Below are positions 1-43,910 of a stretch of 43,910 bases of DNA, in pieces. The notes below the pieces were generated by a model. That model ran no database searches, was not told where the DNA came from, and saw only the letters and a program-made list of their open reading frames with translations. The stretch is taken from positions 1 to 43,910 of the IMG/VR virus record IMGVR_UViG_3300041402_000278. The stretch is one strand, 5' to 3'. Origin of the DNA: a virus. Each line of letters opens with the position of its first letter. Position 1 is the stretch's first letter. The position numbers and the translations under genes are program-made.

Positions 1-18
1 AGCCGAAGCCACCTTACG

Positions 19-258
19 GTGGTCAAGCAGAATCCACGGATCACCACGCTGCAGGCTACGTGCCCCGACTGCGGGATCGTGAACGAGTTCGTGGTCTCAA
101 GTCCCAGCCTGCAAATGTGGGTCCGGGGCGACTTGATCCAAGACGCTTTTCCCGAGTTGACTGCTGACCAGCGCGAGCAGTTTATCACCGGGTACTGTGA
201 CCCGTGCTGGCAGAAGATGTGGGCGTACCTGAACGACGAGGAGAACGGCAATGATTGA
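19..258 (+). CDS. Small zinc-ribbon-like protein, possibly 5'-truncated
   Basis: Unrecognised 79-residue protein. Two cysteine pairs are visible, CPDC near residues 15-18 and CDPC near residues 60-63, the pattern of a small treble-clef or zinc-ribbon fold, so metal binding is inferred. The start used is a GTG at 19 inside a small hairpin, with no convincing ribosome binding site. The frame is open back to base 1, so the true start may lie outside the window. It overlaps the next gene by 8 bases, suggesting one transcript. No specific function can be assigned. Confidence 0.55.
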   Translation: MVKQNPRITTLQATCPDCGIVNEFVVSSPSLQMWVRGDLIQDAFPELTADQREQFITGYCDPCWQKMWAYLNDEENGND

Positions 259-502
259 AGCACACGGCGGCGGCGGCTTTTCTATCACGGGGGCGCACAT
301 CCCCCTCTACCGGCTCATGGTGATGGCATCGGGTCTCAAGCTCGAAATTCAAGGGCTCAGGTACAGCAGGGGCCGAACCTGCTACGCCTTGGCCAAGTCA
401 GAATTCGGGTTCAAGGGAAACAAGGCGAAGGTGCTCACGCAGCTACAGGCCCACATCGAGACCGTTAAGGCTGGTCTCAACGACGAGGAGGAAACTGCAT
501 GA
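251..502 (+). CDS. Hypothetical protein (83 aa)
   Basis: I do not recognise this protein. It begins with a glycine-rich stretch (residues 6-9), followed by a short hydrophobic segment with two methionines and a lysine/arginine-rich middle, and ends acidic. The ATG at 251 overlaps the upstream gene and the stop overlaps the ATG of the next gene at 499, so translational coupling in a small early operon is likely. A role in early takeover of the host is only a guess from position. Confidence 0.6.
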   Translation: MIEAHGGGGFSITGAHIPLYRLMVMASGLKLEIQGLRYSRGRTCYALAKSEFGFKGNKAKVLTQLQAHIETVKAGLNDEEETA

Positions 503-900
503 TTTGGCTGACGAAAATCAGAACCGGCGAAGCCGTTGGAATCAATCCCACGGAGATCAAGACGATCCAGTTTCTCGACATGTACATGAGCCCCCGCGAG
601 GACGCGCCGAATAGGGTGAGCGACCCGAGGAGCCCCGAGGGTGAGGGGCCATGGTACGGCAAGGGGTCTCACGTCGAGATGAAAGGCAAGAACGCCGAGG
701 GTTTCGGAGTCGAGCAGTCGCCGGGGGATATACGCGCCCTACTAGAGCAGCACGAGGCGCGGTTCATGGAGGGCATGAGGGCGGCGCGGGAGTCCGAAGG
801 CGACGGCACGAGGTCGCACGGCGCCATGTGCCCGGTGCGTGTGGGTGGCGAGTGCCTGTGTGGCGAGGCTGATCGGCAGGAACGAGAGGAGACCCCGTAG
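499..900 (+). CDS. Hypothetical protein (133 aa)
   Basis: Unrecognised protein, last of the first short early cluster. The N-terminal 30 residues look beta-rich (TGEAVGINPTEIKTI), as in small phage proteins that begin with a single-strand-binding-like or PH-like strand pattern, but this is weak. The C-terminal third is charged and carries two cysteines near the end (GGECLCGEA). The ATG at 499 overlaps the preceding stop. It is followed by a 100-base gap that holds a promoter, so this gene probably closes a transcription unit or reads through into the next. Confidence 0.6.
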   Translation: MIWLTKIRTGEAVGINPTEIKTIQFLDMYMSPREDAPNRVSDPRSPEGEGPWYGKGSHVEMKGKNAEGFGVEQSPGDIRALLEQHEARFMEGMRAARESEGDGTRSHGAMCPVRVGGECLCGEADRQEREETP

Positions 901-925
901 GGAATTGCCAATTTGCAGGCTGGAC

Positions 926-954
926 TTGACAAGCCGGTTCGGCCAGCTTAGATT
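926..954 (+). promoter_or_regulatory. Sigma70-type promoter upstream of the AAA+ gene
   Basis: A perfect TTGACA at 926-931 is followed by a 17-base spacer and TAGATT at 949-954 (4 of 6 matches to TATAAT). It lies in a non-coding gap, about 46 bases before the ATG at 1001, which has a strong binding site (CGAGGAGT at 989-995). Position, spacing and match make this one of the two best promoters in the window. Recognition by the host housekeeping sigma factor is inferred. Confidence 0.75.
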
Positions 955-1000
955 GGTAGCACGAGCAGAAAAACGCAACCGAGAAACCGAGGAGTAAACG

Positions 1001-3031
1001 ATGGCCCTACCTTATGCAGCATTCCCGAAATACGGAGCCTCCGTGCTAGGACAGGCTAAGTACGACGCGGAATTGCAGGCGTGGGAGCTTTATCAGGCTT
1101 CGCTTCGCAATTCCAGCATGGGCGATTTTGAGATCGCAGATGCCGTCGAATCTGACGGGTCAGACGAGCCTGCAAGCGACCTGGACACCTTCACGTATAT
1201 CCGCAAGTACGTGAAGGAAGGGCAGAGTCGCAAACGGATCTTCCGCGAGCAGAACATCAAGGCGCTCGACGCGGACCACGCACTACGACAAGGGCGTGAC
1301 GCGATGACCGCCGAGCTTGGGCCGAGAGTCTACCCCGGTGAGACCGCCCTCATAAACTGGCAACCCGTACCGGGAACCGAGAAGGCAGCAAAGCCGCGAG
1401 GCAAAGCCTTCGTAGAGGGCGAGGACGAGCGCCGGAACGACGAGGGAACGAACGGATCGACCGGCGAAGCCAGACCCGACAACATGCCAGCCAACGAGGG
1501 GCAGGGCGCCGAGGAGAACACGAGCAACAGCCAAGGCGAAGAGCAGCAGGGCGAAAGCGGCGGGCAGTCCGACGACAGCCAAGACGACGAGAACGAGAGT
1601 TCTCAAGGTGCAGGCGATGGTGACGGGGACACGAGCCAGGGCAACGATCAGCAGGGCGAGGATGACACGCCGAAGATGCCCACATGCCCCGAGTGCGGCG
1701 AGCAGCGCGGGACGACTGAGGGCTGCTGTGCTCCGGAAGACACTGGCATTCCGAAGCCCGATCAGGGTCCTCCGGACGAGGACCGCGACAATTTGCAGCT
1801 ACTTCGGACGGACGGCGAAGCGCCGTACATGGGTCCCGAAGCTCGCCGGAAGATCGAACGGATCTCCCACGAGGAGACCGTGTCCACGCTGACGAAGTCC
1901 CTGCAGGATGTGGATGGCTGGACCCGCGACGTGGTGAAGGGCGCGGTTCACGAGATGGCCGTCGAGCTTTACGGCGCCATGTCGAAGAGCCATGTGAGCC
2001 TAAAGGCTGCGATCGAGAACGGGACCGGAACCAACAGCCTGCCAGCCATGAAGGCTCAGGCTCAAGCCATCGTAGATGAGGCGCTGAAGGGCTTCAAGCC
2101 GTCCGAGGGCTCAGACGTGGACATGGTGGCCGTGCGCTCAGAGATGCAGCGTATGGTGACCGCCGCGTTCGAGGCAAGCGACAACGTGGAGGAATTGGCC
2201 CAGAAGGTGGCCGAGAGACTCAACGCCCCGCGCCGCATCGAAGTTTCGATGAACGGCACGATCAACGAGATCGACGGGACGCCACACGGAGCGTTTGACG
2301 AGTCCCTGCGGGCTATGACTCGCGGGCTGGACTTGTTCATGGTGGGGCCAGCGGGTAGCGGGAAAGGATTCCTGGCCCAGCACTTGGCCGACGCCCTTGG
2401 CCAGCGATTCGGATTCCTCTCGTGTTCCGAAGGAATGAGCGAGGGAATGCTGCTGGGGCGCGGGGTGCCGTTGGCCGATCGGTTCCTGTATCTCGAAAGC
2501 AGCTTCGTGGATTTCTACGAAAACGGTGGGGTGTTCTTGCTCGATGAGATCGACGCCGCGAACCCCAACGTGCTGCTGATTATCAACGAGTGCTTGAGCA
2601 GCCCGCACTTGAGCATCCCGAACCGCGTGGATTCTCCGTATGCGGTTCGTCACGAGGACTTCTACTGCATCGTCGCCGCTAACACATGGGGCACGGGGCC
2701 AGACATGGAGTACGTGGGCCGCAACCGCCTGGACGCGGCTTTCCTGAATCGCTTCATCGGCTCGCAGATTGAGCTTGGCTACGACGCGAAGATCGAAGGC
2801 GCCATCGCCAAGGCGTACATGGGTCCGCAGAAGGCCGAGGACGTGCTCAAGCGGTTCTGGGGCGTTCGCAAGAAGCTGGAGGAACTCAATATCCGTAGGA
2901 TCTGGAGCACCCGAGGGCTGGAGAAAATGTGCATCGCTCTGGCCGCAGGCGACGACATGCACGAGGTACTTGACGCTCACACCCGAGGCTGGACCAGGGA
3001 TGAAAAGTCGAAGGCGGGGGTGACGGGATGA
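1001..3031 (+). CDS. MoxR/CobS-like AAA+ ATPase with acidic linker and zinc motif
   Basis: 676-residue AAA+ ATPase of the MoxR/CobS kind, enzymes that remodel partner proteins using ATP. The N-terminal 110 residues are followed by a long acidic Gln/Ser/Gly/Asp-rich linker (about 145-225), then a cysteine cluster (C229, C232, C242, C243) that may bind zinc. The ATPase core is near 420-600: Walker A GPAGSGKG at 449-456, Walker B FLLDEID at 512-518 and a sensor-1-like VAANTW at 558-563. It is led by a promoter (926-954) and strong binding site, and its stop overlaps the ATG of the next gene, whose product is its likely partner. Related ATPase plus von Willebrand pairs occur in other phages; the target here is unknown. 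Confidence 0.85.
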   Translation: MALPYAAFPKYGASVLGQAKYDAELQAWELYQASLRNSSMGDFEIADAVESDGSDEPASDLDTFTYIRKYVKEGQSRKRIFREQNIKALDADHALRQGRDAMTAELGPRVYPGETALINWQPVPGTEKAAKPRGKAFVEGEDERRNDEGTNGSTGEARPDNMPANEGQGAEENTSNSQGEEQQGESGGQSDDSQDDENESSQGAGDGDGDTSQGNDQQGEDDTPKMPTCPECGEQRGTTEGCCAPEDTGIPKPDQGPPDEDRDNLQLLRTDGEAPYMGPEARRKIERISHEETVSTLTKSLQDVDGWTRDVVKGAVHEMAVELYGAMSKSHVSLKAAIENGTGTNSLPAMKAQAQAIVDEALKGFKPSEGSDVDMVAVRSEMQRMVTAAFEASDNVEELAQKVAERLNAPRRIEVSMNGTINEIDGTPHGAFDESLRAMTRGLDLFMVGPAGSGKGFLAQHLADALGQRFGFLSCSEGMSEGMLLGRGVPLADRFLYLESSFVDFYENGGVFLLDEIDAANPNVLLIINECLSSPHLSIPNRVDSPYAVRHEDFYCIVAANTWGTGPDMEYVGRNRLDAAFLNRFIGSQIELGYDAKIEGAIAKAYMGPQKAEDVLKRFWGVRKKLEELNIRRIWSTRGLEKMCIALAAGDDMHEVLDAHTRGWTRDEKSKAGVTG

Positions 3032-3972
3032 TTGACACGGTAATCCACGAGGGCGAGAGCAAGCGGGTCCATGTGCTGGAGATGGACGTGGGCGAGCTTC
3101 CCGATCTCAAGAACAAGAAGCCGCACCCGGATAACGTGGGGATCGCGGACAGGCTCAGGATGGTGTGGGGGCTGCGTGAGGCGCGGGAAGGTGAAGATCC
3201 GACCCCATGGGACGGGAGCCCGAAGTCGTTTTACTTGGGGCGCCTGAAGGACATTCATTCCGTTGACAAACGGCTTGAGAAGGGCTGGAAAGACGGGTCC
3301 GAGAAGGCGCTGACATTGGCCGCAGGTCTCAAGGATAAGATCAGCCAGCCGTTGAGCATACGGCGCAAGCTACGCTGGTCCGACGACGGCGACGAGTTCG
3401 ACCGCGAGCGCCTGAACGATGGGCACTTCGATAGCTGCTGGCGCACTACGCACCGGGAGATCGCGGTGGCCGTGCCCGTTATCACGATCGCCATGTCGTG
3501 GGGCGGGAATGCGAACACGAGCCATGAGCAACTTTTCTGGTCTGGGGCTGCAGCTTTGGCGCTCTGCCAAGTGCTGGAGGAGGCTGGATATCAGACGAGC
3601 CTCACGGCCATAGCGCCCACGAGGTACGAGTACGGCTCAGGAAAATTTCAGGCCATGTGCGTGACCGTGAAGAGGGCGGGCGAGTACATGAGATCGGATG
3701 CGCTGGCGAGCGTGATCTGTCTGGGTCCGACGTTCCGAACCTACGGTTTCATGGGCACGTATCTGTGCCCGTGGGGAATTGACGATGCGCTGGGATCGCA
3801 CGGAAACATCGAGATGCTGATGCCTCAGATCGTGGAGGCGGGCGCCATGGACTCGCCACAAATCACGCTCCCAGACTCGCGGGACAGATGGAGTGCGAAG
3901 GCGGCAATCGTGAATGCGCTGGAGCAGCTTAGGGCTGCAAATCTGGCGGCGCTACCGGAGGTACTACGATGA
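3028..3972 (+). CDS. Putative von Willebrand/CobT-like partner of the AAA+ ATPase
   Basis: 314-residue protein translationally coupled to the AAA+ gene (ATG at 3028 overlaps its stop). After a charged N-terminal third, the middle has alternating hydrophobic strands and helices (VPVITIAMSWGGNANTS, then ALALCQVLEEAGYQTSLTAIAP), the layout expected of a von Willebrand factor A-like alpha/beta fold. A canonical DxSxS metal site is not obvious. MoxR/CobS ATPases usually act with such a partner encoded next door, as in CobS-CobT. The assignment therefore rests on context plus fold pattern and not on a diagnostic motif; it could be an unrelated phage protein family. Confidence 0.6.
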   Translation: MIDTVIHEGESKRVHVLEMDVGELPDLKNKKPHPDNVGIADRLRMVWGLREAREGEDPTPWDGSPKSFYLGRLKDIHSVDKRLEKGWKDGSEKALTLAAGLKDKISQPLSIRRKLRWSDDGDEFDRERLNDGHFDSCWRTTHREIAVAVPVITIAMSWGGNANTSHEQLFWSGAAALALCQVLEEAGYQTSLTAIAPTRYEYGSGKFQAMCVTVKRAGEYMRSDALASVICLGPTFRTYGFMGTYLCPWGIDDALGSHGNIEMLMPQIVEAGAMDSPQITLPDSRDRWSAKAAIVNALEQLRAANLAALPEVLR

Positions 3973-4322
3973 AAATCCTGAAACGCTTCCGTGCTCTGAC
4001 CTGGACGCAGATCCGGGAAGGGGCGCGGGAGCTTAACGGGGCGCGGGGGTTCCTACGCGCCATGAGAAAAGACTGGTACATGTGGTTCGCCGTCGTGATG
4101 GCTCTCGTGCTCCAAAGCTACGGTCTCATGGCCGTGCTCGCGGTGTGCTCCACGTTCGGCGCGACGACCCGCGAGTGGACGCTCGACGGGTACAAGAAAA
4201 TGCTCGACGGGTACGGCACCATGGTCGATCAGCAGCAGGGGATCATCGGTTCGTACCAGCGCGAGAACGGCAGGCACCCGAGCGAGCAGGCCGCAACCGA
4301 CAGGCTAGGGAGGATGAATTGA
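3969..4322 (+). CDS. Small membrane protein (117 aa)
   Basis: Unrecognised protein with a basic N-terminus and one strongly hydrophobic segment at about residues 37-60 (WYMWFAVVMALVLQSYGLMAV), then a polar C-terminal half rich in Gln, Tyr and Gly that may form a helix. One or two membrane passes are possible. The ATG at 3969 overlaps the preceding stop, placing it in the same operon as the ATPase pair. A membrane anchor or superinfection-exclusion role would be a guess. Confidence 0.65.
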   Translation: MKILKRFRALTWTQIREGARELNGARGFLRAMRKDWYMWFAVVMALVLQSYGLMAVLAVCSTFGATTREWTLDGYKKMLDGYGTMVDQQQGIIGSYQRENGRHPSEQAATDRLGRMN

Positions 4323-4702
4323 AATACGGGATGAAGAAACCGTGTAACAACTGCCCTTTCGTGCGGAGGCACAACTTCTATCTCAAACCCGAGCGTGTCG
4401 AGGAATTGCGGGACAACACAGGCGAGTTCCCGTGCCACCAGACGGTGGACTACGACCAAGCGATGGACGACGACGAGGGGTACGACGGAGTCGTGAGACA
4501 GGACCGAGATCAGTCCCAAGAAGTGCATTGTTTGGGACATCTTATTGTCCAATGGAGTGACTGGGGCGGGTTCAACAAGATCCAGGCATGGTCGGCTCGC
4601 CTGGGTGAGTTCAAGCCCGAGGACATGCCGACGCCCGAGGAGGCGGACGTGTTCGAGACCTGGGAAGAGATGATCGAACGGTGCCGGGAGATGGACGGAT
4701 GA
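4319..4702 (+). CDS. DUF6283-like cysteine-rich protein
   Basis: About 127 residues with the pattern CNNCPF, then FPCH, then CLGHL. This resembles a family of small phage and actinobacterial proteins of unknown function (DUF6283-like) with conserved cysteines and histidine suited to metal binding. The start chosen is TTG at 4319, overlapping the previous stop (TTGA) and preceded by GGGAGG at 4308-4313. An ATG at 4331, four codons later, is an alternative with a poorer binding site. The C-terminal half is acidic and Trp-rich. Function unknown. Confidence 0.65.
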   Translation: MKYGMKKPCNNCPFVRRHNFYLKPERVEELRDNTGEFPCHQTVDYDQAMDDDEGYDGVVRQDRDQSQEVHCLGHLIVQWSDWGGFNKIQAWSARLGEFKPEDMPTPEEADVFETWEEMIERCREMDG

Positions 4703-5202
4703 CTGACCGCAAATGCGGGACCTGTTTCCTCTGCTGCACGGCGCTGGCGGTGCCCGAGTTGGACAAGAAAAACGGGGAGCCCTGCGTCTATGCGAGCGCC
4801 GAAGGGTGCGCCATCTACGATGACCGCCCGCTCTCGTGCGTGGTGTTCGAGTGTGCATGGCTGCAGGGCGCGGGAGGCGGGCTGGAGACGCGACCGGACT
4901 ACACGGGAGGGGTCATGGTAGGCGAGAACGACCACGGCCCTCACAAGCTAGGCATGGCCCTCGTGATTTACACCGATCCGAAGGGCAAGGACATAAAGCG
5001 ATCGAGATACATCCGCGAAGTCGTGAAGGCCGTCGTGGAGGCGGGCGAAGTGGTGTTCATTCTGGCAGGGGACGAGCGAACGCTGGTCGCCCAGCCCGAC
5101 AGCGCCTACGTGAAGAGGGTGAGAGAGTTGGAAGCCGAGGTACTGGCAAACCCCGAAGGGGAGACCGCCCGTTTGCAGGCGGAAGCGGAAAATGAGCGAT
5201 AG
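4699..5202 (+). CDS. YkgJ-type cysteine-cluster protein
   Basis: 167-residue protein with the cysteine signature of the YkgJ / UPF0153 putative zinc- or iron-chelating family: CGTCFLCC near the N-terminus, then a cysteine in PCVY, GCAIYDDRP and CVVFECAW. Family members are presumed metal binders, but their biochemical role is not established. The ATG at 4699 overlaps the previous stop and follows GGGAG. The C-terminal 60 residues are mostly charged helix and unlike the core family, which may be a phage-specific extension. Confidence 0.75.
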   Translation: MTDRKCGTCFLCCTALAVPELDKKNGEPCVYASAEGCAIYDDRPLSCVVFECAWLQGAGGGLETRPDYTGGVMVGENDHGPHKLGMALVIYTDPKGKDIKRSRYIREVVKAVVEAGEVVFILAGDERTLVAQPDSAYVKRVRELEAEVLANPEGETARLQAEAENER

Positions 5203-5776
5203 CTGGCGCTGGTACGGACACGTTGGGCATCTCTGCATAGGGAACTGGTGCCGGTTCCACCTGACGACGCACGTAGGGCACTACCTCGTGTCCACGGTGG
5301 GGGAATACGTCCCGGATGAGCAGGTCCGGAACATGCTGGCCGAGATCCGTGGGATCAAGATCGAGGGGCGGGGTGATGCTCGACTCTACGACTGGCTGAA
5401 GAAGAGCGGGTACGAGGAGATTGGGATGGACCGAATCTATGAGAGCATGGTCTTCCCGGCTGGAAAGCCGTGCCACGCACGAGACTGTAACTGCGGGCTC
5501 CCCGAGCTTCTGCACCCGGAAGCGGATTTCGCGGGATATCTAACGCCAGCAGCCGCCACGCTGGGGCACTACGAGCTATGCAGGAAGTGGGAGGACGCAC
5601 CGCAGGAGATGGAGACCCGCACGACCGACGAGGCCCGTGCCGATTTCCGGAAGATCGCAGAGGAGATGTTGAGCGACGAGCAGGAGGAGGTCATACGAGA
5701 TCTGAGCCAAGATCTACCCGAGGATCTAAAGAAGGCGCTTCGGGATGCAGACTTTGACGACGGGAGCATAACATGA
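5192..5776 (+). CDS. Hypothetical protein (194 aa)
   Basis: Unrecognised. The N-terminal region is rich in His and Trp (WRWYGHVGHLCIGNWCRFH), residues 85-115 contain a cysteine-rich CHARDCNCG stretch, and the last 60 residues are an acidic, probably helical tail. The initial segment looks like a compact beta domain. It overlaps the YkgJ-type gene by 11 bases and the next gene by 4, so it belongs to the same early operon. Metal binding is possible but not demonstrated. Confidence 0.6.
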   Translation: MSDSWRWYGHVGHLCIGNWCRFHLTTHVGHYLVSTVGEYVPDEQVRNMLAEIRGIKIEGRGDARLYDWLKKSGYEEIGMDRIYESMVFPAGKPCHARDCNCGLPELLHPEADFAGYLTPAAATLGHYELCRKWEDAPQEMETRTTDEARADFRKIAEEMLSDEQEEVIRDLSQDLPEDLKKALRDADFDDGSIT

Positions 5777-6120
5777 ATACCGAAGAGAGGGTACGACCAC
5801 ATAAAGATATGACCCCCAAGGACTTACGACGCTGGCGAGGTCAGCAGCCTGGCGATTACGCATGGAAAAACAACCAGCGGAAAGCCGGGTGGTCCCAGGT
5901 TCGGGCTGCAGATTGGTACGGGTGCAGCATCCGCCAATGGGTGAGGTACGAGTCGGGCGAGAATGCGATCTCGCTCACGCTGATTAAGCGGCTGATCGCA
6001 CACGAGTCGAGCTTCGATGACACCGTGGCGCGGCTCTGGGAAACGACGCCTGAGAAGATGGAGGAGTACGGGGGGAGCGTGTTCCCGCAACTGGCCCACG
6101 AGGGCACAGGAGGTACGTGA
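5773..6120 (+). CDS. Helix-turn-helix (XRE/Cro-like) DNA-binding protein
   Basis: 115-residue protein. Residues about 25-75 fit a Cro/C1-type helix-turn-helix: the pattern 'AGWSQVRAADWYGCSIRQW' followed by 'YESGENAIS' matches the usual 'QxxxAxxxGxsxxxVxxxExG' layout, and then a leucine/isoleucine helix. It could repress or activate early promoters such as those at 926 and 6696. No integrase or obvious lysogeny switch is present, so a lytic-cycle regulator is more likely than a prophage repressor. Operator sites were not identified. Confidence 0.7.
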   Translation: MNTEERVRPHKDMTPKDLRRWRGQQPGDYAWKNNQRKAGWSQVRAADWYGCSIRQWVRYESGENAISLTLIKRLIAHESSFDDTVARLWETTPEKMEEYGGSVFPQLAHEGTGGT

Positions 6121-6314
6121 TGCTGCTCACAGAGAAGCAGATACGCAGGCTGTTGGACGAGCTTGGGTACATGACCGTGTTCGAGGAGACGGGGCCGAAC
6201 GGGGTGAGGGTGCAGCGCAAGCACGGTGGGTACTCGCAAGACGACGAAGTGATCGGCATTCAGGGCAAGCTGTCGATCATGTTGGAGGCCAAGGCCAGGG
6301 TGGGTGCAGAATGA
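6120..6314 (+). CDS. Hypothetical protein (64 aa)
   Basis: Small unrecognised protein, mixed charge, no cysteines or membrane segment. I chose the ATG at 6120, which overlaps the previous TGA by one base; a GTG at 6117 directly upstream is also in frame. It overlaps the next gene by four bases. Nothing in the sequence hints at a function beyond membership of the early operon. Confidence 0.5.
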   Translation: MLLTEKQIRRLLDELGYMTVFEETGPNGVRVQRKHGGYSQDDEVIGIQGKLSIMLEAKARVGAE

Positions 6315-6673
6315 CGTTCGATCGAGCGCGGGTCATAGACCTGGCGACCACCCAGGTAGGGGGCGACACCCGCTGCATGATAATTTTCGAGGTCCCCGCC
6401 ACTATCGAGGGTATTGAGGCTGCAATCGACATCTTGGAGGGGGTCCGGAAGACCCTCCCGCCGGGCGTAGACCACGGTGGAAACTGGGCGATCAAAGCGA
6501 TCCACGATGGCCCTTGCAAGTCGAAAGAATCCCGAGATATGGCGGACTGCTCTTGCGATTCTCTCATCTGTGAGTGCATCCAGATCTCCGCCATAGACGA
6601 GGCCCTGCTCCGGAGTACCGGAGGCTATGACTTGGAGGTCGAGGTTGGGGGTGACGAAACGGACATGAATTAA
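6311..6673 (+). CDS. Hypothetical protein (120 aa)
   Basis: Unrecognised protein, beginning at the ATG 6311 that overlaps the previous stop. The first 50 residues have an alternating strand-helix pattern (MIIFEVPATIEGIEAAIDILEGV) like a small alpha/beta fold. A cysteine cluster follows (CKS, CSCDSLICEC, around residues 75-95) that could coordinate metal. It ends just before an 82-base gap holding a promoter, so it is probably the last gene of this transcription unit. Confidence 0.55.
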   Translation: MTFDRARVIDLATTQVGGDTRCMIIFEVPATIEGIEAAIDILEGVRKTLPPGVDHGGNWAIKAIHDGPCKSKESRDMADCSCDSLICECIQISAIDEALLRSTGGYDLEVEVGGDETDMN

Positions 6674-6695
6674 CCCCGCCGTTCTTACTTGCTAC

Positions 6696-6724
6696 TTGAC
6701 AGGGAAAGTTTCGGGCCATATTTT
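6696..6724 (+). promoter_or_regulatory. Second sigma70-type promoter in the early arm
   Basis: TTGACA at 6696-6701, a 17-base spacer, then TATTTT at 6719-6724 (4 of 6 matches to TATAAT). It sits in the non-coding gap 6674-6755. The next gene starts with ATG at 6756 after GAGAGGG (6744-6750). Element layout and spacing match the promoter at 926-954. The first base of the -35 element could be read as a TTG start of a longer gene, but the promoter reading with the well-placed binding site is preferred. Confidence 0.7.
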
Positions 6725-6755
6725 GAGATTCGATTTTGACAAAGAGAGGGCCGCA

Positions 6756-7199
6756 ATGGATCGACCAGTGTGGGACCAGGACGCCGAAAAGTATGAGGAT
6801 TTCCTGGAGAAACTCCCCGACTTCTTACAGAAGGGACTCGCGGAAGGGACCGCCTTCATGGCCGTGCCTGGAGACGGGTTCGACCTGATGGCGAAGTTCA
6901 TGGAGAGCGCGAGGAATGACGACAAGCTCACGTCTTGGCTGGAGTTCGTAACAGCCGTCGAGACCGAGGACGAGTGCAAGCAAATGATCTCCGATATCGT
7001 ATCGCTGGAGGTCGTGGCCATGTCGATCGCGAAGAGCCTGATGAAGCGGAAGCGTGAGATCCACAAGCTGACGTGCGAGGACTGCTCTGATGCACCGAGC
7101 GAGGGCCAGGTCAAGCGGGCCATCGACGCAGCCAGGCAGGCATTCCTGGACACGATACAGGGCGACGATCCGGAACCCTGGAAGGGAGACTCAGAATGA
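6756..7199 (+). CDS. Hypothetical protein (147 aa), first gene after promoter
   Basis: Unrecognised, acidic, probably all-helical protein (for example EKYEDFLEKLPDFLQKGL). It carries a CEDC pair near residue 110. The start at ATG 6756 is chosen because a strong binding site (GAGAGGG, 6744-6750) sits five bases upstream and a promoter lies just before it; an in-frame TTG at 6696 coincides with the -35 element and is rejected. As first gene of this operon it may be expressed strongly. Function unknown. Confidence 0.65.
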   Translation: MDRPVWDQDAEKYEDFLEKLPDFLQKGLAEGTAFMAVPGDGFDLMAKFMESARNDDKLTSWLEFVTAVETEDECKQMISDIVSLEVVAMSIAKSLMKRKREIHKLTCEDCSDAPSEGQVKRAIDAARQAFLDTIQGDDPEPWKGDSE

Positions 7200-7417
7200 A
7201 GTACCTCATACTCTTAGCCCTGCTGGCCGTCGCCTCGCCAGCATCGGCCCAGACACACGCATTCCTGAGCGGAGAGAAGGCGGCGGTGGATACCAAGACG
7301 TGCTTCTACAAGGCCAACGGCCACGTCTACACGCTGCTGATTGGACGCTCCCGGCCATGCCCGTTGAGCATCCGGATACCCGAGCCCCTCCCCCGCCCCC
7401 GACCGGGGCCAGCATGA
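7196..7417 (+). CDS. Small exported protein (73 aa)
   Basis: The first 19 residues form a classic signal peptide: MKYLILLALLAVASPASA followed by Q, with an Ala-X-Ala cleavage site. The mature part is about 54 residues with one cysteine pair (C42 and C59 by approximate count) that could form a disulphide in the periplasm, and a proline-rich end. It implies a host with an export pathway and probably a periplasm. Possible roles include inhibition of an envelope protein or superinfection exclusion, but nothing specific is visible. Confidence 0.65.
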   Translation: MKYLILLALLAVASPASAQTHAFLSGEKAAVDTKTCFYKANGHVYTLLIGRSRPCPLSIRIPEPLPRPRPGPA

Positions 7418-7584
7418 GCTTCTTCACGGAGAAGGTTCGGTGTGCGGAGTGCCGCGACGGCATGGTCACGGTGACCGCAAAGATGGAGCAGATCCGGGAG
7501 CGTATCCTGGCTCAGAACCCGAGTGCTGACGTGGCTTTCGTCTGCAAGGCGTGTGAGCACAAGATGATGGGAGCGATGAACTGA
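7414..7584 (+). CDS. Small zinc-ribbon protein (56 aa)
   Basis: Two CxxC pairs (CAEC near residue 10 and CKAC near residue 47) frame a short helical middle, a typical zinc-binding arrangement for a very small phage protein. The ATG at 7414 overlaps the preceding TGA (ATGA). Such proteins often bind nucleic acid or a host enzyme, but the partner is unknown. The stop at 7584 shares a base with the next start. Confidence 0.6.
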   Translation: MSFFTEKVRCAECRDGMVTVTAKMEQIRERILAQNPSADVAFVCKACEHKMMGAMN

Positions 7585-7802
7585 TGCCCCGCCTGAAGGC
7601 GCCACGTTACATGTACCTGCAGGTCGAGGGCGAGGACGTGACGTGGTCGCACGAGCGCCGGTCAGAGGCCGACGTGGAGTACATCCAGAGCGAGCCCACG
7701 ATCAGGGAGATCGCCAACATCCTGAAGGATAAGATGGCCGAAGACTCGTGCGCTGCCTGTGGGCAGAGCGTGTCCCTGCTATGCGAGGACTGTCGAGAAT
7801 GA
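7584..7802 (+). CDS. Small protein with C-terminal cysteine pairs (72 aa)
   Basis: Unrecognised protein with a mixed-charge body and a C-terminal zinc-ribbon-like motif (CAACGQSVSLLCEDC). It is the second consecutive small cysteine-pair protein in this operon. The ATG at 7584 overlaps the previous stop by one base and the stop overlaps the ATG at 7799. Metal binding is inferred; no further function can be read. Confidence 0.6.
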   Translation: MPRLKAPRYMYLQVEGEDVTWSHERRSEADVEYIQSEPTIREIANILKDKMAEDSCAACGQSVSLLCEDCRE

Positions 7803-8167
7803 CCGTTGCCTGGGCTGCGATATCGAAGAAGACGGGCGAGACCGTGGCCATTCTCACGAACCCACGTTCGCCCACCTTCACACGTCGGGCTGCAGATCCG
7901 AACCTCGAAGTGGTGGCCCTCGAAGTGAGGAACCCCAACCTGGCACCCGTGGCCGTGGGTGACGTGGTGCAGATCGACCCCGAGAGTGACGACAGATTTG
8001 CAGCCTGTTTCATGGTGGTGGAAGAGGTCAAGCCGTGGGGCTTCCAAGGCTACGTCACCGTGCCGGGTGTCGAGCGGAAGGTCGCGTACTACCGAGTGAA
8101 CCGAGGCGAGTGCGAGCGCATTGGACCTGCACCGTGGTCGCTCGATGAAGAACGAAATGATGGATGA
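7799..8167 (+). CDS. Hypothetical protein (122 aa)
   Basis: Unrecognised. The start is taken as the ATG at 7799 overlapping the previous stop. The protein looks beta-rich with repeated short hydrophobic strands (VAWAAISKKTGETVAILTNP; LEVVALEVRNPNLAPVAVGDVVQI), reminiscent of a small OB- or SH3-like barrel, but this is only a pattern impression. The last residues overlap a tiny membrane-protein gene in another frame. Confidence 0.6.
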   Translation: MTVAWAAISKKTGETVAILTNPRSPTFTRRAADPNLEVVALEVRNPNLAPVAVGDVVQIDPESDDRFAACFMVVEEVKPWGFQGYVTVPGVERKVAYYRVNRGECERIGPAPWSLDEERNDG

Positions 8168-8249
8168 ATTTGTCGGGAGCATCTCCCTAATCATGGTCGT
8201 GTGGTTTGTCGTGGTCATCATCGACGTGTGGATGAAGCCCGAAAAGTGA
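8157..8249 (+). CDS. 30-residue single-pass membrane micropeptide
   Basis: A very short gene: two Met codons, then a hydrophobic run (ISLIMVVWFVVVIIDVW) and a charged end (MKPEK). It starts with ATG at 8157, overlaps the upstream gene by 11 bases, and its TGA overlaps the GTG of the next gene, so it fits the tight coupling seen throughout the arm. Tiny membrane proteins like this occur in many phages; the role is unknown. It is real only if the overlap pattern is not coincidental. Confidence 0.5.
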   Translation: MMDEFVGSISLIMVVWFVVVIIDVWMKPEK

Positions 8250-8473
8250 ACCACGAGCACGACTGGATGAGCGTCAACGAGGTCGCACGACGCACGGGAC
8301 ACACCCGCCAATGGGTCCACCAGAAGATCCACGACGGGACGTTCGAGAGCGAGAGGAAGGGACGCAGGATCGACGTGGAGGGTGTGTCCGTCTACACCTG
8401 GATGCTGAAGGAACTCACACGGCTGCGCGACCGAGCCGATCACCTTAGCGATCACATGCCTTATGAAGACTGA
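8246..8473 (+). CDS. Excisionase/MerR-like helix-turn-helix protein
   Basis: 75-residue protein with a winged helix-turn-helix of the HTH_17 (excisionase/MerR) kind: 'MSVNEVARRTGHTRQWVHQKIHDGTF' followed by a basic wing and DVEGV. Such proteins bind DNA as small regulators or recombination directionality factors. The GTG at 8246 overlaps the previous stop; the ATG at 8267 is an alternative that keeps the whole domain. No integrase is present in the window, so a regulatory role is more likely than excision. Confidence 0.7.
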   Translation: MNHEHDWMSVNEVARRTGHTRQWVHQKIHDGTFESERKGRRIDVEGVSVYTWMLKELTRLRDRADHLSDHMPYED

Positions 8474-9506
8474 CGAGCAACAGAAGCGGGAAGAATTCCT
8501 CAAGCGTAGGCGGAAGGGGATCGGGGGCTCAGATGTAGGCGCGGTCCTGGGTGTCGATCGCTACCGGGATGCCATCGACGTGTTCCTCGACAAGACGCAG
8601 CCCATGGAGGACATCGACAACCCCAACATGGAGCGGGGGCGCATGATGGAGGCGGTCGTGGCCGTGAAGTGGACGATGGCTACCGGGCGCCGGATCAAGG
8701 CGGGCAAGTTCCGGAAGCACCGCATGTATCCCTGGCTGCTGGGCAACCCCGACCGCATAATCCTGGCCGAAGGGAAGGCACCCTACGAGACCATCGAGAA
8801 CGGTAACGGGGTGCTCGAACTGAAGACGGCGAACCAGTACGTCTTCAAGCAGATCAAAGACCAGGGCTTGCCGCAGTCGTACCTGCTGCAGCTTCAGCAC
8901 TACATGGGGGTCTGTGGCCTGGAGTGGGGCAGCTTCGGTGTGTTGTGCGCTGACCCGTGGGAGTTTCTGCACTTCGATGTTGCCTTCGATCCGGATCTCT
9001 TCGAGCAGGTCTCCTATGTGCTTGAGACCTTCTGGAAAGAGAACGTGATGCGAGGCATCCCACCGATCCCCGAGCCAGTCGATTGGAGTGACTGCCCCAA
9101 ACCGGCTGCAGATGAAGAGGTCGGCATCCTGGACACGCCCTCCTGGGAGGGAGCCGTCGATCTGTACCGCGAAGCGAAGAACATGCTCCGGCTGGGCAAA
9201 GAGTACGAGGACCAGGCGAAAGAACTCCTGAAACTGGAGGTCGATTTCGAGCATGGGGTCTACGAGGGTGCCGGGGCTCGCGTCTACTACCGGGAGCAGC
9301 AGGGGCGGAAGTCCTTCATGCAGCGGGAGCTTGGAGTCCTGCAGCCGTTGGACCCGATCGCGATGGCAACCCTCTTGGAGAAAGCGGGGCTTGACCTAGA
9401 CGTTATTGAGGTTCTCTTCGAGGAAGCCCGCTTGGACCTGACCAGGTTCGAGAAACGAGGCAAGCCCTTCAGCACCTTGAGGATGTATGATTCCAAAGAC
9501 GGGTGA
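8463..9506 (+). CDS. YqaJ-type (lambda Exo-like) recombination exonuclease
   Basis: 347-residue nuclease of the YqaJ / lambda exonuclease family, which resects double-strand ends in a 5'-3' direction for single-strand annealing. Key features: GIGGSDVGAVLG near residue 20, E in MERGRMME near 60, catalytic D97 in GNPDR, E119-x-K121 in the ELK motif, and QLQHY at 143-147. These match the PD-(D/E)xK core. A RecT-type annealing protein follows closely, the usual partner. The C-terminal 120 residues are helical and may contact that partner. It overlaps the upstream DNA-binding gene by 11 bases. Confidence 0.85.
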   Translation: MKTDEQQKREEFLKRRRKGIGGSDVGAVLGVDRYRDAIDVFLDKTQPMEDIDNPNMERGRMMEAVVAVKWTMATGRRIKAGKFRKHRMYPWLLGNPDRIILAEGKAPYETIENGNGVLELKTANQYVFKQIKDQGLPQSYLLQLQHYMGVCGLEWGSFGVLCADPWEFLHFDVAFDPDLFEQVSYVLETFWKENVMRGIPPIPEPVDWSDCPKPAADEEVGILDTPSWEGAVDLYREAKNMLRLGKEYEDQAKELLKLEVDFEHGVYEGAGARVYYREQQGRKSFMQRELGVLQPLDPIAMATLLEKAGLDLDVIEVLFEEARLDLTRFEKRGKPFSTLRMYDSKDG

Positions 9507-9762
9507 CCAAATCCCGATGTTCCCCAAGGAACCGGGAGATCTACGCCTGTGCCTGGGGTGCCGCACGAAGTACGAGGCGGACCCAGACCTACACGCTGGC
9601 GGATGGTGCCCGACGTGTGGCTCCCAGAAGTATGAGGCTGCAGTCAAGAGCGACTACCGTACACGCCCGACGCCCGAGCCGGAGCCGCCCGAGCCGGATG
9701 GGAGCCCCGACGAATTCGACGGACCCGAACTAGGATCAACGGAGGACTACAAGCATGGCTAA
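9487..9762 (+). CDS. Zinc-ribbon protein between exonuclease and RecT (91 aa)
   Basis: Small protein with two CxxC pairs (CLGC near 23-26 and CPTC near 41-44) forming a likely zinc ribbon, followed by a proline/glutamate-rich disordered tail (PEPEPPEPDGSP). It overlaps the exonuclease gene by 20 bases and the RecT gene by 8, so it is co-expressed with the recombination pair. It may be a DNA-binding accessory factor, but there is no direct evidence. Confidence 0.6.
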   Translation: MIPKTGDQIPMFPKEPGDLRLCLGCRTKYEADPDLHAGGWCPTCGSQKYEAAVKSDYRTRPTPEPEPPEPDGSPDEFDGPELGSTEDYKHG

Positions 9763-10561
9763 AGAGCAGAGCAAACTCCCCGCACTCATCGAGTCATCGG
9801 AGATGCGGTTCGCAGATGTGTTGCCCCCAGAGATGGACCCGAAGCGCGTCGTGCGCCTCGCGAAGTTCGCCGTCCACCGGAACCCGGCGCTGCTGAAGTG
9901 TGACCCGATCAGCGTGATCGAGGCGATCGTCACCGCCTGCCAGCTAGGGCTGGAGATCAACAGCCCCATTGGTGGCGCCCATCTCGTTCCGTTCCGGACC
10001 AGATGCCAGATGATCCCAGACTACAGGGGTCTCATCAAGCTGGCGCTGAAGGGTGGCGACGTGAAGAAACTGGTGGCCCGTGAGGTCTACTCCGGGGACC
10101 TGTTCCACGTCCTGCAGGGCACGACCGAGAGCATCGAGCACGTCCCTCTCCTGGGTGACGAGCGGAGGATGGACGATGACGTGGTGGCCTTCTATGCCGT
10201 GGCCACCATGGTTGACGGCCAGACGGTCCACGAGTACGCACCGAGGGGCGACGTGGACAAGATCCGCGAGAGGTCCAGAGCGGGCAACGACGGCCCTTGG
10301 GTGACGGACTACGCAGCGATGGGGAAAAAAACGATGGTGAAGCGGGTCCTCAAGTGGCTCGATCTCTCTCCCAACCTGGCGCTGGCCATCGAGATGGACA
10401 ACCGAGGGGACGTGGGCTGGGGGAACGCGACCACCGACTCAGACACCGAGGCCGACGTGGCTACGGACATGGCCGAGAAGGCGCGAGCCGCACAGGAGGG
10501 GCTGACCGAACGGCTTGCAGATGAACGGCGGACGGAGATCATCGGGGAGGAAGTCGAATGA
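9755..10561 (+). CDS. RecT-family single-strand annealing protein
   Basis: 268-residue annealing protein of the RecT/Redbeta-like family, which pairs complementary single strands exposed by the exonuclease. The characteristic stretch is visible: 'PKRVVRLAKFAVHRNPALLKCDPISVIEAI', then 'ACQLGLEINSPIGGAHLVPF', and 'CQMIPDYRGLIKLALKGG', followed by the E-V-Y-x-G-D-x-F motif. The C-terminus is acidic and variable, as is usual. Together with the YqaJ-type nuclease it forms a complete annealing recombination module, used for replication-linked repair and concatemer formation. Confidence 0.9.
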   Translation: MAKEQSKLPALIESSEMRFADVLPPEMDPKRVVRLAKFAVHRNPALLKCDPISVIEAIVTACQLGLEINSPIGGAHLVPFRTRCQMIPDYRGLIKLALKGGDVKKLVAREVYSGDLFHVLQGTTESIEHVPLLGDERRMDDDVVAFYAVATMVDGQTVHEYAPRGDVDKIRERSRAGNDGPWVTDYAAMGKKTMVKRVLKWLDLSPNLALAIEMDNRGDVGWGNATTDSDTEADVATDMAEKARAAQEGLTERLADERRTEIIGEEVE

Positions 10562-10656
10562 AGCTCTGGCAAGCCTTACTCCTGGTGGTGATCGGCATCC
10601 TCGCAGCCGCCTTCCTGTTCTCGCTCGTGATGATCGCGATAGGACCGAGGATGTGA
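10558..10656 (+). CDS. 32-residue membrane micropeptide
   Basis: Short gene beginning at ATG 10558, overlapping the RecT stop, and ending at 10656 where its TGA overlaps the GTG of the next gene. Nearly the whole product is hydrophobic (ALLLVVIGILAAAFLFSLVM) with a short basic tail (GPRM). It is the second such peptide in this arm (see 8157). The in-frame coupling on both sides supports expression; function unknown. Confidence 0.5.
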   Translation: MKLWQALLLVVIGILAAAFLFSLVMIAIGPRM

Positions 10657-11108
10657 AGGACGCCTCAATCCCGTGCCTCGACCCTGTCGATCGAGCGGCC
10701 AAGCTGGCTGCAGAATTCGAGAAGATCTGGGACATCTACCCGAAGCGAATCGCGAAGGCTGACGGTCTCGAACACTACAACGCCCGACGCAAAGAGGGCG
10801 TGAGTTTCCGGGTGCTGCTCGCAGCCGCGAAAGCATACAAGGCAGACCGCCGAGGCGAGGACGCCAAGTTCACGATCCTAGCGAAGACGTTCTTCGGTAC
10901 GAAGCACCGATACCTGGACTATGACGGGAAGGCCAATGGGTCCCCCGAGAGGAAGGATGGTAAGTGGGCGCCACCGATGACGAGGGACCTGCAGGCGATG
11001 GCGAGGAGGGAGGACGAGGAGGAGGCCCGCCAGCAGACACAAGAGAAGCCGACGACGGACCCCAGCCCGACAACGGAGACGGTGGAGGAGCAACTCAAGA
11101 ATCTGTAA
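10653..11108 (+). CDS. Replication accessory/initiator-type protein
   Basis: 151-residue protein carrying the pattern 'FEKIWDIYPKRIAKADGLEHYNARR' near the N-terminus. This resembles the 'F-x-x-F/I-W-x-x-Y-P-(R/K)-K' element seen in many phage replication initiators and helicase-loader-like proteins next to DnaB-type helicases. The rest is basic helix, then an acidic, Gln/Thr/Pro-rich tail. The GTG at 10653 is chosen because it overlaps the preceding stop; no better in-frame start follows. Its place directly before the helicase supports a role in loading it, which is inference. Confidence 0.6.
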   Translation: MKDASIPCLDPVDRAAKLAAEFEKIWDIYPKRIAKADGLEHYNARRKEGVSFRVLLAAAKAYKADRRGEDAKFTILAKTFFGTKHRYLDYDGKANGSPERKDGKWAPPMTRDLQAMARREDEEEARQQTQEKPTTDPSPTTETVEEQLKNL

Positions 11109-11113
11109 GGGAG

Positions 11114-12094
11114 ATGATCGACAAACAGGTCGCGATCAGGCGCCTGGAGTCGGACATGGAACAGCGGCAAGACCTGGCGATCCACCGGCAGGCTGAAAGC
11201 GAGTCCCCGCCTTTCGTACAGGTACTTGGGTACGAGCTAGACAAGCTGGAGCAACTGAAGCTCGCGCCGTTGGACGTAGCGCCCACGCCGTTCCGCTCGT
11301 GGAATCTCATCTGCAGGGACGAGGGTGGGGGGAAGGGAATCGCCCGTGGGTGGCACGTCCTCATCGGTGGGAACAGCGGGTACGGGAAGAGCCTGCTGGC
11401 CATCAACCTCGCAGCCCACGCCGTAGCGAACGGCGAGAAGGTCGGGATCATCTCCCTGGAGATGAGCAAACCCCAGTGCATGACGAGGTTCATGTCGGTC
11501 TTCTCCGGGGGCGCCATCCGGAAGCTGGAATGGGGCAGCAACTACGACAAAGAGACCGCCTTCACGGCCAAGTCGCTGATCGAGGAGAACTACGAGCGCA
11601 ACGGTGGGCTGCTGCTCACGAACGAGAGGCCCTTGAGCAGCCTGGGCGACATCGTGACAGCGATGCGATACCTGAATGAGTACGAGGGTTGCAGGTACTT
11701 CATCACCGACTACCTCCAGCTTGCCTGGGCTGGCAACGCACAGAACGCCACCGATCGGATCACCGAAGTGAGTCATGCCATACGTGGCGAAGCCGTGGAC
11801 CTGGGCGTAGTGTCTGTTGGGGTGAGCCAATTCAACCGGAGCATCTCAGGGGCCAAAGAGAGCCCCGTCATCCAGGGACTCATGGGCGGGAGCGCACTTG
11901 AGAACGACTCGAACCAAGTCCTGCTACTCGATCACAGCACGTACAAAGAGACCGGCGAGACCGGGGCGATCATCAAGCTGCTGATCGCAAAGAACCGGCA
12001 CGGATCTCGCGGCGAGGTTCCCCTCATGTGGGACTACTCGACGCTGAGAGCGAGGGAATGCGATGCGAGAGAGTTCGAGGAAGGGGCGTCGTAG
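11114..12094 (+). CDS. DnaB-type replicative helicase, core domain only
   Basis: 326-residue RecA-fold ATPase of the DnaB family. Visible motifs: Walker A GGNSGYGKS at about 85-93, 'VGIISLEMSKPQ' (DnaB motif 1a-like), Walker B-like FITDYLQL with D199, 'VVSVGVSQFNR' (motif 3/4-like) and 'LENDSNQVLLL'. It lacks the N-terminal primase-interacting domain of full DnaB, so it is a shortened phage form. The ATG at 11114 is six bases after the previous stop but with the GGGAG binding site very close; the ATG at 11156 is an alternative. A longer in-frame upstream stretch overlaps the previous gene and is rejected. Confidence 0.8.
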   Translation: MIDKQVAIRRLESDMEQRQDLAIHRQAESESPPFVQVLGYELDKLEQLKLAPLDVAPTPFRSWNLICRDEGGGKGIARGWHVLIGGNSGYGKSLLAINLAAHAVANGEKVGIISLEMSKPQCMTRFMSVFSGGAIRKLEWGSNYDKETAFTAKSLIEENYERNGGLLLTNERPLSSLGDIVTAMRYLNEYEGCRYFITDYLQLAWAGNAQNATDRITEVSHAIRGEAVDLGVVSVGVSQFNRSISGAKESPVIQGLMGGSALENDSNQVLLLDHSTYKETGETGAIIKLLIAKNRHGSRGEVPLMWDYSTLRARECDAREFEEGAS

Positions 12095-12434
12095 AATCGT
12101 CAAGCGGCCACCCCCCAGCGAGAAGGACGAAGAGCGCGACTGCATCGACCTATACGAAATATGCGGGTGCATCGTCATCAAGTTCAGCCAAGCCCAGAAG
12201 GCCATGCAGACGCGAGGCATCTCGGATCTTCTCGTACTTTGCCCGAAGCTGAACACCTTTTGGTGGCACGAAGTAAAGCGCCGCCAGGGACCCGAGTACC
12301 AGAAAATTCAGCACGGCCAAACGCCTCATCAGGTTCAATTCCAAGGGTGGGTTGAGCTAGTGGGTCACACCTACATACTAGGCCCGCTGTCGGTCGCGCA
12401 ACAGCACCTTGAAAAACTGGGGATCATCCGATAA
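12063..12434 (+). CDS. VRR-NUC-type nuclease
   Basis: 123-residue nuclease-like protein of the VRR-NUC (PD-(D/E)xK) superfamily. The pattern is 'GISDLLVL' with D55, then 'HEVKRR' with E70 and K72, and a downstream Q-rich helix (TPHQVQFQGW). Phage VRR-NUC proteins act as structure-specific nucleases, for example resolving branched DNA during recombination or packaging. The basic N-terminus (SRKGRRRIVKR) suits DNA binding. It overlaps the helicase gene by 32 bases, consistent with coupling to replication. Confidence 0.75.
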   Translation: MRESSRKGRRRIVKRPPPSEKDEERDCIDLYEICGCIVIKFSQAQKAMQTRGISDLLVLCPKLNTFWWHEVKRRQGPEYQKIQHGQTPHQVQFQGWVELVGHTYILGPLSVAQQHLEKLGIIR

Positions 12435-12829
12435 TGCTAGAGCTACAGGAGGTTCGACTACCTCCACACATACTAGCTACGATGGCCGCTGGCACGAGGG
12501 CCTTCAAGATGGGCGAGTGTGGGGTGTTCGTGTCCCAAGAGCCGATCGACATGATCTACGGTAGGCGGTGGCATCTGTCGATCAGCCACCCGTCCAGGTA
12601 TCCGACGTGGGATGAGATCGGGGAGGCGCGAGACCGCCTGCTACCCGAGGACACCTTCATGTGCGTACCGTTCCCGCCGCGAAAGCATTGGCTCTCGATC
12701 CACCCGAATTGCTTCCACCTGTGGGAGTTCAGGGACGAGAATCTGCAGGCCCAGATGATCCTCGAAGGTGAGTCAGCCCGCGAAGCGGGGAAGGGTGTGC
12801 CGGAGCCAGCCAGGGAGCACCGGCCCTAA
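12434..12829 (+). CDS. DUF7694-like conserved phage protein
   Basis: 131-residue protein with the recognisable phage pattern 'WHLSISHPSRYPTWDEI', then 'ARDRLLPEDTFMCVPFPP' and 'HPNCFHLWEF'. I know this as a widespread phage family of unknown function (DUF7694-like), often near replication or nuclease genes. The ATG at 12434 shares a base with the previous stop. It is the last plus-strand gene and its TAA overlaps the TAG of the convergent minus-strand gene. Confidence 0.75.
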   Translation: MLELQEVRLPPHILATMAAGTRAFKMGECGVFVSQEPIDMIYGRRWHLSISHPSRYPTWDEIGEARDRLLPEDTFMCVPFPPRKHWLSIHPNCFHLWEFRDENLQAQMILEGESAREAGKGVPEPAREHRP

Positions 12830-13290
12830 CCCTCGCCGTGGTCCCGCTTCCTCTTGTGCTCGTGGGGCTCCACGGTCACCGGCACGGTCACGTTCGTGTC
12901 GCCCTCGTGGTGTACGTCGTCCCCGTTCGGCTTGTCCGCGATCTTCTTTACCTGCCACGCCATGAACGCTGCGATGAGGACGAGCGCACCCTGGCCTGCC
13001 CTGACCAAGTTGGAACCCCCACAGGCGTTGCACTCCTGGGCGGCGATCTCGATACGGAGTGCTTCCAGGTTCCTGTTGAGGTTGGCGATCATGGCGCTGT
13101 CCGTCATCACCGTGATCTCGTTGGTGATCTGCAGCGGTGGGAGGTTGATCGTGTTCTCTATGGGCGCTTGAGGGATCACGATTGGGTCCTGGGCCGACAG
13201 TTGCCCGACCCAGAGGACTCCCACACACAGGACAAGCAAGCTCCCGGTGCTCCGTAAAGTCATCGGGCTATACCTCTGAATCGGGCGCAT
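12826..13290 (-). CDS. Exported membrane protein of the lysis region (154 aa)
   Basis: Last gene of the minus-strand late operon. The N-terminal 33 residues look like a signal peptide (GSLLVLCVGVLWVGQLSA followed by Q). A polar middle contains a CNACGG cysteine pair near residue 90. A second hydrophobic segment (ALVLIAAFMAWQV, about 105-118) and a basic His/Lys/Arg-rich tail follow. It lies after the endolysin and holin-like genes, where spanins usually occur, but no lipobox cysteine is visible at the cleavage site, so a standard unimolecular spanin is not supported. The ATG at 13290 follows GGAGAG with good spacing; a later ATG at 13263 is possible. Confidence 0.6.
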   Translation of the reverse strand: MRPIQRYSPMTLRSTGSLLVLCVGVLWVGQLSAQDPIVIPQAPIENTINLPPLQITNEITVMTDSAMIANLNRNLEALRIEIAAQECNACGGSNLVRAGQGALVLIAAFMAWQVKKIADKPNGDDVHHEGDTNVTVPVTVEPHEHKRKRDHGEG

Positions 13291-13292
13291 CG

Positions 13293-13460
13293 TTACTCTC
13301 CAGTGAAGATGTCTGCGAACGTCCTACCCAAGTCTATCACGGTATCCGCGAGCGTCTGATGGGCCTCGGGGAAGAGCACGATGGAGGCGATCAGCAGGAC
13401 GAAACCTCCCAGCACTAGTACGACCTTCGGCCAAGAGACCGCGTCGAAGAATTTGCTCAA
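13293..13460 (-). CDS. Holin-like single-pass membrane protein (55 aa)
   Basis: Small gene just downstream of the endolysin. It starts with TTG at 13460 overlapping the endolysin TGA (TTGA) and ends with TAA at 13293. The product has a short charged N-terminus, one hydrophobic segment (VVLVLGGFVLLIASIVLF, about residues 13-30) and a polar, slightly acidic C-terminus. Size, a single membrane span and position between endolysin and the exported protein fit a small holin, which would set lysis timing by forming holes in the inner membrane. There is no sequence motif that proves it. Confidence 0.6.
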   Translation of the reverse strand: MSKFFDAVSWPKVVLVLGGFVLLIASIVLFPEAHQTLADTVIDLGRTFADIFTGE

Positions 13461-13948
13461 AGCCTGACCTCGAAGTGCGGCAGGTCATGGAACGTCTGGT
13501 CCTCCAGCGAGCGGTCTCCATCCCAGTCCCCGCCCCACCGGATGTCCACACCCGTCTCCTCTGCCACCCCGAGGACGAACCCCCCGAAGTAGTACCACCG
13601 GGCGACCTCGCGGACGTACCCTTCCACGAGTGACATGATCTCTGTGCCCTGCTCGTCACTCATCAGGCCCGCGACGGTCTCGATACGACCCAACAGCTTC
13701 GCTGCCTGGGGCCAGGAGAGGGGGTCAGGAGCCGCATCGACGGCCATGGCAGGCGTGGGTAGGTGTTTGGAGTTCATCGTCTTGGAGACGCCCTTCTCGA
13801 CGTTCTTCCGCTGCTGCTCCTCAGACCTGTGACCCTCCAGGATTGTGTTCGGGAATTCTGCCCCGACTTTCTTCATCAAATCCTGCAGCACCGGATGGAC
13901 AGTGCCGAGTCGTTCGAGGCTCGTGGCCCCGTAGTTGTTGCCTGCCAT
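13457..13948 (-). CDS. Endolysin, M15-type D-Ala/L-alanyl-D-glutamate peptidase
   Basis: 163-residue peptidoglycan peptidase of the M15 (VanY/Lys-T5-like) family. Zinc ligands are visible in the expected order: H62 in SKH, D71 in AVDAAP, and H158 in HDLPHFE close to the C-terminus. The usual 'SxHxxGxAxD' motif is slightly altered (SKHLPTPAMAVD, Pro/Thr in place of the common Gly), but the metal residues remain. There is no signal peptide, so it needs a holin, which is encoded next. It begins at ATG 13948 overlapping the preceding stop. It would cleave stem peptides in the cell wall at the end of infection. Confidence 0.85.
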   Translation of the reverse strand: MAGNNYGATSLERLGTVHPVLQDLMKKVGAEFPNTILEGHRSEEQQRKNVEKGVSKTMNSKHLPTPAMAVDAAPDPLSWPQAAKLLGRIETVAGLMSDEQGTEIMSLVEGYVREVARWYYFGGFVLGVAEETGVDIRWGGDWDGDRSLEDQTFHDLPHFEVRL

Positions 13949-16900
13949 CAGTTGGCTCCCTGACCCGCGAACGCTGGGTCGAGTTCACGGATTAGCTGTT
14001 GCGCCACTTCGTTCGTGGCCCTGGCCGTCTCGACGTACTGCCGCATGAATTCGTTGATTAGCAGCCGCTTCGCTTCAGCCACGTCTGTGGTCTCCGCGAA
14101 GATGTTATCCGGCATGTCTTTCACGCCCTGGATCGCGTTGCGGATATCGGTGACCGACCGCCTGCTGCCCTCGTAGAGTTCCGCCACCACGAAGTCACCC
14201 ATCCGGTCTTCGAGTAGCTGTCGGGACTTGCTCAGGTCCAGTCGTTCGTCCGCGAGCGCGAGGGAAGCCAGAGCCTCTTCGGCCTCCAAAGCATTATCCC
14301 AGAACGTGCGGACTGGCTCCACACTGAGGCTGGGATTGCGAGCGAAGAACCGACCGAAGAAAGCCATGTCCCCGCGCATCGAGGCGGGCTCCGTCACGTT
14401 ATCTCCATCGAAGCGGTCGATCGAGCGGTCCACGTAACGCAGGATGTCCGAGGGTAGCGATCCGAAGGTATCGTTGAAGAGCTTCTCGATCCGTAGTGGA
14501 GAGACACTGGGGAACATCTCACCGACCTTCGTAGCGATCCGTGTGGTCCTCTCGGTGCTCTGCATCCCAGGCTCGACCCGCTCAAGCTCGTTGGGGACGA
14601 TGGGGCTGTTGAAGAAGTAGCTCTTGTTGGCCCATTGCTCGACACCCATCTGGAAGGCATCGGGGAACATGTTGACCGCCCCCTGCTCCGCGACTCCCTG
14701 AGCCCACCGTCCCATGGCTACCGGGTCTTCCTCGAACATGGCGTCGAGCACCGACTCGATACCCGTGCCGAAGATCTGCCCGTACAGGAACGGCTTCGGG
14801 ACACGGACGATCTCTTCGTTCCCCTCGGCATCGAGATGGAACGGGTCCCTGACGAACCAGTATATCCTCCCGGCCTCGCTCTTCCGGAGATCCTCGATCT
14901 CCTGGTCCCCGCGATTTGCAGCCCAGAGAACCATCGACGGGATGGTGATGGCGCCGACCGCTGTGCCGTAGACGCTGATCGCCTCTTTCCTCATAATCCT
15001 GGCCGCATCCGCTCTCGACTCTCCGGCCTGCAGAGCAGCACGAGCCTTCGACACTGGCCGGATGCCAGTCCTCACCGCGATGTCCAACGACTGCATCCCG
15101 GCGTTCAGGAACTTCGTCATGTAGGCCATGCTCTGCATCGAACTCCCGATCTGCTGGAAGTCCACCGTCACGTTCTTCGACGCCATTAGAGCCTCGACAC
15201 TGGTGGCCCCCGCCGTCTTGGCCCGCATGAACTCACCCATCCGAGCGGCTTCCTCAAACGGGACTGCACTTTGCGAGAGGAACTGGTAGGGTTGCCGGAA
15301 CGGCATCGTGGCGATCCTGAACGTCCTACCAGTACGGCTCGTCACGTCTGGCAGCAGCCGCTTCACGAGTTGCTGTGTCGTCTGTCTGCCCGTGCCCCGG
15401 ATCGCGGAGAACCCGAAGCCTGAAGCTGCAGCCTCCATGTAGATCTCGGACGGCATATTCATCCACTGAGCCTTGGCCGATTCGTAGAATCCTATGAACG
15501 AATCGACGCCCAGCCGGAACCCGTACTCACTCTGGATCGAAGCATCGAACGTGTCCCGGATGATGTTGAAAGCCTGGAAGCCAGGGTTCAGGGTGATGCC
15601 CGCCCGCGCTGTCCGTGAGGGCACCGAGAGGAGCTTGACCATCCAATTCATCTCGTTCGGCTGCATGGCCCGAATGCCCTTGGCGATGTTGGGGTCCACC
15701 CGCCACGCCTGAAGTTCGCCGTTACGCCACACCCGAATCACGTCATCAGCCAGCGTCAGGCTCTTGTCCCCAAGAGACTCAACGATATCTGCAGCCTCTT
15801 CGATGGTGACCATCCTGCCCCTCGATTCGAGCGAAGCCTTCAGGGCCTCGGCTTCTCTACCGATCTGGCGATCAGATAGCCGGGCCACCCTCTCGATCAT
15901 CCCGGCGGCAGCTTCCGGGTTCTCGACAGCCGCATCGACCAGCGTTCTCCCGATCCGGTTGATATCTGCAGCCCGAATCAGGCGTTGAGTGTAGTCCACC
16001 ACCGACTCTATGGGATCTACGATCCGGCGCTTGCTGCCGAAGAGCCTGCTCAACCCACGGCCCGGCCTGCCCACCGTACCGGCGCCACCGCCCAGCGGGT
16101 CCGTCCCCTCGAACACCCTCGTGAGGGGGATGTAATCCTCGCCCAAAGCGAAGATCGTTTCGAGACGGTCGAGCGGCATCCCGGTCGCCTCTTGGTAGTA
16201 TTTGGCTATGTCCCGCAGGTATTGAACCGTCTGACGTTGCGCTGCCTTGATCTCCTCCACCACCAAACCGTTGACCTCTGCTGCAGCGTCATCCATTGAG
16301 ATCCCCGTGACGATGCCGCGCCCGTCTTTGCCCACTTCCAGGGTACGCTTCGCGAGGGTGTAACGCCGGTACGCATTCAGTTGGCCTTCGAGCGGAGAGA
16401 GGGTTTCGAGGTAGCCTGGAGCCCCGGTCCATTGCCAGTTGCCGAAGGCGTCGAAGCCTCCAGGCCCGTACATGAGCATGGCCTCTGCCCGCCGTGCGCT
16501 CCCCGTCGCAAGCGAGACCGCAGCGTCCACATCGTTCTGAGTGACCGGACCTCGCGGACCCCTGATCCTGAGCTTCTTGGCTGCTGCCTCGATACCCGCG
16601 CTCCTACGGAAGAGGCTCGTGTAGATGTCGAGGAAGCTGGGTAGTCTCCGCTTGAGACTCTCCCCGATACTCATCTGATCTTGGATGCGTTGCGAAGAAT
16701 CGGATAGACCCTCTGGTGCCCGTGCCTCCAGGATGTCTCGTGTGCCTTCGATGAAGCCGCCTTCGTCACCCTCCAAGAGCACCTGTTTCAGCCGTGCCGT
16801 TCGTGTCCGGTTGTTGGGGACCGTCCTCCCTGTGACCTGATCGACGGTCTTGTCCACAGGTCCATTCGGCCCGGCCTCCGCATCTGCAGGCACTTTGTTT

Positions 16901-19182
16901 CCACGACGGCCCGTGGGCTCCGGCGCCGACTTGACCACGCCCTGCTCTGTTTGTCTCAGCGCCGTTTTCCGGAGAGCGACTGCCCTTCTCGAACTCGGGT
17001 TCGCCACCCTCGGGGCTGGGGTCTCCTGAGCCCGTGGTGCAGCCTTCTCGACCTCACGGAACGCCTCTCTGCCAGCAGCGGTCTCGGCTTCCTTCGCGAC
17101 GTTAGCGCCCTCTTGGGCTAATTTCTCCGTCTGCCCGACCCCGAAGCGAAGCGAAGACCGCGTAGCCACACCCTCTTGGATGAGGCGATCGCCATACTCT
17201 AGCTGGATCGCTTCACCCATGGCCTGCCCTTCTCCGGTGCGGGCGATGACCACGAACTCGTCACCCGTAGAGCGGGGCCGGATCACATCACGATGCTCAA
17301 CGCCCCGAGCGATAGCGCCCTTCTCCACGACGCCTGCAGCTTCGACAAGGGCAACGTCGCCAGCCTGCTCACCCAGTAGCGTGTTGATCGCCTTCAGGTT
17401 CTCCACGTCGAACCACAGTATCTCCAGGTTGGGATTGGCTTCGACACGAGGCTTCGCCTCTGCCCACGCCTGTTGGTTACCCAAGCCGGTCTGCGGATCT
17501 CTGAACATCCTATTGAATGCTTCGATGAGATCTTGGTCCTCCATGTCCGCGATCCTACGCCTGAGCCGTTGCTGGTCCGCGACGATCTTGGCCTCGAACC
17601 GTTCCGCCGCTCCCGTCGCTCCACCCGCGAGAGGCTCTTCAGCCGCCTCTTGAAGCTGGCGCGTGAGAGCCTCTGTGACGCTCTGGGGGTCTCTCTGTGG
17701 ACCCACGAACCCACGCGCCCTCCGATTGGGCTCAGACAGCCTCCTAGCCCTCTCACTGAGGGCCAAGACCTCCGAGTCTCCTGTCATCTCGATCACCCCA
17801 GGCGGGGTCCGCTCACCGCCCGGTGCAAGCTGGCGTCCCGTGCCGATTGTGCCTTCCCGTGTGGTGATATCCCTGACAGCCCTCCTGGCATCAAGCTCTG
17901 CCCGCATGGCCTCTCTCACACGAGTGATCTCACTCTGCTCTGCAGCCCTGGCCGCTGCCCTGGCTTCCCTCGCTGCTATTGCTTCGGCCTCGGCTGCAGT
18001 CCGGATCTCCTCGCCGCCGGTACGCGAGCCCCTACCAGCCGCACGACGCAGCCCCTCACGGGCACTCACACGCTCGATCTCCTGCCCTGCAGCAGATGGC
18101 ACGATGGCCGGTGGCCTCGTGGGTCCGATGACGGGCTCACCCGCGACAAGCATCCGGTCTGGTCCGAGACGACCGGATTCTGCAGCCTCATCAATGAGAC
18201 GCTGTCCAGCCCTCCGCTGCCGCCGGGCGTTGAAGTGATCGGCCCGAGCCCTGTTCCTCACGCGAGCGGTATTCAAAGCACGAGCACCGTTGCGACCGAA
18301 GATCTCCGCGAGGGGTCCGATGAGGGCTGTCTCGAATGCCACTCCTGCGGCTGCAGATTTGCCCAGCCCGGTTAGGGCCGATAAGGCTCCCTCGTCCTGA
18401 GCCCTCTCTCCAAACTCACCCGTCGTGAGATCGAGAGCACCGAACAGGGCGGCTCCCCGCTTGGCCCGCTGGAGCATCCGGCCCCCGAGCGTGAACATCT
18501 CGCTCGCGGGTGTGATCTTCAGAGCACCCGCCGCTCCACCAGCGAGTATGAACGGAACAGTCTCCCGGCCCAAGTGAGCAGCCATGCCGCCGACGAAACC
18601 CTCTGGGTCCGGTGTGATCTCCTGGACGAGTTCCTCTCTCGCCCGCAGGTTCGAGATCATCCGCTGGATAGAGTCCTCGTCACGAGGCTCTACGTCTGTC
18701 TCCAGCCCCGGCACGAGAGGCTCCCCGCTCAACCGCCTACCGGAACGGATCGCCTCCATGGGAGTGAGCCCCTCGCCAGCAGCGAGGTTCGATTGTTTGT
18801 CGATTACGTCCAGGACTTCGAGACCACCCCTCGCTGTGAGCATGACGCTCTCTGCCAAGCGCGAGGAGACCTGCATACCTACGGACCTGGCGACATCCGC
18901 GAAGCCCGTGTCCTGAGCGTCCGGATCGCGAGGCACGAAGTTGGGCAGATCCGAAGGCACATCCACGGACACAGGAGGCAGGTCCCGACGTAGTCGAGCT
19001 AGTCTCGACGGGCGTTCTGGCTCGTCAGCTACCTCGACAGTTGGGGCTGCAGATGACGGCGCTTGCGCCGAAGGGTCGGGTGTTCCACGTCGCTGAGAAG
19101 CCCGAGCCCTGGCCCTTCGGATGTTCGCTCTACGTCGGGCTTCAGCTACTCGGTCTCCCGGATCTACCTGGACCTGGGGCAT
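13948..19182 (-). CDS. 1744-aa polyvalent ejection-type protein with GGDEF domain
   Basis: Largest gene in the window. Residues 1-30 are Arg-rich and 50-550 hold helical, low-complexity and some hydrophobic stretches. About 545-710 form a GGDEF (diguanylate-cyclase-like) domain: DPQTGLGN at 562-569, FDVENLKAIN with metal-ligand-type D592 and base-binding-type N600, D609, and a variant signature TGDEF at 639-643. The first Gly of GGDEF is Thr, and there is no RxxD inhibitory site. About 1010-1350 resembles the large polyvalent protein domain LPD38 (YIPLTRVFEG, ITLNPGFQAFNIIRD). A hydrophobic stretch lies near 1399-1420. Position after other internal-protein genes suggests it is packaged and injected; whether the cyclase is active is unknown. 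Confidence 0.8.
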   Translation of the reverse strand: MPQVQVDPGDRVAEARRRANIRRARARASQRRGTPDPSAQAPSSAAPTVEVADEPERPSRLARLRRDLPPVSVDVPSDLPNFVPRDPDAQDTGFADVARSVGMQVSSRLAESVMLTARGGLEVLDVIDKQSNLAAGEGLTPMEAIRSGRRLSGEPLVPGLETDVEPRDEDSIQRMISNLRAREELVQEITPDPEGFVGGMAAHLGRETVPFILAGGAAGALKITPASEMFTLGGRMLQRAKRGAALFGALDLTTGEFGERAQDEGALSALTGLGKSAAAGVAFETALIGPLAEIFGRNGARALNTARVRNRARADHFNARRQRRAGQRLIDEAAESGRLGPDRMLVAGEPVIGPTRPPAIVPSAAGQEIERVSAREGLRRAAGRGSRTGGEEIRTAAEAEAIAAREARAAARAAEQSEITRVREAMRAELDARRAVRDITTREGTIGTGRQLAPGGERTPPGVIEMTGDSEVLALSERARRLSEPNRRARGFVGPQRDPQSVTEALTRQLQEAAEEPLAGGATGAAERFEAKIVADQQRLRRRIADMEDQDLIEAFNRMFRDPQTGLGNQQAWAEAKPRVEANPNLEILWFDVENLKAINTLLGEQAGDVALVEAAGVVEKGAIARGVEHRDVIRPRSTGDEFVVIARTGEGQAMGEAIQLEYGDRLIQEGVATRSSLRFGVGQTEKLAQEGANVAKEAETAAGREAFREVEKAAPRAQETPAPRVANPSSRRAVALRKTALRQTEQGVVKSAPEPTGRRGNKVPADAEAGPNGPVDKTVDQVTGRTVPNNRTRTARLKQVLLEGDEGGFIEGTRDILEARAPEGLSDSSQRIQDQMSIGESLKRRLPSFLDIYTSLFRRSAGIEAAAKKLRIRGPRGPVTQNDVDAAVSLATGSARRAEAMLMYGPGGFDAFGNWQWTGAPGYLETLSPLEGQLNAYRRYTLAKRTLEVGKDGRGIVTGISMDDAAAEVNGLVVEEIKAAQRQTVQYLRDIAKYYQEATGMPLDRLETIFALGEDYIPLTRVFEGTDPLGGGAGTVGRPGRGLSRLFGSKRRIVDPIESVVDYTQRLIRAADINRIGRTLVDAAVENPEAAAGMIERVARLSDRQIGREAEALKASLESRGRMVTIEEAADIVESLGDKSLTLADDVIRVWRNGELQAWRVDPNIAKGIRAMQPNEMNWMVKLLSVPSRTARAGITLNPGFQAFNIIRDTFDASIQSEYGFRLGVDSFIGFYESAKAQWMNMPSEIYMEAAASGFGFSAIRGTGRQTTQQLVKRLLPDVTSRTGRTFRIATMPFRQPYQFLSQSAVPFEEAARMGEFMRAKTAGATSVEALMASKNVTVDFQQIGSSMQSMAYMTKFLNAGMQSLDIAVRTGIRPVSKARAALQAGESRADAARIMRKEAISVYGTAVGAITIPSMVLWAANRGDQEIEDLRKSEAGRIYWFVRDPFHLDAEGNEEIVRVPKPFLYGQIFGTGIESVLDAMFEEDPVAMGRWAQGVAEQGAVNMFPDAFQMGVEQWANKSYFFNSPIVPNELERVEPGMQSTERTTRIATKVGEMFPSVSPLRIEKLFNDTFGSLPSDILRYVDRSIDRFDGDNVTEPASMRGDMAFFGRFFARNPSLSVEPVRTFWDNALEAEEALASLALADERLDLSKSRQLLEDRMGDFVVAELYEGSRRSVTDIRNAIQGVKDMPDNIFAETTDVAEAKRLLINEFMRQYVETARATNEVAQQLIRELDPAFAGQGAN

Positions 19183-20361
19183 TCATCGACCACCGGATGC
19201 AGCGACAAGCTGTGCGATAGCTTCATCATCGAGACCGTCCATCCTCCACTGTGAGACACGCTGCTCGACGCTCCCGGCGGCGTCTTCCAGGAAGAACGCC
19301 ACGTCCTCCTCGCTCAGAGGACCAGCCGTAGCACCGCCCACACCGGCTTGGGCCAAGAGTTCCTGGACCCTGTTCTGCATCGTGGCGGCTTGGTCAGGCG
19401 TGATGGTCCCTGCTGTGAGCGCCGACGTGATAGCCCGATCCATGAGAAGGTCATCCTCCACGGCGTCACCAGCGAAGGGAACGCCGCTCTGCAGGGATTC
19501 GAGCCGCTGCTGTGGAGTCGGCTCCTGGCGCCCCGCCGCTGAAACGGCTGCAGCCCGTGTCCTCTCGAAGATGGCCAACACGTTGGCGACCCCTCGATCC
19601 GTCCGACCCTGTGCGCTCACGACCGACGCACCCGTGGGGGTCTCGCGTAGAGCCCGCGCCTCCAGAACCTCGCCCATCTGGATTACCGCATCGGTGCCAA
19701 GGTCGTCTGGGATCTCTGGGAACAGGGACCTGAACGCACGAGCCTGACCCTCGCGCTTGGTGATCTCACGCTGGCGTTCTGCAGTCTCAACGATCGTCTC
19801 GCGCTCTTCGATGGTGCGCTCGTGACGGGCTTCCGGAAGGTCGAACTGGACATCAGCCGCCCGCCGGGTCTCCCTCTCTTGCTCTGCCTCCAGGATCGAG
19901 GTTTGCAGGGACCGCGAGAACGTGCCGCCACCTGGCAGATCGACTGTGTCACCGCGAGGAGCAGGCTCCGTGATGACACCCACGCCACCCACGCCTGGCT
20001 GGTCCTCTCGCCCTCCCCCGAAGTCCGGAACTTCCCCAATCTGTACGCCCAAGTCACCACCACCGGAGACCGGAGGCTGTTGGAACGCATCACCGATCGG
20101 CTCCGCTGCACCCGTGGGGAACGCTGGCGCTCTCGCCCCTCCGGCTGGGGTTACGCCCGGTTGAGTCTGTCGAATTGCAGCGTCAAACTCCCGGTCCTCG
20201 ATATCGAACGCCCTGAGACGGCTCTCCTGCTCGAACGCCTTCTGCTCCCTGGCGTTGGCCTGGTCCGCCCGCACGAGGTTTCGGGCTCTCTCGAAGCTCC
20301 TAGTGAACGTCGAGATGATGTCATTGTCCCGATCCGGAAGGACGCTGGGGCGAAAGGTCAT
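19183..20361 (-). CDS. Internal virion/ejection-type protein (392 aa)
   Basis: Unrecognised, mostly polar protein. The N-terminal 80 residues are helical and charged (SFERARNLVRADQANAREQKAFEQE), followed by a Gly/Pro-rich linker (about 85-150), a long coiled-coil-like helix (about 155-215, rich in Glu/Arg) and a helical C-terminal half. It abuts the 1744-aa gene with no gap and starts one base inside the stop of the preceding gene, so the three form one translational block. By position it is probably one of the internal proteins ejected with the DNA, as in other podoviruses; no family match is claimed. Confidence 0.6.
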   Translation of the reverse strand: MTFRPSVLPDRDNDIISTFTRSFERARNLVRADQANAREQKAFEQESRLRAFDIEDREFDAAIRQTQPGVTPAGGARAPAFPTGAAEPIGDAFQQPPVSGGGDLGVQIGEVPDFGGGREDQPGVGGVGVITEPAPRGDTVDLPGGGTFSRSLQTSILEAEQERETRRAADVQFDLPEARHERTIEERETIVETAERQREITKREGQARAFRSLFPEIPDDLGTDAVIQMGEVLEARALRETPTGASVVSAQGRTDRGVANVLAIFERTRAAAVSAAGRQEPTPQQRLESLQSGVPFAGDAVEDDLLMDRAITSALTAGTITPDQAATMQNRVQELLAQAGVGGATAGPLSEEDVAFFLEDAAGSVEQRVSQWRMDGLDDEAIAQLVAASGGR

Positions 20362-21035
20362 TAGAACCTCAACGGCGGAAGGCCCGTGGGTAGATCGAAC
20401 TCACCCGTGGGATTGAAGCCGCCGCCTCCACCACCGCCGCCACCACCACCACCGCCACCGCCGCCAGTGAGCCCGCTAGTGATTTTGCCAGCGATTGCAC
20501 CGCCTATGGGACCGGCGAGTGCTGTCCCGGCGATGCCAGCCGCGAACCCGAGAGCCTTCCCGAAGAAGCCACCACCTTGGGCGTTGTCCTCTGCGGTCGC
20601 ACGGTCGAAGGCGCCACCGAGCACGTCGGTCTGCTGCCGGAGTAGATCGCCTCCGAATCCCTGGAGACCCTGGATGTTGACGAGGCTCTGGCGTGACGCC
20701 TCAAGTGACTGCTGGGCGATGGCGTTTGAGACGCGCCGATTGAAGTCCTGGAAGAGACGGCCAGAGTCCCGCTGGAAGAACCCAGTACGCAGCCTGCCAG
20801 ACCCCACGGACTGGCCCGCGAGCGACTCGAAATCCTGCCCGAGCCCTTCCCGTGCTTCGTCCAGGAAGCCCTGTCCGAACCGGGTAACGGCCTGAGACGG
20901 ATCGAAGTCCAGCGCACCCTGTAGACCTGCACTTGTCGCGGTCTGGGCGTCTCGCTCTAGGTTCTGGGTGAGGCGATCGAATTGCCCCCCAAGCCTTCTC
21001 CTACGGCCCTTTTCGCTGAAGAATCTGTCCGCCAT
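20361..21035 (-). CDS. Glycine-zipper, polyglycine internal virion protein (224 aa)
   Basis: The first 150 residues are helical and Gln/Arg-rich. Around 153-187 there is a hydrophobic glycine-zipper (FFGKALGFAAGIAGTALAG then PIGGAIAGKI), a pattern that inserts into membranes. It is followed by a run of 16 glycines and a short proline-containing tail. Small glycine-zipper proteins next to larger internal proteins are typical of the DNA-ejection set of podoviruses, where they help form a channel across the envelope. That role is inferred from position and pattern. Confidence 0.65.
   Translation of the reverse strand: MADRFFSEKGRRRRLGGQFDRLTQNLERDAQTATSAGLQGALDFDPSQAVTRFGQGFLDEAREGLGQDFESLAGQSVGSGRLRTGFFQRDSGRLFQDFNRRVSNAIAQQSLEASRQSLVNIQGLQGFGGDLLRQQTDVLGGAFDRATAEDNAQGGGFFGKALGFAAGIAGTALAGPIGGAIAGKITSGLTGGGGGGGGGGGGGGGGFNPTGEFDLPTGLPPLRF
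20418..20465 (-). repeat. GGN codon tract encoding 16 consecutive glycines
   Basis: Sixteen in-frame glycine codons in a row (GGC, GGT and one GGA, mixed) on the minus strand, read as CCN repeats on the plus strand. The codons are not identical, which argues against simple slippage as the only origin, but the tract could still vary in length between isolates. It joins the glycine-zipper segment to the C-terminal tail of the protein. Confidence 0.9.
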
Positions 21036-21541
21036 TACGGTGTCTCCGCTACGACCGATTCGCGCACGATCTCGAATTCTAGTTCGGTCTGGTCAAAAAT
21101 CAAATCGCCTGCAGCTAGTGGCGTCAACGCTTCGGCCTGCAGTTGGAACCAGGCTCCGCGCAAAGCATTCCGAAATCTCTCTGGTCCCGTGAGGGGGAAC
21201 GGGAGACTCAACCCCATCTCGAACCGCCCCGTGATCCGGTTCGGCGTCAGGTCCGGAAGAGAGAAGACGAGCCGCTCATCGGGCTGGCCACCTGTACCAT
21301 CGAGAGCTACGAAATCCACGATCGGGGTGAGCCGGATGTCCACCGCCATGCTGTGCGTGATCGTGATGTAGATGTTCTTGAAGATACACTCCCCGCTCGC
21401 CCCGGCAGGGGCCACCGCGTTGCTCTTTGCCAGCGGCGTGTAGGGCACAGTGTTGTCCTCGAAGCCAACGCCCGTCTGGAGGACTCCAGCCTCGGTGTCA
21501 CGTCCACCAAAGAACAGGGTCGGGGTCGGGGTGCCGGGCAT
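21035..21541 (-). CDS. Small virion structural protein (168 aa)
   Basis: Unrecognised. The sequence alternates short strands and turns (IYITITHSMAVDIRLTPIVDFVAL; ERLVFSLPDL; WFQLQAEALTPLAAGDLIF) and looks like a beta-sandwich, as expected of a small tail or decoration protein. It lies between the 890-aa tail protein and the glycine-zipper protein with one-base overlaps at both ends. A virion role follows from that context only. Confidence 0.6.
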   Translation of the reverse strand: MPGTPTPTLFFGGRDTEAGVLQTGVGFEDNTVPYTPLAKSNAVAPAGASGECIFKNIYITITHSMAVDIRLTPIVDFVALDGTGGQPDERLVFSLPDLTPNRITGRFEMGLSLPFPLTGPERFRNALRGAWFQLQAEALTPLAAGDLIFDQTELEFEIVRESVVAETP

Positions 21542-24213
21542 TAGGGAACCACCACTGTTTGGGCATAATAGAAGCCGTTCTCAATAGCCCAGTCGCTATG
21601 ATAGCGGCCAGACGGAGGCAGGAAGCCGCCGAAGCACCTGACGTGATGGTTGATCGCCACACGGACAGTGTCCCCAACAGTGATGGGGACCGTCGTGAGA
21701 AGCTCAAAACTGCTGGTCGTGAACGAGGCTTGTGTATCGTGCAACGTCCAAGCTCCACCCGTGGTGACGTTCCGAAGGTAGATGTGAGTCGTGTGGCCTG
21801 ATGGCGGGTTGGCTGGACAGTTTCTCGGGTCGGTGGGCGTGACTGCGTTGGACCAGCTTATGCTCACGGTGGCCAAGAGAAAAGTCCTTCTCACGGTCAA
21901 GCTAATTATGCTATCGGTGAGGGGTGGGTCGGGGCCGAGGTAGCACGGCGCCACCAGACTGAGGATACCGAGGTTAGCACCCTTCCTGAAGCGCATCTGG
22001 TAGTTGTTCAACTGCTCTTTCTGGGGGATCGGGACGGGTTGATCCTCTTCGTATTCGTCAAGGAAGCTGTTGGGGTATCCGGGGCTCCCCGAGTTGATGA
22101 CGGCACGTAGCGTGAAGGGCAGAAGGACGGTGCCCCTGGCGGGCTTGGCACCGAAGCCATCCGGGTCCGTGGTATCACCCGCCTCCGTGATGAAGTGGAA
22201 GACCTCGATGTCGAGCAATTCGTGGCCAGCAGGCAGGACCATCGGGAGCGTCAGTGTGTGGTCGTCACTATTGAGAACATCCCAGACCCCATGATTGTCT
22301 CCCGGTCGCGGTGTGAGGACGATACGGCCCGCGAGCGTCTCGGTGGTGCCCTGGCTGGCGAACGTCGGGGTGTCCCACAGATCGGGATCTGGGTCGCTGT
22401 AGCCAGGCGAGAAGAGACCGCCCAGCCGGTAGCGGAGACTGAACTTGTAGTTCGTGAGCGGTTGGATCGCTTTCCCGGAGGACTGGTTCTCCAGGGTGAC
22501 GTTGATGAACTGTGGTGCAGGGAATAGACCGTCAGCCGGGAAGATGCCGCAGAAGGTGTAGTTCGCACCGCCATCGTCGGAAACGTGGACCTCGATGTCT
22601 TCGCCTCCAAGCTGGCCGATGTTGTCGAATTTGATCCCGACGTTGATGTATGACTTGCCGATGCCGTTGATGGTGACGGGGGTGTTCCAAGAGGCGTTCG
22701 CCATCGTCTCCTGCAGGGGTCTGCCGTTCCCGAAGAAGCCGTCAGCGAGCCTCCCGGAAGCCTCCACTGTCAGCAGCGGGCTCAACGGTGGAAGGGCAGG
22801 CCCCGCCGTCATGTCGGAATTGACCGTCATGGAGAGCGCGTAGTCTGTGCCCGGTACGCCCGTGAGGGTGATGGCCGCGATCAGGTTGTCTGCTGAGTCC
22901 TGGTCGGTCGCTCCGATCTGCACGTTCCCATCTACGTCCGTCAGGACGGTCTGCCAGATGTAGGTCTTATTGTTCACCAAGACCGTCTCGTTATTGAGCG
23001 CATTGCCGGTGAACGTGAGGATGCCACGGGCTTCCTCATCGAAGTCGAGGTTCTCCGGGGCTCCGGCGGGTGGCCCGCCGCCGCCTGCCGTGGACTGGGT
23101 CGCGAAGAACAAGCCTCCGCACTGTGCAGTTTCCCCAAGCTCGTAGTAGCTCCACCGTGGCCTGTTGGGGTCTCGGATCGAGAGCGCGTACACCCGCCGT
23201 CCCCACACGAATTGCACGACTCGGGTGGCCGGATCGTACTCCGCGAAGGCGTCCTGGGGATCTGATTCAGCGACCAGCCCAGATGGATCGGGACCACCGA
23301 TATCGAGGGGGATCGCGATGTCGTCTGACGGACCCCCGGCGGTGAGCCTTGGCCCTTGGGTAGACCAGAAGAACACCGTACCAGCCACGCTCACCGCCAG
23401 CCTGCTGCTCACACATCCGAAGAGTGAGTCCGCCAGCCGGATACCGAAGGTATCGGGGCTGTAACCGAAGATCTCGTAGATCTCGTTTTCCTTGAAGACC
23501 ATGAGGCTTGGGCCTGCAGATCGGCAAACCATCACCGTCTCGCCCTGCTGCCCGGCCTCGAAGAACGCGAAGTCCTCGAACACCGGAGCGTCTCCGGAAT
23601 TACTGACCCTCACCACGTCTCCGCGAACGGGGTCGCTGAAGCTGCCGTAGCCCCAGCCGAAGATGTAGCTCAGATGCCTGACGACCCCCCGGAAGAACAC
23701 GTCCTGCTGTCCGTTGACCCCATCCAAATCGGCCCGCAGATCGGCCAGGTTCGGGAACCCGCTGGGATCGTAGATCTGGGTGACGAGCCGGGAAGTCGGG
23801 TTCGGCTCATCGTGGGCGATTAACATCTTATTGCCCGAGTCGGCTCCGACGATGATCGGCGGCACGAACGTAGCTCCACCGTCGAGCGTCCCGAGTTGGC
23901 CAACGGGTATCGGGAGGGTGCCGTCGATCAGCAGCCGGTTGAGCCAGATCTCTCGATTCGTGCCGCCGGTCGTGTTGTATCCGATACCCATGGCTGCAGC
24001 CTCGGAGCGCAGCGGAGCGAGCATCACAGTCACGTCGAGATCGGCAAGGGAGCCGTCCTGAAGGACGCTGACCGAGGCTTGACCCTGTCTAACCTGGGCC
24101 TTCCCATCGAACAGATGGACGTTCCTTAGATCCTCGAAGCTCGTGGGCTGCACGACCATGATACCTTTGGAGCGTTCGAGTCCTTGGCCGTATGGCAGTC
24201 TGATGATGCTCAT
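21541..24213 (-). CDS. Large tail protein, nozzle/propeller-like (890 aa)
   Basis: The N-terminal 400 residues contain repeated strand-turn units such as 'VFKENEIYEIFGYSPDTFGI' then 'GCVSSRLAVSVAGTVFFWSTQGPRLTAGG'. This resembles the beta-propeller of podovirus tail nozzle or tubular B / stabilisation-type proteins, where a checked GCVS-x-R and 'VFFWS-x-x-G' pattern recurs. The C-terminal half (about 400-890) is a series of Ig- or jelly-roll-like beta segments, the last resembling a fibronectin-type strand set (FLLATVSISWSNAVTP). The ATG at 24213 overlaps the previous stop; an in-frame TTG at 24231 is less likely. Family naming is inference. Confidence 0.65.
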   Translation of the reverse strand: MSIIRLPYGQGLERSKGIMVVQPTSFEDLRNVHLFDGKAQVRQGQASVSVLQDGSLADLDVTVMLAPLRSEAAAMGIGYNTTGGTNREIWLNRLLIDGTLPIPVGQLGTLDGGATFVPPIIVGADSGNKMLIAHDEPNPTSRLVTQIYDPSGFPNLADLRADLDGVNGQQDVFFRGVVRHLSYIFGWGYGSFSDPVRGDVVRVSNSGDAPVFEDFAFFEAGQQGETVMVCRSAGPSLMVFKENEIYEIFGYSPDTFGIRLADSLFGCVSSRLAVSVAGTVFFWSTQGPRLTAGGPSDDIAIPLDIGGPDPSGLVAESDPQDAFAEYDPATRVVQFVWGRRVYALSIRDPNRPRWSYYELGETAQCGGLFFATQSTAGGGGPPAGAPENLDFDEEARGILTFTGNALNNETVLVNNKTYIWQTVLTDVDGNVQIGATDQDSADNLIAAITLTGVPGTDYALSMTVNSDMTAGPALPPLSPLLTVEASGRLADGFFGNGRPLQETMANASWNTPVTINGIGKSYINVGIKFDNIGQLGGEDIEVHVSDDGGANYTFCGIFPADGLFPAPQFINVTLENQSSGKAIQPLTNYKFSLRYRLGGLFSPGYSDPDPDLWDTPTFASQGTTETLAGRIVLTPRPGDNHGVWDVLNSDDHTLTLPMVLPAGHELLDIEVFHFITEAGDTTDPDGFGAKPARGTVLLPFTLRAVINSGSPGYPNSFLDEYEEDQPVPIPQKEQLNNYQMRFRKGANLGILSLVAPCYLGPDPPLTDSIISLTVRRTFLLATVSISWSNAVTPTDPRNCPANPPSGHTTHIYLRNVTTGGAWTLHDTQASFTTSSFELLTTVPITVGDTVRVAINHHVRCFGGFLPPSGRYHSDWAIENGFYYAQTVVVP

Positions 24214-26675
24214 CAGGGGTTCGGTGTCCAAAGGGTTGAGGGTTGCTCACCGGGCACAGGAGGCGCTGCCAAAAGAGGATCGGCGCTGAACGACAGAAAA
24301 GCAATCCGTTGCTCAGTCTCAGCCCCAGCGTTCCCCGGCATCGCCCAACCGATGGCTGCAGCGAGCCACGCGAAGGAGCGAGGCTGTCCGATGTTCGAGC
24401 CATCGACTGACGCGGGCTCATCTGCCAGATCTCCGAACCAAGCCGTGACGAAGAAGTCGTCCTGGGTAGCGGGGAGGGTAGCGTTCGGCACCCTGCGGGC
24501 TCTGACCCAAACCCAGGCACCGTCCTGCCAGGCTTCCTGTGTGTTGCCTGTGACCGCTGTGCTTGAACTTCCGTTGCCGGTAACGAACAGCCCACTGAGT
24601 TCATCTGGGTCGAGACGGAAGAGCCCGCCACTCCAATTATCGAAAGTCGGGGCGGTCGTCCCCTCCATGTTGGCAGCGGGTCCTAACAGCTTGCGACCAT
24701 TCACGGGTGTGTCGAGCCAGACGCGAGCCAGAAGCTCACCGCCCGCTGAATCCATCAGCCCGAAGAACGAGTCGAGTCCGAAGCCCCACGACTGGAAGCC
24801 CTGCCCAAACATCGTGAAGTAGTTGCCCTCGACTACGTCGTTGGCGATGGCATTTGTGCCGGGAGATGGACTACCGCCACCATACGCCGTGATGCCCGCA
24901 GGCTGACCACTCGCCACCGCGAACTCACTGAAGTCGGTGAACCCCACCTGGATGTTGTTTTTGAGGAACGGCTCACCACTCGCCGCCCCAGGCGCGGTCC
25001 AGGCCGTAGCCACATTGACCTGTGTACCCTCCGGGGTCCACTTGCGGAGGAAGTCGAAGCCGAAGGTGTCGTGGAGGAACCGCTCCATATCCAGGATCTC
25101 GGCGTTCGTCGCGGCCCTGGAGTAGCCACCGATCCAGGCGATGAGACGATCCTTGCCCCAGATGGTCCCACCCGGCAAACCTAGCTCTGGACTGCCGGTG
25201 TTCTGGCTGCGTCCGATCGCGCCTGGTGACCAGGACACCTGGTCTTTGATGAAGCTGGGCACGGAGGCCACTTGTTCGCCGTTCAACCGTATCAACATCC
25301 CCTCGGGGTCCTGTCCCGAACTACCGTTCGTGCTCCTCACCGTGATGAGGAGTTTCTCGCCCTCCACCACGGTTCCAGGGGCGGTGATGATGTTCGTCAC
25401 GACCGCCGTGGGGATGGTCTCGGTGCCGAACCCCCAGAGGATCTCCCCGGTCGGAAAGACGCACACGTCCATCTCACGCGGCGGTGTGCCCCCGAATTGA
25501 GAACCGATGAACGCACCCCCTGAAGAGAGGTCGATGATCCGGCCCACGATGAAGAGGGTTACCTCCTGGCCCGCCCACACGGTTGAGTCCGTGTAGCCCA
25601 TCGACTCCTCGTTGTCGGGCGGGAACCCCGTTTCAGCGTCCAGGAACTCCACGGACGGAATCCCCGATCCCGGAGCCCAACGATCAAACCGCACCGTGGG
25701 CGGGTCTGTGGGCGGTGCGAGGTCTATGGCGTCGTTAGCGTTGCCGGATTGGTCGGCCCACGTCAGCACGGGATCGCCGTCACTCAGGATCAGGGGAAGA
25801 GTGCGGGCGTCGAGTTCGATCTCTGGGTCAGCGATTGTGGGCTTCACCGCCGGTCCCGATGGAGGGGGACTCGGCTGCGGTCCTGCCGGGAACCACTTCG
25901 AGAGGAAGTCGAAGCCCCAGATCTCGGAGAGCCACGCCTCCATGTCGAGGATCTCTTGGTCCGTGGCCCCCTGCTGGAAGGCAAGGGCGTGAGCCACCAG
26001 CCCGTCATCGGTGTCGATTGGGCCGGGATAGATACCCGTACTCGGAATGTTGATCCTGCTGAATCGTGGGCCGAACCAGAAGTCCAACCATCCAGAAGAC
26101 AGGCTGCTGGCTACCTCCACCCCGTTCACTCGGATGATCGTCGGGCCGGAAGAGACCCCTGGCGACTGTGGTGTGTCGAGCCTCCTGGCCGTGATGATGA
26201 ACCGATCTCCCGGCTGCACAATGCCCGGCACTGATCTCGTGTTGGACCCAGTCTGGGCACCGTTGCGTCCGAGCATGAACCAGACTGAGCCATCGGTCGA
26301 GATGAAGAGGTAGAGGCCGACCGGGGGGTTGATCCCATCCGGACTGCCCCAAAACGACTGGCCTTGTATCAGGTTGGTGGCCTGGCCCACCACGAACAGC
26401 GTGATCCCGGTGCCGCTCCCCCCGAAGGCGATCGGCATGGTGTAGTTGTCATTTTGGGGGGTGTTGTCAAACCGCACAGCCGGAAGGGTCGCGCTCCACG
26501 GTGTACCGGCCCCTCCAGCCGCCTGATAGGTGCCTGCACCCTGAGACTGCGCGAGGGAGTTCGTGCCGAGCGGAGACACGTCCGTCCAGGACGCCACCGT
26601 AGCCAGGTCCCCCAGCACGAGACTCCGTGCATCGTACTCGCCCCGAGGGTTGAGGATGAGGGGCTTGGTGGCCAT
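24213..26675 (-). CDS. Lectin-like (concanavalin/LamG-type) tail or adhesin protein (820 aa)
   Basis: Two related domains in tandem, each about 260 residues. Both start with an 'E-(Y/L)-DAR-(S/T)-L' element followed by 'V-(A/L)-(S/T)-W-(T/A)-D' and a beta-rich body with 'ITLFVVGQ' or 'VTLFIVGR'. Both end with 'EILDME-x-(W/F)-L ... FGFDFL-x-KW'. This is the layout of concanavalin-A-like/LamG carbohydrate-binding modules. The C-terminal 260 residues differ and may be a third beta domain. A surface-binding role in the tail is likely from the fold and neighbours. It is a strong candidate for host recognition, though tail-fibre genes near 37-40 kb are rivals. Confidence 0.7.
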   Translation of the reverse strand: MATKPLILNPRGEYDARSLVLGDLATVASWTDVSPLGTNSLAQSQGAGTYQAAGGAGTPWSATLPAVRFDNTPQNDNYTMPIAFGGSGTGITLFVVGQATNLIQGQSFWGSPDGINPPVGLYLFISTDGSVWFMLGRNGAQTGSNTRSVPGIVQPGDRFIITARRLDTPQSPGVSSGPTIIRVNGVEVASSLSSGWLDFWFGPRFSRINIPSTGIYPGPIDTDDGLVAHALAFQQGATDQEILDMEAWLSEIWGFDFLSKWFPAGPQPSPPPSGPAVKPTIADPEIELDARTLPLILSDGDPVLTWADQSGNANDAIDLAPPTDPPTVRFDRWAPGSGIPSVEFLDAETGFPPDNEESMGYTDSTVWAGQEVTLFIVGRIIDLSSGGAFIGSQFGGTPPREMDVCVFPTGEILWGFGTETIPTAVVTNIITAPGTVVEGEKLLITVRSTNGSSGQDPEGMLIRLNGEQVASVPSFIKDQVSWSPGAIGRSQNTGSPELGLPGGTIWGKDRLIAWIGGYSRAATNAEILDMERFLHDTFGFDFLRKWTPEGTQVNVATAWTAPGAASGEPFLKNNIQVGFTDFSEFAVASGQPAGITAYGGGSPSPGTNAIANDVVEGNYFTMFGQGFQSWGFGLDSFFGLMDSAGGELLARVWLDTPVNGRKLLGPAANMEGTTAPTFDNWSGGLFRLDPDELSGLFVTGNGSSSTAVTGNTQEAWQDGAWVWVRARRVPNATLPATQDDFFVTAWFGDLADEPASVDGSNIGQPRSFAWLAAAIGWAMPGNAGAETEQRIAFLSFSADPLLAAPPVPGEQPSTLWTPNP

Positions 26676-26678
26676 CGC

Positions 26679-27377
26679 CTAGAACCTCTGAGCGCCGCGC
26701 ACGTCTCCGAAGCGGGATAGCTGGGCACCAGCATAGTCCACGACTTCCGCCATGAAGGCGCCCTGTGTCTCGTCCTCTTCCTCACTCAGAACCGCGAGTG
26801 CAGGAGCCTTGGTTTCTGGAGCTAGTTCGACGGTTTGTTTCAGCATCCACTTCACCAAGTCGATGACGAGAAGCTCCTGGTACACGTCGGGCAATTCAGC
26901 CACTTCGGTCCCGTCCAAGGGGGTAGCTGAGTTCTGCGGTCGATACCCGTAGAAGACGAGGATGGTGGCCACTCCCGAGACCTCCAGGCCCACGCTCGTG
27001 AGGACGAAGTTCCTGAGCGTCATACGAGGCGCTAGAGCGGCGGCGATGTCATGGATGGACACGACGTTGATTTCATCGCCCGCGACCAGCGAAGGGTGTG
27101 TTCCGGGGTCCAGAACCTCTACTCGGGAGACGTTGGCTGCGGGATCTACGTCTACAGCCGACTCCATATCCTTCAGGTCTGCCGAGAGAGTGACGGCGTC
27201 CACCACACCGCTGGCAGAGACCCCGAAGTAATCGGGGTTCACCCGACTCGCTGCAGAGAAGATCTCCTGCTGGCGGATCTCGATACGACGGAACAGCACA
27301 CGAGCCGTCGAGGGGAACGTGGCCCCGAAGTCTACAGCCCGAGCCTTCGCGTTATCTACGATCTCCTGGAAGGTCAT
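26679..27377 (-). CDS. Neck/tail-adapter-type protein, paralogue 3 (232 aa)
   Basis: Unrecognised by name, but shares a layout with the two genes upstream: 'TFQEIVDNA', then 'VLFRRIEIRQQEIFSAASRVNPDYF', a beta segment ('VSRVEVLD'), and near the C-terminus 'LPDVYQELLVIDLVKWML'. These line up with corresponding parts of the 227-aa and 394-aa neighbours. Proteins of this size between capsid and tail genes are often neck or adapter components that gate the portal. Function is inferred from position and repetition. Ends four bases before the lectin-like gene. Confidence 0.6.
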   Translation of the reverse strand: MTFQEIVDNAKARAVDFGATFPSTARVLFRRIEIRQQEIFSAASRVNPDYFGVSASGVVDAVTLSADLKDMESAVDVDPAANVSRVEVLDPGTHPSLVAGDEINVVSIHDIAAALAPRMTLRNFVLTSVGLEVSGVATILVFYGYRPQNSATPLDGTEVAELPDVYQELLVIDLVKWMLKQTVELAPETKAPALAVLSEEEDETQGAFMAEVVDYAGAQLSRFGDVRGAQRF

Positions 27378-28060
27378 CAGGCTCCCCCGGTGAGCATCGG
27401 CAGCAGGGTCTCAACCTCCACCATCTTACGGTGGCCAAAGCGGCGCTGCAGATTCGCAGTCGAGTGCTGGAGATATTGGAAGTAGACCGTAGCCCACTGG
27501 TTCCGCTCTGCCTTCAGGGCCGCAAGCTCCTCGGCTCGCCCGTCCTTCAGGGCCAGGTAGATGGCAAGCTCGAAGATCAGCAGGTCGCTGTAGGCGTCAT
27601 CCCAGTCGGGATCGAGAACCCCGGTCAGGTCGTCAGGATTGGGATCTTCGGGTCTCTTCGAGAACCAGAACGTCAGGGTGTCCGTGGCTCCCGGTGGGTT
27701 GGTCTGTCCAGGCGAGGCGGTGAAGAGCCCACTGAACTCGTAGACGGCGATCTGTGGATCTGCCGCCAGCCGGTCGTCATAGGGCACGACCACGACTTCA
27801 ACAAAGCTGGCGTCCTCGATCCGGAAGATGGCATTTGCAGCTTCAGGCCGCTCCCACTGGCTGGCCACCCCAACTACATCCAGGGTGTCCGAATAGTGGA
27901 TGGGGTTCGCCCGAGCGGCGAAGGCGTAGATCCCCGCGAGCTTCCGCTTCACGACCGCGAGAAGCTCCGTGGCCTCCGTGGCGATCGTGGATGGCTGGTT
28001 CTGGGTGCTGGCCCCGTAAGCCCCGTCGAGGATGTCCTGTACGGTGGTCGTAGCAGCCAT
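27377..28060 (-). CDS. Neck/tail-adapter-type protein, paralogue 2 (227 aa)
   Basis: Contains 'TVQDILDGAYG', then 'ELLAVVKRKLAGIYAFAARANPIHYSD', a beta region with 'ANAIFRIEDASFVEVVVV', and 'WDDAYSDLLIFELAIYLAL' towards the end, followed by a coiled region ('EELAALKAERNQW'). These match the order of motifs in the flanking genes, so it is a paralogue of both. Likely a ring or adapter component at the head-tail junction. The gene overlaps its neighbours by a base on each side. Confidence 0.6.
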   Translation of the reverse strand: MAATTTVQDILDGAYGASTQNQPSTIATEATELLAVVKRKLAGIYAFAARANPIHYSDTLDVVGVASQWERPEAANAIFRIEDASFVEVVVVPYDDRLAADPQIAVYEFSGLFTASPGQTNPPGATDTLTFWFSKRPEDPNPDDLTGVLDPDWDDAYSDLLIFELAIYLALKDGRAEELAALKAERNQWATVYFQYLQHSTANLQRRFGHRKMVEVETLLPMLTGGA

Positions 28061-29244
28061 TACCAGCCCCCTGGAAAGACATCGCGGGTCATGGAGACCT
28101 CTGCACCCTTCTGCTGGGCTACGGCAGCTAGGAAGTTCCTCTCGTCCGCTTCTCCCACAACGGCCACCCCGGTGAGGGGTGGAGTCATCCGCATCGCCAT
28201 CTTCGTCACCAGATGCCCGACGTAGGTGTCCATGCCGAAGTCAGGCAGCATGAGCGGATCGTTCAGGCCCACGAGATCTCTCGGGGTCAGGACCATTTGG
28301 AGCCGCAACTGGTTGTAGGAATTGTAGTTCTCTGCTCGTCTCCCGAGGAACAGACTTCCGCCCTGCAGATATGCGAACTTCCGGGGCTGCTCGAAGTCCG
28401 ACTGGAAGGTGGCATTCACTAGATCTATCGGCTCCCGGATCTGGCCGTTCTCGGTGATGAGCGTCGGACTCGGGAGCATGTAGGTGAACGATGGGAGCTT
28501 CACGCCAGCCGCGAAGTCGGCCAGCGGGAGCGAGACGTACAGGTTCGAGGCACAGAGGGCTGGGTTGGACTGAGCGATCTTGGCGAAGATGGCCCGCTGA
28601 TAGCTTGAGAGCAGCCGCAGCATCGTTCCGTTCGGGTGCATCCTCGGGTCGAACAAGGGGTGTACGTCTCGCGCCTCTTGGATCACCTGGCCAGCCGTGA
28701 TGCTCCCAAGGCTGCAGGTCTCGATGAACACCGCTGGCACACACGAGAGAACCTCGATCCATGAGATGTGGCCCACGGCGGTAGCGTCCGCCGAGTTGGG
28801 CGTCATCTCGATGTAGATCCCGAAGGCGTCCGCCGTTCCGGCGAAGTCCTCGTAGTCGAAGACGATGTCGAAGGTGACGAACTCCGTCGTGTCCAGGTCC
28901 GAGATCGCGGTCCCAACCAGGCTTCGCTCGAAGAGCAGCGTCGGGTCATCCCCGGTCAGGTCGGCGGCATCTGCAAGCCCAACCCGCACGGTGTCGGGGA
29001 CGACGGTGAGAACCTCACTCCAGCGCATTGTCACACGTATCTCGATGCGTCCGGATGACCCATAAGGGATCTCCAGATCGCCCAGCCCGAGTGCGACCTG
29101 TGGGTCTTCAGCACCCGGAACCGGCGCCACGATGAACGTCAGGTCATCGCGAGCTACGTCGTCAACGTCCGAGAACAGCGGCGACGTAGTCCAGCCGGGA
29201 GCCGGGAAGCTGGCGATGTCAGATGTTGGCCTCACCAAGCCCAT
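28060..29244 (-). CDS. Neck-type protein with N-terminal beta domain, paralogue 1 (394 aa)
   Basis: The N-terminal ~170 residues are a beta-sandwich-like domain absent from the two smaller paralogues. The rest carries the shared pattern: 'ITAGQVIQEARDVHPLFDP', 'LRLLSSYQRAIFAKIAQSNPAL', a strand-rich middle, and 'TYVGHLVTKMAMRM' followed by a helix ('ERNFLAAVAQQKGAEV'). It may therefore be a head-tail junction protein carrying an extra decoration domain fused to the ring core. The last 20 residues are distinct. Function is inferred. Confidence 0.6.
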   Translation of the reverse strand: MGLVRPTSDIASFPAPGWTTSPLFSDVDDVARDDLTFIVAPVPGAEDPQVALGLGDLEIPYGSSGRIEIRVTMRWSEVLTVVPDTVRVGLADAADLTGDDPTLLFERSLVGTAISDLDTTEFVTFDIVFDYEDFAGTADAFGIYIEMTPNSADATAVGHISWIEVLSCVPAVFIETCSLGSITAGQVIQEARDVHPLFDPRMHPNGTMLRLLSSYQRAIFAKIAQSNPALCASNLYVSLPLADFAAGVKLPSFTYMLPSPTLITENGQIREPIDLVNATFQSDFEQPRKFAYLQGGSLFLGRRAENYNSYNQLRLQMVLTPRDLVGLNDPLMLPDFGMDTYVGHLVTKMAMRMTPPLTGVAVVGEADERNFLAAVAQQKGAEVSMTRDVFPGGW

Positions 29245-29247
29245 GAT

Positions 29248-29706
29248 CTACCCCTTTGGATTCAACGCTTTCTCGATATCCGACTTCCGATCCTCACGGT
29301 CCTCATGCTCCATCTCGAAGACCAGGAACAGCCTGAGCGCCGACTTCCTGGGTCCCGACGCCCTGGCGAATTCTGCAGAGTATAGCTGCTCGTAAAACGC
29401 CGGATTGCCCTCCAGCGCCGCCCCGAGTTCCTCCAGGTTCGTGCTCGTGGGAGCCTGGATCGTCTCGATCTCTGCCTCTGTCTCTGCCCGCTTTTCTGCA
29501 GCCTCTTCCCGCTTGGCTTGCTTCACGCCTGGGTCTGAACGCGAGTCGGGTGCCTGAGCGCCCTCATCCTGACGGGCTTCGAGCCTACGCTTCTGGAGAA
29601 TATCACCGATCACTCGTGGCCCGAAGTGGTTCGCACGGGTCTTCTCGACAGCCGCTTCCTCTTCGGCTTTTTCCTTGCCGATCACCCTGTTTCCGAAATG
29701 ACTCAC
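29248..29706 (-). CDS. Small charged protein with repeated HFGxRVIG motif (152 aa)
   Basis: Unrecognised. Two copies of an 8-residue motif occur in the first 40 residues: HFGNRVIG at 3-10 and HFGPRVIG around 27-34. A highly charged Glu/Arg/Lys-rich helical middle (about 40-90) follows and then a C-terminal helical part. A similar element (LGPRVTG) is present in the protein encoded at 43022-43570. It starts with a GTG at 29706. It lies among head-tail junction genes, so it is probably a virion or assembly protein. Confidence 0.55.
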   Translation of the reverse strand: MSHFGNRVIGKEKAEEEAAVEKTRANHFGPRVIGDILQKRRLEARQDEGAQAPDSRSDPGVKQAKREEAAEKRAETEAEIETIQAPTSTNLEELGAALEGNPAFYEQLYSAEFARASGPRKSALRLFLVFEMEHEDREDRKSDIEKALNPKG

Positions 29707-30233
29707 AGTTGAACTCCCACCGACACGGGTGCCGGATTCTGTTGAACGATTCGCTTGAACAGGTAGGCTGGATCTGCATAGTACGCATCAACCACAGCAG
29801 CGCGAGCCTTGGCGGTAATGTCGGAATCCAAGGTCCCTTCAATCGCAGCCCTCACGTCCTGGTCTCCCTCGTGGTACTGCTGATACCACCAGCAGCGATA
29901 GCGGAAGTCCTCGATGAGCTTGCCCCAATGGACCTCGCCCATCGGGAAATAATGCTTGCAGATGATCCCGAACCCTTGGCTCGCCAGCATGGCATTCCGG
30001 ATCTTCGGCCAGAAGTGTGCATCCTTCTTGTCGTGGCCGTCCTTCAGGTATTGTCGTAGGGCCTTGTTACCTTTCTCGACCCTCTCCCCAAGAGGCACGA
30101 CGCGACCAGCCCACCACCTACCTGGGCTGATCCCGACGCACTCCGCGTCCTGGTCGATCTCACGAAGTTGCTGCAAAACGTGATCCGGGGGAGCCTCAAA
30201 CTCCTCCGGCAGATCAATTAAACGCTTCTCCAC
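29703..30233 (-). CDS. Hypothetical protein of the head-tail region (176 aa)
   Basis: Unrecognised, helical and rich in Trp, Tyr, His and charged residues. Notable stretches are 'RYRCWWYQQYHEGDQDVRA' (about residues 110-128) and 'SPGRWWAGRVVPLGERV'. It begins at a GTG overlapping the preceding stop and ends overlapping the next gene. Position between the decoration-like protein and the neck proteins suggests an assembly or structural role, but there is no motif to support one. Confidence 0.55.
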   Translation of the reverse strand: MEKRLIDLPEEFEAPPDHVLQQLREIDQDAECVGISPGRWWAGRVVPLGERVEKGNKALRQYLKDGHDKKDAHFWPKIRNAMLASQGFGIICKHYFPMGEVHWGKLIEDFRYRCWWYQQYHEGDQDVRAAIEGTLDSDITAKARAAVVDAYYADPAYLFKRIVQQNPAPVSVGVQL

Positions 30234-31093
30234 TAGGGAACGAACTGGCTACTGGTCTGAGACACCGATACGTCGCCCAGACCCTCACCACCGATCGGCC
30301 ACGGGCGGTACGTCACGACGGCGGTTCCGTTGGTCAGAACTGCAGCCCCATCACTCCGGCTGCTCACGACCAGCAGATCCCCGCCGACGCCGCCTTTCCC
30401 GTTGATGATGTTGGTCATCGAGGCATCCTTCACCTTGCTGGCCAACACCGCGTTGACCTGCTGTGGGACCGCCGCGATGGGCAGCGTCACCACATGGCCA
30501 TCACGAGGAGCGGTGGCGATGACCACCGTTCCGACGTTCGTGAGCGTTGTGAGCGCAATGAAGTCCGCGCCGACCGCCTGGATGGTCATTATCCCGACCA
30601 CGCCCTGCCCTGCAGGAACTCTCGGGCAGTTGGCCAGGGCCAGCGCCTCGGTGGCGAAGGCCATGATCGGGGCCTGCGCCAGAGTCGTCTGAGCCTGCGC
30701 TCCGTCCAGCATGACGAGCACGACACCCCAGAACCCATCCAGCACCGTGAAGGCCGCTGAGAAGTCCGCTGTGGCGTCTGCAGCGACGTTCGTGAGAACG
30801 CCTAGATCGTTCTGCCAAAGCTCCTCGATGGTGAACGTGATGGCTGCGGCTGTTCCGAACTGAGGCTCGCCAACGACCGCCAGGGGCGGCACCGTCTGAG
30901 CCTTGAGAACGAGAGCCGCAGTCGCCACCACGTCGGCAAAAGACTGCAGATCTACGACCCGGTAATTGTAGCGCGGCTGGGTGGCGTAGATCGGCTCGTC
31001 CTGATCCACTCCTGCAGCCGGTACACGAGCTACGAGGGAGAGAGATCTGCGAGCGATCTGGGCATCCCTGTGGACATTGCGATCTTGAATCAT
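30233..31093 (-). CDS. Putative capsid decoration/structural protein (286 aa)
   Basis: Unrecognised, Ala/Val/Thr-rich and beta-rich, with several hydrophobic strand pairs (AAITFTIEELWQNDLG; GVVGIMTIQAVGADFIALTTLTNVGT). It is the first gene after the major capsid gene in transcription order, where decoration or accessory head proteins are usual. A GGGAG-type binding site lies upstream, and a 10-base-pair hairpin separates it from the capsid gene. The N-terminus is basic (IQDRNVHRDAQIARRS). Assigned by composition and position. Confidence 0.6.
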   Translation of the reverse strand: MIQDRNVHRDAQIARRSLSLVARVPAAGVDQDEPIYATQPRYNYRVVDLQSFADVVATAALVLKAQTVPPLAVVGEPQFGTAAAITFTIEELWQNDLGVLTNVAADATADFSAAFTVLDGFWGVVLVMLDGAQAQTTLAQAPIMAFATEALALANCPRVPAGQGVVGIMTIQAVGADFIALTTLTNVGTVVIATAPRDGHVVTLPIAAVPQQVNAVLASKVKDASMTNIINGKGGVGGDLLVVSSRSDGAAVLTNGTAVVTYRPWPIGGEGLGDVSVSQTSSQFVP

Positions 31094-31128
31094 GGTTTTC
31101 TACTCCCTGAGTAAGCAATGATGCGGCT

Positions 31129-31154
31129 CTGGGGGAGGCCGAAACCTCCCCCAG
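31129..31154 (-). terminator. GC-rich hairpin after the major capsid gene (terminator-like, no T-run)
   Basis: A perfect 10-base-pair stem (31129-31138 with 31145-31154) with a six-base loop in the 82-base gap downstream of the capsid gene. On the transcribed strand the stem is CTGGGGGAGG, loop TTTCGG, then the complement. It lacks a following run of T, so it is not a classic intrinsic terminator. It may pause or partly terminate transcription, or protect the abundant capsid mRNA end; either would lower expression of the genes beyond. This is the strongest inverted repeat I found in the window. Confidence 0.65.
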
Positions 31155-31175
31155 TGTTATCCGCCTTCTGCCCTA

Positions 31176-32525
31176 CTAGAACGAAGCGTCGAGGTTGTCG
31201 ATGCGGACGTTCTTCCGGGGATGTGTGCAGAACAACTGCTCGTACATATTCCCGGTCGCGAAGAACGCATCCTTCCGTCCCACGCTGTCGATCACCCGAT
31301 TCCAGATGGAGCCGGTGCGATCGTCCCAATCCCACGTACCGAGCGTCAGACGACGCCAGGTATCGGACTGCAGACAGAACGCGACTTCCGGCGGCAGCTT
31401 CCGAGCGACCATCATGCGAACCTCACGGTCCCCAAGGATGATGCTCAGGCCGCTCTTACCACCCGCGAAGCTCCTGGGGTCGTTGAAGACCCGGTCGCCC
31501 TTGAGCGACTGCCAGTAGCCCCTGTTTGCAGCGCGAGAAGTGATGATCGTGTCGATCTTCCCGCCGCCCTTCACCGAGACCTCATCGTCCGCGAACGACA
31601 GCAACTCCTCGGTCAGTTGCCCACCCCAGACTGCGTCTGAACCGTCGATGATGATCGACTTCCACATCCTGGAGAGAGTTCCCGATCGGGAGATGTTGTT
31701 GTACGTGGCGATGATCCCGCCATCGTCCGCCCCGGCCATGAGCCCGGCGATCTCTCGATCGGTCCCGGCTGCATTCTGGGAGGACTGCCCTGCCTCGTCT
31801 CCTGGGAACATGTAGAGATCTGCCCCCGCTGCCACGATCGCAGCCACCAGGGTGTCATTCCCGGCGAACGAAACGAGGTTGTTGTCTTCGTCAATATCGG
31901 TCACCTGGAGGCTCTGGAAGCCGCCACCAGTGATGACTGTCTGGCCATCTGCAGCCGTATCGAAGACGATCCGCTCGCCCTCCAAGAACTGGAGCCAAGC
32001 GTCCGTGAATCCATCCACTCCGAGAGAGCGGTTCACGGTGACCTCCAGGACGCCCGCACCGGGTCGCACTGGAGTGAGTTCGGCCCGCGCCTTGATACCG
32101 GCGCCGAAACCGATGTACATCCTATCCAACTCGTTGACGAGCCTCGTTACGAGGTCCGGGAGTGCCCGCTCCATGTAATTGATGAAGGCACCTTCGTCCC
32201 CAACCACACGACGCATCGTGTCGCCCGTCATCTCCACGGTCCCCTGGATCTTCCGGAGGAAGAGCCTGGAGTTCTTGAAGACTGGGTCGTCGGCCTCTGG
32301 GATGTATTCGTTCTCACCCCTCGCACCGACTCCAGCAGGAAGCTGGAAGTAGTGCGCCATCTCGATGAAACGTCCGCCCGTGGTGTCGTCTACGGAGACG
32401 TTCATGTCGGTCTGGAAGATCGAGAGGAGTTCTGAATCCTCAACAATGTTCGTGATTAGGGGATCAGCGAAGATGACCTTCATCGCTTCGGTAATGGCAT
32501 CCGTGGTGGTCGTCACACTGGCCAT
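31176..32525 (-). CDS. Major capsid protein
   Basis: 449-residue protein immediately after the scaffold gene in transcription order, as is usual for capsid proteins. Supportive features are the N-terminal helix (AITEAMKVIFADPLITNIV), the 'GARGENEYIPEADDPVFKNSRLFLRKIQGTVEMTGDTMRRV' type region that resembles the E-loop/N-arm-plus-spine-helix part of HK97-fold capsids, and a long beta-rich body with 'TIITSRAANRGYWQSLKGDRVF'. It is followed by a strong hairpin. The exact capsid family is not identified. Confidence 0.85.
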   Translation of the reverse strand: MASVTTTTDAITEAMKVIFADPLITNIVEDSELLSIFQTDMNVSVDDTTGGRFIEMAHYFQLPAGVGARGENEYIPEADDPVFKNSRLFLRKIQGTVEMTGDTMRRVVGDEGAFINYMERALPDLVTRLVNELDRMYIGFGAGIKARAELTPVRPGAGVLEVTVNRSLGVDGFTDAWLQFLEGERIVFDTAADGQTVITGGGFQSLQVTDIDEDNNLVSFAGNDTLVAAIVAAGADLYMFPGDEAGQSSQNAAGTDREIAGLMAGADDGGIIATYNNISRSGTLSRMWKSIIIDGSDAVWGGQLTEELLSFADDEVSVKGGGKIDTIITSRAANRGYWQSLKGDRVFNDPRSFAGGKSGLSIILGDREVRMMVARKLPPEVAFCLQSDTWRRLTLGTWDWDDRTGSIWNRVIDSVGRKDAFFATGNMYEQLFCTHPRKNVRIDNLDASF

Positions 32526-32549
32526 GATCCCAACCTTTGTGCAAGAGGA

Positions 32550-33803
32550 TTATCTGCCAAGAAACTTGCCCAAACCCCCTTCCTTCCGGACGAGAGCTAG
32601 ACGTTCCTTGATCGACTGTCCCGCAGGCAGCTTGTTCGGTTGGGCAGGGGCAGACTTCTTGCCGGGTCCCGGCGCCGCCGCTGCACTTCGCCTCTTTTTG
32701 CTCGCCTTAACGAGTTCTTTCCCGGATTTTGGCTTTTTCTTAGGACCCTTCTTGGTCGAAAGTTTACCTCGGCTCCGAGCGCCGTCCTTGATTGCCGTCC
32801 TCGCTTCGAGGGGATCAATCCCATTTGCCTCTAGTCGTGCAGCCACAATCGTCGGTAGATCCTTCACTTCCAACGACTGCAGCTTGTTCCGATCTATATG
32901 CTCGACAACGTCGCGAGTCAAGTCTTGGATCAGCACCGCCCTCTTGTTCCCTTCCAGGGCTTCCGGCACGATCAGGTCGATCGCGTCCTTCAACTGCTGC
33001 CCTTTCTGGGTCTGCTCTGCACGAGCCTCCCTGGACTTAGTCAGCTTCGCCACCGTCTCCAGTCGAGACGCTTTCGCTTCGGCCTGCAAAGTCCGGAGTT
33101 CCTTGGGGTCTCCGATCAGCTTATCTACTACAGCCTCCAGCTTTTCCCAGACTCCGGGGGTCACGAGTAGGGCGAGCGCGGTCTGGGGGAGATCGGCTTC
33201 CTCGACGTACTCGATCACGAAGCCCGCAGGGTCTACCTCGAATTGCTCTGAGATGCCCTGTAGTTCGTTCTGAACGACCTGAAGCTCGCTTTCCCTCTTC
33301 CGTACAGCCTCGCCCCGCATGAAGCCGTTACGCATCTGATTCAGGCGTTCGGCGGTCTCCTCGTCATCGACCTCGATCTCGACATCGTCCGAGTCTGGCT
33401 CACGTCCAGGCATCTTGACGGTGATCGGCTTTTTGCCCTCGTCCTCGTCCTCGTCCTCATCCCCATCTACGTCATCGTCGGCATCGTCGGCATCGTCGGC
33501 ATCGCCTTCTGCAGCCTCATCGTCCTCCTCGCCTTCTGCGTCCTGATCCCCTTCCTCTTCAGCTTCCTCCTCCCCGCCCTCTTCTTCTTCTGCGTCTGAC
33601 TCACCCTGATCTTCGGCATCCTCCTCCTCCTCGTCGTCGCCGTCGCCGCCATCGTCGGTGGCCATCATGGTCCCTTTTTCCTCTAACGTCGTCCGTGCCC
33701 GAGCGAGAGCTTCTTGAATCGTCGGGGGAGCTTGATCGTCAGCCTTGTCGTCGCTACCGGCACCGTCGTCATTGGTCGCGGTTGCGTCGTCGCCGTCTGC
33801 CAC
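32550..33803 (-). CDS. Scaffold (capsid assembly) protein
   Basis: 417-residue protein with an extremely acidic first 140 residues (Asp/Glu/Ala repeats), a helical coiled-coil-like middle ('EEVDDEETAERLNQMRNG', 'EVRTLQAEAKAS' type stretches), and a strongly basic tail (KKGPKKKPKSG, KASKKRR). Acidic-to-basic, coil-rich proteins placed between portal and major capsid are the standard scaffold arrangement; the basic tail would bind the capsid interior. It starts at GTG 33803 after AGGAGAG. No protease motif is seen, so a separate head protease is not evident. Confidence 0.8.
   Translation of the reverse strand: MADGDDATATNDDGAGSDDKADDQAPPTIQEALARARTTLEEKGTMMATDDGGDGDDEEEEDAEDQGESDAEEEEGGEEEAEEEGDQDAEGEEDDEAAEGDADDADDADDDVDGDEDEDEDEGKKPITVKMPGREPDSDDVEIEVDDEETAERLNQMRNGFMRGEAVRKRESELQVVQNELQGISEQFEVDPAGFVIEYVEEADLPQTALALLVTPGVWEKLEAVVDKLIGDPKELRTLQAEAKASRLETVAKLTKSREARAEQTQKGQQLKDAIDLIVPEALEGNKRAVLIQDLTRDVVEHIDRNKLQSLEVKDLPTIVAARLEANGIDPLEARTAIKDGARSRGKLSTKKGPKKKPKSGKELVKASKKRRSAAAAPGPGKKSAPAQPNKLPAGQSIKERLALVRKEGGLGKFLGR
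33473..33499 (-). repeat. Tandem 9-base repeat in the scaffold acidic region
   Basis: Three perfect copies of a 9-base unit (CATCGTCGG on the plus strand) at 33473-33499, continued by a partial copy, encoding repeated Asp-Asp-Ala. Nearby, a CTCGTC hexamer is repeated about three times (33439 onwards). These are short in-frame repeats coding for the acidic stretch, not a CRISPR or attachment site. They may expand or contract between isolates. Confidence 0.8.
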
Positions 33804-33825
33804 AGTTTCTCTCCTGGTTATGGGC

Positions 33826-36210
33826 CTACTGGCCCGATGCTCCTGGTGATTGTGCTACGCCTTTGGGGTTTCCCCCAGGTTCCGTTCCCGCTGCAGCTTC
33901 AGACGTGGAGGCGCCCTCGGGAGAGCCAGCCGCACCGCCGCCTGCCGGGTCTCCGTTGCCGCTGAACTGGTTGTCTCCAGCCTGGCCTCCATCGGGGTCG
34001 GCTTCTGCAGCCTGTTGGGTTTTGATGGTGATGTTGATGATGTGCATCTGCCGGTGGATCTCGAACTGCTGCTGGATGATCGGCTCCAGGTTCAGGAACT
34101 CCGGAGACGACATAAACTCTTCGTGCGAAAGAAGATGCACCAGATCGTTGTACCACTCGAAGACCGGGATCTCGATCGCAGGCTGGCCCTGGAGGAGCCT
34201 CCCGTTCTCTTGGTCGGCTGTGATCCGGTGGACCCCACCGAACTTCCCGGCGCGACCCAGGTGAGGGAATTGGCTCAACTCGAAGAACGTCGAGATCGAC
34301 TCCGGTGTCCCCGGCGGGCCAAAGAGCCCTCCAGCGTACAGGGCCGTGATGTTCTTCTGGCGCTCACCCCTGCCCTCCGGGAGCATGGACTCGACATCCG
34401 CAAGAGCGTTGACGGCGCCTTCCTCGAACATCTCCGGCTGCACCGTGATGGTCCGTGCGACGTTGTCGGCCCCAGCGTAGGAGATGATCTGCTCTTCATC
34501 GAAGATGACCGGGAGAAGCACCTTCCAGTCCTCGGCCATGCGAGCGAACTCTTCTGCAGCCCGACGCATCGTGGGACCCAGGAACCTGTCGCTGTTGAAG
34601 CGAAGCTCTTTCACGAGTTCGCCGGAGGCGTCTTCCGTGGGAGCGTCACCCTCGGTCCCGGCCAGGTTCCCGATGTCGTCAATCTCGTTCCGCATGAACT
34701 CCAGGGTCCGGTAGGCATCCTGAGAGAGCGGAGGCGGCGCGACCCACTCGAACGGGGGAATGCGATCGCGTCGAGAGACCTTCAGGTTCAGGCCAGGGCG
34801 GTTCGTAATCATCGACTCTTCGATGCCGCTGTTCGAGTCGATGATCTTGATCGGGTTGGCCGAGAGGTTCGTGTGCTCGATGATGAGCGCAGCGACCTTG
34901 TTGAAGACCCTCTGTGGCTGGTTCATGGCCTCTTGGGGCGTAGAACCACTCGCGGGCCGTCCAGGGAGCCGAACGAACTCAAACCGGCGTATAGGGCTCG
35001 CACTCGGGTAGCGCACCGGCCTCTGGTTATCGTGGAGAACCTCTTTCCGGGTGACGACCAGGAGCCTGCCGCCGGGCTTCTCGGGAGTCTCGTCCATCTG
35101 TGCATACGGGGCGGGCTTGTGCCAGAGCGTGAAGACCTCGACGGTGGACTCCGGGATACTCACGTCGGCACTGAAGTCGGCTCCGAAAACGCTGGGGTCT
35201 GCAGCGCCGAAGTACCCATCTCCGTAGGTCAGGCGTTCCGCGACCCCCGTGTCTCCACCAGAGCTACTCCCACCCTTGGGAGCCTGCTGTCCCTCGATCT
35301 TGATACCGTAGGTCTGGAAGATCTCCGCTTGGGTCAGGAAGCTCCGGACGCAATGCCAGGACTTGTCGTGCCACGGGGCGGGACCCCACTCCCCACGAAC
35401 CTGCACGGGGTTCAGCACTTCGACCGCGAGATCCCCTTTCCGCTCTGCGTGTCCAGCTTCGGGACCCATGGGCATCCCGCTCTCTTCATCGAACATCGGC
35501 TTACCGTCCCCATCGAAGCCGATGCTGTCCGAGCCTTCCTCCTGAAAGCCTCTCAGAACCTCCTGCTGTTCGTCGCTGAAGCCCTCCATGTCCTCGTCAC
35601 CGGGGCGACCCTCGAAGCGGATGAAGTCGCCTTTGGCTAGGTCGATTGTGCTCTGCAGGTAGACCATCCCGGCGGGGATCAGCCAGGCACTCGCCCGATC
35701 CCAGACCTCCGGCATCTTCGTCTCGCGCCACTTCGTTTTGAAGATGATGTCCATGGTCTCCGCGAGGAGAGCGTCGATCCGATCGGGACCCGGCGTGAAG
35801 GTGATGATCGGCGGGTTCTCGGTCATGCGGGCGTGGGTGAGGATGAACCAGATCAGCAGCCTGTTGAAGACCGGCCTCTGGCGCCATTTCTTCTCCTCGG
35901 CGGTCATCCACTGAGTCACGTCGATGAAGCGACCCATGCGCGGATTGAACACCGACCACTGTTGCCCAGCCAACATTCTCACGTTCTCCTCGACCTGCCG
36001 CATCCACCGTCTGAGAACGTCGTCCTGGGAGTCGTAGAGGTAGGTGACCCAGTCGATCCGATCCTGATCCCGCTCGTCTGCTACGCCGTGGCCGTCGTTC
36101 CCATCGGCGCGAATATCTGGGATCTGGTCGAACTCGAACCGCTTCCCGCCACCCAGCGACAACGTCGCGCTGGCACCACCAGTGGAGAATCGAGAGGATG
36201 CGAGGGCCAT
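33826..36210 (-). CDS. Portal protein
   Basis: 794-residue protein, long for a portal and in the size range of P22- or N4-type podovirus portals. Supportive stretches are 'WVTYLYDSQDDVLRRWMRQVEENVRMLAGQQW' at the start, 'NRLLIWFILTHARMTENPPIITF' (crown/wing helix area), 'FNKVAALIIEHTNLSANPIKII' and 'DDIGNLAGTEGDAPTEDASGELVKELRFNSD', which fit the portal core. The C-terminus is Gly/Pro/Ala-rich and disordered. It lies before the scaffold and capsid genes in transcription order, with a GGAGGA binding site. It forms the DNA entry ring in the capsid vertex. Confidence 0.85.
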   Translation of the reverse strand: MALASSRFSTGGASATLSLGGGKRFEFDQIPDIRADGNDGHGVADERDQDRIDWVTYLYDSQDDVLRRWMRQVEENVRMLAGQQWSVFNPRMGRFIDVTQWMTAEEKKWRQRPVFNRLLIWFILTHARMTENPPIITFTPGPDRIDALLAETMDIIFKTKWRETKMPEVWDRASAWLIPAGMVYLQSTIDLAKGDFIRFEGRPGDEDMEGFSDEQQEVLRGFQEEGSDSIGFDGDGKPMFDEESGMPMGPEAGHAERKGDLAVEVLNPVQVRGEWGPAPWHDKSWHCVRSFLTQAEIFQTYGIKIEGQQAPKGGSSSGGDTGVAERLTYGDGYFGAADPSVFGADFSADVSIPESTVEVFTLWHKPAPYAQMDETPEKPGGRLLVVTRKEVLHDNQRPVRYPSASPIRRFEFVRLPGRPASGSTPQEAMNQPQRVFNKVAALIIEHTNLSANPIKIIDSNSGIEESMITNRPGLNLKVSRRDRIPPFEWVAPPPLSQDAYRTLEFMRNEIDDIGNLAGTEGDAPTEDASGELVKELRFNSDRFLGPTMRRAAEEFARMAEDWKVLLPVIFDEEQIISYAGADNVARTITVQPEMFEEGAVNALADVESMLPEGRGERQKNITALYAGGLFGPPGTPESISTFFELSQFPHLGRAGKFGGVHRITADQENGRLLQGQPAIEIPVFEWYNDLVHLLSHEEFMSSPEFLNLEPIIQQQFEIHRQMHIINITIKTQQAAEADPDGGQAGDNQFSGNGDPAGGGAAGSPEGASTSEAAAGTEPGGNPKGVAQSPGASGQ

Positions 36211-36211
36211 G

Positions 36212-36418
36212 CTATTCCTCCGTGCCGAGTGTTATGGGAGTCCCGCCACGGATCGCCGGGATTAGCTGCTCGACCTGCTGATATGGGAGGGTCCCGAGCA
36301 CATCGAGAGCCGCCTTCCAGACTGACATGTCGATCGCGATGTGGGTGGGATTCCCAATTCCTGATACCTGTCCAGGATCGCCATTCGGGGTTTCAGCTTC
36401 AGGCTTCGAGTCAGTCAT
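36212..36418 (-). CDS. Hypothetical protein (68 aa)
   Basis: Small unrecognised protein, proline- and glutamate-rich at the start (TDSKPEAETPNGDPGQVSG) with a hydrophobic helix-like C-terminal half ('VWKAALDVLGTLPYQQVEQLIPAI'). It ends just before the portal gene's binding site. Possibly a small assembly factor, judging only by location next to the portal. Confidence 0.5.
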   Translation of the reverse strand: MTDSKPEAETPNGDPGQVSGIGNPTHIAIDMSVWKAALDVLGTLPYQQVEQLIPAIRGGTPITLGTEE

Positions 36419-36708
36419 CGGGTCGCGGCCTCCAGCCTGGTTATTTCTGCGTCCATGTCCCCTCGCGTGGCGTCCTGTTCGACCCGAGCGGTCTTCAGCC
36501 GAGAAAGCTGATCCTCGTCACTGTATCGCTTTGCAGCCGGTAAGTCTATCAGGAGACCCCACCACCGCTGCAGGGTGAGGTTGATGGCCGCGTTGTCGTT
36601 CGGGTTCCCTCCATCCTCTTTGACCTTGGCCACGAGAGCAGCCGAGAAGTCGTTGAACTCCTCGTCGGTCATCTCGAAGCCGGTGGGCGGTAGCACTCGT
36701 CTGGGCAT
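36415..36708 (-). CDS. Hypothetical helical protein (97 aa)
   Basis: Unrecognised, largely helical protein with charged residues throughout; the C-terminal half (LSRLKTARVEQDATRGDMDAEITRLEAATR region, about 68-97) looks like a coiled coil. It overlaps the following gene by 4 bases. Lies between the fibre-like genes and the portal. A structural or chaperone role is possible. Confidence 0.5.
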   Translation of the reverse strand: MPRRVLPPTGFEMTDEEFNDFSAALVAKVKEDGGNPNDNAAINLTLQRWWGLLIDLPAAKRYSDEDQLSRLKTARVEQDATRGDMDAEITRLEAATR

Positions 36709-36715
36709 GATTCCT

Positions 36716-37027
36716 CTAGGGGTCGATGTTGGGGTTCACGGTCCCGCTCACGAACTCGAAGTCGATGGAGTCGGGGTCGATGGCCCCTCCCGTGGGGTTC
36801 GTGAGCACGACTCGCACGAGGTCGTTGGCGACAACCATGAACGTAAGGCTTAGGTCGTCCATCGTGGTCGCTGTCGTCACCGGAGCCCACGAGATGATGT
36901 GGGTGCCGAGGACGACTCCGGTGGCCGTCACGTCGATGACGGTGGTGCCGTTCGGGCCGATGGAAGGGATGTCTATCGTCACCCGAGTGACCAGTAGGTT
37001 CTGGAAGATCGTGTCGAGTCTACGCAC
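36716..37027 (-). CDS. Small beta-rich structural protein (103 aa)
   Basis: The start is a GTG at 37027 that overlaps the end of the fibre-like gene; the longer frame upstream is inside that gene and is not used. The product alternates strands ('LLVTRVTIDIPSIGPNGTTVIDVTA', 'LSLTFMVVANDLVRVVLTNPTG', 'IDFEFVSGTV') and resembles a small Ig-like or jelly-roll domain. It is probably a tail or head accessory component. No specific family is recognised. Confidence 0.55.
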   Translation of the reverse strand: MRRLDTIFQNLLVTRVTIDIPSIGPNGTTVIDVTATGVVLGTHIISWAPVTTATTMDDLSLTFMVVANDLVRVVLTNPTGGAIDPDSIDFEFVSGTVNPNIDP

Positions 37028-38756
37028 CTGTGGTCTCCAAGATCCGCCACCGTGATGTCGTGCCGTCATACCAGAGCAGCGCGGAATCACCAGGCCCAAG
37101 GATCAGGTCCACGCCGGTCGGGGAGATGATCCGGTTCGTGGCTACACTACCAACGTCTTGATGCCCAAGCACCAGATCGAACGAGCCGATGTTGACGAGT
37201 CGCAACTCATCGTCTGCCTCAGAGAAAGCGGCTGTCGTAGCGTCAATGCCCGTGATGGTGCGAGAGGCGTCAGTGTCCAAGCGCAACAGGCCACGCATCG
37301 CGGTGCCAGAACCTTGCCCCTGGTAGTCGTCCTCATCTGCCGTGATCTGAGCGGGACTGATGGGAACGAGAGCGTTGGCCCCTTGCACCTTCGAGCGAAC
37401 GGTGACCGTGAACGTAAGGCCAGAAGCCTCGTAGATCTGACTGGCCAGACCTGCGGTGTAGACCCGCAACCGATAGAGTCCAGAGTTGTCTGCGCCTGCA
37501 CGTTCAGCCGAGAAAAACGCGATGTTGTTTCTTACGGCAGCATCGTCTTCGATGGACCAGAACAGGGCCGAGCCGAAGCCATCCACCATGTCGCCAGACG
37601 TGAGCCCGGTGAGTCGCCACGAAGAGAGGAGCAGGTTGGTGCTGGATGCGCGGCGAATGAAATCGGAGACTGGGAACCCATCAGCTTCGACTCGTATCCC
37701 GCCATTCGGAATTACGACCTTTGCTGCTGACGCTCCTGTGAGGAACGGATCAAGTACGAGATCCGCACCGTCCCACCAGATAGCGGCATCTGCCGCCGCG
37801 ACCGTGTTGCCGAACTTCAAGAACGTGTTGTCGTTGAAGTGGGCGTGACCAGCGCCGAAGTCGGACTCAGCGCCTCCGGTGTTCAGCAGGAACCAGGCGT
37901 TCAGGGCTACCGGGATGGCCGAGCGCACCGCCGCCTTCTCGACGGTGCCGCCGAAGGCGATGGTTTCCACGTCGAGCCCGTAGTAGGCCACCATCGCCTC
38001 GGCACCACCCTGGGGCTGGAATAGGGCGACCGTAGGAGTCGCGGCGAGGACAGCCCTCACCACCCCCAGGTCCACCGCCGATCCTAATACCGTGGAGAAC
38101 GTCGGGCGGAATTGGAGCCCGAAGATCGCCGTCATGGCCATCGCGCCGCCACTGAGGGTAGCGCGAGTCTGTGGTCCGGCGTTGATGACGGTACTGGTGA
38201 GCGACGTGCGAGTGCCGGTGAAGTCGTTTTGAGTCGTCGCGCCAGCATTGAGGACGAGAGCCCCGAGCGGATTGAAAGTACCTCCCGCGCCAGCCCTCAA
38301 AGTCGGGAGGGCGTTGAAGAGCGTGAACGCTGCGAAGCCTGGAGCCACATCCGACTGGATATCTGGCGCTCCTCTCATCCCCTCCCAGATGAACGTCGGG
38401 AACGTGAAGTTGATGGTCGGGGAGATGTTGACTCCCCCACCAACGAAGGGGCCTCCACCAATGGTCTGAGTCGGCTGGAACTGGTAGGCGTGGGTCTGCA
38501 GCGCAGCCGCTGCTGTGATGTCCTCGACTTCGATGGGGGACCAGGAGCGGACTATCCCGAGGTTCGCGTTGGTGGTGCCTCGAAGCTCTAGCTCCTCAGA
38601 GGCCCCCGTGCCACCGAAGGCGAACTGCCCACCGGCCCTGCCAGCCAGCAGGAGGTACTGCAAATGGTCGTCAGAGGCGAGACCCTGGAGGGTGTCGTGG
38701 AACGGTGGTGCTGCGGGGACGCCACCCTGAGCAGACGCCTTGAGACCAGAATTCAC
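37020..38756 (-). CDS. Tail fibre/spike-like protein (578 aa)
   Basis: The N-terminal part carries 'HDTLQGLASDDHLQYLLLAGR' type sequence, a motif common to the anchoring region of phage tail fibres (the 'DDH-x-QY-x-x-L' element). The body is Gly/Ala/Thr-rich with repeated short strands, consistent with a beta-helix or triple-stranded fibre. The last part ('ITADEDDYQGQGSGTAMRGLLRLDTDASRTITGI') is similar to fibre or capsid-binding C-terminal domains. It begins at GTG 38756. Its role in host attachment is inferred. Confidence 0.7.
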   Translation of the reverse strand: MNSGLKASAQGGVPAAPPFHDTLQGLASDDHLQYLLLAGRAGGQFAFGGTGASEELELRGTTNANLGIVRSWSPIEVEDITAAAALQTHAYQFQPTQTIGGGPFVGGGVNISPTINFTFPTFIWEGMRGAPDIQSDVAPGFAAFTLFNALPTLRAGAGGTFNPLGALVLNAGATTQNDFTGTRTSLTSTVINAGPQTRATLSGGAMAMTAIFGLQFRPTFSTVLGSAVDLGVVRAVLAATPTVALFQPQGGAEAMVAYYGLDVETIAFGGTVEKAAVRSAIPVALNAWFLLNTGGAESDFGAGHAHFNDNTFLKFGNTVAAADAAIWWDGADLVLDPFLTGASAAKVVIPNGGIRVEADGFPVSDFIRRASSTNLLLSSWRLTGLTSGDMVDGFGSALFWSIEDDAAVRNNIAFFSAERAGADNSGLYRLRVYTAGLASQIYEASGLTFTVTVRSKVQGANALVPISPAQITADEDDYQGQGSGTAMRGLLRLDTDASRTITGIDATTAAFSEADDELRLVNIGSFDLVLGHQDVGSVATNRIISPTGVDLILGPGDSALLWYDGTTSRWRILETTGA

Positions 38757-39172
38757 GCTGCGAAACTGCCTCCCCGTGCGAACACGTTGAAGACTTCGGC
38801 TTCCTCGGTTGCAGCCCCAAGCACCACCGTCGCGTCAGCGAGGTTGAGGGGTGGGTCGTTGAGGACCGTCGTGAGGTCGAGCATGGCGCTGAACGACTCC
38901 ACGTTCCCACCCGGCACGATGGCAGCGACCAGGATCTCTCGCCACAGGTCCCACGTCCCGCCGCTGTCGAGGGAGATGAAGAGCCGGATCATCCCGAGCG
39001 TAGTGGTCGCCTCGGCCTTCACTTCGATCTGGTCGATCCTCACGCCGTCCGTCTCACCGTCCACGACCGCGACGATGGTGCCGGTGCCGTCGAGGTTCGG
39101 GTTGGCCGCGCTGATCGCCGCGATCCCGATGACGGGGCTCTTGGTGAAGACTGGATCTGTGTTCTTGCTCAT
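38753..39172 (-). CDS. Tail-associated beta-sandwich protein (139 aa)
   Basis: A beta-rich protein with 'DGTGTIVAVVDGETDGVRIDQIEVKAEATTTLGMIRLFISL' type pattern, which I associate with small phage tail-fibre chaperone or structural proteins ('G-x-RI-x-x-I ... TT-x-G-M-IRLFI'). It lies between two fibre-like genes and overlaps both by four bases. A virion role is likely; exact function unknown. Confidence 0.55.
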   Translation of the reverse strand: MSKNTDPVFTKSPVIGIAAISAANPNLDGTGTIVAVVDGETDGVRIDQIEVKAEATTTLGMIRLFISLDSGGTWDLWREILVAAIVPGGNVESFSAMLDLTTVLNDPPLNLADATVVLGAATEEAEVFNVFARGGSFAA

Positions 39173-40077
39173 GCCAGGGCTCCGTTCGCGTGGCAGCGGT
39201 CACTGGACGACCAGGGGCGTCGGCTCGTGGCTCGCTGAAGGATGAAGTCGAAGGGGTCGCATTTCAAGATCTCGGCGCACCATTGGGTGACCGAGGACGC
39301 CGCGATCCGGTCGTCCGCGATCAGTCCGATGGACCGGGCCAGGATCATGTCGAAAGGTGGGCAGGCGAGGACCCCGAGGCAGATCGCTTCGATGTACTGA
39401 AGCACGGCTGCTGCAGGGACTTGGCCGGGGTCAATGAAGCCGACGATCTGGCTGAAGAGGATCGACAGCGCGGCCTCGTGCTGGGTGACCGCCGACTCAG
39501 GGACTTGGGCATCCGCGATCTGGTCGATCATCTGGGTGAACGACAGGGCTAACTCGAACTGCCACTGGGCGACGGCAGTTAGTGGGACTTGGGCGTCGAG
39601 GATCTGGCCGATGATCTGAGCGAAGGTGGTCTGGCCACCGACACCCGACTGGGGAGCGCCCCCGACCTCGGGGCGGCTGTCGATGTAGGTGGACGGTACG
39701 AGCGCCCCGTTCCTGGCCTTGATCTGGGCCATCGGGATATGCAGGTCGTAGGTGAACCCGGCCTGGTTCACGACCACGACTCCGGCGTCCGTGCGCTCGA
39801 TGAAGTTGGTGGCGCCGTCCACTAGGGTCACGAAGGTCCCGCCGACCTCCGCGCTGTCCTTGATCTTCAGCCACGCGGCCCCGGTGTCGATGTAGCCACC
39901 GTGGTAGGCGTACTTGAGCTTGAGCGAGTTGAAACGGTCCCAGGAGAAGGGCCTGAAGGTCATCGCCTCCAGGAGTTGGGTCATGCGGAAGACGCGCTGA
40001 GACGCCTGATCCTCCGCGTCCGCGTCCCAACCGCTGGGGAACCCCTTCTCGCTTAGTTCACCGCCGGAGAATGGCAT
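39169..40077 (-). CDS. Tail fibre-like protein with repeated 'DAQVP..AVTQ' units (302 aa)
   Basis: The second half has a roughly 30-residue unit repeated about four times, each with an 'I-(A/L)-D-A-Q-V-P-x-(S/T)-A-V-(T/A)-Q' core, later diverging ('FIDPGQVPAAAVLQ', 'LIADDRIAASSVTQ'). Repeats of this kind, ending in a hydrophobic-Asp-x-x-(V/I)-P-x-S-A-V-T-Q motif, occur in tail fibres of many phages. The N-terminal half has a short linker and a domain with 'YAYHGGYIDTGAAWLKIKDSAE'. It is likely part of the tail fibre or baseplate-like collar. Confidence 0.65.
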   Translation of the reverse strand: MPFSGGELSEKGFPSGWDADAEDQASQRVFRMTQLLEAMTFRPFSWDRFNSLKLKYAYHGGYIDTGAAWLKIKDSAEVGGTFVTLVDGATNFIERTDAGVVVVNQAGFTYDLHIPMAQIKARNGALVPSTYIDSRPEVGGAPQSGVGGQTTFAQIIGQILDAQVPLTAVAQWQFELALSFTQMIDQIADAQVPESAVTQHEAALSILFSQIVGFIDPGQVPAAAVLQYIEAICLGVLACPPFDMILARSIGLIADDRIAASSVTQWCAEILKCDPFDFILQRATSRRPWSSSDRCHANGALA

Positions 40078-40506
40078 CTACCGTGTGCTTTGGCCGTGCA
40101 GATCTCCGGAGATGTCGATGAAGTCCACGACACAGGCTCCCGCAGCCGTGAGTATGATCTTCACCCAGTTTTCTCCGTGGTGCTCTAGGCCCGTGACTTC
40201 GAGGCCAAGCTCCACACCGGAGGCCCAAGCCGTCCCGTCGATTGCAGGCTGATCGACCGTGTAGACGAAGCCGTCAGGCGGCGAACCGGGTGCAATCGCA
40301 CGGTTCGGCCTACCGAACTTGAACCCGACCACGCCTATGTCACCCGTGATCTCCAGTCGCAGCCTCATCTGGTGCCATTGCACGACCGGGACCCATCGGA
40401 CAATCGGTGTAATGTCTGGGATCACGAAGCCGTCAGGGAGGATGGATTTCGCGGACGATGCTAGTGCCTGGGGGAGTTTCAGGCGGGGAGGCTTCTCGTT
40501 CGACAT
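40078..40506 (-). CDS. Small structural protein (142 aa)
   Basis: Unrecognised beta-rich protein ('MRLRLEITGDIGVVGFKFGRPNRAI', 'WVKIILTAAGACVVDFIDI') with a proline-rich N-terminus ('SNEKPPRLKLPQAL'). It is the first of the fibre-region genes in transcription order, preceded by a short non-coding gap. The ATG at 40506 has no strong binding site. Probably a tail or head accessory protein. Confidence 0.55.
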   Translation of the reverse strand: MSNEKPPRLKLPQALASSAKSILPDGFVIPDITPIVRWVPVVQWHQMRLRLEITGDIGVVGFKFGRPNRAIAPGSPPDGFVYTVDQPAIDGTAWASGVELGLEVTGLEHHGENWVKIILTAAGACVVDFIDISGDLHGQSTR

Positions 40507-40584
40507 GAGGCGCTCGCTGGTAGATGGTGAGGGTTAGCCCTCCTAACCACCAGATACTTATACCACAAACCCCTCAGAAGCGCA
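40507..40584 (-). promoter_or_regulatory. Intergenic gap with small hairpin and TATA-like element
   Basis: A 78-base gap inside the late operon. It holds an inverted repeat GGTTAG/CTAACC (40532-40537 with 40543-40548, five-base loop), and on the transcribed strand a TATAAG-type element just upstream of it. No well-matched -35 element is present. It may be a weak internal promoter, an attenuator or simply spacing between the regulator gene and the fibre genes. I would not rely on it. Confidence 0.3.
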
Positions 40585-40866
40585 TCACTGTGCAGGAGAG
40601 CGCGGCATCCAGCCATCCCCCATTAGCTGATCCATACGGGCTCCGCGAGCCCAAAACTGCAGCTTCGTTCGGGGCTTCAGGATGTCATCGCCGGGGACTT
40701 TGTTGGCGGCATTCTTCGCATGGAAATTCACGGTCGATCGCTTGATCGCGAGCCGCTGTCCGATCTGGCTGTAGCTCTCCCCCCGGATCACCATGGCGCT
40801 CACGAGCGACTCCATCGTGGTGAACTTCTTCAACAGGGGGACCCTGCCGTTCTTGGGTTTCGTCAT
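40585..40866 (-). CDS. LuxR-type helix-turn-helix protein (93 aa)
   Basis: A compact DNA-binding domain: 'GESYSQIGQRLAIKRSTVNFHAKNAANKV' matches the GerE/LuxR helix-turn-helix pattern (G-x-S-x-x-x-I-A-x-x-L-x-I-S-x-x-T-V-x-x-H-x-x-x-x-x-x-K). The rest is short and basic, with a second helical part. It is located in the late operon between the large terminase and the fibre genes and could regulate late transcription. It might instead be a small terminase, since those also carry helix-turn-helix domains; the candidate at 43022 competes for that role. Confidence 0.65.
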   Translation of the reverse strand: MTKPKNGRVPLLKKFTTMESLVSAMVIRGESYSQIGQRLAIKRSTVNFHAKNAANKVPGDDILKPRTKLQFWARGARMDQLMGDGWMPRSPAQ

Positions 40867-41249
40867 AGCATATCCGGTCCTTCGGCGTTCAACATCTTCT
40901 CAACCTCTTCTCGTGCTTGGGCTTCGCTCAACTGGACACCGTCTTCCTTCGCAGCTTTGAGAAGGTAGTCGATTCCATTCTCCAGGGTCTCTGCGTCGTA
41001 CTCGATTTTTCCGTTGTCCTCTGGACCTGACCGCGTCACCCGTGTCCCCATGACGCTCTCCAGCTTCGTGATCTCCTCCTCGATGCGGCTCTCTGGGTCG
41101 GGGTCTTCCCAGACCACGGCTTTCTGCAGGGGGTTGGGTTGGCCGTAGACCTGGATGTTTTGGATGAACAGCCGCTTTCCCCTTTCACCAAGCCACATCC
41201 CCGCTGCCAAAGCTGCCAGAACCCATCCCACGAAGGCGGCGTAGATCAT
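40863..41249 (-). CDS. Membrane-anchored protein (128 aa)
   Basis: The first ~22 residues are a hydrophobic membrane segment (YAAFVGWVLAALAAGMWLG), followed by a charged, helical, soluble domain (about residues 45-128) rich in Glu and Lys. No recognised family. It overlaps its neighbours by four bases on each side, so it is co-expressed with the terminase and the LuxR-type gene. The role is unknown. Confidence 0.6.
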   Translation of the reverse strand: MIYAAFVGWVLAALAAGMWLGERGKRLFIQNIQVYGQPNPLQKAVVWEDPDPESRIEEEITKLESVMGTRVTRSGPEDNGKIEYDAETLENGIDYLLKAAKEDGVQLSEAQAREEVEKMLNAEGPDML

Positions 41250-41530
41250 AGCGTGATGATGGGGCTTTCGGGCTTCTCCTCGGCCTCCATCGCCTCGCGC
41301 TCCTCTAGGATCGTCTGCCTGATCGCACGACGCAGTCCGAAGTCGAGCACCTTCATGGCCTCGTGAACGTCGGCTTTGGTCGTGTAGATCGCGAGAACCT
41401 GCACAAGCTCCTGCCTGGTGATCTTGTAGCCCATCTTCTGCGGGCTGAAGAACTCGGACAGAGTGACACCCCCGACCATCAACTGGGGGTCGCCTTCTCC
41501 GTTCGGCTTTTTCGGCTTAATGTCGCTCAT
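41246..41530 (-). CDS. Hypothetical protein (94 aa)
   Basis: Small unrecognised protein with a basic N-terminus ('SDIKPKKPNGEGDPQ') and a helical C-terminal half ('ELVQVLAIYTTKADVHEAMKVLDFGLRRAIRQTILEERE'). The ATG at 41530 overlaps the terminase stop. It may be a packaging accessory factor on position alone; there is no motif. Confidence 0.5.
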   Translation of the reverse strand: MSDIKPKKPNGEGDPQLMVGGVTLSEFFSPQKMGYKITRQELVQVLAIYTTKADVHEAMKVLDFGLRRAIRQTILEEREAMEAEEKPESPIITL

Positions 41531-43029
41531 ATCATCCCATCCACGTAGAGATCTCTCATGTCCTGATCCTCGGGTCTGTCTAGTGTAAGTGGACTCCGGT
41601 GCCTGCGCGACTTCTCCATCTCAAACAGCAGGGTCTCCCTGCTGAAAGCCCGAACTTCCCGATCCTGCCAGGTAGACTTTGGCCGCGTCGGACGGGACGC
41701 GAGAGCGTACCGGGTTTCATCGTAAGCGTCGTCGCCACCCTCGCCCGTGATCGGGTCCGCATTGATCTTCAGGGCGTCCTCGGGATCGTCCGGATTCACG
41801 ATCATGTTCTGCAGGCTCTCGAAGCACTTCATGTTCCCCGGCGTGTCGAGTATGTAGAAGTTCGGCTCCCCATCCTCGCCGCCCGACAGACGGCCCTTGT
41901 AGGCGACCTGCTCACGGAAATTCCTGAGCCCCGCGTAACGCGCCACAGACGCCCGTGTGAGGTAGATGCCGTCCTCCGAGAACCTCTCGTGGGTCGAGGG
42001 CGTCGTGTCGTCCCTGCGGGCTCCATGGTGCGCCCAGCAGTCATGCCCGGCCACGATGTATTCGAGAGCCTTCACATCGACGTGGTGGTTGATGGATTCC
42101 GCGATGAGGCGGTCAGACATCAGCCGTCCGCCGTAGGTGTTGATCTTGAAGATCACGCCGTCCTCGTTGACCGCGTAGTGGCCGAATACCCACGGGTGGG
42201 CGAACCCCCAGTCGAAGGACCCGAACTGTGTCCAGTTGCTTGGAATATCGAACTGCTGGACGAGATGCACGTCCTCGGAAAGCTCATCGAGCGCCATCCC
42301 GAATCCGGCGTCCCAATCGCCGTAGAGAAGCTGTCTGCGGATCATCTCGGGCAGGCTGAAGAGATTCGCCATGTAGACGGCGTCGTTGGCGTAGATCGGG
42401 TTGTCCGTCACGCGAGCGGGGATGAATCGGCGGCTTATGGTCGCCGTGAGGCCACCCGGCATCTCGTACTTGAACCTGTAGATGTTCTCGCCCTGTTTCC
42501 CGCATTTGTCGATGAACCGGCGCTTCACCCAAGGATGTCCAGGTTTCCCCGGATTCGCGGTCCCTCTCATCATCCGGATCACTTCCGGGTTCGGGCAACG
42601 GTTCTCAGCCATGAGCATGACCCACACCCGCTCGTCGGGAACGTCACCGACCTCATCGAAACCGATGTAAGCCCATTCCTGCCCGTGATACCGCTGGACC
42701 TCGTCTTTCGTCTTGCAGTATCCGAACTGCAGAATTCCGCCGCCGGGGAAGACCCAACGCTTGAGATCGCCCTTCCAGTCGGGCGGATTCGCCATCTGAG
42801 GAAAGCTGCGCTGGGATCTGTCGATGAGTTCCTGGACCTCCGGGAACGTCTGCCTGAGAATCAGGGCTTTGTACCGATCGAGATGGATCTGCGAAAGGGC
42901 TGCAAAGAGGATGGCGTCAGACTTCGCACAGCCCTTCGCGCCGCCGTACAAGACCTCGGTTTCGGTGGATCTGCAGAAGTCCGTCTGGGGTTTGCTGAGA
43001 GGCGCCCAGACGACTTTCTCTTCAGCCAC
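41527..43029 (-). CDS. terL: Large terminase subunit (packaging ATPase-nuclease)
   Basis: 500-residue DNA packaging motor. The ATPase half shows Walker A GGAKGCAKS at about 29-37, a 'W-A-Y-I-G-F-D-E' Walker B with D125/E126, and 'GTANPGKPGHPW' as the coupling motif. The nuclease half shows 'FDWGFAHPWVFG' (first metal-binding Asp), 'VAGHDCWAHHG' and 'GGDDAYDETRYAL' (later acidic residues) in the RNase H-like layout of viral terminases. It starts at GTG 43029, overlapping the stop of the upstream gene. It pumps phage DNA into the capsid through the portal. Confidence 0.92.
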   Translation of the reverse strand: MAEEKVVWAPLSKPQTDFCRSTETEVLYGGAKGCAKSDAILFAALSQIHLDRYKALILRQTFPEVQELIDRSQRSFPQMANPPDWKGDLKRWVFPGGGILQFGYCKTKDEVQRYHGQEWAYIGFDEVGDVPDERVWVMLMAENRCPNPEVIRMMRGTANPGKPGHPWVKRRFIDKCGKQGENIYRFKYEMPGGLTATISRRFIPARVTDNPIYANDAVYMANLFSLPEMIRRQLLYGDWDAGFGMALDELSEDVHLVQQFDIPSNWTQFGSFDWGFAHPWVFGHYAVNEDGVIFKINTYGGRLMSDRLIAESINHHVDVKALEYIVAGHDCWAHHGARRDDTTPSTHERFSEDGIYLTRASVARYAGLRNFREQVAYKGRLSGGEDGEPNFYILDTPGNMKCFESLQNMIVNPDDPEDALKINADPITGEGGDDAYDETRYALASRPTRPKSTWQDREVRAFSRETLLFEMEKSRRHRSPLTLDRPEDQDMRDLYVDGMI

Positions 43030-43570
43030 AATCTGCCCGCAAGTCCACCAGCACCGCGATCTGTTCGGGGCTCATCCATGACTCGCCTCGATACCCCTTT
43101 AGCTCTTCAGGCGTACCCACGGTGCCCTCTTCGAGCCGCTGGCGGGCCGACTCGATCATCGCCTTCGCGTACTTCTTACAGAACGCCTCCGGGTCGTCCT
43201 TCAGCAGCATTAAGTCGATCATGCTGATATCGGGTTCGGCCTCGCGGATGGGCATGAAGATCGACTTGCCTTCCCGCGCCAGATGGATGTTGAAGCCGGT
43301 CGGCTTCCGGGTAGAGACCTCGTACTCGACCTCGACGTGGTCCGCCCCAGCTTCCCTCATCTTCTGCGTCTTCCCCGCCCGCCGCGCTTGCTGCACGATA
43401 TCGGGGAGCACAGGCTTATACACCGAGCCGCCAGTGACTCGCGGCCCTAATACATTGTCAGGGGGCATACCTACCTCCGGCCACTGGCCCTCAAGCCACT
43501 TGGCGAATTTGTCGTCAGGGAACTGCTCCCTGAACGCCTTCGCGATCTCATCAATGTTGGAAAGCGCCAC
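43022..43570 (-). CDS. Possible small terminase or virion-associated protein (182 aa)
   Basis: Located directly before the large terminase and overlapping it by 8 bases, the usual place of the small terminase. It starts at GTG 43570 with a GAGAGTGAG site upstream. It has no clear helix-turn-helix, so the name rests on position. Visible elements are 'NVLGPRVTGGSVYKP' near residue 38, related to a repeated motif in the 29248-29706 protein, a strand-rich centre ('HVEVEYEVSTRKPTGFNIHL') and a helical C-terminus ('DPEAFCKKYAKAMIESARQRLEEG'). Confidence 0.5.
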   Translation of the reverse strand: MALSNIDEIAKAFREQFPDDKFAKWLEGQWPEVGMPPDNVLGPRVTGGSVYKPVLPDIVQQARRAGKTQKMREAGADHVEVEYEVSTRKPTGFNIHLAREGKSIFMPIREAEPDISMIDLMLLKDDPEAFCKKYAKAMIESARQRLEEGTVGTPEELKGYRGESWMSPEQIAVLVDLRADCG

Positions 43571-43573
43571 GAC

Positions 43574-43855
43574 TCACTCTCGATGGCTGATCGCCTGGTT
43601 CGCCCAAAACATGGCCTCCTGGCACTTCCGGATCGCGAGCGTTTTCTCGGGTCCGTGGGGGCACTTCTCCTCGATCGTCATAGCGAAGACTCGGGCGCGA
43701 TCACGAATCGTCAAGATCGCCTCTGCCTGCTGTGACCCGCTGGGTACGGCTGTGGGCTTGAAGAACTTCGCGAGATCCTTCAGGCGTAGCCTGCGAGATG
43801 CTGCCGGGTGGTCAGCCGGTACTTCGGGTCCTAGCTCCTGTTGTCCTTCCGCCAT
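43574..43855 (-). CDS. Acb2/Tad1-hairpin-type protein (probable cyclic-nucleotide sponge)
   Basis: 93-residue protein whose C-terminal half is a helical hairpin: 'AILTIRDRARVFAMTIEEKCP' followed by 'EKTLAIRKCQEAMFWANQAI'. This resembles the Acb2/Tad1 hairpin family, where '(S/T)-LA-I-x-(K/R) ... (E/A)-x-x-M-(W/F)-A-x-x-A-I' marks the second helix. Known Acb2 proteins form hexamers that sequester cyclic nucleotides made by CBASS and related defences, while Tad1-type members bind Thoeris signals. The N-terminal 40 residues are disordered. It begins at ATG 43855 after GGAGAA. Being first in the visible late operon is unusual for an anti-defence gene; binding activity is untested. Confidence 0.65.
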   Translation of the reverse strand: MAEGQQELGPEVPADHPAASRRLRLKDLAKFFKPTAVPSGSQQAEAILTIRDRARVFAMTIEEKCPHGPEKTLAIRKCQEAMFWANQAISHRE

Positions 43856-43910
43856 GTTGGTTCTCCATGGGTTCTGGGTTTTGATCCCCTTCGTAGGGAT
43901 GGAATCGAGG
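43856..43910. promoter_or_regulatory. Right-end segment with binding site and small inverted repeat
   Basis: The last 55 bases hold the ribosome binding site (GGAGAA on the minus strand) of the Acb2-like gene and a small inverted repeat, CCCT-TCGT-AGGG at 43887-43898, flanked by AT on both sides with one unpaired C. No promoter with recognisable -35 and -10 elements was found on either strand. If the genome is circular or circularly permuted, this segment plus bases 1-18 would be the divergent control region of the two arms. Confidence 0.35.

Follow-up and report, generated by a model that had tools for sequence, protein, structure and literature searches.

The acb2 locus and its relatives

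The stretch of DNA analysed here (the window) comprises the 43910 bases of a virus record that is not classed as complete. Near one end it carries a minus-strand gene, acb2, that encodes a 93-aa protein, starts with ATG and stops with TGA, the stop being counted within the coordinates given in Table 1. The reading frame lies exactly where the original prediction had placed it, and the TLAIRKCQEAMFWANQAI motif was confirmed within the second helix of the hairpin (residues 69-92 of an AlphaFold2 model). As long antisense frames are present at the same place in this GC-rich DNA, a chance open reading frame was considered; it was rejected on the basis of the minus-strand dN/dS and of a conserved start and ribosome-binding site. 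In pairwise comparisons of the window genes with those of four relatives, dN/dS was 0.20-0.29 for acb2 and 0.15-0.18 for the terminase large subunit gene (terL). Thus, acb2 is a real coding gene under purifying selection that evolves faster than the terminase.

Table 1. Positions of acb2 and other features of the window.
Feature	Coordinates	Strand	Evidence or remark
Shine-Dalgarno-like GGAGAA	43861..43866	-	5 nt upstream of the acb2 ATG; direct sequence reading
acb2-like gene, 93 aa, Acb2/Tad1 hairpin family	43574..43855	-	PF24729, phrog_1454, AlphaFold2, dN/dS
182-aa gene between acb2 and terL	43022..43570	-	no Pfam match, no significant PHROG match
Terminase large subunit, next in the acb2 operon	41527..43029	-	phrog_979 (E 8.7e-40), phrog_2 (E 2.8e-21)
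93-aa protein with LuxR-type helix-turn-helix	40585-40866		GerE (E 1.7e-6)
AAA_5 (MoxR-like) ATPase, immediately followed by DUF7192 protein	1001-3972		start of the rightward early arm

When viral contigs were searched with one sequence, no relatives of acb2 were returned; these appeared once an alignment was used: a profile scan of the contigs yielded at least 394, from which 80 loci were retained. Four of them (L007-L010) encode proteins 51-57% identical to that of acb2 and come from the phage group of the window, with about 74% identity in TerL and about 75% in the portal protein. A second scan of the viral contigs with a profile of this clade returned the same four relatives and no others, and no clade members were found in sequenced bacterial genomes. 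At another locus, a tblastn match to the Acb2 family in Paenibacillus phage Xenia (NC_028837.1, 38609-38812; locus L092, 2995-3198) is annotated as a phosphomannomutase, an annotation that the match contradicts.

The position of the gene in its operon is kept in all four close relatives, in which acb2 overlaps or abuts terL. The original prediction had placed the gene next to terminase genes, which is borne out in the relatives; in the window, a 182-aa gene intervenes, whose GTG start lies 3 nt past the acb2 stop, which is absent from the same place in the four relatives and which has no similarity to a 213-aa gene that they carry. In L007, the plus strand carries, in order, genes for a 117-aa membrane protein with two spans and for the 213-aa protein (an N-terminal membrane span followed by a long helical region, probably a coiled coil), then acb2 and terL, which share 4 nt. 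The two membrane-protein genes upstream of acb2 (L007 8946-9941) are holin- and spanin-like by anatomy and have no significant profile match; going by anatomy alone, the two genes that precede acb2 in the relatives look like lysis genes. There, as the third gene, acb2 stands close to the head of a late operon without occupying it; the original prediction had put it at the head itself, which the window does not show, since it breaks off 55 bp before the acb2 start codon. Further upstream in L007, genes lie on the other strand, including those for a replication protein and a methyltransferase, and the early arm of this relative (1090-4447, minus strand) holds two separate genes that match phosphoadenosine phosphosulfate reductase (phrog_424), near a DNA methyltransferase. 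The early arm of the window begins with an AAA_5/DUF7192 pair that resembles a MoxR/metal-chelatase-like module.

Family assignment and predicted fold

Members of the Acb2 "sponge" family soak up bacterial alarm molecules. The 93-aa protein matches the Pfam family PF24729 (Acb2_Tad1_hairpin) with 41.1 bits (E 2.1e-10), against a cut-off of 27 bits, a match that was also confirmed by genome search, and it matches phrog_1454 in PHROGs (E 6.7e-13). Its close relatives exceed the PF24729 cut-off as well and, as a control, both T4 Vs.4, a characterised Acb2, and an alignment-derived 9ptq sequence match the same family. A single-sequence search of solved structures found only 9ptq (Acb2 homolog 43; E 0.026); when a profile of the 62-sequence family alignment was compared with the PDB, 9ptq was recovered at E 9.9e-10, with Tad1 and T4 Vs.4 chains weaker. 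By these sequence comparisons, the similarity to the Acb2/Tad1 hairpin family is far beyond chance, and the profile matches and the predicted architecture agree with the family assignment first proposed for the gene. The best solved relative by sequence, 9ptq, aligns over 59 residues, with PHGPEKTLAIRKCQEAMFWA aligned to a 20-letter stretch; it has 76 aa, is without the N-terminal extension and retains an F-x-x-H that the window clade does not have.

A single-chain AlphaFold2 model built from the 62-sequence alignment has a mean pLDDT of 81.4 (about 95 in the hairpin) and predicts helices at residues 17-31, 42-64 and 69-92 and no strands. A short N-terminal tail had been expected; residues 1-16 are indeed loose in the model, while residues 17-31 form a helix. 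The predicted arrangement, a short N-terminal helix followed by a helical hairpin, is the architecture of Acb2 and not that of Tad1. In a Foldseek search of BFVD, the name Acb2/Tad1 hairpin is carried by the top match and by many of the 31 best, with high probability and weak E-values (0.01-1). Against the PDB, Acb2 was absent from the 50 Foldseek matches shown, none of which reached E <= 0.001, an outcome that small helical chains can give and that makes this search uninformative. With the Acb2 proteins of T4 (Vs.4, PDB 7uq2) and Pseudomonas phage PaP2 (gp26, PDB 8h2j), the protein shares PF24729 (tested for Vs.4), a size of 88-94 aa and, as predicted, a short N-terminal helix with two long antiparallel helices.

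Pocket residues and alternative readings

Four residues (R51, A74, W84 and N86) do not vary anywhere in the 62-sequence family alignment, and R51 is aligned with K23 of T4 and K26 of PaP2, the latter of which we take to be a ligand-binding residue. Other pocket positions differ from those of the characterised proteins. T4 Acb2 sequesters cyclic dinucleotides, with Y8 and F82 mattering for binding and Y8A disrupting it (PMC12657218), and T68M reduces its affinity (PMC12657230). These three residues, needed for full binding in T4, are not retained in register in the window protein. No residue stands out as the equivalent of the dinucleotide-stacking aromatic Y8 (PaP2 Y11): the candidates are P34, when counted ungapped from F32, and F31/F32, with a loop insertion. 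T68 corresponds to R76 in the window protein (M in three relatives; T in the family consensus), and F82 to S90 (family consensus A). Neither position is diagnostic of the family: most members lack F82, and T68 bears specifically on ligand strength. Across the clade, family-conserved positions are exchanged (Y34 to P, H35 to T/V, R69 to P/D, T76 to R/M/Q, A90 to S and R91 to H), whereas all five clade members have the same C-terminal EAMFWANQAISHR. The four close relatives also share, without exception, H16 and the segment A18-A19-S20-R21-R22-x-R24; this N-terminal AASRRxR is found nowhere else in the family alignment and sets the window protein apart from the T4 and PaP2 proteins. The best reading of these sequence patterns is an Acb2-type clade with a remodelled pocket. 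Since the pocket of this clade differs from those of the characterised Acb2 proteins, at the positions of T68 and F82 and apparently at that of Y8, ligand choice is not transferable from T4 or PaMx33, and the exact ligand is not predictable.

The clade-wide replacements at positions 34, 35, 69, 76, 90 and 91 would also fit a protein of Acb2 fold that has lost the ability to bind signalling nucleotides, or that binds some other small ligand, and serves a different late role. We regard this as unlikely: the family-invariant R51, A74, W84 and N86 and the identical EAMFWANQAISHR indicate a protein that is constrained and not decaying. Equally doubtful is a more specific version of divergence, in which the terL-overlapping genes would make up a distinct Acb2-fold clade of podovirus-like phages, marked by the remodelled pocket and the basic N-terminal segment, that sequesters a different signal (not yet a known Acb2 ligand) or couples signal binding to packaging.

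Still less probable is a role in DNA packaging, for which an Acb2-like hairpin would have been recruited: acb2, just ahead of terL, would then encode a helical oligomer acting as small terminase or packaging adaptor. The gene lies directly against terL, or nearly so, in all five phages, its basic AASRRxR segment is conserved and its pocket positions have diverged, all of which would suit such a role. However, a match to small terminases, which would have spoken against a sponge, was not found for the 93-aa protein in Pfam or PHROGs; the AlphaFold2 model has a single N-terminal helix and no helix-turn-helix, and the Acb2 family lies far from terL in many phages. Given neither profile support nor a helix-turn-helix, the small terminase reading was rejected. 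A better candidate is the LuxR-type helix-turn-helix protein encoded just after terL in the window and, likewise, in all four relatives, which may be a small terminase or a late regulator. Finally, a sponge of Tad1 type whose main target would be gcADPR is very improbable and was ruled out: PF24729 takes in the hairpins of Acb2 and Tad1 alike, Tad1 chains are weak matches to the family profile and a C-terminal hairpin is common to Tad1 (PDB 7uav, 8kbb-8kbh) and the window protein, but Tad1 carries an N-terminal beta domain (PMC12043709), and the three-helix model of the window protein is without this antiparallel beta-sheet domain, at 93 aa compared to 123-138 aa in solved Tad1 chains.

Terminase-side placement and proposed function

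The original prediction had considered placement beside the terminase unexpected, a view weakened both by its recurrence in other phages and by what is known of defence triggers. In three cultured actinophages of different phage groups, Acb2-family genes annotated as hypothetical lie a few genes upstream of, and on the same strand as, the terminase large subunit: Aminay gene 3 (three genes before it), Juliette gene 5 (four genes before it) and Ibantik gene 60 (a few genes before it). The Aminay and Ibantik proteins are 27-31% identical to the window protein. Elsewhere among cultured phages, the family gene follows a holin (Esketit), sits amid nucleotide-metabolism genes (Anon and Anthony) or follows replication genes near the genome end (AJG77). 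Unlike the window gene in its late packaging operon, T4 vs.4 lies amid small genes around regB, and PaP2 gp26 is on the strand opposite the head genes. TerL was located in 34 uncultured records; in 11 of these a family member lay within 3 kb of it, compared to about 8 expected at random, and enrichment near TerL as a general trait of the family was rejected. Terminase-side placement therefore recurs, also in several uncultured lineages, and is neither typical nor novel.

The major capsid protein sets off staphylococcal Thoeris, and the prohead protease does the same for an E. coli CBASS cyclase (PMC11312562). As the triggers of CBASS and Thoeris include such late head-morphogenesis proteins, late synthesis of a sponge can make sense. 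We consider it likely that acb2 encodes an Acb2-type sponge, probably a hexamer, that binds cyclic oligonucleotide alarm signals and belongs to the late packaging operon; as the original prediction reasonably held, the 93-aa protein most likely acts against signalling, and we infer its hexameric state, nucleotide binding, anti-defence role and late timing. In this model, the hairpin protein would assemble, probably, into a hexamer that binds the signals (of CBASS type, perhaps a ligand of Thoeris type) and leaves them intact; with the signals sequestered, suicide effectors would remain off. Expression from the late packaging operon would supply the sponge just as the head-morphogenesis proteins, known triggers, appear and the alarm may start.

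On its own, acb2 leaves the picture of phage counter-defence unchanged. The divergent Acb2-type clade to which it appears to belong, with altered pocket residues, may be useful for mapping the positions that govern ligand choice. As an example of a putative sponge gene fixed in a late packaging operon, acb2 also raises a testable point, namely whether phages produce their sponges in time with the head proteins that set off CBASS and Thoeris.
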